A stretch of 54,182 nucleotides of DNA from Desulfobulbaceae bacterium (GTDB taxonomy: Bacteria; Desulfobacterota; Desulfobulbia; Desulfobulbales; Desulfobulbaceae): assembly GCA_012744275.1 (NCBI GenBank), contig JAAYIE010000006.1, positions 1 to 54,182 on the forward strand, read 5' to 3'. Shown one piece after another: positions 1 through 54,182 of the stretch; positions within the stretch are counted from its first letter, which is position 1; every line of letters begins with the position of its first letter. Position numbers and translations under genes: made by a program. Under the pieces are notes generated by a model, which saw only the letters and a program-made list of their open reading frames with translations, had not been told where the DNA came from and searched no databases.

Positions 1-110
1 GAATCGTTTCTGCCACTGTATCAAACTGAGTGCTGGCATCCGCATGGCAAGACCTCTTGGTTGAAATATCAATATGATCTTGCGTACAAATATAGGCATC
101 AAGCTGAAGG

Positions 111-270
111 TTGTTAAGAACCACTATCTTTTATGAGACAGCACTGAGCCGGTTTGTTGGGTTTTACCGGTATTGCTGGTACAGCAGCTGGTATTGCCAA
201 GATTCTTTTTATTGTTATTCTGGTTATTTTTATAGTTATGTTTATCATGGGAAGGAAACCGAGGATATAA
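111..270 (+). pseudogene. Frameshifted DUF1328 (YtjA-like) small membrane protein
   Basis: The frame from 148 to the TAA at 268-270 reads [20 protein letters not shown] and then a hydrophobic segment ending MGRKPRI. This closely follows the C-terminal two-thirds of E. coli YtjA and other DUF1328 proteins (about 53 residues, two membrane helices, unknown function). The expected N-terminal segment is in a different frame: a TTG at 111 opens a reading that begins LLRTTIF, recalling the family's MFRWGIIF start. The two parts are separated by a frame change near 140-148, and there is a TGA at 145-147 in the C-terminal frame. No good start codon or ribosome binding site precedes it. I read it as a decayed gene. 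A sequencing indel is the alternative, but the N-terminal part also looks eroded. Confidence 0.7.
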
Positions 271-378
271 AATATTCTACAAAGACGACTTTATCTTTTT
301 GAAAGGTTACCGTGCGGTTATGTTGTTGCTGAGAGTATAGAATGAATATTGTGCTATATCGTCGAAGCAACACTGAAA

Positions 379-417
379 AACCGGAAAGCCCGCTTCCAAG
401 GCCTTCCGGTTTTTTTA
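379..417 (+). terminator. Rho-independent terminator
   Basis: A stem with arms ACCGGAA and TTCCGGT, extended by GCC/GGC after one mismatch, is followed by a run of seven T. It lies about 110 bases downstream of the DUF1328 remnant and probably ended that transcript. Confidence 0.8.
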
Positions 418-489
418 TTATTCTGAAGCTCTGGTACTGATGGAGTAGATTGTTAATAATACAGCCAGGGTAGCTGAACAAAGTTTAGA

Positions 490-945
490 AAAGAGTATCG
501 TTTTGTTTAACTGACGAAATATCGTTACCAAGTGCTCACAGGGGGGGTATCCCTGTGGGTGTGCGAGTCGGTGCGTAAAACTTGCGAACAATATGAAATT
601 CACATCCTACGAGGACTGGTGAGCAATGTTTATGCGCATATTCTGGTATCAGCTCCTCCCGCTATTGTGCTAGCCACAATCATGCGCTGGGGAAACGGCC
701 GGACAACGTACAAAATATTTGAAGAATTTTTGTGAGTAAAGAAACGGTATTGGGAGCAGCATTTTTGGGCTCGCGACTATTTCAGCGTTATAGCAGAGGA
801 GATGCCCCAGGAAACGGTTGATGAACACCTTGCATACCATTTTGAATCCTCCCTAACGACGGCTCCAACATCGCTTCATAAATCGGCTGCATCAACCTGC
901 TGGCATAGCAGGGATTTCAGTCCGCGGCTGTGTAGTCCGACCTGA
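490..945 (+). pseudogene. Relic of an IS200/IS605-family Y1 transposase (TnpA)
   Basis: One frame, broken by TAA at 508-510 and TGA at 733-735, reads through a recognisable IS200-type TnpA order. It runs EYRFV-stop-LTKYRYQVLTGGV, then CEQYEIHILRGLVS, ILVSAPP, RTTYKIFEEFL-stop-VKKRYWEQHFWARDYF, and ends at a TGA at 943-945. In the family the block after RGLVS normally carries the metal-binding HUH motif (SPDHVHLFVS type). Here it is SNVYAHILVS, so the first histidine is lost. With two stops and a damaged active site the element is dead. I could not identify clear subterminal hairpin ends, and no tnpB is present. Confidence 0.75.
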
Positions 946-1081
946 CGAAAAATGATGGGTGCCGTGATTGCCGGGCGAAAAGAATGCCCTGCGTAGAGAA
1001 AGCAGCCAGTATCAAAATGACTCATACTTGTTTTCAGGATTTTCCATGACATTCAACCCGTGATACGGTAGATTAATCTGC

Positions 1082-1087
1082 TATAAT
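1082..1087 (+). promoter_or_regulatory. Consensus -10 box upstream of glgB
   Basis: A perfect TATAAT sits 28 bases before the chosen glgB ATG. No good -35 hexamer lies at 16-18 bases (best is GTGATA-like). A start site near 1094 would exclude the upstream in-frame ATG at 1097 and supports initiation at 1115. Confidence 0.45.
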
Positions 1088-1114
1088 CGTATTTTAATGT
1101 ATGGGTGGGATGAT

Positions 1115-3049
1115 ATGGAGCGTGAACAGTTTTCACCTTTACCTGTGCCCGATGAGTGGCTGAGCGCATTTGATGCCTATCTGATTGGCGAAGGCACCCA
1201 CGAACGGGCCTATGAAAAACTTGGTGCACATCTGGTGCATCTGCACGGTCAGGATGGGGTCGCTTTTGCGGTGTGGGCGCCCAACGCCCGCCAGGTCTCT
1301 GTCATCGGCGATTTCAACCAGTGGGATCATCAGCGCCATCCCATGAACCCGTCGGACAGCGGTATCTGGTCTTTGTTCATCCCCGAACTGCGTGAATTTG
1401 CTGTTTACAAGTACAGTATTATCGCACAATCCGGACAGACCCTGCATAAGGCCGATCCCTACGGCTTTGCCATGGAGGAACGTCCGCGCACCGGTTCAGT
1501 GGTTGCCGATCTGAGCCGTTATGAATGGGGCGATGCCACCTGGATGGAGGAAAGGGCACAGCGACAGGCGCTGGATGCACCCATTTCCATCTATGAGGTG
1601 CACCTCGGTTCCTGGCGCAAAATAGCCGATGAAAATTGGGGTTCGCGCTATTTATCGTACCGGGAGCTGGCGGATCAACTTATCCCATATGTGGTGGAGA
1701 TGGGCTACACCCATATCGAACTGCTGCCCATTGCCGAACATCCTTTTGAAGGTTCCTGGGGGTATCAGGTGCTCGGATTTTTTGCACCAACCTCGCGTTT
1801 CGGTCCGCCCCAGGATTTCATGAGCTTCGTTGATCAGTGCCATGCTGCAGGAATCGGGGTTATCCTGGACTGGGTACCTGCTCATTTCCCCAAGGATGGC
1901 GCCGGTCTGAACAACTTTGATGGCACTCAGCTTTACGCCCACGCCAACCCCATGCAGGGCGAACATCAGGACTGGGGCACGCTGATTTTCAATTACAGCC
2001 GCAACGAAGTCCGTGCCTTTTTGCTTTCCAACGCACTGTTCTGGCTTGACAAATATCATATTGATGGCTTGCGTGTGGATGCGGTTGCCTCCATGCTCTA
2101 TTTGGACTATTCCCGGCAGGATGGTCAGTGGATCCCCAACTATTACGGCGGTCGCGAAAATCTGGCTGCAATCAGCTTTCTGCAGAAGATGAACGAGGCG
2201 GTGCATGGTGTTTTTCCAGGCATCCTTACCATTGCCGAGGAATCCACCTCATGGCCGATGGTCTCCCGGCCAACAACCTTCGGCGGCTTGGGTTTCAGCT
2301 GCAAGTGGAATATGGGCTGGATGCACGATACCCTTGGATATATGCGCGCTGACCCCATCTACCGGCGCTACAGCCACAACCAGATGACTTTCGGCATGCT
2401 CTATGCCTTTCATGAGAACTTTGTTTTGCCTTTAAGTCACGATGAGGTCGTGCACGGTAAGGGGTCCTTAATCAATAAGATGCCCGGTGATGAATGGCAG
2501 AAATTCGCCAATTTGCGCGCCATGTACGGTTATATGTGGGCCTATGCCGGCAAGAAACTGCTCTTCATGGGCGGTGAATTCGCCCAGTGGAAAGAGTGGA
2601 ACCACGACAGCGGACTGGATTGGGCTGCACTGGATGGCGAACGCCATCAAGGCGTGCAACGCCTGGTTCGTGATCTCAACTTGGTTTACCGGGATCAGGC
2701 CGCCCTGCACGAGGTCGATTTTTCCTGGAAGGGTTTTGCCTGGATTGAGGCTAATGACGCAGATAATTCAGTGTTTTCCTTTGTGCGCTATGCCAAGAAT
2801 CCAGAAGATTTTTTGGTTGTGGTCTGCAATTTTACCCCGGTAGTGCGCTACGATTATCGCATCGGGGTTCCACGCGCCTCTGCCTATGCTGAACTGATCA
2901 ACACCGATCTTGAGGTGTACGGCGGCAGCGGTGTGCGTAACCCGGAGATCATTGCCATCATTGAGCAGGAATGGCACAGCCTGCCCTGTTCGCTTTCCTT
3001 GGCGTTGCCGCCCCTGTCAGCCCTTATCCTGCAACCGTTTCGATCTTGA
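1115..3049 (+). CDS. glgB: 1,4-alpha-glucan branching enzyme
   Basis: This enzyme forms alpha-1,6 branches in glycogen by cutting an alpha-1,4 chain and transferring it. The product is about 644 residues, of usual length for the shorter GlgB class. An N-terminal CBM48 module ([20 protein letters not shown]) is followed by a GH13 barrel. The expected catalytic triad is visible: Asp about 322 in [10 protein letters not shown], Glu about 375 in TIAEEST, and Asp about 443 in [14 protein letters not shown]-terminal beta domain ends the protein. An in-frame ATG at 1097 exists, but 1115 has a GGTGGG-like element just upstream and fits the -10 box at 1082. The coiled-coil OmpA-like gene follows 39 bases later. 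The glycogen debranching gene glgX is also in this window (32948-35056) but not linked to it. Confidence 0.95.
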
Positions 3050-3088
3050 TGCCCTTAACATAGCCAACCATATAATGAGGCGCCTTCG

Positions 3089-6000
3089 ATGAACATACGA
3101 CTGATCCTTTTCTCCCTGCTCGGCATTGTCATCTACTTTCAACTGGCCACTTTCAATAGCAAGATGCTGGCGCAGATCGATGCCGCTGCCCCTAAGACAC
3201 CGCCTTGCACTACTGAACTGCAAGCCACCAGACCGGTAACGGAAGCGTTGGCACTGCCAGTGGCTGCGCCAAAAACTGTTCAGGCCTTGGAGGAAGAACT
3301 GGCGCAAAAGGAGCAGCAGATGCGCAATGCGCTGCTTGAACAACAGGCCCTTGCGAACAAGCTGCAGACCTACGAAGCTGCAGCTCCTGCTCTTGTCGAC
3401 AAGGACAAAGAGATAGCCCGCCTGTCCGATGAGCTGGCCACTAGGAGCAAAATGCTGGATGAAGCCCAGGAGGGTATTGATGCGCGTAACAGGCAGGTGG
3501 AAGAATTACGTGGCAATATCTCCGACCTGCAACAACAAGTAGCAGGATTGCAGGCGGTTAAAAAGGAAATGGACTCTAATTTCGCTCGTTTGAAAGAAGA
3601 GGCCAAACAACAGCTTGATAAAGACACTGCAGCCCAAGACCTGCAATCTCAATTGCAGCAGCAGATTACGGACAGAGATCAGCTTGTGCAAAAACTTGAA
3701 GCGCAGGTGCTGGATTTGAATACGGCCCTGGCTGCCAGCAAGGAAAAGGAGGAAGCCTCCCAGAAAGAAATGCTGGTATTACAAGAGAATAAGGCCACAA
3801 GCGAGCAACATCTTACCCAACAACAGGAAGAACAATCTGCACTTAATACACGCATTCAGGAACTGGAAGCGCAGCTGCTGCAATCGACAAACAGCCGTGA
3901 GCAAAGTCAGAAGGAGCTTGAAGGCCAGTTGGCCGATGTACAGGCTAAGTTGACTGCCAGTCTTGAGAAAGAAGCTGCCGCGATGCAGCAGTTACAGGCT
4001 CTCCAGCAGAGTCAGGTCGAAAAAGAACAGGAGGCAGTCCAGGAACAGGACCAGACTCATCAGCTGACAGCACGAATACAGGAGTTTGAAACGAAACTTG
4101 CTGAGGCACAGACACTGGTAACGGCTGCTCAGGAGAAAGAGAATGCCGCAACCCAGCAGCTGCAGGCTCTGCAGCAAGTCCAGGCAGAGAAGGAGCAGGC
4201 TGTAGCCCAGCAGCTTGAGCAGGTAAACCAGCTGACCGCGCGCATCCAAGAGTTGGAGTCGAAGCTGGTAGAAGAGCAGGGCAAAGCGGCTGCCAGCCTG
4301 GAGAAAGAAACTGCTGCCATTCAGCAGCTGCAGGCTCTGCAGCAAGTCCAGGCAGAGAAGGAGCAGACTGTAGCCCAGCAGCTTGAGCAGGTAAACCAGC
4401 TGACCTCGCGCGTCCAAGAGTTGGAGTCGAAGCTGGCAGAAGAACAGGGCAAAGCAGCTGCCAGCCTGGAGAAAGAAACTGCAGCCATTCAGCAGCTGCA
4501 GTCTTTGCAGCAAAGCCAAGCAGAGAAGGAGCAGGCTGCAGCCCAGCAGCTTGAGCAGATAAACCAGCTGACCGCACAGTTACAGCAGGCGCAGGAAAAA
4601 TTCGCTGCTACCCAATCTCAACTGGAAACACGTCAGGCAGAATTTGAGCAACTCAGCGCAGAGAAAAATACTCTGCAACAACAACAGCAGGAAAACGATC
4701 AAAAGATTGCTGGGCAGGAAGAGCGTTTGCAGGTCCTGCAGCAGGAGTTGGAGGCAAAAAATACAGCTCAGCAAGAAGCGCTTGCAAAGATTCAGGCCCT
4801 GGAGGGTGAAGCTGCTGCGCATTTCCAGGCTCTGGCCGCTTTGCAGAGTCAGCTCGATGAGCGGAACACTGCACTTAGCCAAACTGAGGCCCGCGTTGGG
4901 GAGCTTCAGAGTAATGTCGATGCGTTGAATGCTAATCTCTCGCAGACGAGTCAGCAACTTGAAGCCGCCCAACAGCAGGCAGTTGAGCTTGAACCTTTGC
5001 GAAAGAAAGTGGCTGAATTGCAGGAGCAGCTGGTCACCACGCAAAATAAAGAATCAGAGCTGCAGCAACTGTTGAATGACCGCAGCAGTGCGCTGGATTC
5101 CTTGAAGATCCGTGTTAACGAGCAGCAGCAAAATCTTCAGGGTTTTGCCGATGAGCGATTGGGGCTCACCAGCCAGATCACGGCGCTACAGGAGCAAAAT
5201 AAAGAATATCCTGCAGTGAAAGCGGCTCTGGATGAGAAAACATCAGCCTTGATCCAGGCGCAGCAGCAAATTGAACAACTTACCCCCCTGCAAAAACAGG
5301 TGGAAGGATTGCAAGCCAAAATAGCCGAGCTGACTGGTGCAGTTGCTGCGAAGGAGGCAGCTCTGGCTGAGCAGACCGGCCAGGCCGAGACTATTGCAAA
5401 GCTAAACGAAGATATTTCTGCAGCTCAGACCAAAACCCAGGAATTGATTGCCAAAGAGGCCGAACAGAGCAAGCGTATCGCCACGCTTGAGCAGGAAAAA
5501 GAGGCAATCAGTGCGCGCATGGCAGCGATGCCCGATGCTGGTAAGCTGCAAGAGCAAATTGCATCATTGAATGAGCAACTTGCCGCACAAAAAGAAGTCA
5601 TTGCCGGCCAGGAAGAAATGCAGGCCCTGCTGGAAAAAGCCACCTCAGAGGCTAGGCAGAAACAAGAAGCGCTGACCGCACTTCAGGCGGAAAAAGAGCA
5701 GTTGCAGGAAACCGCGGCTGCCAGCCAGGTACAGTTGACAGAACTGCGCGGGCAGGTTGATGTGCTAGAAAAAACGATTGCGGATAATCAATCCCAAGAA
5801 CAGAATATTCAGCAGATAGAGCAGCAACTCGCTACTCTTCAGACAGAAAAGGAGACCCTGCAAAAAGATCTCGAAGCGGAGAAAGTAAAGACCCAGGAAG
5901 CCATGGATCAGTGCAGAGAGCAAGCACAGGTTGCTGAGCCGCAAGCCGCTACTTCAGCACCGGTGACATCATCATCGGTTGAAACACAGCCGGACACTGA

Positions 6001-6427
6001 CGGAGATGGCGTGCCCGATGCTTTAGATCTCTGTCCCAATACTCCGGCAGGAGCAACCGTAAATGCCTTGGGCTGTGCTCCCAGTTCCGGTATCGTTTTG
6101 GAAGGCATCACTTTTGCTACTGGATCCAGCGAACTGACTGCAGATGCCCGGCAGCGGCTTAACCGGGTCGCCGAGGCCTTGATTCAACAGGGCCAGCTCA
6201 AAGTTGAGGTGGCCGGGTATACGGATTCCAGGGGTAATGCCGAACTGAACAGGCAGTTGAGTCAGCGTCGGGCGGCATCGGTTGCCGCCTATCTGACTGA
6301 AAAAGGTGTGGCTGGCGAGCGCTTGGTTGCTCGAGGTTATGGCCCGGAAAACCCTGTGGCCACAAACGACACAGATGCTGGCAGGCGGCAAAACCGTCGG
6401 GTAGAGTTACATCCGCAGGGGCAATAG
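3089..6427 (+). CDS. Membrane-anchored coiled-coil protein with C-terminal OmpA domain
   Basis: The product has 1112 residues. It begins with a hydrophobic segment (IRLILFSLLGIVIYFQLATF) that looks like a signal anchor. About 850 residues of Gln/Glu/Ala/Leu-rich coiled coil follow, with near-identical 56-residue repeats starting around residue 356. Near residues 968-995 there is a calcium-binding thrombospondin type 3-like motif (DTDGDGVPDALDLCPNTPAG). The last 110 residues are an OmpA/MotB peptidoglycan-binding domain (FATGSSELTADARQRL, GYTDSRGN, LSQRRAASV, GYGPENPVATNDTDAGRRQNRRVEL). The likely role is to link the inner membrane to peptidoglycan across the periplasm; function is inferred from architecture only. 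The start has a GAGG about 10 bases upstream, and a strong terminator lies 50 bases downstream. Confidence 0.85.
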   Translation: MNIRLILFSLLGIVIYFQLATFNSKMLAQIDAAAPKTPPCTTELQATRPVTEALALPVAAPKTVQALEEELAQKEQQMRNALLEQQALANKLQTYEAAAPALVDKDKEIARLSDELATRSKMLDEAQEGIDARNRQVEELRGNISDLQQQVAGLQAVKKEMDSNFARLKEEAKQQLDKDTAAQDLQSQLQQQITDRDQLVQKLEAQVLDLNTALAASKEKEEASQKEMLVLQENKATSEQHLTQQQEEQSALNTRIQELEAQLLQSTNSREQSQKELEGQLADVQAKLTASLEKEAAAMQQLQALQQSQVEKEQEAVQEQDQTHQLTARIQEFETKLAEAQTLVTAAQEKENAATQQLQALQQVQAEKEQAVAQQLEQVNQLTARIQELESKLVEEQGKAAASLEKETAAIQQLQALQQVQAEKEQTVAQQLEQVNQLTSRVQELESKLAEEQGKAAASLEKETAAIQQLQSLQQSQAEKEQAAAQQLEQINQLTAQLQQAQEKFAATQSQLETRQAEFEQLSAEKNTLQQQQQENDQKIAGQEERLQVLQQELEAKNTAQQEALAKIQALEGEAAAHFQALAALQSQLDERNTALSQTEARVGELQSNVDALNANLSQTSQQLEAAQQQAVELEPLRKKVAELQEQLVTTQNKESELQQLLNDRSSALDSLKIRVNEQQQNLQGFADERLGLTSQITALQEQNKEYPAVKAALDEKTSALIQAQQQIEQLTPLQKQVEGLQAKIAELTGAVAAKEAALAEQTGQAETIAKLNEDISAAQTKTQELIAKEAEQSKRIATLEQEKEAISARMAAMPDAGKLQEQIASLNEQLAAQKEVIAGQEEMQALLEKATSEARQKQEALTALQAEKEQLQETAAASQVQLTELRGQVDVLEKTIADNQSQEQNIQQIEQQLATLQTEKETLQKDLEAEKVKTQEAMDQCREQAQVAEPQAATSAPVTSSSVETQPDTDGDGVPDALDLCPNTPAGATVNALGCAPSSGIVLEGITFATGSSELTADARQRLNRVAEALIQQGQLKVEVAGYTDSRGNAELNRQLSQRRAASVAAYLTEKGVAGERLVARGYGPENPVATNDTDAGRRQNRRVELHPQGQ
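4154..4576 (+). repeat. 168-bp in-frame tandem repeats in the coiled-coil gene
   Basis: Units beginning CAGCAGCTGCAG recur at 4154, 4322 and 4490, exactly 168 bases (56 codons) apart. The first two units are almost identical and the third decays after about 87 bases. A diverged 57-codon copy precedes them from about 3983. The encoded unit starts QQLQALQQVQAEKEQ and contains QLTARIQELESKL. The 56-residue period is eight heptads, so copies can be gained or lost without breaking coiled-coil phase. Confidence 0.9.
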
Positions 6428-6477
6428 GTATCCAGAGCAATAATCGCAGCGCAGTCCTTGCCTGCGGAGAAGTGCAC

Positions 6478-6510
6478 AAGCTCTGCTCGGATTCGGGCAG
6501 AGCTTTTTTG
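6478..6510 (+). terminator. Rho-independent terminator after the OmpA-like gene
   Basis: Arms AGCTCTGC and GCAGAGCT around a 10-base loop are followed by six T. It lies 50 bases after the stop codon and separates this gene from the convergent RNase II-family gene. Confidence 0.9.
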
Positions 6511-6637
6511 TTTATCTCACGCTAGGCCGCAGCAACACGAGCAGTACACAGGCTGAAAACTTGTAATCACAAGTAGTTCCAGGCTGTTTGACATCATCCT
6601 TGCTTTAAAGCGGGGGCCACGTGGTTAGCGGGTGAAA

Positions 6638-8635
6638 TTACCACTCCAAGCGGAGCGTATTATCCATTGGCCGGACCCGCGCCAGTCGAACACGGACTAT
6701 ATCACCCGCCTCCACAGGGAAGGACGGATTGGGTGGTAAATCCACATCAAAAAGGCAATCACTCAACAGCAGGCTGACCCGTTTGACATTGCTGCCGATC
6801 ACCATGGCCTTAACCCGTTCACCTTCCCTCGGTTCGAGGTAACGTAAGATCCAGTAGCGGTGCCGCTGTTGATTGATGGCTGCAGCCCGTGCCAGTTTTT
6901 GCTGGAGTACGCCGGCAAAGGTTTTGCACTGCTCAGCCGAAAACAGCACACCTTTCCCTGCCAGCGCATGGCCAAGCTGGAGTTGCATAACCAGGTCGAG
7001 AAAGCGACGAATAGGGGAGGTGACGGTAGTATAGCTATTCAGACCAAGGCCGCTGTGGGATTTTGGGTATGCAGTCAATTCGCCCCTGGAAAGAAACTGC
7101 CGCTGGCGGGCGATATCTGCATAACTGTTTTGCGCGCCTTCAACGATGCGCCGCCGCGGTGGCGGCTGCGAGCGGAACAGCCCCGGAATTTCTCGCATGG
7201 TGCAGTACTCTGCCGCCATATGATTGGCCTGGATCATTAATTCGGATACGAGATTACGGGCTGGGGTATCCACGGGCAGCAGCTCTACTCTGATGTTGCG
7301 GCGGTCGCTGATGTCAAAGTGCACATCCGGGAGGGAAAGCAACAGTGCACCTTTATCAAGCCGGTTTTGCCGCAGGCGCAGGCGCAGGCGGTTCAACAGC
7401 TTGAGTTCAGGATCGCTGTCCATGAGGTTCTCAGCCTCTTGGTAGTGTAACTGGCGCCGTACGCAGATCACCGAGGGTGTAATACGGGATTGCAGGATTT
7501 CGCCTGTATCACTCAAGTGCATAATGAAACTGAAGGCCGGGCGTATCTGTTCGCGAATGAGGCTACACACGGAAAGTGAGAGCTGTTCCGGCAGCATGGG
7601 AATGTGGCCTTCGGGAAAGTACAGCGAGGTCGCCCGTTCCTGCGCCTCGGCAAAGAGCGGGCTTTTGGGTGATATATACCAGCTCACGTCGGTGATATGG
7701 ATACCCACCTGCAGTTGGTTGTCCACCATGGCTACATGGAGAGCATCGTCATAATCTCGGGTACCTTCGGCGTCAATGGTGAAGATGTTGAGATGACGAA
7801 AATCCTGACGCCTGGAGTCGGCCAGCAATTCATCTATGCCAGCCACCTGCATGCCTGCAGCCACAACCTGACTCTCCGGTGAAAAGGTCACGGGATGATC
7901 CGAACGGAGCAGGCTGAGGTTCTCATCCTCATCCCAAATGCCGGCTGCAACCAGCAGTTGCCGGGCGGCATCGGGTGCAGTCAGGCCTGCTTTTTTAAGG
8001 ATACTGCGCATCTGCTCGGCTGCTTCGCCCTCGCTTTGTTCAAGGGCGTGAACTTGCAGCATGGCAAGGCAGTGGTCATATCCCCGCCAACTTGCTGCAG
8101 ATACCGCTTCGCCCTGCATCAGTTTTTGTAACCAGAAGGCGGCCTCTTCAATCTGCTTTGCCCTGATGGCCTCCTGTTCGAGCTGATGGCGTAGCTGGTC
8201 GACCTGTTCGGCACTGTTTACGCTGATTTGGCCGTTTTTAAACTTGAAGTAGAGTGGGTCTGCAAACACTGCACGGAGGAAGGCGGCTCGTTCGTCATCG
8301 CCGGGGCTGCCACCAAAATGCAGTTCGGCCAGAAATTCGGGTGAAAAGATATTTTCCGTTTCAGTGGAGGCTATTTCCCAGAGCTCATCTAAGGCAATGG
8401 CAGCAGCGATTTTGCCGCGCTTTTGCCCGCACTCCTTGAGCAGGCCCATAACGGCGTTACGGTTATCCCAGGGAAAGCGCTCCTTGGAGACACTTAAAAC
8501 CCTTGCTTCGGACAGGGCTATCTCACGGCCACTGTGACTGAGCAGACGCAGTTTACGTTCTGCATGTTCGGTCACCAGGGCGCAGTAAAAAACGCCATTG
8601 TCAATATACTCAATAATACTGCCGGGAGGAATCAT
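6638..8635 (-). CDS. RNase II/RNB-family 3'-5' exoribonuclease
   Basis: The product is 665 residues. The RNB catalytic core starts near residue 285 with [17 protein letters not shown], the aspartate cluster that binds catalytic magnesium in RNase II and RNase R. It continues with [12 protein letters not shown], the RNB motif HITDVS. The [21 protein letters not shown] and [22 protein letters not shown] blocks are also typical. The N-terminal 280 residues are divergent and lack an obvious cold-shock domain, and the C-terminus is a short S1-like OB segment. This matches the shorter RNB proteins common in Desulfobacterota and cyanobacteria rather than canonical Rnr. The expected role is degrading single-stranded RNA to small fragments. 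It is divergent from era, with 115 bases between the starts. Confidence 0.88.
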
Positions 8636-8750
8636 ACGGGCTGCCTTGTGGGGGAAGTCCTTTTCATGGTAAGCTGCAATGGTTAGCAGGATTACACCGC
8701 TTTGTCATCCTTTTCCGAAAAAAATCAGTACACAGCACGATAAGACCCTA

Positions 8751-9650
8751 ATGAGCCAAACATACCGTTCCGGAGTGGCGGCTATCTGTGGTCCGCCCAA
8801 CGCGGGTAAGTCCACCTTACTCAACCAGCTTCTGCAGCAGAAAATTGCCATTGTCAGCCCAAAGCCACAAACTACCAGAAACCGCATCATGGGGGTGGTA
8901 CATGGTGAGGATTATCAGATTATTGTGCTGGATACGCCCGGCCTGCACGAAGCCAAGGAAGAAATGAACCGGCGTATGGTGCGGGCAGCACTGGAAGCCT
9001 TAGCCGAGGCGGACGTCGCTGTCTTTTTGGCCGATGCCAGCGACCCAGGCTTGCAGAAAGCAGGGCGATTTGAGCAACAGTTGGTATTTTTGGATAACGC
9101 CCCATGCCCGGTACTGCTCGCGCTGAACAAGATTGATCTGTTGCCGCGGCCGCAGCTTTTACCGCTTATCGACTGGTGCCGCCATCAATATCCCTTTGCC
9201 GCCATCGTTCCGCTGTCGGCTCTGCATGGTGAAGGCATGGACCGCCTGTTAGACGAATTGGTTGCCCGCCTGCCTGAGGGGCCGCAGTATTATCCGGATG
9301 ATATGCCCACCGATGTGAGCGAGCGCTTCCTTGTGGCGGAAATTGTGCGTGAATCGATTTTTATGCGTACCCGCGAAGAAGTACCCTATTCCACCGCAGT
9401 ATTGATTGATCTGTTTGACGAATCAGTTGCTCCGCTCAGGATTGTGGCCACCATTCTGGTGGAGCGCAATTCGCAAAAAGGGATCGTTATCGGCAAGGGC
9501 GGTACAATGCTTGCGCAGATTCGCAAACAGGCCACCGCGGAAATCAGCAAGGTGCTGGGAAGGCCCGTTCGGCTGGAACTGTGGGTGAAGGTGCAGAAAA
9601 ACTGGACGGAGAAAAAGGACCTGCTCCAAGCCCTGGGGTTACCCGAATGA
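8751..9650 (+). CDS. era: GTPase Era
   Basis: Era is a GTPase that binds the 3' end of 16S rRNA and assists 30S subunit assembly. The product is 299 residues, the family norm. Visible motifs are G1 GPPNAGKST (about residues 15-23), G3 DTPGLHE, G4 NKID, and the KH RNA-binding domain near the C-terminus with VIGKGGTMLAQIRKQA. The frame is open back to 8679, but the extra residues are unlike Era. The ATG at 8751 gives the normal N-terminus MSQTYRSGVAAI, although the Shine-Dalgarno sequence before it is weak. It converges with the ctp-type protease gene with only 22 bases between stops. Confidence 0.95.
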   Translation: MSQTYRSGVAAICGPPNAGKSTLLNQLLQQKIAIVSPKPQTTRNRIMGVVHGEDYQIIVLDTPGLHEAKEEMNRRMVRAALEALAEADVAVFLADASDPGLQKAGRFEQQLVFLDNAPCPVLLALNKIDLLPRPQLLPLIDWCRHQYPFAAIVPLSALHGEGMDRLLDELVARLPEGPQYYPDDMPTDVSERFLVAEIVRESIFMRTREEVPYSTAVLIDLFDESVAPLRIVATILVERNSQKGIVIGKGGTMLAQIRKQATAEISKVLGRPVRLELWVKVQKNWTEKKDLLQALGLPE

Positions 9651-9672
9651 GTCGTGCTGTGTGCCGCTGTGT

Positions 9673-11205
9673 TTAGCGTTTAGCGCTTTGAGCCTTTTTC
9701 AGTGCTTCCAGTGCGCGGCGGAGTTGATTGTCCTGCTCCAACCGCTTAACCAGATCCATGATGCTGTTGACCTGCTGAAAGGCATCTTCCTGGTTGAAAG
9801 TAGCGGATGACGATTCATTTGCTTCAGGCGAGTGTGACATTGCATTTGAGTCGTTGGTGAGGTGACCGGGCAGATCTCTCTCCCTGAGCAGGAGCTGGGT
9901 AGACGAGTCCGTATCCATGCCAGGCGGAGTTTCCAGCGGCACCACGATATCCGGGTGGATACCAGTAGCCTGAATAGAATCGCCACTGGGCGTATAGTAC
10001 TTTGCCGTGGTGAGGCGGATGCCGGCGCCGTCGGGCAAAGGGATAATGGTTTGTACGGATCCCTTGCCAAAGGAGGTGGTGCCGAGGACCTGCGCACGCT
10101 TATGATCTTGGAGTGCTCCGGCGACAATTTCAGAGCCGCTGGCCGACCCGCCGTTAATGAGCACCACAATGGGATAGTTTTCCACCCGTGTGTCAGGATG
10201 GGCGTCGTAGAGGATCTGTTCCTGGTTGTTGCGGCCGCGGGTGGAAACAATCACCCCATGATCAAGGAAAATATCCGCTACCTTGATGGCCTGATCCAGC
10301 AGGCCGCCGGGGTTGTTGCGCAGGTCCAGCGCCAGCCCCTTGATGGGATGCCGAGCCCGCAGGGACTCCAGGGCTGATTGCACATCACCGGTGGTAGAAT
10401 CCTGGAAGTTAGAGATGCGGATATACCCGTATCCAGGTTCAATTTCCATATATTTAACCGAAAACAGCGGGATATCTTCCCGCACCAAGGTAAAATCTCG
10501 GCTATTGCGCCACTGGGGCCGGTTGATGGACAGAGTGACGGTTGACCCCTTAGGCCCGCGCATTTTTTTCATGGCCTCAATCAGAGTCATATTCTTGGTC
10601 AGCAGGCCATCGATGCGTAAAATCTGGTCCCCTGGCTTAATGCCAAGCCGGTCTGCCGGTGTGTCTTCTATGGGGGCAACGGTTGTCAGGATACCTTCAC
10701 GGATGGTGACTTCAATGCCGACTCCGGTGAAACTGCCCGTAGTTTCCTCTTCGAGTTCCTGGAAATCTTCAGGACTCATATAGGCGGAGTGTGGATCCAG
10801 CGAGCTGAGCATGCCGTTGATGGCGCCATGCATCATGTCCCGCATATTCACCTGATCTACATAGTACTGCTGCACCAAGGTGAGCACATTGGCAAAGGTT
10901 TCCAACTCCCGGTAGGTGTCCTGCTGCTCTTTTTCCTCACTGTTGCCCGGCTTTGCGGTATCTGCCACAGCCAATACCGGCAAAACAAGCACAGTGCACA
11001 GGGCAAGGTAAGGCAGCCACAGGGATGTCAGCCGGAACAGACGCTTGAATAAGGATGTGGAAATATCTACAGGAAGACTGCGCACAGCTGTATTCAGGTG
11101 AAAAGGAAAAAGTAAACTTGAATTGTACCCCTTCAGCATGGCGTCGGCAACGGTAAATTTGTGATTCCAGAGCGCTTTTAGTGAACTATGGCCTGGTGAT
11201 GGCAT
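9673..11205 (-). CDS. C-terminal processing peptidase (S41 family, Ctp/Prc)
   Basis: This is a periplasmic serine protease with a PDZ domain. A hydrophobic export segment (LWLPYLALCTVLVLPVLAVA) lies around residues 60-85. The PDZ region includes GIEVTIREG and LGIKPGDQILRIDG. The Ser/Lys catalytic dyad is seen in GGSASGSEIVAGALQD (Ser about 355) and SFGKGSVQ (Lys about 380). The C-terminal 90 residues are polar and low-complexity. The start is uncertain: the ATG at 11205 overlaps the end of the EnvC-like gene by 20 bases, and an internal ATG at 11139 is possible. Neither has a strong ribosome binding site. The position after envC/ftsX/ftsE is common in this phylum and suggests a role in envelope or division-protein turnover. 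Confidence 0.92.
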   Translation of the reverse strand: MPSPGHSSLKALWNHKFTVADAMLKGYNSSLLFPFHLNTAVRSLPVDISTSLFKRLFRLTSLWLPYLALCTVLVLPVLAVADTAKPGNSEEKEQQDTYRELETFANVLTLVQQYYVDQVNMRDMMHGAINGMLSSLDPHSAYMSPEDFQELEEETTGSFTGVGIEVTIREGILTTVAPIEDTPADRLGIKPGDQILRIDGLLTKNMTLIEAMKKMRGPKGSTVTLSINRPQWRNSRDFTLVREDIPLFSVKYMEIEPGYGYIRISNFQDSTTGDVQSALESLRARHPIKGLALDLRNNPGGLLDQAIKVADIFLDHGVIVSTRGRNNQEQILYDAHPDTRVENYPIVVLINGGSASGSEIVAGALQDHKRAQVLGTTSFGKGSVQTIIPLPDGAGIRLTTAKYYTPSGDSIQATGIHPDIVVPLETPPGMDTDSSTQLLLRERDLPGHLTNDSNAMSHSPEANESSSATFNQEDAFQQVNSIMDLVKRLEQDNQLRRALEALKKAQSAKR

Positions 11206-12340
11206 CTGGTTTCAACCAGTCCATCGGATTTTCCGCGATGGCGCCATGGCGTATTTCAAAATACAATCCCTTACCGACCAGGGTAGCAAAGCTATCCGTG
11301 GTACCAAGTACATCTCCCTGGGCAACCCGGATCTTTTCACCAACTTTAATCTTGGCAAATTTTGCCGTCACGGTGAAGTACTGCTGAGCATGTTCAATAA
11401 TAACCATTTTACCGTATCCCGGCATGTAATCGGCATAAATGACCACGCCACCGTGTACGGCCCGGACTTCCTGTTCTGCATTCACGCCGATGGTGATGCC
11501 ACGGGCAAAGGGGGCGGCATCCGCGGTTGAGCCCGGCTCCATGAAGCCGCGAACTAGGGGACCGTTGATGGGTGGGGGCAACTTGCCTTTGTTCTTCGTG
11601 AACGCTTGAGTTCTCCGTTTTTGCTCGTCTCCCGCCAGTCTGTTCAGGATGGCAGTGAGATCGCGCTGCGACTTGTTCATTTCTCGAATGGCCTGCCCAT
11701 ACAGGGCTCGTTCTGTCTGCACCTGCTGTAAAAATTGTTTTTGTTCTTCAACGGCCAGCTGAAGCAATTTTTCCTTGTTATTGGCATCGGTGATCAACTG
11801 ATCAAGCTGAGCCTGCTCCTGGGCGAGGGCCTGCCTGATGGCGGCGATTTCTTCCATGTTTTTGCGAAACCGAAGGAACACAACGCGATTATAGGTAACC
11901 AGAGAGCGGAAGGCTTCGTTGCTGCGTACGAGCTCCGATATACTTTCACTGGAAAAAAGGGCATTGAAGAGTCCGGTTCTGCCCAGCATATAATAGGACT
12001 GCATCCGTTTGACCAGATGCTCCTGCAGTTTTTGATGCTGCTCGGTAAGCAGGAACAACTCACTTTCCTTTACGGCAATAAGTTTGTGCTTTTCCCGTTG
12101 TTGACCCTGCAGTTCTTCGAGTTGGCTGCGCTGGTCATCAAGGGCTGCATCAAGCCGTTGCAATTCCTCAAATAGGGTTCGTTCCTTGCCGGCACCTAGT
12201 GCCAGCATGTCTTCCTGCTGTCTGATGGATTCCTCAAGCTTGTTGAGGTTGATGCGCATTTCATCCGCCTTATCCTGGGCCTGGATTGGGAATGGCAGGG
12301 TTAGCACCACAAGAAGGAGAAGAGAAACAAAGCGAGTCAT
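11186..12340 (-). CDS. EnvC-like murein hydrolase activator (degenerate LytM/M23 domain)
   Basis: The product is 384 residues: signal peptide (SLLLLVVLTLPFPIQAQ), a long coiled coil over residues 25-250, then a LytM/peptidase M23 fold. The zinc ligands of active M23 enzymes appear lost. The usual HxGxD becomes RGITIG, and the Y-x-H-L segment becomes VTAKFAKI. This is the hallmark of EnvC-type proteins, which activate periplasmic amidases rather than cut peptidoglycan. It sits directly downstream of ftsX, which with FtsE controls EnvC in E. coli. The frame is open to 12397, but the ATG at 12340 starts exactly at the signal peptide, 6 bases after the ftsX stop. The last 20 bases overlap the ctp-type gene. 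Confidence 0.88.
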   Translation of the reverse strand: MTRFVSLLLLVVLTLPFPIQAQDKADEMRINLNKLEESIRQQEDMLALGAGKERTLFEELQRLDAALDDQRSQLEELQGQQREKHKLIAVKESELFLLTEQHQKLQEHLVKRMQSYYMLGRTGLFNALFSSESISELVRSNEAFRSLVTYNRVVFLRFRKNMEEIAAIRQALAQEQAQLDQLITDANNKEKLLQLAVEEQKQFLQQVQTERALYGQAIREMNKSQRDLTAILNRLAGDEQKRRTQAFTKNKGKLPPPINGPLVRGFMEPGSTADAAPFARGITIGVNAEQEVRAVHGGVVIYADYMPGYGKMVIIEHAQQYFTVTAKFAKIKVGEKIRVAQGDVLGTTDSFATLVGKGLYFEIRHGAIAENPMDWLKPDAITRP

Positions 12341-12348
12341 GCCGGTTA

Positions 12349-13236
12349 TTACAGGTGCAGTATGGGGCGAGTGGCGCGAAAGCTGCCCAGGGCGCACAGC
12401 AGGGTGGCCGCCGTGACAATGCCGGTAATGGTAGGCCAGGAGAGAAAGGTAAAGGGTACTAGGTTAAAAAGGGTCGGGCCCGAGAACTGGAGTTTGATCC
12501 AGCGGTGGAGCAGATACAGGGCGGCAATGCCAGTCGTCGAACCGAACAGACCCAAAAGCGCACCTTCTATGAGAAAAGGCATGCGGATGTAGTTGGTAGT
12601 TGCACCAACAAGTCGGAGCAGTTCCAATTTCTGTACACGTGAGAACAGGCTGAGCTGGATGGTGTATGCCACCATGAAAGTGGAGGTCATGATCAGTAGG
12701 AAGCCCGAGAGTATAATAACAATGCGCATCAGCTGAATGAAGGCATGGAAATGGTCGATCCATTCCTTGCCGTACAGTACCTTCTGAACGCCGGGCAGGG
12801 TCTCCAGGTAGTCGGAAAAACGTTTAATGCGGGCAAGGCTGTCCAGTGAGCGTAGAGGATACACTTCAATTGAGGGCGGTAGAAAATCGTCGGGCACGCC
12901 GCTGAGCACATCGCTGTCACTGCCAAGCTGCTTGGAAAAGCGCTGGTACGCTTCCTGGCTGTTAACAAATTTTATCCGCTCCACCTGGTCGAATTTGAGA
13001 ATCCTGCGACGATATTCATCCTGCAACGGCGGCGGCGGGTCTTCATCCAGGTACACCACCAGACGCAGGTCATTGCCCATTTCTGTGCCAACATGCAGGG
13101 CATTCACGTAGGTAAGGTAGAAGAAGGAGAAGATGAGCACCGAAAGCATGACCGTAAAAACGGTCATGAGTTGCGATTTCCAAGTCAGGAGGAGGTCGCG
13201 GCTGGTATGGAGCAGCAGCGTGGTAAAAAATCTCAT
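12349..13236 (-). CDS. ftsX: Cell division protein FtsX
   Basis: This is the membrane subunit of the FtsEX complex, which couples cytoplasmic ATP hydrolysis to activation of cell-wall amidases at the septum. The product is 295 residues with four predicted membrane segments: one near residues 20-45, then three in the C-terminal half (VIILSGFLLIMTSTFMVAYT, LLGLFGSTTGIAALYLL, ITGIVTAATLLCALGSF). A periplasmic domain lies between the first two. LELLRLVGATTNYIRMPFLIEG is the typical FtsX block. It lies 18 bases downstream of ftsE and 8 bases upstream of the envC-like gene, so one transcript is likely. Confidence 0.93.
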   Translation of the reverse strand: MRFFTTLLLHTSRDLLLTWKSQLMTVFTVMLSVLIFSFFYLTYVNALHVGTEMGNDLRLVVYLDEDPPPPLQDEYRRRILKFDQVERIKFVNSQEAYQRFSKQLGSDSDVLSGVPDDFLPPSIEVYPLRSLDSLARIKRFSDYLETLPGVQKVLYGKEWIDHFHAFIQLMRIVIILSGFLLIMTSTFMVAYTIQLSLFSRVQKLELLRLVGATTNYIRMPFLIEGALLGLFGSTTGIAALYLLHRWIKLQFSGPTLFNLVPFTFLSWPTITGIVTAATLLCALGSFRATRPILHL

Positions 13237-13254
13237 GCCTGTGTCTCCAGGGGG

Positions 13255-13965
13255 CTATGGTTGCGTGCCCGGGAAGAGGTGCCCCGTGGTAAGCAGGCGA
13301 CCACCCCGCAGTTCCATAACCCGCCGGTTGTGGCCACGGAAAAGGGATTTATCGTGGGTGGCGATGAGCAGAGTACATCCCTGCCGGTTGAGCTGGTAAA
13401 AAAGGCTCATAACCCGGGCAGTATTTTCTGCGTCCAGGTTACCTGTGGGTTCATCGGCCAGCAGAATTTCTGGATGGTTGGCCGCGGCACGCGCGATGGA
13501 CACCCGTTGCTGTTCACCACTGGAAAGCTCTGCGGTCAGGGTATCGTATTTTTTGCTTAGGTTGAGCTGTTCAAGCAGATTGCGCACCCGCGCCTCAATA
13601 ACCGATGTTTTCTGGTAGACTACCTCCATGCTGATGGCGATATTATCAGCCACGGTCCTGTTGGGCAGGAGTTTGAAGTCCTGGTAAGCCACACCGATTT
13701 TGCGGCGCAGCAGGTGTATGGTACGGTGGTTGAGCTTGCTCAAATCAAAGCCGGCCACATCAAGCATCCCTTGGCTTTCCTTTTCCATGCGGCTGATCAG
13801 GCGTATCAGGGTGGTTTTGCCGGCACCGCTCATACCAGTGAGGTAGACGATTTCTCCCTTGTCAATGGCAAAGGAGATGTCAGACAGGGCTTCGACATCT
13901 GGCGGGTAAAATTTGGAAACCTTGATCAGTTCAATGACCGGCGGTGGTGGCAGTTCCTGATTCAT
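13255..13965 (-). CDS. ftsE: Cell division ATP-binding protein FtsE
   Basis: This is the ABC ATPase partner of FtsX, 236 residues. Visible motifs are Walker A GMSGAGKTT, the Q-loop region GVAYQDFKLL, the signature LSSGEQQRVSIARA, Walker B ILLADEPTGNLD, and the switch histidine in LIATHDKSL. KLLPNRTVADNIAI is typical of FtsE. It is the first gene of the leftward ftsE-ftsX-envC-ctp cluster. Its promoter must lie in the 364-base divergent region shared with gph, where a TATAGT (complement of 14121-14126) is a candidate -10 box. Confidence 0.95.
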   Translation of the reverse strand: MNQELPPPPVIELIKVSKFYPPDVEALSDISFAIDKGEIVYLTGMSGAGKTTLIRLISRMEKESQGMLDVAGFDLSKLNHRTIHLLRRKIGVAYQDFKLLPNRTVADNIAISMEVVYQKTSVIEARVRNLLEQLNLSKKYDTLTAELSSGEQQRVSIARAAANHPEILLADEPTGNLDAENTARVMSLFYQLNRQGCTLLIATHDKSLFRGHNRRVMELRGGRLLTTGHLFPGTQP

Positions 13966-14329
13966 GCAATTCCAGGGTACGGAAAAGGAAGGAGATAACT
14001 TTACGCTGCAGCAGCAGGTTGGCTGCAGCAGCAGGTTGTATTCAGCCGGTCGAACCTGCTCGCATCAATGATGATTCAGACATCCAGCTGATATCGCCTG
14101 CTTACACGCTGCGGCCCCTTACTATAGCATGTAAGAAAGCAAGTCCACAGCTTTTTCAAGATGATCGGGTAGTTGCGTTACTTATCCACGGAATTTTGTG
14201 CTACAGTATTTTTACTGGTGTGCAATGCAACCCTCTCTTTATTCAGCCTTTGTGCTGGAAGAGGAAAAATTTGGCTGGTATAGTTGCAGATACGAATATG
14301 CGTATGCAGCAAAGAGGAGGAATGAAAGA
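13966..14329. other. Divergent intergenic region between ftsE and gph
   Basis: This 364-base gap has no convincing gene. It holds a perfect 17-base tandem duplication (14005-14038), a candidate leftward -10 box TATAGT at 14121-14126, and a strong GAGGAGGAA ribosome binding site before gph. A TTATCCACG at about 14181 resembles a DnaA box but is single. Confidence 0.6.
14005..14038. repeat. Perfect tandem duplication of a 17-base unit
   Basis: GCTGCAGCAGCAGGTTG occurs twice back to back (14005-14021 and 14022-14038), shortly upstream of ftsE. It looks like recent slippage duplication and has no evident coding role. Confidence 0.9.
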
Positions 14330-15013
14330 ATGCGTTATCAGGCGGTCCTTTTCGACCTTGATGGCACTCTGCTGGACACCTTGGTTGATCTGGCCGAGGC
14401 AAGTAACCGTGTTCTGGTGGGATTGGGCTTAAAGCCGTTTCCGGTTCAGGATTATCGTTATTTTGTTGGCAGCGGCGTCCGCCATCTGGTGGAATGTATC
14501 CTCCCCAAACCACTGCGCGAGCGCGAGAAAGAGGTGGATGCTGCCATCGCCGCCTTTCAGCAGGAATATGCCAAAAACTGGCAAATACACACCAAACCCT
14601 ATGACGGTATTGCCGAATTGCTTGATTATCTGAGCGCTCAAGAATACCGCATGGGCGTGCTTTCCAATAAACCGCAGCACTTCACCCAGCTCTGCGTCGA
14701 AACCCTGTTGCCTGCCTGGCGCTTTCATTCGGTGCTCGGGCAGCGGGAGGGTATTCCCCGTAAGCCCCATCCTGCTGGCGCCCTGGAAACTGCACGGCTG
14801 TTTGCTCTGCCCCCATCCTCCATCCTCTATGTGGGTGATACTGGCGTGGATATGCGTACCGCCCAGCAGGCAGGTATGGACGCAGTTGGGGCTTTGTGGG
14901 GCTTCCGTGACGCAGAGGAATTACGCGCCACTGGTGCTGAGGTGCTGGTACAAACACCACAAGAGCTTATTCGTTTCCTTGCCGAACCCGCCGTTTCGGA
15001 ACAGATTCCTTGA
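14330..15013 (+). CDS. gph: HAD-family phosphoglycolate phosphatase
   Basis: This enzyme probably hydrolyses 2-phosphoglycolate, produced for example in repair of oxidative DNA damage. The product is 227 residues. The HAD motifs are present: motif I LFDLDGTLLDT with nucleophile Asp, motif II VLSNKP, motif III Lys region EGIPRKPHPAGAL, and motif IV YVGDTGVDMRTA. An alpha-helical cap lies between I and II. The ATG at 14330 is preceded by an excellent GAGGAGG, which rules out the longer upstream frame. It overlaps the DUF445 gene by four bases (TTGA), suggesting translational coupling. Related HAD phosphatases of other specificity cannot be excluded. Confidence 0.88.
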   Translation: MRYQAVLFDLDGTLLDTLVDLAEASNRVLVGLGLKPFPVQDYRYFVGSGVRHLVECILPKPLREREKEVDAAIAAFQQEYAKNWQIHTKPYDGIAELLDYLSAQEYRMGVLSNKPQHFTQLCVETLLPAWRFHSVLGQREGIPRKPHPAGALETARLFALPPSSILYVGDTGVDMRTAQQAGMDAVGALWGFRDAEELRATGAEVLVQTPQELIRFLAEPAVSEQIP

Positions 15014-16536
15014 TCAGCCCGAACAACGCCCTGCTTGTAGCCCTGGCGCAGCCCTGCGTCGGGGCGTTTATCGGTTATCTCACCAACAAAATCGCCATCC
15101 GCATGCTGTTCAGGCCCCTCCGACCCTGGTATGTGCTGGGCTGGCGGGTGCCGCTCACGCCTGGCATCATTCCGTCAAAGCGGCATGAACTGGCCGTCAG
15201 TATCGGAGAAATGGTAGGCATGCGCCTGCTCACCAGTGAAGAAATATGCCGAGCCATTTCCGGTGAATCTTTCCAGGAGCATCTGCACAGCCTGGTTGTC
15301 CGCCGGCTCAATGCTTTTTGCCAAAAAGAATTGGCTTCGCTGCACGGGTATTTTTCCGGGAAGGGCAATTCTGCGCTTTTCACCCTGCAGAACCGCCTGA
15401 TCAGGGAGTTGCAGGATGCTATCAACAGCTTTTTTGCAAGCTCTAACGCTGCGGAGCAATTGACTCTTTGGTTGCAGGCTGCGGACGAAAGCCCAAGGGC
15501 TGAACAGGACAAAGCTGCTACGCTGCTATGCTTAGCCGAAAACCTGTTCAAGCAAATGCTGGAACAGGTTGGGCAACGACTGGGCGTTCTTTTAGCCGTG
15601 ATGCTGCAGCAGGCAGGAGCAGAGGGGAAGAGCCTGCGCGATCTGATGCCAGACGCGTTCGCGCAGCAACTGCATGCGCTCGTTGAGACGCAGTCGCCTG
15701 TTATTCTTGAGCGTATTACTCAGCAGGTGCTTGCCAAAGAAACCCGACCAACCCTATTGCAAGGCTTGGTCAGCATAGTCCATCAGTTGCTGGAATCACT
15801 CGGCCCTGTCGGCGCGATGGCGCGTGGTTTTTTCGAGGCAGACACTTTTATCCGCAAGATCAACGAGTATCTTGATGCAAACAGCAGTTCCATAGCAGCC
15901 TGGCTCAACAGCCCGGAGGCGAAAAAACGTCTGGCTGCGGTGTTGGGAGAAAGCGCCGACACCCTGCTCAATAGGAGCATTGCTGAGTTGTTGGCCGGTC
16001 TTGAGCCGGGTCAGTTGGATGAGTTGTGCGCAGCCATTGGCGAACAGATTGTACGGGCATTCCAAAGCGAGACCGCAATTAAGGAGCTGGCGCCAGTTTT
16101 GACTGATAGCCTTCGGCAATCCCTGACAGGCTCGCCGGGACGGGATGCTGGCCACACTACCCTTATCCTAACTTTTTTACGCAGTGGCGAGGGCAGGGCG
16201 TTTGTGCAGATGGCGGTGAAATCGCTGGTGCAGCAGCTGTTTTTCCAGCCTCTGGGCAAACTGGAGCAGCGGATCCCACAGGCCTTGCAAGAGGTGATGG
16301 TCGCGCATCTGGTCAAGCACGTCAATCATCTTTTGCTGTACGAACTCTCCGGGCTGGTGCCGGCGCTCAACATCAAAGAACTCGTCAGCAGCAAGGTCGA
16401 TTCACTGGAACTGCTGCAATTGGAGCGGCTGCTTCTGGGGATTATGGAGGAGCAGTTCAAATATATCAATCTCTTTGGCGGCCTGCTTGGTTTTTTGATC
16501 GGGCTGATTAACCTGTTCCTCTTCAAACTTCTCTAA
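15010..16536 (+). CDS. DUF445 family membrane protein (YheB-like)
   Basis: The product is 508 residues of unknown function. The N-terminal block (GAFIGYLTNKIAIRMLF, PLTPGIIPSKRHELAVSIG) and the C-terminal hydrophobic segment (LFGGLLGFLIGLINLFLF) are the conserved DUF445 features. Between them lies a long helical region typical of the family. The TTG start overlaps the gph stop as TTGA and has no strong ribosome binding site of its own, so it is probably translated by coupling to gph. The C-terminal membrane helix and an amphipathic N-terminal segment suggest membrane association. Confidence 0.85.
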   Translation: MISPNNALLVALAQPCVGAFIGYLTNKIAIRMLFRPLRPWYVLGWRVPLTPGIIPSKRHELAVSIGEMVGMRLLTSEEICRAISGESFQEHLHSLVVRRLNAFCQKELASLHGYFSGKGNSALFTLQNRLIRELQDAINSFFASSNAAEQLTLWLQAADESPRAEQDKAATLLCLAENLFKQMLEQVGQRLGVLLAVMLQQAGAEGKSLRDLMPDAFAQQLHALVETQSPVILERITQQVLAKETRPTLLQGLVSIVHQLLESLGPVGAMARGFFEADTFIRKINEYLDANSSSIAAWLNSPEAKKRLAAVLGESADTLLNRSIAELLAGLEPGQLDELCAAIGEQIVRAFQSETAIKELAPVLTDSLRQSLTGSPGRDAGHTTLILTFLRSGEGRAFVQMAVKSLVQQLFFQPLGKLEQRIPQALQEVMVAHLVKHVNHLLLYELSGLVPALNIKELVSSKVDSLELLQLERLLLGIMEEQFKYINLFGGLLGFLIGLINLFLFKLL

Positions 16537-16735
16537 ACGCTGCGGAAGCGCGGATTTGCGGCTGTGCGTTGCACGCTCCTGTCTCTGTGTCCCACTGTTC
16601 TGCTTGCTTAATGCCGCGACAATGAAGAGAGACGATGAGCCAAACAACGCAACAGGTAATGCGCTCAGCTTGGTGCAGGTATCATTACGATGCCATGCCT
16701 AAGCTCTATTGTGCCAACTTCTGGAAATGTCCGCC

Positions 16736-16757
16736 GGGCGTACCTTTTCGTACGCCC
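16736..16757. other. Perfect 8-bp hairpin without T-tract
   Basis: GGGCGTAC and GTACGCCC flank a 6-base loop, in the 270-base convergent gap between the DUF445 gene and the malyl-CoA-lyase-type gene. No T-run follows on either strand. It could be a weak or Rho-assisted terminator. Confidence 0.4.
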
Positions 16758-16806
16758 ACGATTGTTCCCGTGCCTCCCCGAGTCCTCGCTGATCAAGACC
16801 TGAGCA

Positions 16807-17721
16807 TTACACAAGACCCAGGTGTTTGGCCTGCTCCCACAGCTGAATCGCCAGGCGCACCGTGGCCTGATCCACCATGCGGCCTTCCACCGCAACTGCC
16901 CCTCGCCCTTCGCTTCTGGCCTGTTCATTAGCCTGAATCACTTTGGCGGCCAGTTCGATATCTTTTTGCGAAGGGGTAAAGACCTCGTTAATTACTTCGA
17001 TCTGTGACGGATGAATGGCCCATTTACCATCACAGCCAAGCGCGCAGGCCATTACAGCCGAGCGGCGCAACCCCTCAGCGTCTTTGAAATTGCCAAAGGG
17101 TGCATCAATGGCCAGACATTGTGCCGCCTTGGCGGTCATAACCATGTTGCTGATGGCAAAGTGCCAACGGTGGCCAGGATACAGTTCCTCTTCTTTTTCC
17201 CCATGTCCGGAAATAGATACCAGGCGCGCGCCGATGGAGGCGGAATAATCGGCGATACCGAAAACAAGGGTTTTAACCCTTGGGGCTGCTTGGGCAATGG
17301 CACTGGCATTGACCAGGCCTTCTGCGGTTTCTATGGATGCCTCAATGCCTATGGCGCCTGCATTACCCCGACCAAGGTCTATACCGGTAAGCAGGCGCTC
17401 GGCAAAATGGATGTCGCCAGGATGGTTGACTTTTGGAATAACAATGGCATCCAGTACTTGACCGGCCTGTTCAACCACGTCGATCAGATCTTGATAGGCA
17501 AAAGGCGTATCCAGGGCATTGATTCGTACGGTTACCGTTTTGTTTGTCCAATCCAGGTTCAGCAGTGAGTCGATAACCTGGCGGCGGGCGGCTTCCTTAG
17601 CATCAATGGGCACGCTGTCTTCCAAATCCAACATGACCACATCTGCGGCACTCTCACAGGCCTTGCCGTGCATCTTTACCATATGGCCGGGAACAGAGAG
17701 GTTGGAACGGCGTGGTTTCAT
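16807..17721 (-). CDS. HpcH/HpaI-family CoA-ester lyase, malyl-CoA lyase type
   Basis: The product is 304 residues and resembles L-malyl-CoA/beta-methylmalyl-CoA lyases throughout. Matching segments are RRSNLSVPGH at the start, VVMLDLEDSVP (Mg-binding region), TVRINALDTPFAYQDLIDVV, the Glu in IGIEASIETAEGLVNA, VFGIADYSASIGA and CDGKWAIHPSQIEVINEVF. Such enzymes cleave malyl-CoA to acetyl-CoA and glyoxylate, or related CoA esters. The ATG at 17721 has a clean GAGGAG seven bases upstream, so the 21 extra residues possible upstream are rejected. No citrate lyase, methylaspartate-cycle or hydroxypropionate-cycle genes are nearby, so the substrate is undetermined. A dyad lies 90 bases upstream. 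Confidence 0.85.
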   Translation of the reverse strand: MKPRRSNLSVPGHMVKMHGKACESAADVVMLDLEDSVPIDAKEAARRQVIDSLLNLDWTNKTVTVRINALDTPFAYQDLIDVVEQAGQVLDAIVIPKVNHPGDIHFAERLLTGIDLGRGNAGAIGIEASIETAEGLVNASAIAQAAPRVKTLVFGIADYSASIGARLVSISGHGEKEEELYPGHRWHFAISNMVMTAKAAQCLAIDAPFGNFKDAEGLRRSAVMACALGCDGKWAIHPSQIEVINEVFTPSQKDIELAAKVIQANEQARSEGRGAVAVEGRMVDQATVRLAIQLWEQAKHLGLV

Positions 17722-17811
17722 AATTTTTCTCCTCAGACTGGTATGGGTGCTGTGTGGTTCAAATGTATTCCGTTTCCATATCAAGACGGTCTTTTAAGCT
17801 GGTACGTGGAG

Positions 17812-17829
17812 AGTGCTCCTTGGAGCACT
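17812..17829. promoter_or_regulatory. Operator-like dyad upstream of the CoA-ester lyase gene
   Basis: AGTGCTCC-TT-GGAGCACT is a perfect 8-base inverted repeat with a 2-base centre. It has no T-tract on either strand, lies about 90 bases upstream of the lyase start, and looks more like a protein-binding site than a terminator. Confidence 0.4.
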
Positions 17830-17938
17830 GCAAGGCATGTTTGTATTTTACCTGCTGCACAGGTGTGGAATCAAGAAATAATGCCGAACAGCACCCGGGC
17901 CGAATTTAGTGACAACACAATCTGGATGCATCCCATTT

Positions 17939-18829
17939 TCAGCGGAGTGTTTGCCTGCTATTTAATAGCGTACGGCGGATCTGATCAATGCTGAAGATGA
18001 TCAGGGCCAGCCAGATAAGAAAAAAGCCCCTCTGCTGCGCGACTGGAAAGTCTTCTTCATAAACGAATACACCGAGAAAAAAATTCAGGGTGGGGGAAAG
18101 GTATTGCAACAGGCCTACCGTGATCAGACTGATTTGACGCGCGCCACTGATGTAGAGGAGGAGTGGTACCAGGGTGACAACACCTGCACTTATCAGTAGG
18201 GCAGCGGTAGACATAGAAGTGCTGAAATGCGCTTCACCTTTTGTTTGCAACAGCAAAATTATTAATAGGCTAGGCAGAGACATGATGCCCATTTCCACCA
18301 TCAAGGCTTCTAGTGCAGGTGCATTTGATATCTTACGCAGCAGGGTGTAGAGAGCAAAACTCATGGCCAAACCTAGGGCGATCCACGGGAATTGGCCGAT
18401 GGTCAGAGCCATATACAGTACACCCACCGCTGCAAGAACTAGTGACATCCACTGCAGCGGCTGCATCTTTTCTTCCAGCACCAGTACCCCGAGCTGCACC
18501 GCCAGCAGCGGGGTGATGAAATAACCGAGGCTACTATCAATCACATGGTCGTTGTTGACCGACCAAACATACAACAGCCAGTTACCAGCCAGGAGCAGGG
18601 AGGTACCGAAAAGAGAAAGCAGGGTTTTGCGAGTGAAAAGCAGGCGCAAGGGATAGTTGTGCGTTCTGCTGCATCTGTAGAAAATCAGAGCAAGTACAAA
18701 AGACCAGAGAATACGATGCGCCAGGATTTCAGCTGCGGCAACGTGGCCAAGCAGTTTCCAGTAGATGGGGAGAAAACCCCATGCGCAATAGGATAAAAAA
18801 ACCGCAATTAGGCCGCGCTGCGGACTCAT
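17939..18829 (-). CDS. rarD: EamA/RarD family transporter
   Basis: The product is 296 residues with about ten predicted membrane helices. The N-terminus GLIAVFLSYCAWGFLPIYWKLL and the following AAEILAHRILWSFVLALIFY are the characteristic RarD signature. RarD proteins belong to the drug/metabolite transporter superfamily and their substrate is not established; the E. coli name comes from a chloramphenicol phenotype. The later segments (LGYFITPLLAVQLGVLVLEE, LLQYLSPTLNFFLGVFVYEE) are the repeated EamA halves. The gene is 43 bases downstream of the KamA-like gene on the same strand. Confidence 0.88.
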   Translation of the reverse strand: MSPQRGLIAVFLSYCAWGFLPIYWKLLGHVAAAEILAHRILWSFVLALIFYRCSRTHNYPLRLLFTRKTLLSLFGTSLLLAGNWLLYVWSVNNDHVIDSSLGYFITPLLAVQLGVLVLEEKMQPLQWMSLVLAAVGVLYMALTIGQFPWIALGLAMSFALYTLLRKISNAPALEALMVEMGIMSLPSLLIILLLQTKGEAHFSTSMSTAALLISAGVVTLVPLLLYISGARQISLITVGLLQYLSPTLNFFLGVFVYEEDFPVAQQRGFFLIWLALIIFSIDQIRRTLLNSRQTLR

Positions 18830-18872
18830 AAAAAAGCATCAGCTGAAGACAACGAACAGCACAGCTGGCGGC

Positions 18873-19928
18873 TCATCGTTTGTCTGCGGTATCCGGCCAG
18901 AGTGTATTGGGATAAACACCCCTGTTACCGGTATACGTGGTAAAGACGCACTGTTCTTCTACTTCGTGCAGATAGTTTGGCCCAAGGGGAATTTTTCCGT
19001 TACCATCGGGTGTATCTAGCGCATAGGTGGGGATGGCCATACCCGATACATGCCCAATCAACTGTTGCATGAGCTCTTGACCTGTATTGATACTGGTGCG
19101 GAAGTGCGAAGTGCCGCGGGATTGATCCGCCTGGAAGAGATAGTATGGCTTTACCCGGGCGGCCAGGAGCCGGTAAAATAACTCCTTGAGAACAGCAGCA
19201 GAGTCATTCACTCCACGCAGCAGTACCGTTTGCGAGCCCAATGGAATGCCGGCATCCGCCAGGGTCGTACAGGCGGCGCAGGCCTCGGGGCTCAATTCCG
19301 CTGGATGATTGAAGTGCAAGTTGATGTAGAGCGGGTGGTATTTGCGCAGCGTATTAACAAGTGCGTTGGTTATGCGAGCGGGCAGCATGCAGGGCATGCG
19401 GGTACCGATTCGGATAATGCGCACTGTTGCAATCGAGCGGATGCGCTTAAGAATATGCTCCAGTTGCTGATCGCTGAGCATGAGGGGGTCGCCGCCGGAA
19501 ATGAGTACATCAACAATAGCAGGAGTATTGCTGATGTAGCGGATAGCTTCATCCAAGAGGGCAGGGCTGATAGACATCTCGCTCGTGCCGACTTTGCGTT
19601 TGCGGGTGCAAAATCGACAATAACTGGCGCACTCCCGACTTACCAGGAGCACCGCCCTGTCTGGGTATTTGTGGATCAGGCAGGGGGTTGGGCTCAGGTT
19701 TTCCTCGTTCAAGGGGTCGGCGGGTGTCTCGGTGTCCTGAAGTTCCAGGATATCCGGTACAATCTGCTTCAGTAGGGGCGCTCCATACTGACAGGCAAGT
19801 TCAAGAAAATAGCGGCTGACTCTGAGCGGATAGCGGGCATGCACTGCCGCAACCTGTTCGTATGGAAGCTTGAGCAGGTCACATATTTCGTGCGGATCAG
19901 TCACCAGGGATGATGCAGGGACTACCAT
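18873..19928 (-). CDS. KamA-family radical SAM protein (lysine 2,3-aminomutase-like)
   Basis: The product is 351 residues. The radical SAM cluster motif is seen as CASYCRFC (C-x3-C-x2-C) near residues 104-111, followed by TRKRKVG as in lysine 2,3-aminomutase. DVLISGGDPLMLSD contains the GGDPL motif. Near the C-terminus DGNGKIPLGPNYL carries the expected PLP-binding lysine. At 351 residues it is shorter than clostridial KamA (about 416) and close in length to EpmB, which beta-lysylates EF-P. The TRKRK sequence after the cluster is more KamA-like. No beta-lysine acetyltransferase (ablB) or epmA is adjacent. The substrate is therefore open: free lysine for osmolyte production, or another amino acid. 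Confidence 0.85.
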   Translation of the reverse strand: MVVPASSLVTDPHEICDLLKLPYEQVAAVHARYPLRVSRYFLELACQYGAPLLKQIVPDILELQDTETPADPLNEENLSPTPCLIHKYPDRAVLLVSRECASYCRFCTRKRKVGTSEMSISPALLDEAIRYISNTPAIVDVLISGGDPLMLSDQQLEHILKRIRSIATVRIIRIGTRMPCMLPARITNALVNTLRKYHPLYINLHFNHPAELSPEACAACTTLADAGIPLGSQTVLLRGVNDSAAVLKELFYRLLAARVKPYYLFQADQSRGTSHFRTSINTGQELMQQLIGHVSGMAIPTYALDTPDGNGKIPLGPNYLHEVEEQCVFTTYTGNRGVYPNTLWPDTADKR

Positions 19929-19989
19929 GAAACTATACGGTAAGGGGGCCTGTTGCTTGAATGGGAGTTATAGTTGCAGAAAACTGCAG

Positions 19990-20030
19990 ACAAAAAAGAT
20001 CGTCATCGCATGCTGCGATGACGATCTTTG
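19990..20030 (-). terminator. Strong terminator of the sdhCAB transcript
   Basis: A 16-base perfect stem (AAAGATCGTCATCGCA and its complement) with a 3-base loop spans 19995-20029. Read leftward it is followed by TTTTTT, as expected after sdhB, whose stop lies 43 bases away. Confidence 0.9.
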
Positions 20031-20072
20031 CATGAAGCAATAAGCTGATGTTCCGCTTAAAATACCCGGAAA

Positions 20073-20837
20073 TCAGTGGTCAATGGCGAAGGAGCCCTTC
20101 ATAAATTCACGGTTGAGACGGGCAATGTTACGAATGGTGATACCCTTGGGGCATACATTTTCACATTCCCGATGATTAGAGCAGTTACCAAAGCCATCTT
20201 TATCCATCTGCAAGACCATATTGATGGCGCGTTTTTTAGCTTCCTGCTGACCTTGCGGTAGCAATGCAAGCTGGGATACTTTGGCGCTGGCGAACAGCAT
20301 CGCCGAACCATTCGGGCACGCAGCTGCACAGGCACCGCAGCCAATACAGGCGGCTGCATCCATGGCCTGTTCGGCCACATGCTGCGGAATGAGAATAGTG
20401 TTGCCGTCCTGCGGCGAACCGGTGTTGACGGAAACAAAGCCACCGGCTGCAATGATGCGATCAAGGGCGGAACGGTCAATGATCAGGTCTTTGACGATCG
20501 GGAAACCCTGGGTGCGGAACGGCTCGATAACGATGGTGTCGCCATCCTTGAAGCGCCGCATGTGCAACTGGCACAGGGTAGTTTCCTTGTCCGGTCCATG
20601 GGCTGTACCATTGACCATGGCGCCACACATGCCACAGATACCTTCGCGGCAGTCATGATCAAAAGCAATGGGCTCAAGCCCTTTGCGGGTCAGCCACTCG
20701 TTTAACACGTCGATCATTTCCAAAAACGACATGTCAGTGCTGATGTCTTTAAGGGCATGTTCTTCAAAGGCACCTTGGGCCAGGGGGCCGTTCTGCCGCC
20801 AGATTTTCACCAGAATATTTATATTTTTCGATGCCAT
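20073..20837 (-). CDS. sdhB: Succinate dehydrogenase/fumarate reductase iron-sulfur subunit
   Basis: The product is 254 residues and passes electrons between the flavoprotein and the membrane cytochrome b. The [2Fe-2S] ferredoxin domain has [10 protein letters not shown] with a fourth Cys in TLC. The [4Fe-4S] site is [12 protein letters not shown], and the C-terminal [3Fe-4S] region is [15 protein letters not shown]. It is the last gene of the sdhC-sdhA-sdhB cluster and is followed by a strong terminator. Whether the complex works as succinate dehydrogenase or fumarate reductase cannot be decided from sequence. In propionate- or acetate-oxidising Desulfobacterota it links the succinate step to menaquinone. 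Confidence 0.95.
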
Positions 20838-20897
20838 GGGATTCTTCCGTTTTATGGTTGAAGTTCAGAAGCAATTTCTGCAATTCATGCGTCCAGG

Positions 20898-22823
<1,926 letters not shown>

Positions 22824-22949
22824 AGTAGTATCTTTTGGCTATGGGTTAATAAGTAGTTGAACGCTTTTTTCGGCTGGCCATCTGCCTGCGGTTTGCGCTG
22901 ACAGGTAAAGGCTGCCTGGGTCAAATTAAAACTCAGCGTGGAATCATAC

Positions 22950-23606
22950 TTATAGAAGCTGATTACGAGAAACCACCATGAGCAGGGTAACGAGGATAAA
23001 AATCGCTCCCATGATCGCTGCAATGGCCCAGGCGACAATGCGCAGGGGTTCGTCATACTTGGGATGGCTGATACCCAAGGTTTGCAGCAAAGACCAGAAG
23101 CCATGGCTGATGTGGAGAAGCAGCATGCCAAGGCCGACCAGATAGAGCAGGGTATAGGCCGGGTTTGTCAGCACTTTGGTGACATAATCAGAGATGGTAA
23201 ATACCTCTGTTTTTTCAACAAAGTGAAAGTTGGCCATGTGGATGAGTATGAACAAGAAGATGGCAATACCAGTATAGGGCATCGTACGGGAGCCCCAGGT
23301 AACCCCACCTGCGCTGGTCCATACTTCGTATCTTCCGCCACGTGCCTTGCGGTTCTCAAAAAAGAGATAAAAGGCTGTGATGACGTGCAGGAAGAAAATG
23401 GAGTACAGGCCGATTTCAAAGAAGGTGACAAAGATGCCCAGTGAGTGGAGGTGGTGCGCATAGGCGTTGAACGCTTCCCTTCCCCAGAAAATCGAACTGT
23501 TGCCAATGGCATGTACAACGAGGAAGCTACCCAGCATGAGGCCGGTGATCGCCATGATGTACTTTTTGCCCAAGGACGACTTGAAAGTTTGGATGAACCA
23601 GGTCAT
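22950..23606 (-). CDS. sdhC: Succinate dehydrogenase/fumarate reductase cytochrome b subunit (b558 type)
   Basis: The product is 218 residues with five predicted membrane helices, as in the single-polypeptide di-heme cytochrome b of B-type complexes. MTWFIQTFKSSLGKKYIMAITGLMLGSFLVVHAIGN is at the N-terminus, split here between the family start and the first helix; the VHAIGN histidine is a heme-ligand candidate. Further conserved histidines lie in FFLHVITAFYLF, ILIHMANFHFVEK and LLHISHGFWSLL. The ATG at 23606 is preferred over an upstream possibility at 23666 because it begins the conserved sequence and has AAGGGA upstream. A promoter with an overlapping dyad lies about 50-90 bases upstream. 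Confidence 0.92.
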   Translation of the reverse strand: MTWFIQTFKSSLGKKYIMAITGLMLGSFLVVHAIGNSSIFWGREAFNAYAHHLHSLGIFVTFFEIGLYSIFFLHVITAFYLFFENRKARGGRYEVWTSAGGVTWGSRTMPYTGIAIFLFILIHMANFHFVEKTEVFTISDYVTKVLTNPAYTLLYLVGLGMLLLHISHGFWSLLQTLGISHPKYDEPLRIVAWAIAAIMGAIFILVTLLMVVSRNQLL

Positions 23607-23653
23607 AGCTGCATTTCCCTTGTTGAGGTGAAGGATAAAAAGGCCAGCAAAGA

Positions 23654-23696
23654 AATGAACAGTCATTCATTACCAGCGAGGCAAGAAGGCTGTCAA
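23654..23696 (-). promoter_or_regulatory. sdhCAB promoter with overlapping operator-like dyad
   Basis: A consensus -35 TTGACA (complement of 23691-23696) is followed after 18 bases by a weak -10 TAATGA. Overlapping the -10 is the inverted repeat AATGAA-N6-TTCATT (23654-23671). The arms resemble operators of TetR-type regulators of fatty-acid or acyl-CoA metabolism, which is inference. Confidence 0.5.
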
Positions 23697-23848
23697 GCAA
23701 AAAGTCGGCTTCCGGACTTCATGACATGGTATCCTTACTAGGGAGCAGGCCAGTATTTGAGCTGTATGGTCGGGCTGTTATCGATTCCGGGCGATTGTAT
23801 GCAGCACGGCATTTAGCCATTACTGTGGGCACTCGATGTGCTTTCCTT

Positions 23849-24952
23849 TTACAGCGTATTTCTGTTGCTCAACGACATCACCAGTTGCCGGTGTCCAGCA
23901 GGGAAAGGATACTGCAGCAGGTCGCGGCTATTCACCCAGGCATAGCAGCTGGCAGCGTTCAGACTGGGGGGTCTGGTCTGGCCCTCTTTGAGGGTGCAAA
24001 AAAAACTGTGCAGGGTGACCCGGTAGCGGGTGTAGAAGTGGGTGACAGTGCGATACGCATCCTCTAGCTGCACCTGCCAGCCGGTTTCCTCCAAAATTTC
24101 CCGTAGTGCTCCCTGGGCTGGGGTCTCACCGGGTTCAAGCCGCCCACCCGGAAACTCCCACAGTCCGCCCCAAATGTCATCCGCCAGTCGCTGCTGAATA
24201 TAGAGCAGGCCGTTATGTTGAATTATGCCGCAGGCCATGACAATATCCACACGATCAGGTCGTTTACCCAATACAGGGCGCAGAGTCACAGTGTCCCGCG
24301 AAAAGGCCAGGCAGTGTTTTTGCAAGGGGCAGGTGGAACATTGCGGTCTTTTCGGCATGCAAACAAGAGCACCCAACTCCATCAGCGCCTGATTGAAGGC
24401 GCGGGGATTTTCACGGTCAAGAAACAGAGCCGCTAATCCCTGCACTGTTTTCTTACCAGCCGCACCTTTGACCGGCTCTTCCAGGTCATACAAACGGGCG
24501 AAAACCCGCTCCACATTGGCATCCACCACGGGGTGGGGTTGGTTGAAGCCGATGGAAAGAATGGCGGCAGCGGTATAAGGCCCAATACCTGGCAGCGCCT
24601 GCAGTGCTTGCAGGTCAGCGGGAACCTGGCCCTGGTGTTCTTCCTGCAAGATTTTTGCTGTCCGACGGATATTGCGTGCCCGGCTGTAATAGCCCAATCC
24701 TTCCCAGGCCTTGAGTACTGCCTGTTCCGGAGCAAGGGCCAAACTGGTGATATCCGGAAATAATCGCATCCAGCGGGTAAAGTATTCAACCACTCGTTCC
24801 ATCTGGGTTTGTTGACCCATTACTTCCGAAATCCACACCTGGTAGGGATGGTAATTCTGCCGCCAGGGTAGGGAACGCTGGCAGCGATAAAACCAGGCGA
24901 GTATGAGCGCGCGTACATCGCTTATGTCTTTTTCTTTGGGCTGCGGCACCAT
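23849..24952 (-). CDS. mutY: A/G-specific adenine glycosylase with intact Nudix domain
   Basis: This repair glycosylase removes adenine mispaired with 8-oxoguanine. The product is 367 residues. The N-terminal HhH-GPD domain shows the catalytic Glu in [13 protein letters not shown], the helix-hairpin-helix [12 protein letters not shown], and the catalytic Asp in [12 protein letters not shown]. The [4Fe-4S] ligands are C-x6-C-x2-C-x5-C in [17 protein letters not shown] (about residues 197-213). The C-terminal MutT-like domain contains [20 protein letters not shown] followed by ETG, which keeps every catalytic position of the Nudix box. Many MutY proteins have a degenerate box here. It is divergent from ampG. 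Confidence 0.93.
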
Positions 24953-25087
24953 TACTTCTTTGTTTGGCTAATAAGATTGTGGCTGTACAGTTGTGGGTCC
25001 GGTACGCTTTTTACCTGTAACCAGCCCGCAGATGTGGTAGAGAAACAGCTTTGTTTATCCTGTTTCCTTTTTTTCACATAGAGAGAT

Positions 25088-26317
25088 ATGTCTACGACCC
25101 TGTTTCGGCGACTACTGACCCCCCGCATGCTCGTAGCACTCCTCATGGGCTTTTCCTGTGGCCTGCCGCTTTTGCTTACCGGTTCGGTGCTGCAGGCTTG
25201 GATGCGGGAGGTGAGTGTTGATCTGAAGACAATCGGTTTATACACCCTGGTCGGTCTGCCATATACGTGTAAGTTTTTGTGGGCCCCGGTTTTTGATCGA
25301 TTTATTCTACCCTTTCTGGGACGCCGCCGGGGCTGGCTTTTGGTGGTGCAGATAACGCTTGCCCTGGCACTTATCGGTCTGGGTTATGGCGATCCTGCCC
25401 AAACTCCCTGGTTGATCGCGTTGATGGCAGCATTGGTCACCTTTTTTTCCGCCTCACAAGATATTGTGGTGGATGCCTATCGCCGGGAAGACCTGCGGGA
25501 CGAGGAGCTCGGCGCAGGCAGTTCACTCTATATCAGTGGCTATCGCTTGGGTATGCTTTTGGCTGGTGGTGGTGGCTTAATCTTGGCCGATCATCTGCCC
25601 TTTTCCAAAGTGTATCTTATTATGGCGCTGCTCATGGGCTTGGGCGTGATCACCACGCTGAGCTGCCGGGAGCCGCCCTTGGTGCAGGGGAGGCCATGCA
25701 GTTTCAGGGAAAGCGTGGTGGAACCTTTCCAGGACTACTTCCGGCGTGATCGGGCTGTGCTGATTTTGCTCTTTATTCTACTCTACAAAATTGGCGACCA
25801 GATGGCTAGCACCATGACCATGCCCTTTTACCTTGATTTGGGTTTTACCAAAACTGAGGTCGGAGCAGTGGTAAAACTCTTCGGCACCTGGGCGGTAATC
25901 TTGGGCGGGGTGGTTGGGGCAGCCATTATGCTGCGCATCGGCACCATCGGTGGGCTGTGGTGCTTTGGTATCCTGCAGGCCTTGTCCACCGCAGGTTTTG
26001 CTGTGCTGGCTGTAATTGGCTACAATGTACCCTGTTTAGCTGGGGTGATCGCCTTTGAAAACCTGAGTGGCGGCATGGGGACCGCAGCTTATACTGCCTA
26101 TATGGCCTCGCTTACAAATAAACGTTTCACCGCCACCCAGTATGCACTCCTCACCAGTATCATGGGGGTGCCGCGGGTTATCGCCTCCGCACCCACCGGT
26201 TGGATGGCCGAACTTATGGGCTGGCCGGTTTTTTTTCTGGCTTGCACCCTGATTGCTTTACCCGGCCTCATGTTGCTGCCCGTGGTCACACCCGGATCCA
26301 AGGACCCGCGCAGGTGA
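25088..26317 (+). CDS. ampG: AmpG-like MFS muropeptide permease
   Basis: AmpG imports anhydromuropeptides released by cell-wall turnover for recycling. The product is 409 residues with about 12 predicted helices, shorter than E. coli AmpG (491) because it lacks the two C-terminal extra helices. The N-terminal family blocks are clear: GFSCGLPLLLTGSVLQAWM, VDLKTIGLYTLVGLPY, FLWAPVFDR, GRRRGWLL and FFSASQDIVVDAYR. GAGSSLYISGYRLGMLLAGG follows. A GAGAGAT lies just before the ATG. DacA-type carboxypeptidase, EnvC-like and OmpA-like envelope genes elsewhere in the window fit a wall-recycling role. Confidence 0.88.
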   Translation: MSTTLFRRLLTPRMLVALLMGFSCGLPLLLTGSVLQAWMREVSVDLKTIGLYTLVGLPYTCKFLWAPVFDRFILPFLGRRRGWLLVVQITLALALIGLGYGDPAQTPWLIALMAALVTFFSASQDIVVDAYRREDLRDEELGAGSSLYISGYRLGMLLAGGGGLILADHLPFSKVYLIMALLMGLGVITTLSCREPPLVQGRPCSFRESVVEPFQDYFRRDRAVLILLFILLYKIGDQMASTMTMPFYLDLGFTKTEVGAVVKLFGTWAVILGGVVGAAIMLRIGTIGGLWCFGILQALSTAGFAVLAVIGYNVPCLAGVIAFENLSGGMGTAAYTAYMASLTNKRFTATQYALLTSIMGVPRVIASAPTGWMAELMGWPVFFLACTLIALPGLMLLPVVTPGSKDPRR

Positions 26318-26453
26318 ATATGCATAATTTATCTCTGTGCATTCACCGGATTATGCGGTTGTGTTCCGCCGCTTCTGTTATAAAGTATCTAGTTTCTTAT
26401 AGGCTTAACACTGGCCAGCCCGGAGTTTCTCACAGTGCAGGAGTAGAATTTTC

Positions 26454-27938
26454 ATGACCGTTTCAGCTCAAACTGCCCCCATCAGCATCTATAACACACT
26501 CAGCCGCTCTAAAGAACCGCTTGTTCCGTTGGAGGCCGGGCATGTAAAATTATATGTTTGCGGAATCACCTCCTACGACTACTGCCATATTGGTCATGCG
26601 CGTTCTGCCTTGGTTTTTGATATGGTGGTGCGTTATCTGCGCCATCGCGGATATAAGGTAACTTTTATTCGAAATTTCACTGATATAGATGATAAAATTA
26701 TTGATCGTGCCCATAAGCAGCAGGAGGATCCGGCAGTTTTGGCCCAGCGTTTTATCGATGAATTTTATGTGGACATGGACGCGCTGGGTGTGTTGCGGCC
26801 AGATCAGGAGCCCCGAGCCACTGGCCATGTGGCCGAGATGATTACTCTCATTCAGGAACTGATGGCTAAGGATATGGCCTATACTGCCGGTGGCGATGTG
26901 TATTTTAGGGTTGAGCGTTTTCCCGAGTATGGACGCCTTTCCGGTCGCAGTCTAGATGATATGCAAGCTGGAGCACGGGTGGAGGTGAACACTAATAAGG
27001 AACATCCCATGGATTTTGTGCTGTGGAAAGGAGCAAAGCCCGGAGAGCCGCAGTGGGAAAGCCCCTGGGGTCCTGGTCGACCGGGCTGGCATATCGAATG
27101 CTCGGCCATGAGCCGCAAATACTTGGGCGATGTGTTCGATATCCACGGTGGCGGTAAGGATCTGGTTTTCCCCCATCATGAAAACGAAATCGCGCAGAGT
27201 TGCGGCGCTACTGGCAAAGATTTTGCCAAAATGTGGATGCACCACGGGTTTGTCACCATCCGCGATGAAAAAATGTCTAAATCCCTGGGTAATTTCCTTA
27301 CCATCCGGGAGATTCTGGAGAAATACCACCCCGAGGTGCTGCGGCTGTTTATTTTTTCCGCCCATTACCGTTCGCCCATCGATTTCAACGAACATGCCCT
27401 GCAGGATGCCCAGGTTGGGCTGGAGCGCATGTACAGTTGCGTGCAACGCATCGAGGCTCTACCCAAGGAGGGAGGCGGCACTCAGGCCAGTATTACTCCT
27501 AAAGAGGCAGAACACATCACTGGCCTGCAGAAACGTTTTCAAGATGCAATGGATAACGATTTCAACACAGCCCAGGCCATTGGCTATCTCTTTGACGCGG
27601 TCAAGCAACTAAATCAGTTGGTCGAGCGTTTGCCGGAGCAGCCGGCGCAAAGTGATCTGGCACTTTTGTACGCGGCGGCAACGGATCTACGCATTCTTGG
27701 CGGGGTATTGGGACTGTTGCAAATGCCTGTCTGGGAGCAGGAAGAGGGCAGCGCGACAGAGCGTCTGGCGGAACTTGGCTTGACCGAAGAAGACGTTGCT
27801 GCCCTTATTGCAAAGCGCGCTCAGGCCAGGGTGGCAAAGGACTGGGCCGCCTCTGATGCTATCCGCGACCGCCTGCTTGCCAAGGGAATTGCCTTAAAAG
27901 ACGGGGCCAAGGGAACTGTCTGGGAGTTTGTTCATTAA
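26454..27938 (+). CDS. cysS: Cysteinyl-tRNA synthetase
   Basis: This class I synthetase charges tRNA-Cys. The product is 494 residues, in the normal range. The zinc/HIGH region reads YVCGITSYDYCHIGHARSAL, the second zinc ligands appear in GWHIECSAMS and HHENEIAQS, and the KMSKS loop is DEKMSKSLGNFL. The helical DALR domain and C-terminal anticodon region (RAQARVAKDWAASDAIRD) complete it. A GGAG lies 9 bases before the ATG. The amrB gene follows 15 bases downstream and may be co-transcribed. Confidence 0.97.
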   Translation: MTVSAQTAPISIYNTLSRSKEPLVPLEAGHVKLYVCGITSYDYCHIGHARSALVFDMVVRYLRHRGYKVTFIRNFTDIDDKIIDRAHKQQEDPAVLAQRFIDEFYVDMDALGVLRPDQEPRATGHVAEMITLIQELMAKDMAYTAGGDVYFRVERFPEYGRLSGRSLDDMQAGARVEVNTNKEHPMDFVLWKGAKPGEPQWESPWGPGRPGWHIECSAMSRKYLGDVFDIHGGGKDLVFPHHENEIAQSCGATGKDFAKMWMHHGFVTIRDEKMSKSLGNFLTIREILEKYHPEVLRLFIFSAHYRSPIDFNEHALQDAQVGLERMYSCVQRIEALPKEGGGTQASITPKEAEHITGLQKRFQDAMDNDFNTAQAIGYLFDAVKQLNQLVERLPEQPAQSDLALLYAAATDLRILGGVLGLLQMPVWEQEEGSATERLAELGLTEEDVAALIAKRAQARVAKDWAASDAIRDRLLAKGIALKDGAKGTVWEFVH

Positions 27939-27953
27939 CAGTGAGGTGTGATT

Positions 27954-28760
27954 GTGAGTCGCGCACCAATTGTATCTGGCCGATTTTATCCTGCCGACCC
28001 GGCACAACTAAAAAATGAGGTGGCGCGGTACATGCAAGTGCCGGATGGGCTACCCCGCAAGCAAGCCTTGGCCGTGGTGCTGCCCCATGCAGGTTATGTC
28101 TACTCTGGAGAAACCGCAGGCGCTACCCTGGCCAGAGTAGAAGTGCCCGAGACCGTGCTCATTATGTGCCCCAATCACAGTGGCATGGGTGCCCCCTGCG
28201 CCCTCAGTCCGGATGACTGGCGTATGCCTGGGATGATTATTCCCAAAAGTAAGGGACTGGCTGCAGCGATCCTCCAGCACTCCACCTTGGCGCAGGAAGA
28301 CAGCCTTGCCCATCAGCGCGAGCACTCTTTAGAAGTACTACTGCCCTTTCTCTTTCACGCCCAACCAAACCTGCATATAGCTGCTCTTTGTCTGGGCGGC
28401 CTTTCCTTTGCCCAGTGCAGCCAACTGGCACAGGAACTGCACTTGGCCCTCCAAGCCTGCAGCCAGCCGGCATTGGTGGTTGCCTCCACCGATATGAACC
28501 ATTTTGCCTCCCGTGAGGAAGGCAGCCGCAAAGATCAACATGCCATTGACCGAGTTCTTGCCCTGGATGCACCAGGGCTGTTTGAGACGGTGCGGGTGCA
28601 ACGGATTTCCATGTGTGGCGTGCTGCCAGTCAGCGTGGCTATTTTACTTGCACTTTCCCAAGGCGCACGCAAGGCTGAACTGGTGCGCTATACCGATTCC
28701 GGTGAGGCCAGTGGCATGCTTGATCAGGTAGTAGGTTATGCTGGTTTTGTAATTTCCTGA
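27954..28760 (+). CDS. amrB: AmmeMemoRadiSam system protein B (MEMO1 family)
   Basis: The product is 268 residues of the MEMO family, a fold related to class III extradiol dioxygenases. Conserved blocks are the start IVSGRFYPADPAQL, LPHAGYVYSGETAG, LIMCPNHSGMG, HQREHSLEVLLPFL, STDMNHF and the closing YTDSGEASG. The histidines in these blocks correspond to the putative metal site. The partners of the named system, an AMMECR1 protein and an AmrS radical SAM protein, are not in the window, and function is unknown. The GTG at 27954 is preferred over the GTG at 27948 because GAGG lies at proper spacing only for the former. The candidate selenoprotein gene starts 34 bases downstream. Confidence 0.88.
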   Translation: MSRAPIVSGRFYPADPAQLKNEVARYMQVPDGLPRKQALAVVLPHAGYVYSGETAGATLARVEVPETVLIMCPNHSGMGAPCALSPDDWRMPGMIIPKSKGLAAAILQHSTLAQEDSLAHQREHSLEVLLPFLFHAQPNLHIAALCLGGLSFAQCSQLAQELHLALQACSQPALVVASTDMNHFASREEGSRKDQHAIDRVLALDAPGLFETVRVQRISMCGVLPVSVAILLALSQGARKAELVRYTDSGEASGMLDQVVGYAGFVIS

Positions 28761-28794
28761 AACACAAATAAAAAGAATCGATTGTTTTTCCGTG

Positions 28795-29046
28795 ATGATC
28801 TCCTCTTTTTTTAAAGAAAACGATCTGGTGTGCTATTGCTTCCAATTCACCCGCAAGCACATAGAACAAGACTGCGCTACTCATGGCCGTTCTTTGATTA
28901 TTGAACAGATCATCGATGCAAAGAGAGCAGGTGGCTGCGATTGCGGGCAGAACAACCCCAAAGGCCGTTGATGTCTGGCTGATGTCCATCAGGTGGTGGA
29001 CGCGGTGGCAAAAAAAGCGAGTAACCCTGTGAAAGGTTCACTCTAA
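28795..29046 (+). CDS. Candidate selenoprotein: BFD/CopZ-like [2Fe-2S] protein with in-frame UGA
   Basis: The 83-codon frame begins MISSFFKENDLVCYCFQFTR and reads on through GRSLIIEQIIDAKRAGGCDC, GQNNPKGR, UGA (28969-28971), CLADVHQVVDAVAKKA to a TAA at 29044-29046. The CxC near the start, the CxC about 33 residues later and the NPxGR-C-C ending are the pattern of BFD-like [2Fe-2S] domains such as that of Archaeoglobus CopZ, which ends NPSGRCC. The UGA falls exactly where the first of those two cysteines is expected, and family-like sequence continues after it. This strongly suggests selenocysteine at position 59. An inverted repeat CTGATG-TC-CATCAG lies 8-21 bases after the UGA, a possible SECIS hairpin. 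The ribosome binding site is weak. The alternative is a truncating nonsense mutation. Confidence 0.75.
28979..28992 (+). promoter_or_regulatory. Possible bacterial SECIS hairpin
   Basis: CTGAT and ATCAG form a 5-base stem closing a GUCC loop, beginning 8 bases after the in-frame UGA at 28969. Bacterial SECIS elements are short hairpins just downstream of the UGA with an exposed GU. The loop here is slightly closer to the UGA than usual, so the call is tentative. Confidence 0.4.
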
Positions 29047-29129
29047 AGTCTTGCTGGCCCACGCCAACTCTTCCCTTGCCTTCAGAATCGTCACCTTTTA
29101 GTTCTGTTTACCAAGCAAAACGAATCATC

Positions 29130-30047
29130 ATGCATAGTTCTCAGCTCGCTGCACTTTCTCAACTTTCCATTTGGCAGGTGTGGTGGCTGGCTATACGGCC
29201 CAAAACTCTGCCAGCCGCGCTTTCCTCGGTTATTGTTGCCTGCGGCCTGTCTTGGCACGACGGTGTCTTCCGACTTGGTCCGGCCCTGGCCGCAATGGCA
29301 GTGGCCCTTCTGCTGCAAATCGGCAGCAATCTGGCCAATGATGTTTTTGATTATGAGCGCGGGGTTGACACCGAAGAACGCAAAGGCCCAATGCGGGTCA
29401 CCCAGGCAGGTTTGCTGGCGCCTGGCCAGGTCAGGCTGGGGATGAAAATGGTTTTTTTCGTTGCGTTCATGCTGTGGCTGTATCTGGCTTGGGCCTCGAG
29501 CTGGTACATGATTTTGGTCGGGCTTTTGGCTATTCTTGCGGCCATCACCTACACGGGTGGGCCCTTTCCCTTTGGCGCCTACGGTCTGGGAGATCCCTTT
29601 GTTTTTCTCTTTTTTGGTCCGGTTGCGGTTATGGGAGCATATTTTGTTCAGGCCCTACAGGTCAGTGCCGCTGCCTGGTGGATGTCTGTGGCCATGGGGC
29701 TTATTATCACCGCAATTTTGGTGGTCAATAATCTGCGCGATATCCCAACCGATAGTGCTGCGGGCCGGAAGACCCTGGCAGTGCGTTTCGGCCCGACCTG
29801 GGCACGACGAGAATATTTCTGTTGTCTGATCATAGCCTACGCGCTGGTGCCTGCACTTATCTGGGCGGGCTTACTGCCCTTACAGGCCCTTTTGAGTTGG
29901 GGCTCATTGGTGGTGGTATGGCCAACCTGGCGCCTGGTTGAGGAACAGGAAGGTGAGGTACTCAATATCGCCTTGGCAGGTACCGGAAAGATTGCCATGA
30001 GCTACAGTCTCTTGTTTGCAGTGGGGCTAATCCTGGCCGCATTGTAA
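29130..30047 (+). CDS. menA: 1,4-dihydroxy-2-naphthoate polyprenyltransferase (UbiA family)
   Basis: This membrane enzyme attaches the polyprenyl tail to 1,4-dihydroxy-2-naphthoate, giving demethylmenaquinone. The product is 305 residues with 8-9 predicted helices. The first aspartate-rich motif is NDVFDYERGVDTEERKGPMR, the MenA form of the UbiA signature, and the second is NNLRDIPTDSAAGRKTLAVR. IRPKTLPAALSSVIVACGL at the N-terminus is also MenA-like. The ATG at 29130 gives the usual N-terminus; an in-frame TTG at 29076 would add 18 unsupported residues, and neither start has a strong ribosome binding site. Menaquinone is the expected partner of the Sdh/Frd complex encoded at 20-23.6 kb. Confidence 0.9.
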   Translation: MHSSQLAALSQLSIWQVWWLAIRPKTLPAALSSVIVACGLSWHDGVFRLGPALAAMAVALLLQIGSNLANDVFDYERGVDTEERKGPMRVTQAGLLAPGQVRLGMKMVFFVAFMLWLYLAWASSWYMILVGLLAILAAITYTGGPFPFGAYGLGDPFVFLFFGPVAVMGAYFVQALQVSAAAWWMSVAMGLIITAILVVNNLRDIPTDSAAGRKTLAVRFGPTWARREYFCCLIIAYALVPALIWAGLLPLQALLSWGSLVVVWPTWRLVEEQEGEVLNIALAGTGKIAMSYSLLFAVGLILAAL

Positions 30048-30230
30048 CGATGAAGGTGTGCTTATTTTGCCCGCGCCTGTCAGTTATGCATGCTATACAG
30101 ATATGACCCAAAATAAATGGATTACGTTCAGCATCGCAGTGCAGGGTGAGCAGGCCAAAATATACCTCAACCTGCAGGAACAATCCATGTTGATGTGCAG
30201 GCTGTAAAGACGAGATGGCTCAGACGTAAT

Positions 30231-30677
30231 TTATGACGAATACGTCGGCAATTGGCCGGTCTTTTTGTAACGGACGTAATCGGCTAAAATAAGGGCGTGG
30301 TCAAAGGCAAGCGCTGGCAGCTCTGTCAAGTTAAAGAGCTGCGCTTTTTGGGCGTCGTCGGCTGCCACTGGCATACCACTGGCGGTGGCGATAAACACGG
30401 TTGAGGCTGTATGTTGACGCGCATCGCGTTCCGGATGGGAATACGTGTGGAGCTGGCGCACCAGGTGCACCGCGAGCCCGGTTTCTTCCTGCGCTTCCCG
30501 GCGGGCAGCGTCTTCAAAGGATTCACCATAATCCACAAACCCGCCCGGCAGGGCCCAGCCCGGTGGCGGATTCTTGCGTTCGATCAGAACAATACGCTCG
30601 CCAATCTCAATGATGATATCCACCGTGGGCGAGGGATTGCGAAATTTTGGTTTGGTCTCGGCTGCTGGCTGGGTCAT
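30231..30677 (-). CDS. Nudix hydrolase
   Basis: The product is 148 residues, a single Nudix domain. The box [23 protein letters not shown] matches G-x5-E-x7-RE-x2-EE-x-G, preceded by GWALPG; the run is quoted here in two parts, [17 protein letters not shown] and AQEETG. The downstream [16 protein letters not shown] recalls ADP-ribose pyrophosphatase-like members, but substrate cannot be fixed from this. It would hydrolyse a nucleoside diphosphate linked to another group. It is a separate gene from the Nudix domain of MutY and lies 49 bases downstream of the HAD gene on the same strand. Confidence 0.85.
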
Positions 30678-30725
30678 GGTTACGCTGTATGAGTTGTTGC
30701 TTGGCAGAGCGCTGTAAACGTAGCG

Positions 30726-31334
30726 TTACAAAATCAGGTGGCTGATTTCCCCCCAGCCGCTTAATACAGGCAGGCCGTGTGGACTGCGGTTCCAGGGCTG
30801 GGCAAATACGCGGGCGTCAATACCCTGCTCGCAGAGAGCCAGGCAGGTCTCGGCCCGATCATCAATGAAGGAGCGCAGACCTGCCCGGCGGATGAAGCGT
30901 TCCTTGTCGTCATGATCGCCTACCGCCAGTACTTGGATATTGGAGCATATCCGGCTGCCGCAGATATCCTCCAGCCACCCTTCCACCGGCCGTGGGTCGG
31001 GACGTGCTGTGATAATGGTCACCCGATTGAGGCTGCTTAAGTTCTTGAGCACCTGCACTGCGCCGGTCATGGGCTTGAGCCCGGCAGCCAGGGGCTCAAA
31101 GGTTATGTGATCAAAAATGGCGTTCAGGGTGCTCTCCTGAATGGGCAAACATTCTTCCACACAAAACGAGGTGATATCTTCGGCGCTGATATCGCAGAAA
31201 CCGTATTCTTCGCAGGCAATACGCAAAAAGGCCTCAACCGTATCCGCAATAACGCCGTCGAAATCAAAGCCGGTTGTGGCCGGGTCAAGGCGGCCTGGTA
31301 TGTCTATGGCTATTGGGGGATGGAGAAGGTGCAT
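30726..31334 (-). CDS. HAD-superfamily hydrolase (nucleotidase-like)
   Basis: The product is 202 residues. Motif I is GFDFDGVIADTVEAF, with both aspartates; motif II is the TIITARPDPRPVEGW segment; motif III/IV is FIDDRAETCLALCEQG. DFDGVIADT together with TARP is typical of small HAD proteins annotated as 5'-nucleotidase- or phosphoglycolate phosphatase-like. Substrate is unknown. Its ATG overlaps the stop of the upstream exported OB-fold protein gene (TAATG), which suggests translational coupling although the two products have different compartments. Confidence 0.75.
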   Translation of the reverse strand: MHLLHPPIAIDIPGRLDPATTGFDFDGVIADTVEAFLRIACEEYGFCDISAEDITSFCVEECLPIQESTLNAIFDHITFEPLAAGLKPMTGAVQVLKNLSSLNRVTIITARPDPRPVEGWLEDICGSRICSNIQVLAVGDHDDKERFIRRAGLRSFIDDRAETCLALCEQGIDARVFAQPWNRSPHGLPVLSGWGEISHLIL

Positions 31335-32257
31335 TACTGCTTTTCTACCTTGGCGTTTTCAATCAGCACCGGATAGGTGTATCCTGAACCAAAATCACGA
31401 TTAGCCGAGACCATGCCCTGTACCGTAACGATATCACCTTCAGTTGCGTCTTCCAGCGTGGTGACCACCAGATCATGCTGTTTTTTAGCCGGATCACCGC
31501 TGCCATCCTGCAGGTGCAACCAGTTTTTGCCCATGATCATACGGGAATTCTTTACAACCTGACCGCGAACGCGCACGGTTTTGCCGTCTAACACCTTGGC
31601 TTGGGTAAAAATTTCACCCACGGTATAACCGTCGCTACCAGGCGCCTTATCCACCTTGACGGCGACTGAGGGCACGACCGCGCCTGCACTGCCTGGGCTG
31701 TTACCGCCCTGTCCCATAAGCTGGTCGTCAACAGCCGGATGCGGTGGGGCAGCACCACCCTTGCTCTCAGCCTCCAGGGCCGCAGAAAAACTGTCGGTAT
31801 CTGTTGGAGGTGTCGGAGACGCTGGCTGTGCTACAGCCTTCGTGGCCGGCGCTGCGTCAAGGCCCGGAGAAAAAACAATGCTCTCAAAGTTGCGCTTCAG
31901 GGTTTGCGAGGTGAAGTTGCGCATAACCATGCCCGGCGCAGTGTTGACCGCTTCCCCAACCGCAATCTTGGTTTCAGGGATGGCCACCCACACTTTGCCC
32001 TGCTGGCTATCCAGGTGCAGATAGGTGTAACCGCTGGCATTCATGGTTTCCAGTACCTTTCCCTGCAGGGCCACGTTGTCCACCGCCCGGGCTTTGTTTT
32101 CGGTTGCTGCGGCTGCTTTTTTTGTCTGGATACTGCTTTCTGCGGATGCATCCATGGCCAGGACGCCTGCACCAAACAGGCTGAGCAGGGCTATGGTACA
32201 AATTTTCGATATTTTTGCAGCTCTCAAGCTCGCTCTATTCGTTATATAATTGTGCAT
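31334..32257 (-). CDS. Exported NrfJ-like/OB-fold protein
   Basis: The product is 307 residues. After a signal peptide (ICTIALLSLFGAGVLAMDASA) come two small beta domains separated by a Pro/Ala/Ser linker. The first (GKVLETMNASGYTYLHLDSQ, KVWVAIPETKIAVGEAV, GMVMRNFTSQTLKRNFESIV) resembles NrfJ, encoded near nitrite-reductase genes in some proteobacteria. The second (VGEIFTQAKVLDGKTVRVRG, NWLHLQDGSGD, FGSGYTYPVLIENA) is a nucleic-acid-binding-like OB-fold of the kind often found in exported proteins of anaerobes. Function is unknown. The ATG at 32257 has AGGAGG nine bases upstream. A good promoter lies about 130 bases upstream, leaving a long leader. Confidence 0.78.
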   Translation of the reverse strand: MHNYITNRASLRAAKISKICTIALLSLFGAGVLAMDASAESSIQTKKAAAATENKARAVDNVALQGKVLETMNASGYTYLHLDSQQGKVWVAIPETKIAVGEAVNTAPGMVMRNFTSQTLKRNFESIVFSPGLDAAPATKAVAQPASPTPPTDTDSFSAALEAESKGGAAPPHPAVDDQLMGQGGNSPGSAGAVVPSVAVKVDKAPGSDGYTVGEIFTQAKVLDGKTVRVRGQVVKNSRMIMGKNWLHLQDGSGDPAKKQHDLVVTTLEDATEGDIVTVQGMVSANRDFGSGYTYPVLIENAKVEKQ

Positions 32258-32386
32258 GGTTTCATACCTCCTGGCGTGCAGTTGATTCAGGATTGGCTCA
32301 ATATCGAGCATTGCAATAGAGTTGCATGGCTACCTTGGTCGCGTGAACGGTTGGCCATGTGGCGCACAGTGGGCGCGTATCAAAAT

Positions 32387-32415
32387 TGTATAGGTATCTG
32401 TGCAGGAGCTGTCAA
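32387..32415 (-). promoter_or_regulatory. Promoter of the NrfJ-like gene
   Basis: A consensus -35 TTGACA (complement of 32410-32415) is separated by exactly 17 bases from TATACA (complement of 32387-32392). The -35 overlaps the stop codon of the SGNH hydrolase gene. The predicted leader before the ATG at 32257 is about 120 bases. Confidence 0.65.
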
Positions 32416-32951
32416 TCGTTGCCGGCAATGGAAAAGATGCTTTGCAGACAACCACGGATTGCATTAGCCCAAACCTGGTAGCCCCTGGTGCTGAAATGCA
32501 CTTGGTCATTGAGAAAACCGGGGTGGGTAATGGGCAGGCACTGTTCGGTAAATGGCCCTACGAGATCAAGAAAAAAGCAGTTTTCCACGCCTGTTGCCAA
32601 CTGCTGTAACTTCTGGTTGACCGCGCGAATACGCGGCATGGGGATAATAGGCATGGGCGCAAGCGAGCAGAGGATGATGGGACAGTCATCTGCCATCAGA
32701 CGAAGGCGGGGCAGCAAGGTGGCGTAGATGTTGGGGAAGCCTGCATCACCACTGAGCATGTCGTTGGTGCCGGATTGCAGCAAAATAACATCTTGCCTGG
32801 GGCTTGCAGCCAGCTCATCATTCAGGCGGGAGGAAAGCTCGAAGAGAAACTCTCCAGCGCGGCCCCGATTGGTCACCGTTATTTCCGGCAGCAAAACTTC
32901 CCAGTCACCCCATTCAACCAGGGAATCACCCAGCATCAAAATCTGTTTCAA
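32412..32951 (-). CDS. SGNH/GDSL-family hydrolase
   Basis: The product is 179 residues with all four SGNH blocks: GDSLVEWGD (nucleophile Ser), NRGRAGE (Gly), LLQSGTNDM (Asn), and DQVHFSTRGYQVW (Asp and His). There is no signal peptide, so an intracellular esterase or acyl hydrolase such as a TesA- or acetylesterase-like enzyme is likely. The frame is open to an ATG at 32990. The TTG at 32951 has GAGG at good spacing and forms a 4-base TTGA overlap with the glgX stop, so it is the better start. Coupling to glgX hints at a role in carbohydrate metabolism, for example removal of acyl groups; that is inference. Confidence 0.82.
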   Translation of the reverse strand: MKQILMLGDSLVEWGDWEVLLPEITVTNRGRAGEFLFELSSRLNDELAASPRQDVILLQSGTNDMLSGDAGFPNIYATLLPRLRLMADDCPIILCSLAPMPIIPMPRIRAVNQKLQQLATGVENCFFLDLVGPFTEQCLPITHPGFLNDQVHFSTRGYQVWANAIRGCLQSIFSIAGND

Positions 32952-35056
32952 ATTGGCCTCTTTCGTAGAATTGCCTGCAGCACCATACAACCCATGGGTG
33001 CAATACGCAAATTCTGACCAGTCAGGACAGACATGCCCTGCTCAGCCAGGTTGATGTCCAAGGGGGATGGAGCTGTGGTGTCGATTATGCGCACCCAACG
33101 CCTTTCTTTATCAGGCGGTGCGGGAACCGTAAATACCGCAGGTGTGTTGGTACTGCCGTTGAGCATGACAAAGAAATCGTCCTCAGGGGTCAACGGCACA
33201 GAGGTGCCTTTGAGCAGAAAGGCGAGGGTTCTGCTTTCACTGGACCAGTCTGGTTTGCGATCGTTTTGTCCGTACCAGCAAATATCCGGACTAGCGGTTT
33301 GATACTTGGATTCACCTTCCTGCTGGTAAAAGGTGGTTCGCCGGAAAATGCGGTGATTTCTGCGCAGGCGGATAAGCATACTAAAAAACCGGAGCAGGTC
33401 CTTGTTTTTATCGGCAAGACTCCAGTCAATCCAGCTGGTAGAATTATCCTGGCTCCAGGCGTTGTTGTTGCCTCCCTGGCTACGACCGAATTCATCTCCA
33501 GCCGCCAGCATGGGCACGCCATGGGAAAGCAACAAAATTACCGCAAAGCTGCGGACGCGGCGCTGCCGCAGGGCAAGTATGGCCGGGTTTGTGGTGGTGC
33601 CTTCCGCGCCACTGTTCCAGCTGATATTGTTGTTGTCACCGTCCCGGTTCTGTTCTCCGTTGGCCAGATTGTGCTTGTGATTGTAGCTGACCAGGTCTGC
33701 CAGGGTGAAGCCATCGTGGCTGGTGATGAAGTTGATCGAATTGCAGGGGCTTCGACCATGGGTGCGGTACAGATCGGAACTGCCGGCGATACGGGTAGCC
33801 AGTGCCGGCACCTGGCCAGGATGACCACACATGAAGGAGCGAACATCATCCCTGAAACGACCATTCCACTCCGCCCAACGTCTGTAGGTAGAAAAGTTGC
33901 CCACCTGGTACAGGCCACCAGCATCCCAGGCTTCGGCGATAATTTTTGCATCACTTAACACCGGGTCTTCCGCCAGTATTTCTACCACCGGCGGATTGGC
34001 TAAAACAGAGCCGTCCAGGCCACGGCTGAGGATGGAGGCCAGATCAAAGCGGAAGCCGTCTACATGCATTTCCACTACCCACCAGCGCAGCATATCGAGG
34101 ATCAGTTTGCGGGTGATGGGGTGGTTGCAGTTGCAAGTATTGCCGCAGCCGGAATAGTTGAGGTAGGCCTTGGTCCAGGGGTCAAGCAAGTAGTAGATGG
34201 TGTTATCTATGCCTCGGAAACTGGTCGTGTGGCCGTCTTGCCCGCCTTCGGCGCTGTGGTTAAAGACCACGTCCAGATAAACTTCAATACCTGCCCGGTG
34301 AAAGGCCTTGACCATATCCCGGAATTCATGCAGGACTGTGATTGGATTGCTGCTGTAGGAGGCTTTGGGCGCACCAAACAGTAGTGGGCTGTAGCCCCAA
34401 TAATTTTTCAGTGGATCGCCGGTGGTGGGATTAAAGAACAGCGCTTCGTTTTCGTCAAACTCGGTAACAGGCAGTAGTTCGATGGCGGTGATGCCGAGTT
34501 TACGCAGATAGTCAATTTTTTCGATCAGTCCGCGGAAAGTGCCGGGATGGGCCACCTGTGCCGATGGATGTCTGGTGAAACCCCGTACATGCAATTCGTA
34601 GATGATAGTATCCTGAATGGGAGTTTTTAGTGGGCGATCGCCTTCCCAATCGTACGGTTCATGATCAATCAGGCAACAGGGTTCGCTGCCAAGATAGGGC
34701 CGCTTTTCTCCCCAAGCGCCACTGGCAAGCGCTCTTGCATACGGATCCAGCAGGATATCACGACCATTGTAAAAATGGCCGCTGCCTTGTGGGTCGTTAG
34801 GGCCGATCATGCGGTAGCCATAGCGTAACCCCGGGGGCGCTCCCTGCAGCAGGATGTGCCAGACGTCTCCGGTTTTGTGCATGGCTGGATCCAGTGGGAA
34901 TATCAGCGGTGCCTGTTCGTGTTCGCCGGGCAAGGTGACGACCAAAGCCACGGAATCTGCATGGCGGGAGAAAATAGCAAAATTGATGCCTTGTGGTGTC
35001 AGTTGTACGCCGAGAGGCAGAGGAGAGCCGGGCAGGGGCTGGATGTTGCCTTTCAT
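32948..35056 (-). CDS. glgX: Glycogen debranching enzyme GlgX
   Basis: This GH13 enzyme removes alpha-1,6 branches from phosphorylase-trimmed glycogen. The product is 702 residues, normal for GlgX. An N-terminal CBM48-like module (PLGVQLTPQGINFAIFSRHA) precedes the barrel. The catalytic residues lie in GFRFDLASILSRG (nucleophile Asp), IIAEAWDAGGLYQ (Glu) and FITSHDGFTLADLVSYN (Asp). GDEFGRSQGGNNNAW near residue 530 is diagnostic of GlgX/isoamylase-type enzymes. It is followed by the overlapping SGNH hydrolase gene. Its functional partner glgB is 30 kb away in this window. Confidence 0.95.
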   Translation of the reverse strand: MKGNIQPLPGSPLPLGVQLTPQGINFAIFSRHADSVALVVTLPGEHEQAPLIFPLDPAMHKTGDVWHILLQGAPPGLRYGYRMIGPNDPQGSGHFYNGRDILLDPYARALASGAWGEKRPYLGSEPCCLIDHEPYDWEGDRPLKTPIQDTIIYELHVRGFTRHPSAQVAHPGTFRGLIEKIDYLRKLGITAIELLPVTEFDENEALFFNPTTGDPLKNYWGYSPLLFGAPKASYSSNPITVLHEFRDMVKAFHRAGIEVYLDVVFNHSAEGGQDGHTTSFRGIDNTIYYLLDPWTKAYLNYSGCGNTCNCNHPITRKLILDMLRWWVVEMHVDGFRFDLASILSRGLDGSVLANPPVVEILAEDPVLSDAKIIAEAWDAGGLYQVGNFSTYRRWAEWNGRFRDDVRSFMCGHPGQVPALATRIAGSSDLYRTHGRSPCNSINFITSHDGFTLADLVSYNHKHNLANGEQNRDGDNNNISWNSGAEGTTTNPAILALRQRRVRSFAVILLLSHGVPMLAAGDEFGRSQGGNNNAWSQDNSTSWIDWSLADKNKDLLRFFSMLIRLRRNHRIFRRTTFYQQEGESKYQTASPDICWYGQNDRKPDWSSESRTLAFLLKGTSVPLTPEDDFFVMLNGSTNTPAVFTVPAPPDKERRWVRIIDTTAPSPLDINLAEQGMSVLTGQNLRIAPMGCMVLQAILRKRPI

Positions 35057-35076
35057 TTTTTAAGGGAATGCATAGA

Positions 35077-35104
35077 TTGAATGTCATGGAACTTAACGTT
35101 TAAT
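35077..35104 (+). promoter_or_regulatory. Promoter of the DUF1566 gene
   Basis: TTGAAT (35077-35082) and TTTAAT (35099-35104) are spaced by 16 bases in the short divergent region with glgX. The start would lie near 35111, 39 bases before an ATG with a GGAGG ribosome binding site. Confidence 0.5.
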
Positions 35105-35149
35105 ATATAAAGATCTTTTCCTTGTTCTTCAACCTTCAGCGGAGGCTTT

Positions 35150-36100
35150 ATGAGTCTTTTTAAGAAATTACAGATCACAGATGCACCTGGAATAGATTGG
35201 GAAATGACTCCTGAATATACCTTCGGCACCTTTGAAAGTTGGGGCGGTAAGGAGCGGGTGCGCAGCAAGGAGGAGCGGATTTATTACTTTTTTATCGACG
35301 CCTGGGATGATCCACCCAAGCTCTGTCTCATGGAGCGTGGTATCAAGCATGCCCGTGTAGTGGCGGAAATTCTTGCACCAGAGGAGATGGTGCGCCAATG
35401 CGTCAGTGAACAGGGTAAAGTGGCTTTTTTTGAACGTACCCATCCCATCAACAAGGAGCTGAAAGATTGGCTCATCACCAACGTGATTGAGTCAGAAGAC
35501 GATTCCCTGGTTGTGCCGCTGGAGGCAGACAAGGCTCCGGATGTAGTCGCTACTGGTCTGCCTGGACGGGGAGACAAGCTTGAAGTTGCGGCCAGGGTTT
35601 GGCTGCCTGAAGGATTGAAAGAGCTGAGTGAAGATGATGTAGCTGCGACCATTGGCCAGTTCAACTTTGTTGACCAGGAACGCAACCCGGGCGGAGCCTT
35701 TTCCCATGCCTTTGTTGATAACGGTGATGAACTGACCGTAAGTGATTTGGTCACCGGCCTGATGTGGCAGCGCGCCGGCACAGACATTATGAGTTACCGC
35801 TCCCTGAAACGGGAGGTGGAGCGCTTGAACAAGGAACGATTCGCCGGTTTTGATGACTGGCGTATTCCCAGCCTGGAAGAGGCCATGTCATTGATGGAAA
35901 GTGATAAACTCGCCAATGACCAATACCTGCATCGCTGTTTTTCCGGTAACCAGCCCTTTATTTTTGTGGATGCTCCCCGCAAAAAAGGCGGCTACTGGTT
36001 TGTGGATTACAAGCAGGGGAGAGCCTTCTGGGCTTCCGGCACTATCCCCGGCGGGTTTGGCAGGCTATGCCGTACAGACAAGGAAATACGATCAAAATAA
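35150..36100 (+). CDS. DUF1566 (Lcl C-terminal-like) domain protein
   Basis: The product is 316 residues with no signal peptide or membrane segment. The C-terminal 120 residues are the DUF1566 domain: VSDLVTGLMWQR, followed by a helix (YRSLKREVERLNKERFAGF), DDWRIPSLEEAMSLME, FSGNQPFIFVDAP, YWFVDYKQGRAFW and GFGRLCR. In the family this module is usually found in exported or cell-surface proteins. The N-terminal 190 residues are acidic and I do not recognise them. Function is unknown. The gene has its own promoter and a strong terminator and so appears monocistronic. Confidence 0.75.
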   Translation: MSLFKKLQITDAPGIDWEMTPEYTFGTFESWGGKERVRSKEERIYYFFIDAWDDPPKLCLMERGIKHARVVAEILAPEEMVRQCVSEQGKVAFFERTHPINKELKDWLITNVIESEDDSLVVPLEADKAPDVVATGLPGRGDKLEVAARVWLPEGLKELSEDDVAATIGQFNFVDQERNPGGAFSHAFVDNGDELTVSDLVTGLMWQRAGTDIMSYRSLKREVERLNKERFAGFDDWRIPSLEEAMSLMESDKLANDQYLHRCFSGNQPFIFVDAPRKKGGYWFVDYKQGRAFWASGTIPGGFGRLCRTDKEIRSK

Positions 36101-36425
36101 TGAGCCTTGGCGGCCAGCAGGCTTAAGCAAGCACGGTCCGTGTTGTGTCCGCAGCATTTCACGAACAACCGCGCAGTCTTCAAAACACGACTTATCAAGA
36201 TGCAGAAGAACCCGGTGCATGTAAAAGATCTGCACCGGGTCTTTCTGTGATCATGACTGTGCGCAGGCAAACTGTGCCCGCTACTCTTTTCTTTATTTCA
36301 AATCCACATTAAAATAAAAACGCCCTCTGCACCGGCATCGCATCGGCAAATATCCTCGGCGTATCCCGCCATGTACACCTGCGTCGTATTTTTCTCGCCT
36401 CTTTGAGAATGCCTTTAACCTGGAG
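36101..36425. other. Convergent gap between the DUF1566 and carboxypeptidase genes
   Basis: About 325 bases with no convincing gene. The only clear element is the hairpin terminator at 36209-36247. Confidence 0.6.
36209..36247 (+). terminator. Hairpin terminator after the DUF1566 gene
   Basis: Arms ACCCGGTGCA (36210-36219) and TGCACCGGGT (36231-36240) form a perfect 10-base stem with an 11-base loop. They are followed by CTTTCT rather than a long T-run, so termination may be moderate. Confidence 0.7.
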
Positions 36426-37718
36426 CTAGAGTCTGTTTTGGCTGCGCATACGTGCCATTTCCTGGCTTTTTCGTTTGAAACCGTAATCAACCAGCTTTTC
36501 CAGGTCTGCCCACATGGTTTCGCTGCCCATAATGGCCACCACAATGGTATGCCCGTTACGATTGAACTGACCCACATAGGTTTGACGGGCAGCGTTGGTA
36601 TAGCCGGTTTTTCCGCCCATTGCGCCATCAAGCTGCCAAAGAGCCTTGTTGTGGTTTCTCAATGTTTTACCAAAGTTCGTTTGCATTGATCGCTCGTTCA
36701 TACGTCTGGCAAATTCCCTGTCCTGCATGGCCACTCGAAACAGTTGCGCCAAGTCGCGGGCGGTGCTTTGCTGGCCTTCAGCGGTCAGACCGGAGGCGGT
36801 ACGGCAAACCGTGTTTTTCGCACCCCAGCGCTGGGCACTATAGGTCATCAACTGGGCAAAACGGCTTTCGTTGCCGGCAATGCGTTCAGCCAGAGCCACG
36901 CTGGCGTCATTGGCCGAAGCCAGCAAAACTGAATTGATCAGATCAGTGGCGCGGTATGTTTTTGCTGCCTGCAAATGCACTTTTGAGCTCGGCATGCCCG
37001 CAGCCCGGCGACTAACAGGTACCGCATCGTTGCTGCCCAGCGATTTCAGGGCGATCATACCGGTGAGGATTTTGATGGTTGAAGCCGGTTGCCTGGGCGC
37101 ATCGGGATTTTTTGCGAGAATGGTGCCGCCGGAAACGGCATCCATCACCATGTAGCTTCGTGAAGTGAGCTTGAGCGGAGCTTCAATCGGATTGAAAATG
37201 CTATCCCTTGGCACGGGCAGGGCCACGCCACCGGTTATGGCGGCAATGGAGGGTATGTTCTGTGGGGTTCCGGCACGGGTGCGGGCAGTTGCCGTTGGTT
37301 GTTTTCTGACCTGTCCCGATCGAGTAACCACTACTGGTTTTTTCTTTGTGGGGGGCTGCTTAGGCCGGTTTTGTGCTGTTTGGGTGCTGCGTACCTTTTT
37401 GGGGGAGGTGGCTGCCGTATGCTGCCTTTTCTTGCTCTTCGCCGTGCTCACCACAGGTTTGGCTGAGCGGCTTTTCTGAGCAGTTACCCCAGCCTTCGGC
37501 TTGGTAGCTGGTCTGGTTTTCGACTGTACTGCAACTTTGGTTTTTGCTTGAGCAACCGGTTTGGCTGTTTGGCGGCTTTTGGGGGCGGTCGCGCTAGCCT
37601 TTGATTTGCTCTGATCAGCCAGGCGTTGTTTTGGTGCCGCTTCTAGATGGTTCGGCAACAGGGATACCGCGAGCAGTACACAGAAAAGACTCGTCAGGAC
37701 GTTTTTTGAGAGGCGCAT
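36426..37718 (-). CDS. D-alanyl-D-alanine carboxypeptidase (S11) with long basic linker
   Basis: This penicillin-binding protein trims or cuts peptidoglycan peptides. The product is 430 residues. The signal peptide (VLTSLFCVLLAVSLLP) is followed by about 135 residues rich in Lys, Arg, Ala, Thr, Pro and Gln. The S11 domain then shows SxxK in PASTIKILT (about residue 211), SxN in LLASANDASVALAERI, and KTG in GGKTGYTNAARQTYV. The C-terminal sequence (LEKLVDYGFKRKSQEM) is typical of PbpG/PBP7-like endopeptidases, so it may be an endopeptidase rather than a carboxypeptidase. The ATG at 37718 starts at the signal peptide with AGG upstream; a longer frame to 37805 is not supported. Confidence 0.88.
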   Translation of the reverse strand: MRLSKNVLTSLFCVLLAVSLLPNHLEAAPKQRLADQSKSKASATAPKSRQTAKPVAQAKTKVAVQSKTRPATKPKAGVTAQKSRSAKPVVSTAKSKKRQHTAATSPKKVRSTQTAQNRPKQPPTKKKPVVVTRSGQVRKQPTATARTRAGTPQNIPSIAAITGGVALPVPRDSIFNPIEAPLKLTSRSYMVMDAVSGGTILAKNPDAPRQPASTIKILTGMIALKSLGSNDAVPVSRRAAGMPSSKVHLQAAKTYRATDLINSVLLASANDASVALAERIAGNESRFAQLMTYSAQRWGAKNTVCRTASGLTAEGQQSTARDLAQLFRVAMQDREFARRMNERSMQTNFGKTLRNHNKALWQLDGAMGGKTGYTNAARQTYVGQFNRNGHTIVVAIMGSETMWADLEKLVDYGFKRKSQEMARMRSQNRL

Positions 37719-37824
37719 GATCGACCTGAGATGTTGAAGTTTGGAGAATTGGAGTAGTAGTATGAAAACAACTCCACCATAATCGTCATTTTTTTCCCAT
37801 GTCAAGGAAATTGCTCTATTTTTT

Positions 37825-37855
37825 TTGAAAAAACGATTAATGATATTCTTATACA
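37825..37855 (+). promoter_or_regulatory. Possible promoter of the acyl-CoA synthetase gene
   Basis: TTGAAA (37825-37830) and TATACA (37850-37855) are spaced by 19 bases in the AT-rich divergent region. Spacing is slightly long. Confidence 0.35.
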
Positions 37856-37949
37856 GTTGAGTTTTTCTGCAGCAGGCAGTGGATTGTGGGGAGCAATCAG
37901 ACGCAACGCAGTGATCAATTAAGCGGATTTTGACGAATAACGTACTGAA

Positions 37950-39668
37950 ATGAATAGTGATATTAATAATACTACTGCTGTGGCCACTGCTAACTTACCA
38001 GTAGTGCGGGCAGATGCCACCACCATCAATGATCTGGTCGACCTGAGTTGTGCGCAATTTGGCCCGCAACCGGCCATCGGTCTGGCCCTGGAAGCGCCCA
38101 TCAGCTACAGTGGCCTGCGTGAGCACATTTTCGCTTTGGCGCAGCGCCTGCGGCAGGCAGGAGTGTGCCGGGGCAGTCGGGTGGCCATTTTGGGTGAAAA
38201 TTCTCATTATTGGGCCATTGCCTATCTTGCCGCGGTACGCTTGGGAGCCAGTGTAGTGCCTATTTTTCCGGAAACACCGGTGGCGGATGTCCACCATATT
38301 CTCGGTCAGGCCAGCTGTGACACGCTTTTTATCACCAGGCGTCAGCTGGAGAAAATTTATGATCTGAAAAAACCGCTGAGCACCCTGATAACCCTGGATG
38401 ATAGCCAGGACAGTACCGGTTTACTTGCACCGATCCCGTTCACGACCTTCTTGCAGGAAGGTATTGAACTGCAGCAGGAGAAACAGGAACAGGAGCCCTT
38501 TCCGGAGATCAAACCTGATGAGCTGGCCAGTATTTTATACACTTCCGGCACCTCCGGTTTTTCCAAGGCGGTCATGTTGAGTCACGCTAATCTCTGTGCC
38601 AATGCGCATGCCACGGGCAGGCTCATTCAGCTGACACCCGGAACGGTCTTTGTGTCTGTACTGCCGCTCTCCCATGCCTATGAGTTTACGGTCGGCTTCC
38701 TCATGCCGATGATCAGGGGCTGCCGTATCGCCTATGCGGCAAAAACACCGACTCCTGCAGTGCTGCAGAGAATTTGCGCCCATGAACAACCACAGGTCAT
38801 GCTGGTGGTGCCGCTGATCATGGAAAAAATCTACAAGAAGCGCATTGCTGCCCAGTTGGAAAAGAGCAAGGTTATGGGCTTCGTTTGTCGACTGGGTATG
38901 GCCAGGAGGCTCTTTTTCCGCAAGGCAGGTGCGAAACTGATGGAGTTTTTCGGGGGTCGCCTGCAGGTGCTGGGCATCGGCGGTGCGGCGCTGAATCCGG
39001 ACGTGGAGCGTTTCCTCAGGGAGGCGGAATTACCTTTTCTGGTGGGGTATGGGCTTACCGAAGCGTCTCCACTGCTCTCGGGCGGTCCCTTTGGCGATTC
39101 CACCATTGCCCCGGGTTCGGCCGGCAAGGCGGCACCGGGAGTGGAGCTGCGCATAGAAGACCCTGATCCTGAAACCGGCATTGGTGAAATATGGGCCCGT
39201 GGCGCCAATATTATGCAGGGTTACATGAATGATCCCGAGGCTACCCTGGAGGCGTTGAGTACGGATGGCTGGTTACGCACCGGTGATCTCGGCAGATTGG
39301 ATGCGGTTGGCAATCTTTTTATCAGCGGACGCTCCAAGTCGGTAATCGTCTTGTCAAGCGGAGAAAATATCTACCCTGAGGCCATTGAACACAAGCTCAA
39401 TGCTTTCCCTTTTGTGATGGAATCGCTGGTGGTGGAAAACAATGGCCTTTTGGAAGCCCTCATCTATCCGGATTACGAGTATCTGGATAGCAAGACCCGA
39501 GGCCAAACCATGGCTATGCGCCAAGAGTATCTAAACCGGCTTTTGGGCGAAATGCGGCGCGATGTCAACGAGGCCCTGGCGATCAGCTCTCGTATAAGCA
39601 GGGTGGTGGAGCGACCAGAGCCCTTTGTCAAAACAGCAACCCACAAGATCAAACGCTTTTTGTATTGA
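37950..39668 (+). CDS. AMP-dependent acyl-CoA synthetase (long-chain type)
   Basis: The product is 572 residues and activates a carboxylic acid, probably a fatty acid, to its CoA thioester through an acyl-adenylate. The P-loop is ILYTSGTSGFSKAVMLSH. The A5 motif is VGYGLTEASPLLSGG, A7 is DGWLRTGDLGRLD, A8 is SGRSKSVIVLSSGENIYPEA, and the A10 lysine lies in ATHKIKRFLY at the C-terminus. The TSGFSKAV variant replaces the usual TSGTTGxPK with a shorter Gly pattern. It stands alone between divergent and convergent neighbours, so the physiological substrate is not indicated by context. Confidence 0.88.
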   Translation: MNSDINNTTAVATANLPVVRADATTINDLVDLSCAQFGPQPAIGLALEAPISYSGLREHIFALAQRLRQAGVCRGSRVAILGENSHYWAIAYLAAVRLGASVVPIFPETPVADVHHILGQASCDTLFITRRQLEKIYDLKKPLSTLITLDDSQDSTGLLAPIPFTTFLQEGIELQQEKQEQEPFPEIKPDELASILYTSGTSGFSKAVMLSHANLCANAHATGRLIQLTPGTVFVSVLPLSHAYEFTVGFLMPMIRGCRIAYAAKTPTPAVLQRICAHEQPQVMLVVPLIMEKIYKKRIAAQLEKSKVMGFVCRLGMARRLFFRKAGAKLMEFFGGRLQVLGIGGAALNPDVERFLREAELPFLVGYGLTEASPLLSGGPFGDSTIAPGSAGKAAPGVELRIEDPDPETGIGEIWARGANIMQGYMNDPEATLEALSTDGWLRTGDLGRLDAVGNLFISGRSKSVIVLSSGENIYPEAIEHKLNAFPFVMESLVVENNGLLEALIYPDYEYLDSKTRGQTMAMRQEYLNRLLGEMRRDVNEALAISSRISRVVERPEPFVKTATHKIKRFLY

Positions 39669-39763
39669 GCCGTCGGTTGTTACCTGTCCGAAATTTTGCG
39701 GGCTTTGGGCCTGTTTCGAATGGCTGCCTTAAGGATGGAGGAAGCGACAGATGCTCCCGGTGC

Positions 39764-40390
39764 CTATCCCAGCAGCAGGTTGTTTGAAAAGCGGATGATG
39801 GGCAGAATCAGTCTACCGATGATCCCAGTATAAAAGAGACCGATAACCAAAATAAAGCCCCAAGGTTCCAATTTGGCATAGTTGTAAGCAGCTTGTGGTG
39901 GAAGCATGCCCATGAGAATTTTTGAGCCATCCAGCGGCGGGATAGGCAGGAGGTTGAATACTGCCAACATAAGGTTGATCCACACACTTGCAACCAGCAT
40001 GTGCGCCAGTGGTTGCAGGATGGCAAAGGGTAAAATCGGGAAATAGACCAGAAGTTTCACCAGGGCAGTGCTGGCAACCGCCAATATCACATTGGATGCC
40101 GGGCCTGCCAAGGCCACGGTGAGCATATCTTTACGGGGATTGCGGAAATAACGCGGATCCACCGGCACCGGCTTCGCCCAGCCGATTTTCATAATGATAA
40201 AGGCAAGCACGCCTAGGGGGTCAAGGTGCTTCAGCGGGTTCATGGTGAGTCGACCCGCCATTTTTGCTGTGGGATCACCTAACCGGTAGGCGACATAGCC
40301 GTGGGCCAGTTCATGCACGGTCAGGGCAAAGAGCAGGGGCGGTGCCTGGATAATAAGCTGAAGCAGCAGGGTATTCAGGTCAAAGTTCAT
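39764..40390 (-). CDS. Site-2 protease family zinc metalloprotease (M50)
   Basis: The product is 208 residues with about five or six membrane helices. The zinc motif is TVHELAHGYVAYRLGD (HExxH), and the second metal-ligand motif is NLLPIPPLDGSKIL. This is the compact M50 subgroup (SpoIVFB/YwhC-like) without a PDZ domain. Such enzymes cut substrates within the membrane; the target here is unknown. It lies downstream of the DHH-CBS-PAP gene on the same strand but is separated by 167 bases containing two hairpins. Confidence 0.9.
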   Translation of the reverse strand: MNFDLNTLLLQLIIQAPPLLFALTVHELAHGYVAYRLGDPTAKMAGRLTMNPLKHLDPLGVLAFIIMKIGWAKPVPVDPRYFRNPRKDMLTVALAGPASNVILAVASTALVKLLVYFPILPFAILQPLAHMLVASVWINLMLAVFNLLPIPPLDGSKILMGMLPPQAAYNYAKLEPWGFILVIGLFYTGIIGRLILPIIRFSNNLLLG

Positions 40391-40440
40391 AATTTGCTAA
40401 TATTCTAAATGATTTTCAATGATTCCTGGCCCATGCTGAT

Positions 40441-40484
40441 AATACCTCTCTGAGAGGGTAACCCTCCAGCCTGGTTCCAGGCTG
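40441..40484. other. Pair of adjacent short inverted repeats
   Basis: Between the M50 protease gene and the DHH-CBS-PAP gene, GAGGGT-A-ACCCTC-like and CAGCCTGG-TT-CCAGGCTG (40467-40484) hairpins lie almost side by side. Neither is followed by a T-tract in the leftward direction. They could stabilise or attenuate the leftward mRNA end, or act as binding sites. Confidence 0.4.
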
Positions 40485-40557
40485 AAAAGCCGTGGCCAAG
40501 TATCCAGACAAGACATCAAATTATAGTAAGAATCATCTGCTGAAAGGCGAGAACAAT

Positions 40558-43254
40558 TCAGGACCTTGCACTTTTTTCGGACACAGGGGGCGGGTACTGG
40601 CTGCGGATGAAATCTTCCGCCTGGGTTACGGTCTGTACCTCACCATCGAGCTGGACTTCGATCAGGTGTTTGAGCATGGTGCCAAACTGGGGCCCTGGCC
40701 TGTAGCCCATGGCCTTGAGACTCTCTCCGCCGATAAGCGGACGCACGCTGCGCAAATGGGTCACATACAGTGATACAGCCTTTTGGATATAGCGCTTCCT
40801 GGCAATGGCCATCAGGTAGAGGAGACCCTCGTTGCTGAGTTCAGCCAACAGCCAGTAAATTTCGCTCGGTCGGGCGTAGGGACGCTTGAGCAGTTCCTGG
40901 GCGATTTTTTCCGCTCTCTGTTTCTGCTGTACCAGCAGTTGCCACTGTTTTTCCGGCATTTCAAAGCGTTGACAAAAATTATCCAAGTCCTTGATGCGAT
41001 AACGGCTCATGATGGCAAGCACATACACCAGCCATTGTTCCAGGTTATCTTCCAGATAGAGCAGGCGGAACCAGGAAATCGCCTGCCGGGCCAGGGTAAG
41101 GACATGGAGAAAACGCCGGTCGATTTTGAAATCCGGCTGCAGGTCGGGCCAGAGAAAGGGAAAGAGCTGTAAATCTTCCATGCGGCGCAGGGCTGGAGCC
41201 GGATCATCTTCGCTTAAAATGAGCTGTAGTTCGTGAAGAAAACGCTTGTCTTCGATGCGCTCGGGCAGGTTGAGGCTCACAGCGTTTTTGATCAGCTTTT
41301 CTGAATGACGGGTGATCTGGAAATCAAGGCGGCTTTCAAAGCGAATGGCCCGGAAAATACGGGTCGGGTCTTCAACAAAACTGAGGTTGTGTAGCACCTG
41401 AATGCGTCGTTCACGCAAATCGTTTTGCGAATTGAAGTAGTCGACCAGGGTGCCAAAGCGTTCCGGGTTTAAGTGAATGGCCATGGCGTTAATGGTGAAA
41501 TCGCGCCTGAAAAGATCCAGCTTAATGGAGCCAAGCTCCACCGTGGGCAGGGCGGCCGGGTGTTCATAATATTCCAGCCGGGCAGTGGCCACATCGATAC
41601 GCATTCTATCGGGCAGCACTACGGTGGCGGTGCCGAACTTCTCGTGCGGATGCACGGTTCCACCGCGTTCGTCGGCCAAGGCATTGGCAAAAACAATGCC
41701 GCTGCCCTCGATAACGATGTCGATGTCCATGTTTTTGTGCCGCAAAAGCAGATCGCGCACAAAGCCGCCCGCGACAAAGGCCTGGCAGTGCAGTCTTTTT
41801 GCAGTCTCCCCGATTTCACGCAGCAGTATAATGATTTCCCTGGGCAGCATCTGGGTCATCAGGCTGCTCAAGTTGCGTCTCCGTTTGACCGAGGGATACT
41901 CGTCTTCACTGAGCAGGTCGGGTGAAACATTGCCAGGATCATTGACGATTAAACCCATCAAATCGGTGCGGGTGATAACGCCGACCACGCTCTCATCGTG
42001 CAGTACAGGAATGAGGCGCTGCCGGTTTTCCACCATCACTTTTTGGATATCGGCAAGGGTCGCCTCTTCGGTCAGGGCGGCAATGCCCGAGGTCATGTAT
42101 TCGGCTACGGGTACATGCCCCAGTTCGTGGAAGATGCCTTTTTCCACCACCATGCGTGAAATCACCCCCAAAAGGCCGCTCGGCGGCAGGCTGCCGTCGG
42201 GGCTGCCGGCCAATCGCACCACCGGTAAAACCGTTACATTGTACCTGGTCATGATGCGGGCCGCCTGGCTGATGGTCACCTCCGGGGTCAGGCTGATCAC
42301 CGGGGTGCTCATGATTTCCCCGGCAATGGCCCGGGGCCTGATATGGCTGTGCAAGAGGGCAAGCAGGTTTTCTTCGGCCTGGAACAGGGTCAGGTCGGTG
42401 ATGGTTGCCGACGCGGCCGAGGCATGGCCACCGCCGCCGAATTCGCGGGCAATGGTGCCGGCGTTGATTTCGGGAATACGGCTGCGGCAGATGAGGTGGA
42501 TTCTGCCCCGCATCTCAATGAAAGCAAAAAGCGCGTCAAGGTTGTCTGCACTCATGCTCCGCTGTACCAGCACGGCGAAATCGTCGATGTATTCGTCAAG
42601 CGCAAGACGGGTGATGACCGTATGTATGCCGCGAATCATATACATGCGGCTGTTTTCCTGCAGTTGACCGATGAGACTGATCTGCTTGGCTGTGAGTTCG
42701 CGGAAGAAGAACTGGGAGACCACATCCAGATTGGCCCCCTGGCCGAGCAACCAGGCGGCGGCCTGCAGATCTTCCTGTGTGGTTGAGGAGTAGAGAAAAC
42801 CACCGGTATCCTCATAGATGCCCAAGGCGAGCAGGGTTGATTCCTTGGGATCTAGCATGATATCTTGCTCCCTGAGCAGCCGGGTCATAATGGTGGTGGT
42901 GGAACCGCAGGGCTCGATATGTTCCACTTCACCCTTAATGTCATTTTCTGTGGCCGGGTGATGATCGTAGATGTGGACGGCAATGCCCGGATTATTCAGG
43001 CAATCGGCCAGGGTGCCGATGCGGCCGGGTTGGCGGGTATCCACCAGGATAAGCCGGGTGATTTTCTCTAGGGAAAGATGCCTGATCTTTTTAAAGGAGT
43101 GCAGGTTTTCGAATTCCTGGGCCAGGTATTCGCGCACGTTTTTCTCTTGCGAGCCGGAGAAGACTAACTCCGCTAGGGGATAGAGCCGTTTCGCGGCAAC
43201 CATGGCCGCAAGGCTGTCAAAATCCGTACCCGTATGAGAAGTGATGATTTCCAT
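40558..43254 (-). CDS. DHH-CBS-poly(A) polymerase fusion (tRNA nucleotidyltransferase/A-adding type)
   Basis: The product is 898 residues in four parts. A DHH phosphoesterase domain comes first (SHTGTDFDSLAAMVAAKRL, LVDTRQ, IYDHHPAT), with DHHA1 EFGGGGHASAASATI near residue 280. Two CBS domains follow (about 315-465). The C-terminal half is a class II poly(A)/CCA polymerase: FVAGGFVRDLLLRHKNMDID with GG, VRD and the DxD metal ligands, RRDFTINAMA, and FVEDPTRIFRAIRFESRL. This architecture is known in deltaproteobacteria, where such enzymes add A to tRNA 3' ends alone or with a separate CC-adding enzyme. Specificity here is inferred. The ATG at 43254 is six bases after a perfect TATAAT, implying a leaderless mRNA. 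An ATG at 43269 lies upstream of that -10. Confidence 0.88.
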   Translation of the reverse strand: MEIITSHTGTDFDSLAAMVAAKRLYPLAELVFSGSQEKNVREYLAQEFENLHSFKKIRHLSLEKITRLILVDTRQPGRIGTLADCLNNPGIAVHIYDHHPATENDIKGEVEHIEPCGSTTTIMTRLLREQDIMLDPKESTLLALGIYEDTGGFLYSSTTQEDLQAAAWLLGQGANLDVVSQFFFRELTAKQISLIGQLQENSRMYMIRGIHTVITRLALDEYIDDFAVLVQRSMSADNLDALFAFIEMRGRIHLICRSRIPEINAGTIAREFGGGGHASAASATITDLTLFQAEENLLALLHSHIRPRAIAGEIMSTPVISLTPEVTISQAARIMTRYNVTVLPVVRLAGSPDGSLPPSGLLGVISRMVVEKGIFHELGHVPVAEYMTSGIAALTEEATLADIQKVMVENRQRLIPVLHDESVVGVITRTDLMGLIVNDPGNVSPDLLSEDEYPSVKRRRNLSSLMTQMLPREIIILLREIGETAKRLHCQAFVAGGFVRDLLLRHKNMDIDIVIEGSGIVFANALADERGGTVHPHEKFGTATVVLPDRMRIDVATARLEYYEHPAALPTVELGSIKLDLFRRDFTINAMAIHLNPERFGTLVDYFNSQNDLRERRIQVLHNLSFVEDPTRIFRAIRFESRLDFQITRHSEKLIKNAVSLNLPERIEDKRFLHELQLILSEDDPAPALRRMEDLQLFPFLWPDLQPDFKIDRRFLHVLTLARQAISWFRLLYLEDNLEQWLVYVLAIMSRYRIKDLDNFCQRFEMPEKQWQLLVQQKQRAEKIAQELLKRPYARPSEIYWLLAELSNEGLLYLMAIARKRYIQKAVSLYVTHLRSVRPLIGGESLKAMGYRPGPQFGTMLKHLIEVQLDGEVQTVTQAEDFIRSQYPPPVSEKSARS

Positions 43255-43260
43255 GGCCCG

Positions 43261-43288
43261 ATTATACATAACCTCGCTGCACTGTAAA
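43261..43288 (-). promoter_or_regulatory. Promoter of the DHH-CBS-PAP gene, probably leaderless
   Basis: TTTACA (complement of 43283-43288), a 16-base spacer, then a perfect TATAAT (complement of 43261-43266). The predicted start falls at or next to the ATG at 43254. Confidence 0.65.
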
Positions 43289-43328
43289 GGGGCTTGCAGC
43301 AGGGATGTGGTCAGCTAATCGCTCCGGC

Positions 43329-43344
43329 GATGATAATGATCATC
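43329..43344. promoter_or_regulatory. Dyad in the divergent region before tRNA-Gly
   Basis: GATGAT-AATG-ATCATC is a perfect 6-base inverted repeat about 15 bases upstream of the tRNA -35 box. It includes GATAATGAT, which resembles part of a Fur box; this is weak evidence for a regulator site. Confidence 0.3.
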
Positions 43345-43357
43345 CTTGTGTTGTTGC

Positions 43358-43386
43358 TTGACAATTTTCTGCTGATACTTTATAGT
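43358..43386 (+). promoter_or_regulatory. Near-consensus promoter of tRNA-Gly
   Basis: TTGACA (43358-43363), exactly 17 bases, TATAGT (43381-43386). The predicted start is about 17 bases before the mature tRNA. It probably also serves rimP and the genes that follow. Confidence 0.85.
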
Positions 43387-43409
43387 TCTTGACTTTTCAG
43401 GAATCGAGG

Positions 43410-43485
43410 GCGGGTGTAGCTCAGCTGGCAGAGCACAAGCTTCCCAAGCTTGGGGTCGCGGGTTCGAACCCCGTTGCCCGCTCCA
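43410..43485 (+). tRNA. tRNA-Gly (anticodon CCC)
   Basis: A 76-base cloverleaf is complete with encoded CCA. The acceptor GCGGGTG pairs with TGCCCGC using two G-U pairs. The D-arm is GCTC/GAGC. The anticodon stem CAAGC/GCTTG encloses TTCCCAA with anticodon CCC. The T-arm is CGGGG-like with TTCGAAC. The discriminator base is T. It reads GGG glycine codons. Confidence 0.95.
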
Positions 43486-43619
43486 GCCGAAACCACCACG
43501 CCATAGGCTCGGTTGAGGCCTTTTCCTGAAGGGAATTTGCGGTTTGCTGAAAAGTGGGCTCTGCCCGCTTTTTTTTTGCTGTTACGCTTGGTTTTTTGGC
43601 GTACGGCCATGGAAATTCC

Positions 43620-44105
43620 ATGCCACAAACAGGATTTGTTGTGCATACGTCATCAGATACGATCATTGCTTTGCTTGAAGCCTATGCCGGGCCACTTTTG
43701 GCGGATGTGGGCATGGAGCTGGTGGAAATACAGTTTCGCCGTGAAGGGCAGGGCTGGGTGCTGCGCTTGTTTATCGACAAGGAAGGCGGGATCACGATTG
43801 ACGACTGTGCCAAAGTGAGCCGGGAAATAAGCGCCTACCTCGAGGTGGAGGACTGCATTGACCATGCCTATGTGCTGGAAGTGTCTTCGCCAGGGTTGGA
43901 GCGGCCGCTAAAAAAACCGCAGGACTTTATTCGCTTCGCGGGTCGCCGTGTTCGGGTTAAGCTGCGGCAGGATCTAGGTATGGGCAAGCTGGTGGTGGGT
44001 ACGCTCGTGGGGCTTGAAGACGAAAATGTCGTTCTTTTGGTTGAGCAAACAAAACTCGTTCTGCAACAGGAACAGATTGCCAGGGCACGGCTGACCCTGG
44101 ACTGA
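43620..44105 (+). CDS. rimP: Ribosome maturation factor RimP
   Basis: RimP assists 30S subunit assembly. The product is 161 residues. Family blocks are visible: GMELVEIQFRREGQGWVLRLFIDKE (quoted in parts: GMELVEIQ and LRLFIDKEGGITIDDCAKVS), the YVLEVSSPGLERPLKK signature, and the C-terminal SH3-like part (VGTLVGLEDENVVLLVE). The ATG at 43620 gives a normal N-terminus; an upstream frame from 43554 is unsupported. It stands first in the rimP-nusA-infB cluster, after tRNA-Gly, an order common in bacteria. Confidence 0.9.
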   Translation: MPQTGFVVHTSSDTIIALLEAYAGPLLADVGMELVEIQFRREGQGWVLRLFIDKEGGITIDDCAKVSREISAYLEVEDCIDHAYVLEVSSPGLERPLKKPQDFIRFAGRRVRVKLRQDLGMGKLVVGTLVGLEDENVVLLVEQTKLVLQQEQIARARLTLD

Positions 44106-44162
44106 TCCGCAGAGCAAAACCGGGTGTGCTGACAACAGCACATTGGTTGTGAAGGTGGAAAA

Positions 44163-45584
44163 ATGGTGGGCACTGAAAATTTAAGAAGAATTATAGACCA
44201 GATTTGCCGGGACAAGGGCATAGATCGCGCCCTCTTGATTGACGCTATCGAAGAGGCGGTACGCTCGGCTGTAAAGAAAAAATATGGTGGCCAGCGTGAT
44301 ATTGAGGTTCAGTACAGTGAAGAACTAGGTGAGATCGAAGTTTTTCAGTACCGCACTGTGGTTGAGGAAGTCCTGAACGAGGAGCGTGAGATTTCCCTGG
44401 AGGACGCACGCTTGCGCGATCCAGAGGCTGGTCTGGATGATGATATCGGCGAAAAGCTGACCACCATCGCGGATTTAGGCAGAATTGCCGCCCAATCGGC
44501 CAAGCAGGTCATTATCCACCGTATGCGTGAGGCAGAGAGGGAAGTTATTTACGACATGTACCGTGACCGAGAAGGGACCGTAGTCAACGGTATTGTTCAG
44601 CGCTTTGAGCGGGGTGACATGATTGTTAATCTCGGCCGCACCGATGCGCTCCTGCCCCGCGACGGGCAGATCCCCAAACGTTCATTCAAACAAGGTGACC
44701 GTATTCGTGCCTATCTGGAGCAGGTGCGACGCGCCAGTCGCGATGGTAACGGCGACGAAGGCCAGCCCCAGGGCAAAGAGGGCAAGCCTCGGTATCGGGA
44801 TGCACAGCTCATTTTAAACCGAACCAGCAACGAGTTTCTGGCCAAACTCTTTGAGCTGGAAGTCCCGGAAATAGCCGAGGGTATTGTCAAAATTATGGGA
44901 GTCAGCCGCGACCCGGGCTTCCGGGCGAAAATTGCGGTGTCTTCCCTGGAATCCGATGTCGATCCGGTTGGTGCCTGCGTTGGCTTGAAGGGCTCGCGCG
45001 TACAGAACGTGGTGCAGGAGCTGCAGGGTGAACGTATTGACATCGTTCCCTGGAGTCCGGATCCAGCCAAGTATGTCTGTAACGCCTTGGCACCTGCCCA
45101 GGTGAATATGGTTGTAGTGGATGAGGAGCGCAAGGCACTTCTGGTGGTGGTGCCGGATGATCAGCTCTCATTGGCCATTGGCCGGCAAGGACAGAATGTG
45201 CGCCTTGCCTATCGACTTTTGGGCTGGCGTATTGACGTGAAAAGCCAGCAGCGCTACAACAATCTGGAACATCCCGGCTACCGCAGCCTGCTGGCAGTGC
45301 AGGGGATTGATGAGAATCTGGCGGACAAACTTTTTGCTGCCGGCATACTGACCGCAGCCATGCTGGCCAGGCTTGATAGCAAAAAGTTGGCCGAACTTGC
45401 CCGAATAGATGAAGATGTTGCCGAACTCGTGCTGGCGCGAGCGGCAGAGGTGGAGTCACCGGAATTGACTGAAGAAGAACTGGCAGCAGCAGGAGCGGCA
45501 CCCGGAATTCCGGCGCAGGATCAACAGCATGGTGTGGCGGTGCAGGATGGCGTTGCTGATGCTGCTGAAGGTGATGCCTTTTAA
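44163..45584 (+). CDS. nusA: Transcription termination/antitermination factor NusA
   Basis: NusA binds RNA polymerase and modulates pausing, termination and antitermination. The product is 473 residues. The N-terminal domain (IDQICRDKGIDRALLIDAIE) is followed by an S1 domain (GTVVNGIVQRFERGDMIVNL), two KH domains (VGACVGLKGSRVQNVVQELQ and LSLAIGRQGQNVRLAYRLLG), and one C-terminal helix-hairpin-helix segment (GIDENLADKLFAAG). Only one such acidic repeat is present, against two in E. coli. GAAGGTGG precedes the ATG. The short tail is Ala/Glu-rich. Confidence 0.95.
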   Translation: MVGTENLRRIIDQICRDKGIDRALLIDAIEEAVRSAVKKKYGGQRDIEVQYSEELGEIEVFQYRTVVEEVLNEEREISLEDARLRDPEAGLDDDIGEKLTTIADLGRIAAQSAKQVIIHRMREAEREVIYDMYRDREGTVVNGIVQRFERGDMIVNLGRTDALLPRDGQIPKRSFKQGDRIRAYLEQVRRASRDGNGDEGQPQGKEGKPRYRDAQLILNRTSNEFLAKLFELEVPEIAEGIVKIMGVSRDPGFRAKIAVSSLESDVDPVGACVGLKGSRVQNVVQELQGERIDIVPWSPDPAKYVCNALAPAQVNMVVVDEERKALLVVVPDDQLSLAIGRQGQNVRLAYRLLGWRIDVKSQQRYNNLEHPGYRSLLAVQGIDENLADKLFAAGILTAAMLARLDSKKLAELARIDEDVAELVLARAAEVESPELTEEELAAAGAAPGIPAQDQQHGVAVQDGVADAAEGDAF

Positions 45585-45692
45585 GGAACTGCTGTTGAAA
45601 GTGGTGACACCTGCCGGGACAATGTTCAAGCAGGGTAGAGAATGTAGCATCAGGTACGGATGCAGACCGGTTGTTGAGGAGGGAAGCGTTAC

Positions 45693-48548
45693 ATGGCTAA
45701 GGTTCGAATATACGATCTGGCAAAGGAATTCGGGATGAAAAGTAAAGACCTGGCCGATCGTCTGATTACGTTGGGCTATCCTATTATCAACCACAGTTCC
45801 ACCGTTGAAAAAGATATGGCGGCAGATATTCGCAAAAAAATTGGTGGTGGCGCAGTCAGCGTTGAAATCCCTGTCGGCAGAATCGAGCCGAAGGGCAGGG
45901 CTGAGGACAACAATCCCTGGGGAAAAACCGTGATCCGTCGTCGTTCCAAGGCAGATAAGGAAGAGGCTGTCAAGCAGCAGGAGCTGGCTGAAACCAGGGC
46001 GCTGGAAGAAGAGGCGCAGGCGGCGGAAGCAAGGCTCTTGGATAAGATGGAAGCCGACTCTGTGCAAGATCTTGAAGTGGGTACTGTGGCAGCACCTGAT
46101 GTCGAAGAGAGTGTCTCGGCCGTTTCCAAGGGAGCCGAAGCAGACGTTGCCGAAGAAGTAGTGCAAGCAGTACCTGAGCTTGAGGAGACACTTGAGCAGG
46201 AAAGCCCAGAGGAGACCGCCGATCGTGCCGATCACGACCTGCTGGCAACTGACCAAAAGGTCGTGGCTGATGCCACGGATAAGGAAAGCCCTGCCGTTCA
46301 AGCCGGAGGCGATGATGCTGTTTCGAAGCAGGACGAACAGCAGGATGAGCAGGCTGTGCAAAAGGATGAACCCGTGATCATGCAGCAGGAGCGGCCTAAA
46401 CCGTTGGCGAAAATCGTCGGACGGGTGGTGATTCCGACCCCGAGCGAACCGGTACGGCCTGAGCCTCGGCGTCCATCCCGGCCTGCTGCATCAAAGGCTG
46501 GTGGCAGATCTGCCCCACCACAGCCAGACCCGACTATACAGGATGCCGGTGCAAAAGCTGGTGCTGCAGATGGGCGTGGCAAGAAAAAGGGTCGCAGGGT
46601 TGTGGCCATCCACAGTGAAGACGAAGCTCACGATAGAAGATCTGCCAGAGGCGCCAGAAAGGGCAAGGGCGGTCGTGAGAATTTCATCCAGGAAAGTGAT
46701 GGCGATTTTGTTCGTCACCGTAAAGGGAAGAGGAAAAAAGATTCGCGTGCGGAGCGGGATGTCACTGTGGTAGCTGAAACCAGGGCGATCAAACGTCGCA
46801 TCCGGGTGGTGGAAACCATTTCAGTGGGTGAGCTTGCCAAGCGCATGAGCGTCAAAGCAAGTGAGGTTATTGCCGCACTCATGCGTTTGGGCGTAATGGC
46901 CACTCTCAATCAGGCCCTTGATGTGGACACTGCCTCCCTGGTGGCCTCGGACTTTGGCTTTGAGGTCGAGCAGGCCATGCATGCAGAGCTGGAAGTTGAG
47001 GCTTTGCAGGAACTGGAAGTGGAGCAGGGAGGCGAGGCACTGCCGCGTCCACCGGTTGTCACGGTTATGGGCCATGTTGACCATGGAAAAACCTCCATTC
47101 TGGATGCCATTCGTAAAACTGATGTGGCCCTCGGCGAGGCCGGCGGCATCACCCAGCACATTGGCGCCTACCACGTACAGAGCCCGTCGGGCAGTCTCAC
47201 CTTTGTGGATACACCTGGTCATGCCGCCTTTACAGAGATGCGCTCCCGGGGTGCCAAGGTGACAGACATCGTAGTCCTGGTGGTGGCCGCCGATGACGGG
47301 GTCATGGAGCAAACCAAGGAGGCCATCGCCCACGCCAAGGCAGCCGAGGTCCCCATTGTGGTGGCTGTGAACAAGATCGACAAGGACGGTGCCGACCCCG
47401 AGCGGGTGCGTCGCGAACTGAGTGACTTCGGTCTTATTCCCGAGGCCTGGGGCGGGCAGACTATCTACTGTGAAACTTCGGCTAAAAAAGGCGATGGCAT
47501 CCCCAACCTGCTTGAGTCTATTCAGTTGCAGGCCGAAATTTTGGAACTGCGAGCGGATCCCACCCGCAAGGCCAGGGGGGTAGTTATAGAGGCGCAGCTG
47601 CACAAGGGCCGCGGTCCGGTTGCCACCGTGCTGGTGCAGGAGGGGACCCTGCAGCCGGGCGATAACTATGTGGCTGGCATGTTCAGCGGACGGGTACGTC
47701 TGCTCACCAATGAAAGGGGCGAGCAGGTGGAAAAGGCCGGGCCTTCCATCCCGGTGGAAGTGCAGGGTCTCTCCGGGGTGCCCCAGGCCGGTGACGAGTT
47801 TGTAGTGCTCACCGACGAAAAGATGGCCAAATCCGTGGCAGCGGCCAGGCAGCTCAAGGCGCGGGAAACCGAACTTGCTGCAGGATCCAAGGTATCTTTG
47901 GACAATCTTTTTGAAAAGATTGCCGAACAGGAAGTCAAAGAGCTGCGGGTCATTTTGCGGGCCGATGTACAGGGCACCCTGGAAGCGTTCGGCCAGGCAG
48001 CGGAAAATCTGTCCACGGAAACAATCCGTGTCCGCTCCCTGCATGAGGGGACGGGCTCCATCACCGAGAGCGATATCCACCTTGCTGCTGCCTCCGATGC
48101 CATCATCATCGGTTTTAATGTGCGGCCCTCAGTCAAGGTGAAGGAACTGGCCGAGCAGGAAGGCGTTGATGTGCGTTCCTACGATGTAATCTACCATGCC
48201 CTTGAAGACATTGAAAAAGCCATGAAGGGCATGCTTGAGCCCACCTATGAGGAACGGGTGATCGGCACGGCCGAGGTACGCGACACCTTCCAGGTTCCCA
48301 AGGTCGGTCTCATTGCCGGTTGTGCGGTTATCTCCGGTAAGATACTCCGCAACGCCAGGGTTCGGGTGCTGCGAGACGGTGTTGTGGTATACACCGGCAA
48401 AATCGGCTCGCTCAAGCGTTTCAAGGACGATGCCAAGGAGGTGCTCACCGGTTTTGAGTGCGGCATTGGGGTGGAAAATTATAACGACATCAAGTTGGGC
48501 GACCATCTGGAGGCCTTTGTCCTCGATGAGGTGGAGGCAACGCTGTAG
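45693..48548 (+). CDS. infB: Translation initiation factor IF-2
   Basis: IF-2 is the GTPase that recruits initiator tRNA. The product is 951 residues. IF2_N modules are at the N-terminus ([20 protein letters not shown]) and again near 370 ([20 protein letters not shown]). Between them is a long acidic then Pro/Arg/Lys-rich linker. The G domain has [17 protein letters not shown] and NKIDKDG. Domains II-IV follow with the C2 signature region near the end ([17 protein letters not shown]). GGAGG lies 10 bases before the ATG. The ylxR/ylxQ genes often found between nusA and infB are absent; a 108-base gap is there instead. Confidence 0.97.
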
Positions 48549-48552
48549 TACA

Positions 48553-48954
48553 ATGGCTATGGATTTTGATTTCAAACTGCCGGATCTGGGACGTCCGGAA
48601 AGCTCTCGCCCCAAGCGGGTTGCCGAGGCGATCAGAAATGAATTGACCCTGCTGCTGCTGCAGCGGGTAGCCGACCCGCGCTTATCCGGGGCAACTATTT
48701 CCAAGGTAGAAGTCAGCCCTGATCTGAAGGCGGCGAAAATTTACATCACTGCCGCCAGGCACGAAGAGCAGCAACGCACCATGGCAGGAGTATACAAGGC
48801 CAAGGGCTTTTTTCGCAGCCACCTTGCCAAGACGCTGAATCTACGCTACACCCCCGAACTGCATTTCTACTACGACGACCTCGCCCAAGAAGCTGAACGG
48901 GTGGAGCAACTGCTCACCGAACTGGAACGTGAACGCAACCGTGGCCCAGCCTGA
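48553..48954 (+). CDS. rbfA: 30S ribosome-binding factor RbfA
   Basis: RbfA is needed for late maturation of the 16S rRNA 5' end. The product is 133 residues with the KH-like fold blocks RVAEAIRNELTLLLLQRVAD, ISKVEVSPDLKAAKIYIT, and LRYTPELHFYYDDLAQEAERVEQLL. The frame is open far upstream inside infB, but the ATG at 48553, four bases after the infB stop, gives the normal N-terminus. It overlaps nrnA by about 26 bases depending on that start. Confidence 0.93.
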   Translation: MAMDFDFKLPDLGRPESSRPKRVAEAIRNELTLLLLQRVADPRLSGATISKVEVSPDLKAAKIYITAARHEEQQRTMAGVYKAKGFFRSHLAKTLNLRYTPELHFYYDDLAQEAERVEQLLTELERERNRGPA

Positions 48955-49942
48955 CAAAGAGATCATCCGCATAGTTCGGGACAAGGGGCATTTTGTGCTC
49001 TGCACCCATTACAATCCAGACGGCGACGCCTTGGGTTCTTTACTTGCCCTTGCTGATATTCTTGAAAACATGGGCAAGAAGGCACTCTGTTTTTTGGAGG
49101 CACCCGTACCCGCCATGTATCGTTTTTTACCGGGATCCGGCCGTGCGCAAATCGATATAGACAAGGTACGGGAGTTTATCCGTGCGGCAGCCGGTGATAT
49201 CGCTCTGATCGTGCTCGACTGCGGTGATAGCAAACGGGTGGGCAAGTACGGTGCAGAACTGCTTGATTGCCATCCCTCCCTGGTGATTGATCACCATCAT
49301 GGTAATCCTGGTTTTTGTGATTGCAACTGGATCGCCCACGACAGCGCTGCCACCGGAGAAATGATTTTTGATCTGGCCCAGGCCATGGGGGTTAAGCTTT
49401 CGCCCCAGGCGGCAGAATGTCTGTACGTCGCCATCAGTACGGATACCGGTTCCTTTCACTACGCAGCCACCAGCAGCCATACTTTTAATGTTGCCGCAGA
49501 ATTGGTACGCAGCGGCGCGGATCCGGCGGCCTTGGCGAACAAGCTCTACAATAACTATTCCCTGGGGCGCCTGCGCCTGTTGCGCGAAGTGTTAGATACC
49601 CTCGAAATGTTTGAAAAAGAACGTATTGCTGTCATTCGGGTGAGCCGTTCCATGCGGGACCGAACCTTTACCACCATGGAAGACATTGAACACTTCATCA
49701 ATTTTCCCCGTGCCATCCAGTCGGTGCGGGTGGCAGTCTTCCTGAAAGAAATTGAACCGGGTCATATTTCTGTAAGTTTGCGTGCCAAGGGCCGTTGTGA
49801 TGTCTCTGCCATTGCGGCACACTTCGCCGGTGGTGGCCACAAAAACGCCAGTGGCTGCACCATGTGGTTGGCAAGCATGGATGAGGTGCGGGATGCGCTT
49901 TTACCGCATCTTATTGCGGGGGTTCGCTCCAAAAAAGTATGA
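48929..49942 (+). CDS. nrnA: DHH/DHHA1 phosphoesterase NrnA-like
   Basis: This enzyme degrades nanoRNAs and may dephosphorylate pAp. The product is 337 residues. DHH motifs are THYNPDGDALGSLLAL, IVLDCGDSKR, VIDHHHGNPGF and STDTGSFHY. The DHHA1 substrate-binding motif is FAGGGHKNASGCTM. It starts with GTG; a second GTG at 48941 is equally plausible and neither has a clear ribosome binding site, so coupling with rbfA is likely. Location between rbfA and truB is a conserved arrangement. Confidence 0.93.
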   Translation: MNATVAQPDKEIIRIVRDKGHFVLCTHYNPDGDALGSLLALADILENMGKKALCFLEAPVPAMYRFLPGSGRAQIDIDKVREFIRAAAGDIALIVLDCGDSKRVGKYGAELLDCHPSLVIDHHHGNPGFCDCNWIAHDSAATGEMIFDLAQAMGVKLSPQAAECLYVAISTDTGSFHYAATSSHTFNVAAELVRSGADPAALANKLYNNYSLGRLRLLREVLDTLEMFEKERIAVIRVSRSMRDRTFTTMEDIEHFINFPRAIQSVRVAVFLKEIEPGHISVSLRAKGRCDVSAIAAHFAGGGHKNASGCTMWLASMDEVRDALLPHLIAGVRSKKV

Positions 49943-49957
49943 TGGATCTGCAGTTTT

Positions 49958-50701
49958 ATGACACTGACAAACCCTTTTCCTGCAGGATTTTTTCTGGTGG
50001 ATAAACCTGTAGGTGTCAGTTCCTTTGCGGTGGTGCGCAGAATGCGCCGCCTTTTAGGTGTCAAAAAGGTTGGCCATGCCGGCACGCTTGACCCTTTTGC
50101 CAGCGGACTTTTGCTGGTGGGTGCAGGCCGTGAGGCCACCCGCCACATCGCCACCTTTATGGAAGGACGTAAATGTTATACAGCCAGATTGCAGCTTGGG
50201 GTAGAAACCGATACTCAGGATCCCGAGGGCACTGTTACCAGAGTTCGCCCGGTGCAGGGGATTGATTCGGAAGCCATCCGTTCCTGTCTGGCCGGTATGG
50301 CCGGTGAGCAGATGCAGGTTCCGCCGCCCTTTTCGGCTTTGAAACACCAGGGCAAGCCTTTGTATCATTATGCCCGCCGGGGTGTTATCATCAGTAAACC
50401 CGCTCGACCTGTGCATATTTACACGCTTGAAGCAGGTGCGTATGAAGAAGATGCGCAGCAGCTGGAGATTCAGGTCAGCTGCAGCCACGGTACCTATATC
50501 CGGACACTGGCCGCCGACATCGGCAATACCCTGGGCTGTGGCGCGCACCTGATCGAATTGCGCCGCACTGCCAGCGGTCCCTTTAATGTGGCGGATGCAC
50601 TGGACGGCCGTTTGCTTTTCCAGGAAGAAGGTGCACGTTATACACTGCTTGCCGCCCGCATGGCCGTGGAAGACGCCCTGGCCAGGATTGCTGCAATTTG
50701 A
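49958..50701 (+). CDS. truB: tRNA pseudouridine(55) synthase TruB
   Basis: TruB makes pseudouridine 55 in the T-loop of tRNAs. The product is 247 residues. The N-terminus GFFLVDKPVGVSSFAVVRRM, the catalytic Asp in GHAGTLDPFASGLLLVG, and the conserved SCSHGTYIRTLAADIG and LRRTASGPF blocks are all present. It is shorter than E. coli TruB (314) because the C-terminal PUA-like domain is reduced, as in many bacteria. It starts 15 bases after nrnA. Confidence 0.95.
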   Translation: MTLTNPFPAGFFLVDKPVGVSSFAVVRRMRRLLGVKKVGHAGTLDPFASGLLLVGAGREATRHIATFMEGRKCYTARLQLGVETDTQDPEGTVTRVRPVQGIDSEAIRSCLAGMAGEQMQVPPPFSALKHQGKPLYHYARRGVIISKPARPVHIYTLEAGAYEEDAQQLEIQVSCSHGTYIRTLAADIGNTLGCGAHLIELRRTASGPFNVADALDGRLLFQEEGARYTLLAARMAVEDALARIAAI

Positions 50702-50708
50702 ATTCAGC

Positions 50709-50738
50709 TTGCCTGAACGCTGCCAAATGCAGTATACA
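50709..50738 (+). promoter_or_regulatory. Probable rpsO promoter
   Basis: TTGCCT (50709-50714), 18 bases, TATACA (50733-50738), just after the truB stop. Transcription from about 50745 would begin at the leader hairpin. Confidence 0.5.
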
Positions 50739-50747
50739 GGCGCAAAC

Positions 50748-50788
50748 GGCCTTGCTGCTCCATCCCTCTGGAGCAGAATGAAAAGGCC
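50748..50788 (+). promoter_or_regulatory. Structured rpsO leader, possible S15 autoregulatory site
   Basis: A two-tier hairpin: outer arms GGCCTT (50748-50753) and AAGGCC (50783-50788), inner arms CTGCTCCA (50755-50762) and TGGAGCAG (50769-50776) around TCCCTC. There is no T-tract. It lies about 70 bases before the rpsO ATG. S15 represses its own translation through leader structures in several bacterial groups, with different folds; assignment here is inference. Confidence 0.45.
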
Positions 50789-50859
50789 ATGTATCCAGAC
50801 TCCAGAGAGGCTGAGGGATATTGCTTCGCTGGTAGCTGAAGGACATCAGGAGGTTCTGC

Positions 50860-51129
50860 ATGGCGCAGGCAACAGAGAAAAAAAAGGAAATTATTGAACA
50901 ATTCAAAACCCATGAGACTGATACCGGCTCCTGTGAGGTGCAAATTGCCCTGCTGACAGACCGGATCAAGTACCTGACCGAACATTTCAAAACCCATGCC
51001 AAGGATCATCACTCCCGCCGTGGTTTATTGAAACTGGTTGGCCAGCGTCGTAATCTGCTCAAATATCTGCAGAAAAAGGATATCAGCAAGTACCGGACGC
51101 TGATCCAGGAACTCGGTATCCGCAAGTAG
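50860..51129 (+). CDS. rpsO: Ribosomal protein uS15
   Basis: The product is 89 residues, the standard length. The conserved [38 protein letters not shown] and closing [20 protein letters not shown] blocks are intact. It binds the central domain of 16S rRNA early in 30S assembly. AGGAGG lies six bases before the ATG. It is followed by a strong terminator, and pnp follows as in most bacteria. Confidence 0.98.
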
Positions 51130-51149
51130 ACATTTTTCTAATGAAGGTG

Positions 51150-51184
51150 CGGGCGGGAAGCACAAGTTTCCCGCCCGTTTTTTG
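51150..51184 (+). terminator. Rho-independent terminator after rpsO
   Basis: A perfect 10-base stem CGGGCGGGAA/TTCCCGCCCG with an 8-base loop is followed by six T, 21 bases after the rpsO stop. Confidence 0.95.
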
Positions 51185-51350
51185 AGATGGGGCTGGCGCG
51201 GCCGGCACGTCATTGCAAAGGCACGAAGAAAGGCGGAATATTTTCTGGATGTTCCTTCTTCCTTTGTGACTTTGTGACGGGGTGTTCACGCGCTTGGCTG
51301 CCATCGCTTTAATAAACGGCGCGGCGTAGCCGGGCCGAAGGAGTTTGATA

Positions 51351-53438
51351 ATGAAACATACAGTGGCAGCGCAGGTTGGTGATCAGACCATCACCTTTGA
51401 GACCGGCAAGATGGCCAAGCAGGCGGATGGCTCTGTGGTGGTATCCTGCGGCGAGACCATGATTCTGGTGACGGTAGTGGCGGAAAAGGAAGAGAAAAAT
51501 CTCGGATTTTTACCGTTGACTATCGAGTATCAGGAGAAAATGTACGCGGCCGGGCGTATTCCCGGCAGTTATTTCCGGCGTGAGATTGGACGACCCAGCG
51601 AGCGGGAAACCCTGACTTGTCGTTTGATCGACCGACCTCTACGACCGCTTTTCCCCGATGGCTATGCTTCGGAAACCCAGGTTATTGCCACGGTTTTTTC
51701 GGCGGACCCGCAAGTGGAGCCCGATGTGCTCGCCATGAACGGAGCCTCCATGGCTCTGTCGCTTTCCGACGTGCCCTTTGCCGGGCCGATTGCAGCCGCC
51801 AGGGTATGCTACATCAACGGCACCTATGTGCTCAACCCCAGCAAGGCGCAGCAGGAGAAAGCCACCATCAATCTGGTCGTGGCCGGTACGCGCAATGCCG
51901 TGGTCATGGTGGAGGGCAAGGCCAAAGAGGCCAGTGAAGACGAGGTACTAGAAGCGATTTTTTTTGCCCATACCGGTATACAGCCGCTGATCGAGGCGCA
52001 GGTTCACTGGCAGAAGGAAATCGGCAAAGAGAAAAGAACCGTCACTCCGCCACAAATTGATATGCAGCTCAAGCAAAAAGTGGAAGCGGCCGCTTCTGCA
52101 GGTTTGAGCGAGGTGTTGAAGATTGCGGAAAAAATGAGTCGTTCCGAGCGCTACAGTGCCTTGCGGCAGGAGGTCCAGGACCTGCTGGCTGAGGAAGCGG
52201 GCGAGGCGGCCGATCAAATTGGCGAGCTCCTTGATGAGTATCGTAAACAAAGAATGCGGGCACAGATTGTGGAACAAGGCCGCCGCATCGACGGGCGTTC
52301 TTTTACCGAAGTGCGCCCGATCACCTGCGAAGTAGGGGTTTTACCACGGGCGCACGGCTCGGCTCTGTTTACCCGGGGAGAGACTCAGGCCCTGGTGATC
52401 AGTACCCTGGGCAGCGAACGTGATGAGCAACATTTAGAGGGTTTAGGTGGTGATGTTTTCCGACGTTTTATGCTCCACTACAATTTTCCACCCTTTTGCG
52501 TAGGTGAAGTCCGGCCACTGCGCGGGCCGAGCCGCCGTGATATAGGCCATGGTACTTTGGCCAGGCGTGGGGTAGAAGCGGTTTTGCCTGCAGGTGACAG
52601 CTTTCCCTACACTCTGCGCGTGGTCTCCGAGGTGCTGGAATCCAACGGCTCTTCCTCCATGGCCACGGTGTGCGGTGCCAGCCTTGCCCTAATGGATGCG
52701 GGCGTTCCCATTAAAACACCAGTTTCCGGCGTTGCCATGGGACTCATTAAGGAAGGAGAGACCGTGGTGGTACTCACCGACATTCTGGGTGACGAGGACC
52801 ATCTCGGTGACATGGACTTCAAGGTGGTGGGTTCTGGGACGGGTATTACCGGCCTGCAGATGGACATCAAGATTGACGGGGTTGATCGTGCCATCATGGG
52901 CCAGGCCCTGAACCAGGCTAAAGAGGGTCGCCTGCATATTCTTGGCAAAATGGAAGAGGCCCTGGCTGCGCCGCGCGAGGCGGTGTCCCAGTATGCCCCG
53001 CGTTTCATTACCCTGCGCATCAATCCCGACAAGATTCGTGACATCATTGGACCGGGGGGTAAGGTCATCCGGGAGATGACCACAGAGTTCGATTCCAAAA
53101 TCGATGTGGACGACGACGGCACGGTAAAAATCTTCAGCAGCAATAACGAGTCTGCCCACGCCTTGGTCAAACGCATCGAAGAGATGACCGCTATTCCGGA
53201 GGTTGGCCGTATCTATGAAGGTGAAGTACGAACCATCAAGGATTTTGGCGCCTTTGTGCAGATATTGCCGGGGACTGATGGCATGGTGCACATCTCGGAG
53301 CTGAAAAATGAGCGGGTTCAGAAAGTAACGGACGTTGTCAAGGAAGGGGATGTCATCAAGGTAAAGGTGATCGACATTGATAGCCGTGGTCGCATCCGTC
53401 TCAGCCGTAAAGCAGCCTTGGCCGAAGGCGAAGAATAG
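51351..53438 (+). CDS. pnp: Polyribonucleotide nucleotidyltransferase (PNPase)
   Basis: PNPase is a phosphorolytic 3'-5' exoribonuclease and part of RNA decay. The product is 695 residues. Two RNase PH domains are seen (GRPSERETLTCRLIDRPLRP in the first; GETQALVISTLGS and GDSFPYTLRVVSEVLESNGS in the second) with the helical domain between. The KH domain has RDIIGPGGKVIREMT, and the C-terminal S1 domain is GRIYEGEVRTIKDFGAFVQI. The ATG at 51351 has AAGGAG eight bases upstream; an in-frame TTG at 51345 is less likely. It is followed by a terminator and dut. Confidence 0.97.
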   Translation: MKHTVAAQVGDQTITFETGKMAKQADGSVVVSCGETMILVTVVAEKEEKNLGFLPLTIEYQEKMYAAGRIPGSYFRREIGRPSERETLTCRLIDRPLRPLFPDGYASETQVIATVFSADPQVEPDVLAMNGASMALSLSDVPFAGPIAAARVCYINGTYVLNPSKAQQEKATINLVVAGTRNAVVMVEGKAKEASEDEVLEAIFFAHTGIQPLIEAQVHWQKEIGKEKRTVTPPQIDMQLKQKVEAAASAGLSEVLKIAEKMSRSERYSALRQEVQDLLAEEAGEAADQIGELLDEYRKQRMRAQIVEQGRRIDGRSFTEVRPITCEVGVLPRAHGSALFTRGETQALVISTLGSERDEQHLEGLGGDVFRRFMLHYNFPPFCVGEVRPLRGPSRRDIGHGTLARRGVEAVLPAGDSFPYTLRVVSEVLESNGSSSMATVCGASLALMDAGVPIKTPVSGVAMGLIKEGETVVVLTDILGDEDHLGDMDFKVVGSGTGITGLQMDIKIDGVDRAIMGQALNQAKEGRLHILGKMEEALAAPREAVSQYAPRFITLRINPDKIRDIIGPGGKVIREMTTEFDSKIDVDDDGTVKIFSSNNESAHALVKRIEEMTAIPEVGRIYEGEVRTIKDFGAFVQILPGTDGMVHISELKNERVQKVTDVVKEGDVIKVKVIDIDSRGRIRLSRKAALAEGEE

Positions 53439-53468
53439 AACGGTCGGGATAATTACTGGTTTTCTTTT

Positions 53469-53503
53469 AAGCCGGTTGCCCGTGCGGGTGACCGGCTTTT
53501 TTT
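53469..53503 (+). terminator. Rho-independent terminator after pnp
   Basis: AAGCCGGT...ACCGGCTT with an inner CCCG/CGGG extension forms a long stem followed by seven T, about 30 bases after the pnp stop. Confidence 0.92.
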
Positions 53504-53533
53504 ATGCTGCGTAATTCTGTCTGGAGAGAGCGA

Positions 53534-53989
53534 ATGAAGGAGCTTGAGCTTGATTTTGTCTGGCTTGATGCGGCCACAAGTGGGGATTTGCCTCTGCCCA
53601 GCTATGCCAGCTCCGGAGCCGCGGGCATGGATGTGGCTGCAGCGTTGCACGAACCGCTTGCACTTGCCCCGGGAAGCATTGCTTTGGTGCCCAGCGGCTT
53701 TGCCGTGGCTATTCCGCCGGGCTATGAACTGCAGGTGCGGCCGCGGTCGGGGCTGGCAATCAAACACGGGGTTACCGTGGTGAATGCGCCCGGTACTATA
53801 GATGCCGATTACCGGGGTGAAATCAAGGTGGGATTAATCAACTTGGGTCCGGCCACTTACCAGATCCAGCGCGGCGATCGCATTGCCCAGCTGGTGCTGG
53901 CGCAGGTTTCGCAAGCGCGAATCAGGGTAGTGCAGGAGCTTGATGCAACCTGCCGGGGCAGTGGCGGCTTCGGCCATTCCGGCAGGTAG
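53534..53989 (+). CDS. dut: dUTP diphosphatase
   Basis: This trimeric enzyme hydrolyses dUTP to dUMP, keeping uracil out of DNA and feeding dTMP synthesis. The product is 151 residues with all five dUTPase motifs: [49 protein letters not shown], and the C-terminal [10 protein letters not shown]. The ATG at 53534 follows GGAGAG at good spacing; the frame upstream overlaps the pnp terminator and is rejected. Confidence 0.96.
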
Positions 53990-53996
53990 CGTGGAA

Positions 53997-54033
53997 TTCA
54001 CCTGAAGCCGCGCTTTTTGCGGCTTCAGGTGAA
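53997..54033. other. 15-bp perfect hairpin after dut
   Basis: TTCACCTGAAGCCGC (53997-54011) and its exact complement (54019-54033) flank a GCTTTTT loop, eight bases after the dut stop. There is no T-run after the stem on either strand, but position suggests transcript termination or 3'-end protection for dut. Confidence 0.6.
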
Positions 54034-54182
54034 ATGACTTGTTAGATAAATTATTTTCTAAACCTGAATCCGTGAGCATTCATCAACGAAAGTTGTTTGC
54101 CTCTGCAATTAACATATTGAAATATCATTATAAAAATTGCAACATACGCCTGTCCGTGCAACTCACCAGGCAGGTGCAAAGA

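Follow-up and report, generated by a model that had tools for sequence, protein, structure and literature searches.

A [2Fe-2S] protein gene with a predicted selenocysteine codon

The window analyzed here, the whole 54,182-nucleotide stretch of contig JAAYIE010000006.1 from a Desulfobulbaceae bacterium, was found to carry at positions 28795–29046 of the forward strand a gene for an 83-residue protein with a single BFD-like [2Fe-2S] domain, which we regard, on comparative evidence and with hardly any doubt, as a true selenoprotein gene whose in-frame UGA codon (28969–28971, forward strand) is read as selenocysteine (Sec59). The domain assignment was based on the translation, the homologues retrieved by protein searches, a profile match to CopZ and an AF2 model, and the reading of the UGA on the retention of TGA at one column in relatives and the occurrence of either U or C there in a sister subfamily.

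As the initial annotation had claimed, translation gave an 83-codon frame in which the single TGA is codon 59 and the terminal codon is TAA, and the product displayed the motifs CYC (residues 13 and 15), CDC (48 and 50) and NPKGR-U-C (59 and 60); a GTG at 28792 on the same strand provides an alternative start of the same gene. The conventional ORF (28792–28971, 59 aa) stops at the TGA, as had been foreseen for routine annotation, and the window protein reached the cut-off of no NCBIfam model; truncation or omission by routine annotation is therefore likely for such genes. The earlier proposal that Sec replaces the first cysteine of the pair gained support from the conservation of the TGA, the coding constraint downstream of it, a covarying SECIS-like hairpin and a full set of Sec machinery. 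None of the three observations named beforehand as evidence against Sec was made: the genome has the machinery, homologues bear Cys or Sec at the column, and not all of them end at the UGA.

Conservation of the UGA and of the codons that follow it

A protein search of 95 genomes, including that of the window, returned 31 matches, and TGA was present in 28 of the 30 relatives (the two others being G002 and G005), in all 28 cases at a column identical to that of the window gene. Across 395 genomes, an in-frame TGA was present in 57 of the 58 top-ranking rows (window included; E no higher than 1.3e-11), the exception being G148, and among the genes from the protein searches that had a domain score of at least 40, TGA was found in 79 and Cys in two (L189 and L190).

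The family was further sampled by a DNA pattern scan of named genomes, in which TGA was required and parts of codons +1, +2, +4 and +5 were fixed, and which thus says nothing about Cys forms. Full family members accounted for 77 of the 80 listed loci, the remainder being two chance matches and one locus with a broken upstream frame. The titles of the listed loci mostly named Deltaproteobacteria, Desulfobacterales, Desulfobulbaceae or their kin; Desulfovibrio sp. DV and Nitratidesulfovibrio liaohensis were also among them, a few titles were no more specific than Proteobacteria, Pseudomonadota or bacterium, and a Nitrospirae MAG was named once. The gene finder retained 204 loci with a TGA followed by a Cys codon, eight other loci being without this combination. 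Removal of copies left 142 unique genes among the matches listed, and 137 of these constituted the core set after five with scores below 40 were left out (L192–L194, which belong to the sister subfamily, L114 and L046). The presence of both TGA and Cys60 in 137 of 137 genes is by construction, because the finder kept only loci with a TGA and a Cys codon. Sec and Cys forms were counted from protein and profile searches, and the entropy and covariation analyses were run a second time with the 79 core genes from the protein searches, which avoids the bias of the pattern. The family with its predicted Sec is spread through the phylum of the window, and nearly always takes the Sec form in the genomes searched.

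Codons +1 to +12 contained no stop of any kind in the 137 de-duplicated genes, and the earliest further TGA downstream of the Sec codon appeared at +13, in two of them. In the 79 protein-search genes, the mean entropies at codon positions 1, 2 and 3 were 0.55, 0.51 and 1.06 bits over codons +2 to +10, and approximately 1.8 to 1.9 bits at all three positions over codons +11 to +20, at the end of the domain. Since the first and second positions vary much less than the third, the codons after the UGA appear to be kept as protein. The exchange of U and C at the Sec59 column, which the initial annotation had proposed looking for among aligned homologues, was found in the sister subfamily, referred to below as subfamily B.

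A covarying SECIS-like hairpin

A small hairpin with GU in its loop had been noticed, without coordinates, just past the UGA; the hairpin that covaries is a SECIS-like one at 28984–29001 (forward strand), GUCCAU-[CAGGUG]-GUGGAC, which begins 13 and ends 30 nt downstream of the UGA. Its 6-bp stem is formed by 28984–28989 with 28996–29001, and the loop at 28990–28995 contains GGU. RNAalifold applied to the gapless 137-row alignment predicted one 5-bp hairpin, pairing codons +5/+6 with +9/+10; a sixth pair at the base was added to the counts, and this pair is the weakest, being formed in 114 of 137 genes. An overlapping hairpin picked out by eye at 28979–28992 (CUGAU-GUCC-AUCAG) was set aside, the choice of RNAalifold on the 137 genes having been 28984–29001.

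The six pairs were formed in 794 of 822 cells in the 137 genes, compared with 763.9 ± 2.3 (largest value 772) when synonymous codons were shuffled 1000 times; the corresponding figures for the 79 protein-search genes were 455 of 474 cells against 441.4 ± 1.5 (largest value 446) in 500 shuffles. Compensatory combinations were evident at individual pairs in the 137 genes: pair +5.3/+10.1 was C-G in 105, U-A in 28, U-G in three and unpaired in one; pair +6.1/+9.3 was C-G in 130, A-U in four, U-A in one and mismatched in two; and pair +6.2/+9.2 was G-U, A-U or G-C in all 137. The third positions of codons +6 and +9 were unusually fixed, which implies a constraint on the RNA, and the commonest loop, CAGGUG, occurred in 64 of the 137 genes. 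As judged by these comparisons, the predicted hairpin covaries like a bacterial SECIS. In subfamily B, folding likewise predicted a separate hairpin downstream of the UGA. In the window as a whole, the only RNA family match above the gathering score was a tRNA-Gly (CCC) at 43410–43485.

Selenocysteine machinery

The source genome (2.83 Mb in 159 contigs, the window being contig 62) was searched for the components of Sec incorporation that the initial annotation had wished to see checked, and all four were found above the family cut-offs, namely tRNA-Sec (73.2 bits), SelA (612.3 bits), SelB (363.9 bits) and SelD (361.4 bits). The selD gene (L270; contig C125, 5855–6802) has one in-frame TGA of its own, and the SelD of this genome is thus itself a selenoprotein candidate.

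Domain assignment and structural prediction

The window protein is, as far as profile and model comparisons tell, one BFD-type [2Fe-2S] domain devoid of the other parts of CopZ. Its score with the Pfam model Fer2_BFD (PF04324) was 15.8 bits, below the gathering score of 26, and the same model was matched by 48 of the 63 rows of the family alignment A2 at E ≤ 0.01. When the A2 profile was compared with solved structures, CopZ (PDB ID: 2hu9) was the only relative at E up to 0.1, with E = 1.9e-7. The best NCBIfam model was CopZ_Nterm_CC (NF047645), which gave 50.8 bits against a cut-off of 100 over model positions 84–137 of 138, and which was matched by all 63 rows of A2 (best E 5.9e-17).

The AF2 model (pLDDT 88, pTM 0.76) was compared with 11 chains, among which Bfd (4e6k) gave Z 5.9 with an rmsd of 2.4 over 53 residues and CopZ (2hu9) gave Z 3.3 with an rmsd of 2.3 over 61 residues; Z values below 8 in this comparison may mean a common arrangement only. 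Foldseek with the same model returned no match at E < 0.001, its E values being above 1.

Conserved Cys and Sec residues

Six chalcogen positions are conserved in the family: 13, 15, 48, 50, 59 (Sec) and 60, all encoded on the forward strand. The Cys13-Tyr-Cys15 stretch (28831–28839) and Cys60 (28972–28974) are invariant in the 63-row A2 alignment; Cys50 (28942–28944) was found in 137 of 137 genes; and Cys48 (28936–28938) is Cys in 136 of the 137 and in 78 of the 79 protein-search genes, the lone core-family exception (L202/L073) having Ser48 together with Sec59. Another core member, L201, which lies outside A2, has CDG in place of the CxC motif, with loss of Cys15, and GRPNGR-U-C, and may be either a genuine variant or a copy in decay.

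The relatives were grouped from 23 of 26 rows, G363, G148b and G119 being left out since they match without the NPxGR region. All 10 rows of subfamily B (L192, L193, L194, L304 and L311–L316; motif GAC/GVC...PR(G/R)R-U-C) have a Cys equivalent to Cys48 together with Sec at 59, and Cys was present at both positions in the three Cys members of B and in the two CopZ-type Cys proteins. In all seven proteins of group C (L198, L199, L200, L305, L306, L317 and L318), Cys was found at 13, 15, 50 and 60, with neither Cys48 nor any chalcogen at 59; four of the seven have a shortened loop before Cys60, and several have Cys/His-rich ends. Because group C keeps four of the six positions and loses the other two, Cys13, Cys15, Cys50 and Cys60 are probably the ligands of the [2Fe-2S] cluster, and Cys48 and Sec59 would form a separate pair. 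Group C, whose cluster is putative, may represent one origin, and the coupling of 48 and 59 has exceptions: L202/L073, with Ser48 and Sec59, and G274 and CopZ (2hu9), both of which keep the Cys-Cys pair, and hence Cys59, without Cys48. The initial annotation had suggested that Sec ligates the cluster or pairs with the neighboring Cys60; the variants point away from both, suggesting instead a Sec59 that stays outside the ligand set and pairs with Cys48.

Arsenic genes in the neighborhood of the family

Clustering was applied to the genes neighboring the 137 family members, and for ten of the resulting clusters, representatives were scanned. As identified by their representatives, these clusters comprised an ArsP_1 permease (21 loci of 137), ArsR (15), an MTH895/ArsE thioredoxin-like protein (15), TauE/SafE (12), ACR3 (10), mercuric reductase (6), ArsM (5) and an ArsG-type transporter (4); a further cluster, at 16 loci, fell to a thioredoxin-type arsenate reductase family with its representative below the NCBIfam cut-off, and the representative of the tenth had no match. 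Within 4 kb, 33 of the 137 loci had one or more of ArsP, ArsC, ArsR, ACR3 and ArsM, and 104 had none of the five; the former count is a lower bound, because many flanks do not extend to 4 kb. With a background density of 0.46 ArsP_1 matches per Mb (148 across 99 genomes), an ArsP_1-type permease would be expected near 0.5 loci, compared with the 21 of 137 observed, although the loci are not independent.

A tree of the short domain with 136 rows was poorly resolved, with nine of 133 branches starred. The ars label was nevertheless clustered on it, requiring 21 changes compared with 29.6 in shuffles, none of 500 of which was as low. At least six label changes were forced by starred branches, and the ars linkage therefore arose or was lost several times. 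Ars genes were also nearby in nine of 10 members of subfamily B and in none of 10 non-Sec relatives (zero of the three Cys members of B and zero of the seven group C proteins). The two CopZ-type Cys proteins had a MerA-like and a MerR-like neighbor with no ars match. One of them, L189 (G148:C1, minus strand), lies in an open frame of 709 codons that joins its CopZ-type N-terminal part and BFD domain to a MerA-like (mercuric-reductase-like) protein; the junction contains an RBS-like stretch and an ATG, and two overlapping products are possible.

The initial annotation had also pointed to the lack of a copper ATPase nearby and to a role that may differ from that of CopZ. None of the ten neighbor clusters with scanned representatives was a copper ATPase, and the recurrent neighbors identified were arsenic genes and not copper genes.

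At the window locus itself, the gene lies, as first described, between amrB and menA: an amrB gene for a Memo-like protein (27948–28760, forward strand; PF01875, 171 bits) ends 34 nt upstream on the same strand, and a gene for a menA-like UbiA prenyltransferase (29076–30047, forward strand, with an in-frame ATG at 29130; PF01040, 113 bits) follows downstream. The wider order is MFS, cysS (assigned by likeness to other loci) and amrB upstream, and UbiA-type menA, NUDIX and NT5C downstream. The arrangement was rejected as a conserved neighborhood, since an amrB-like ORF was detected at only one other of the 137 loci (L219) and menA at none (blastp, E 1e-5). None of ArsP, ArsC, ArsR, ACR3 and ArsM was found in the neighborhood of the window copy, and its 18-row clade on the weakly resolved tree contained one ars-linked member.

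Proposed function and alternative explanations

We propose that the UGA is decoded as Sec, that Cys13, Cys15, Cys50 and Cys60 hold the [2Fe-2S] cluster, and that Cys48 and Sec59 constitute a separate thiol-selenol pair that would bind or reduce a soft metal or metalloid; taken as a whole, this proposal seems to us somewhat better than even. The cluster would serve as a one-electron source keeping the Cys48-Sec59 pair reduced. For the pair taken by itself, the conserved residues and the neighboring genes leave a metal(loid) or redox role evenly balanced. As for its substrate, arsenic would be the first candidate in the ars-linked members, a tentative assignment drawn from gene linkage, and mercury or copper would also be possible. 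The window copy may be a genomically solitary member with this same role in redox or metalloid handling, and a shared transcript with amrB is possible.

Several other explanations bear on parts of this proposal. The UGA might be a true stop followed by a frame that is open by chance or is a decayed remnant, which would agree with the end of the conventionally annotated ORF; the protein-like constraint on codons +2 to +10 and the covariation of the hairpin in the 79 protein-search genes contradict it at the level of sequence, the complete Sec machinery also speaks against it, and we consider it exceedingly improbable. Granting Sec, the selenium could itself ligate the cluster in place of Cys60 and tune its potential, with Cys48 or Cys60 as the spare thiol. 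Six conserved chalcogens for four ligand sites make such swaps conceivable, and Cys60 is adjacent; yet Cys60 is retained without a chalcogen at 59 in seven of seven group C rows and the reverse was seen in none of the 23 rows, which renders Sec ligation rather unlikely.

A plain Bfd-like electron-transfer ferredoxin, in which Sec only raises reactivity and no metal(loid) substrate exists, would fit the best structural neighbor, the Bfd of P. aeruginosa (at a modest Z), as well as the absence of all five ars families from the surroundings of most loci, the window included. This explanation, to which we give a minor share, leaves unaccounted for the conserved extra Cys/Sec pair and the recurrence of ars genes beside members of two Sec subfamilies. 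Far less credible is a copper chaperone like that of Archaeoglobus: the N-terminal domain of CopZ is the closest solved relative and CopZ_Nterm_CC the best NCBIfam model, but that match stays below its cut-off, no copper ATPase accompanies the genes in the scanned clusters, and 83 residues are too few for the zinc part or the HMA domain of CopZ.

Returning to the Cys48-Sec59 pair beside the cluster, we offer the further, speculative suggestion that the two Sec-containing BFD-type subfamilies are overlooked parts of arsenic detoxification in anaerobes, in which the pair would capture or reduce arsenic, inorganic or organic, next to the electron-donating cluster and hand it to efflux by ArsP or ACR3. 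Sec rather than Cys would be required for this job; the non-Sec relatives examined do not stand among ars genes. The location of many relatives in arsenic-resistance operons gives a hint at the function of a family that has been listed and is functionally blank, and it opens the question of why selenium is used over sulfur beside a [2Fe-2S] cluster and whether metalloids are handled there.

Comparison with known systems

The kind of selenoprotein described here is already known, because reviews list a GxUC selenoprotein of the CopZ family. The table of a 2026 review contains '(2Fe-2S)-binding protein (copper chaperone CopZ family) form 1' (cd10141, motif GxUC, WP_245779778.1) and a form 2 with the motif CU (PMC13188914), and in the table of a 2022 review both families recur, there with no motif given (PMC9312934). 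Each review cites Zhang and Gladyshev (2008), in the main text of which the words CopZ and 2Fe-2S do not occur (PMC2398784). Neither the arsenic linkage nor the SECIS hairpin nor the 48-59 pairing was found in print among openly licensed papers; the linkage with arsenic genes is new as far as could be searched, and earlier notice of it is possible.

By its motif G57-R-U-C60 and its CopZ profile match, the window gene agrees with form 1, WP_245779778.1 being represented in this comparison by its table description. The likeness lies in the same G-R-U-C motif, the same domain superfamily by profile and the status of predicted selenoprotein; subfamily B fits the motif too, form 1 being defined here by table rows alone. 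The Csac_0668 family (NF045877), corresponding to form 2, resembles the window protein in its BFD-type domain and in having Sec within a Cys pair, and differs in that Sec is second in the pair, by the listed motif and name, and in its 161-position model, with which the window protein scored 25 bits, the cut-off being 190.

Compared with the putative iron-sulfur cluster-binding metallochaperone described by NF047645, the window protein lacks the N-terminal part of the 138-position model. Bfd, the bacterioferritin-associated ferredoxin (4e6k, 6e6r), may share a similar arrangement (Z 5.9 over 53 residues); it is a partner of bacterioferritin with the ligand pattern CxC...CxxC and is not known to have an NPxGR-UC motif. 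The N-terminal domain of Archaeoglobus fulgidus CopZ (2hu9) shows the CYC...NPSGRCC pattern and the profile match, and its structural alignment gave a Z of 3.3. In CopZ, a further N-terminal part forms a zinc domain and an HMA domain binds copper, for which the window protein is too short; within the shared domain, CopZ differs from the window protein in having Cys in place of Sec and in lacking Cys48.
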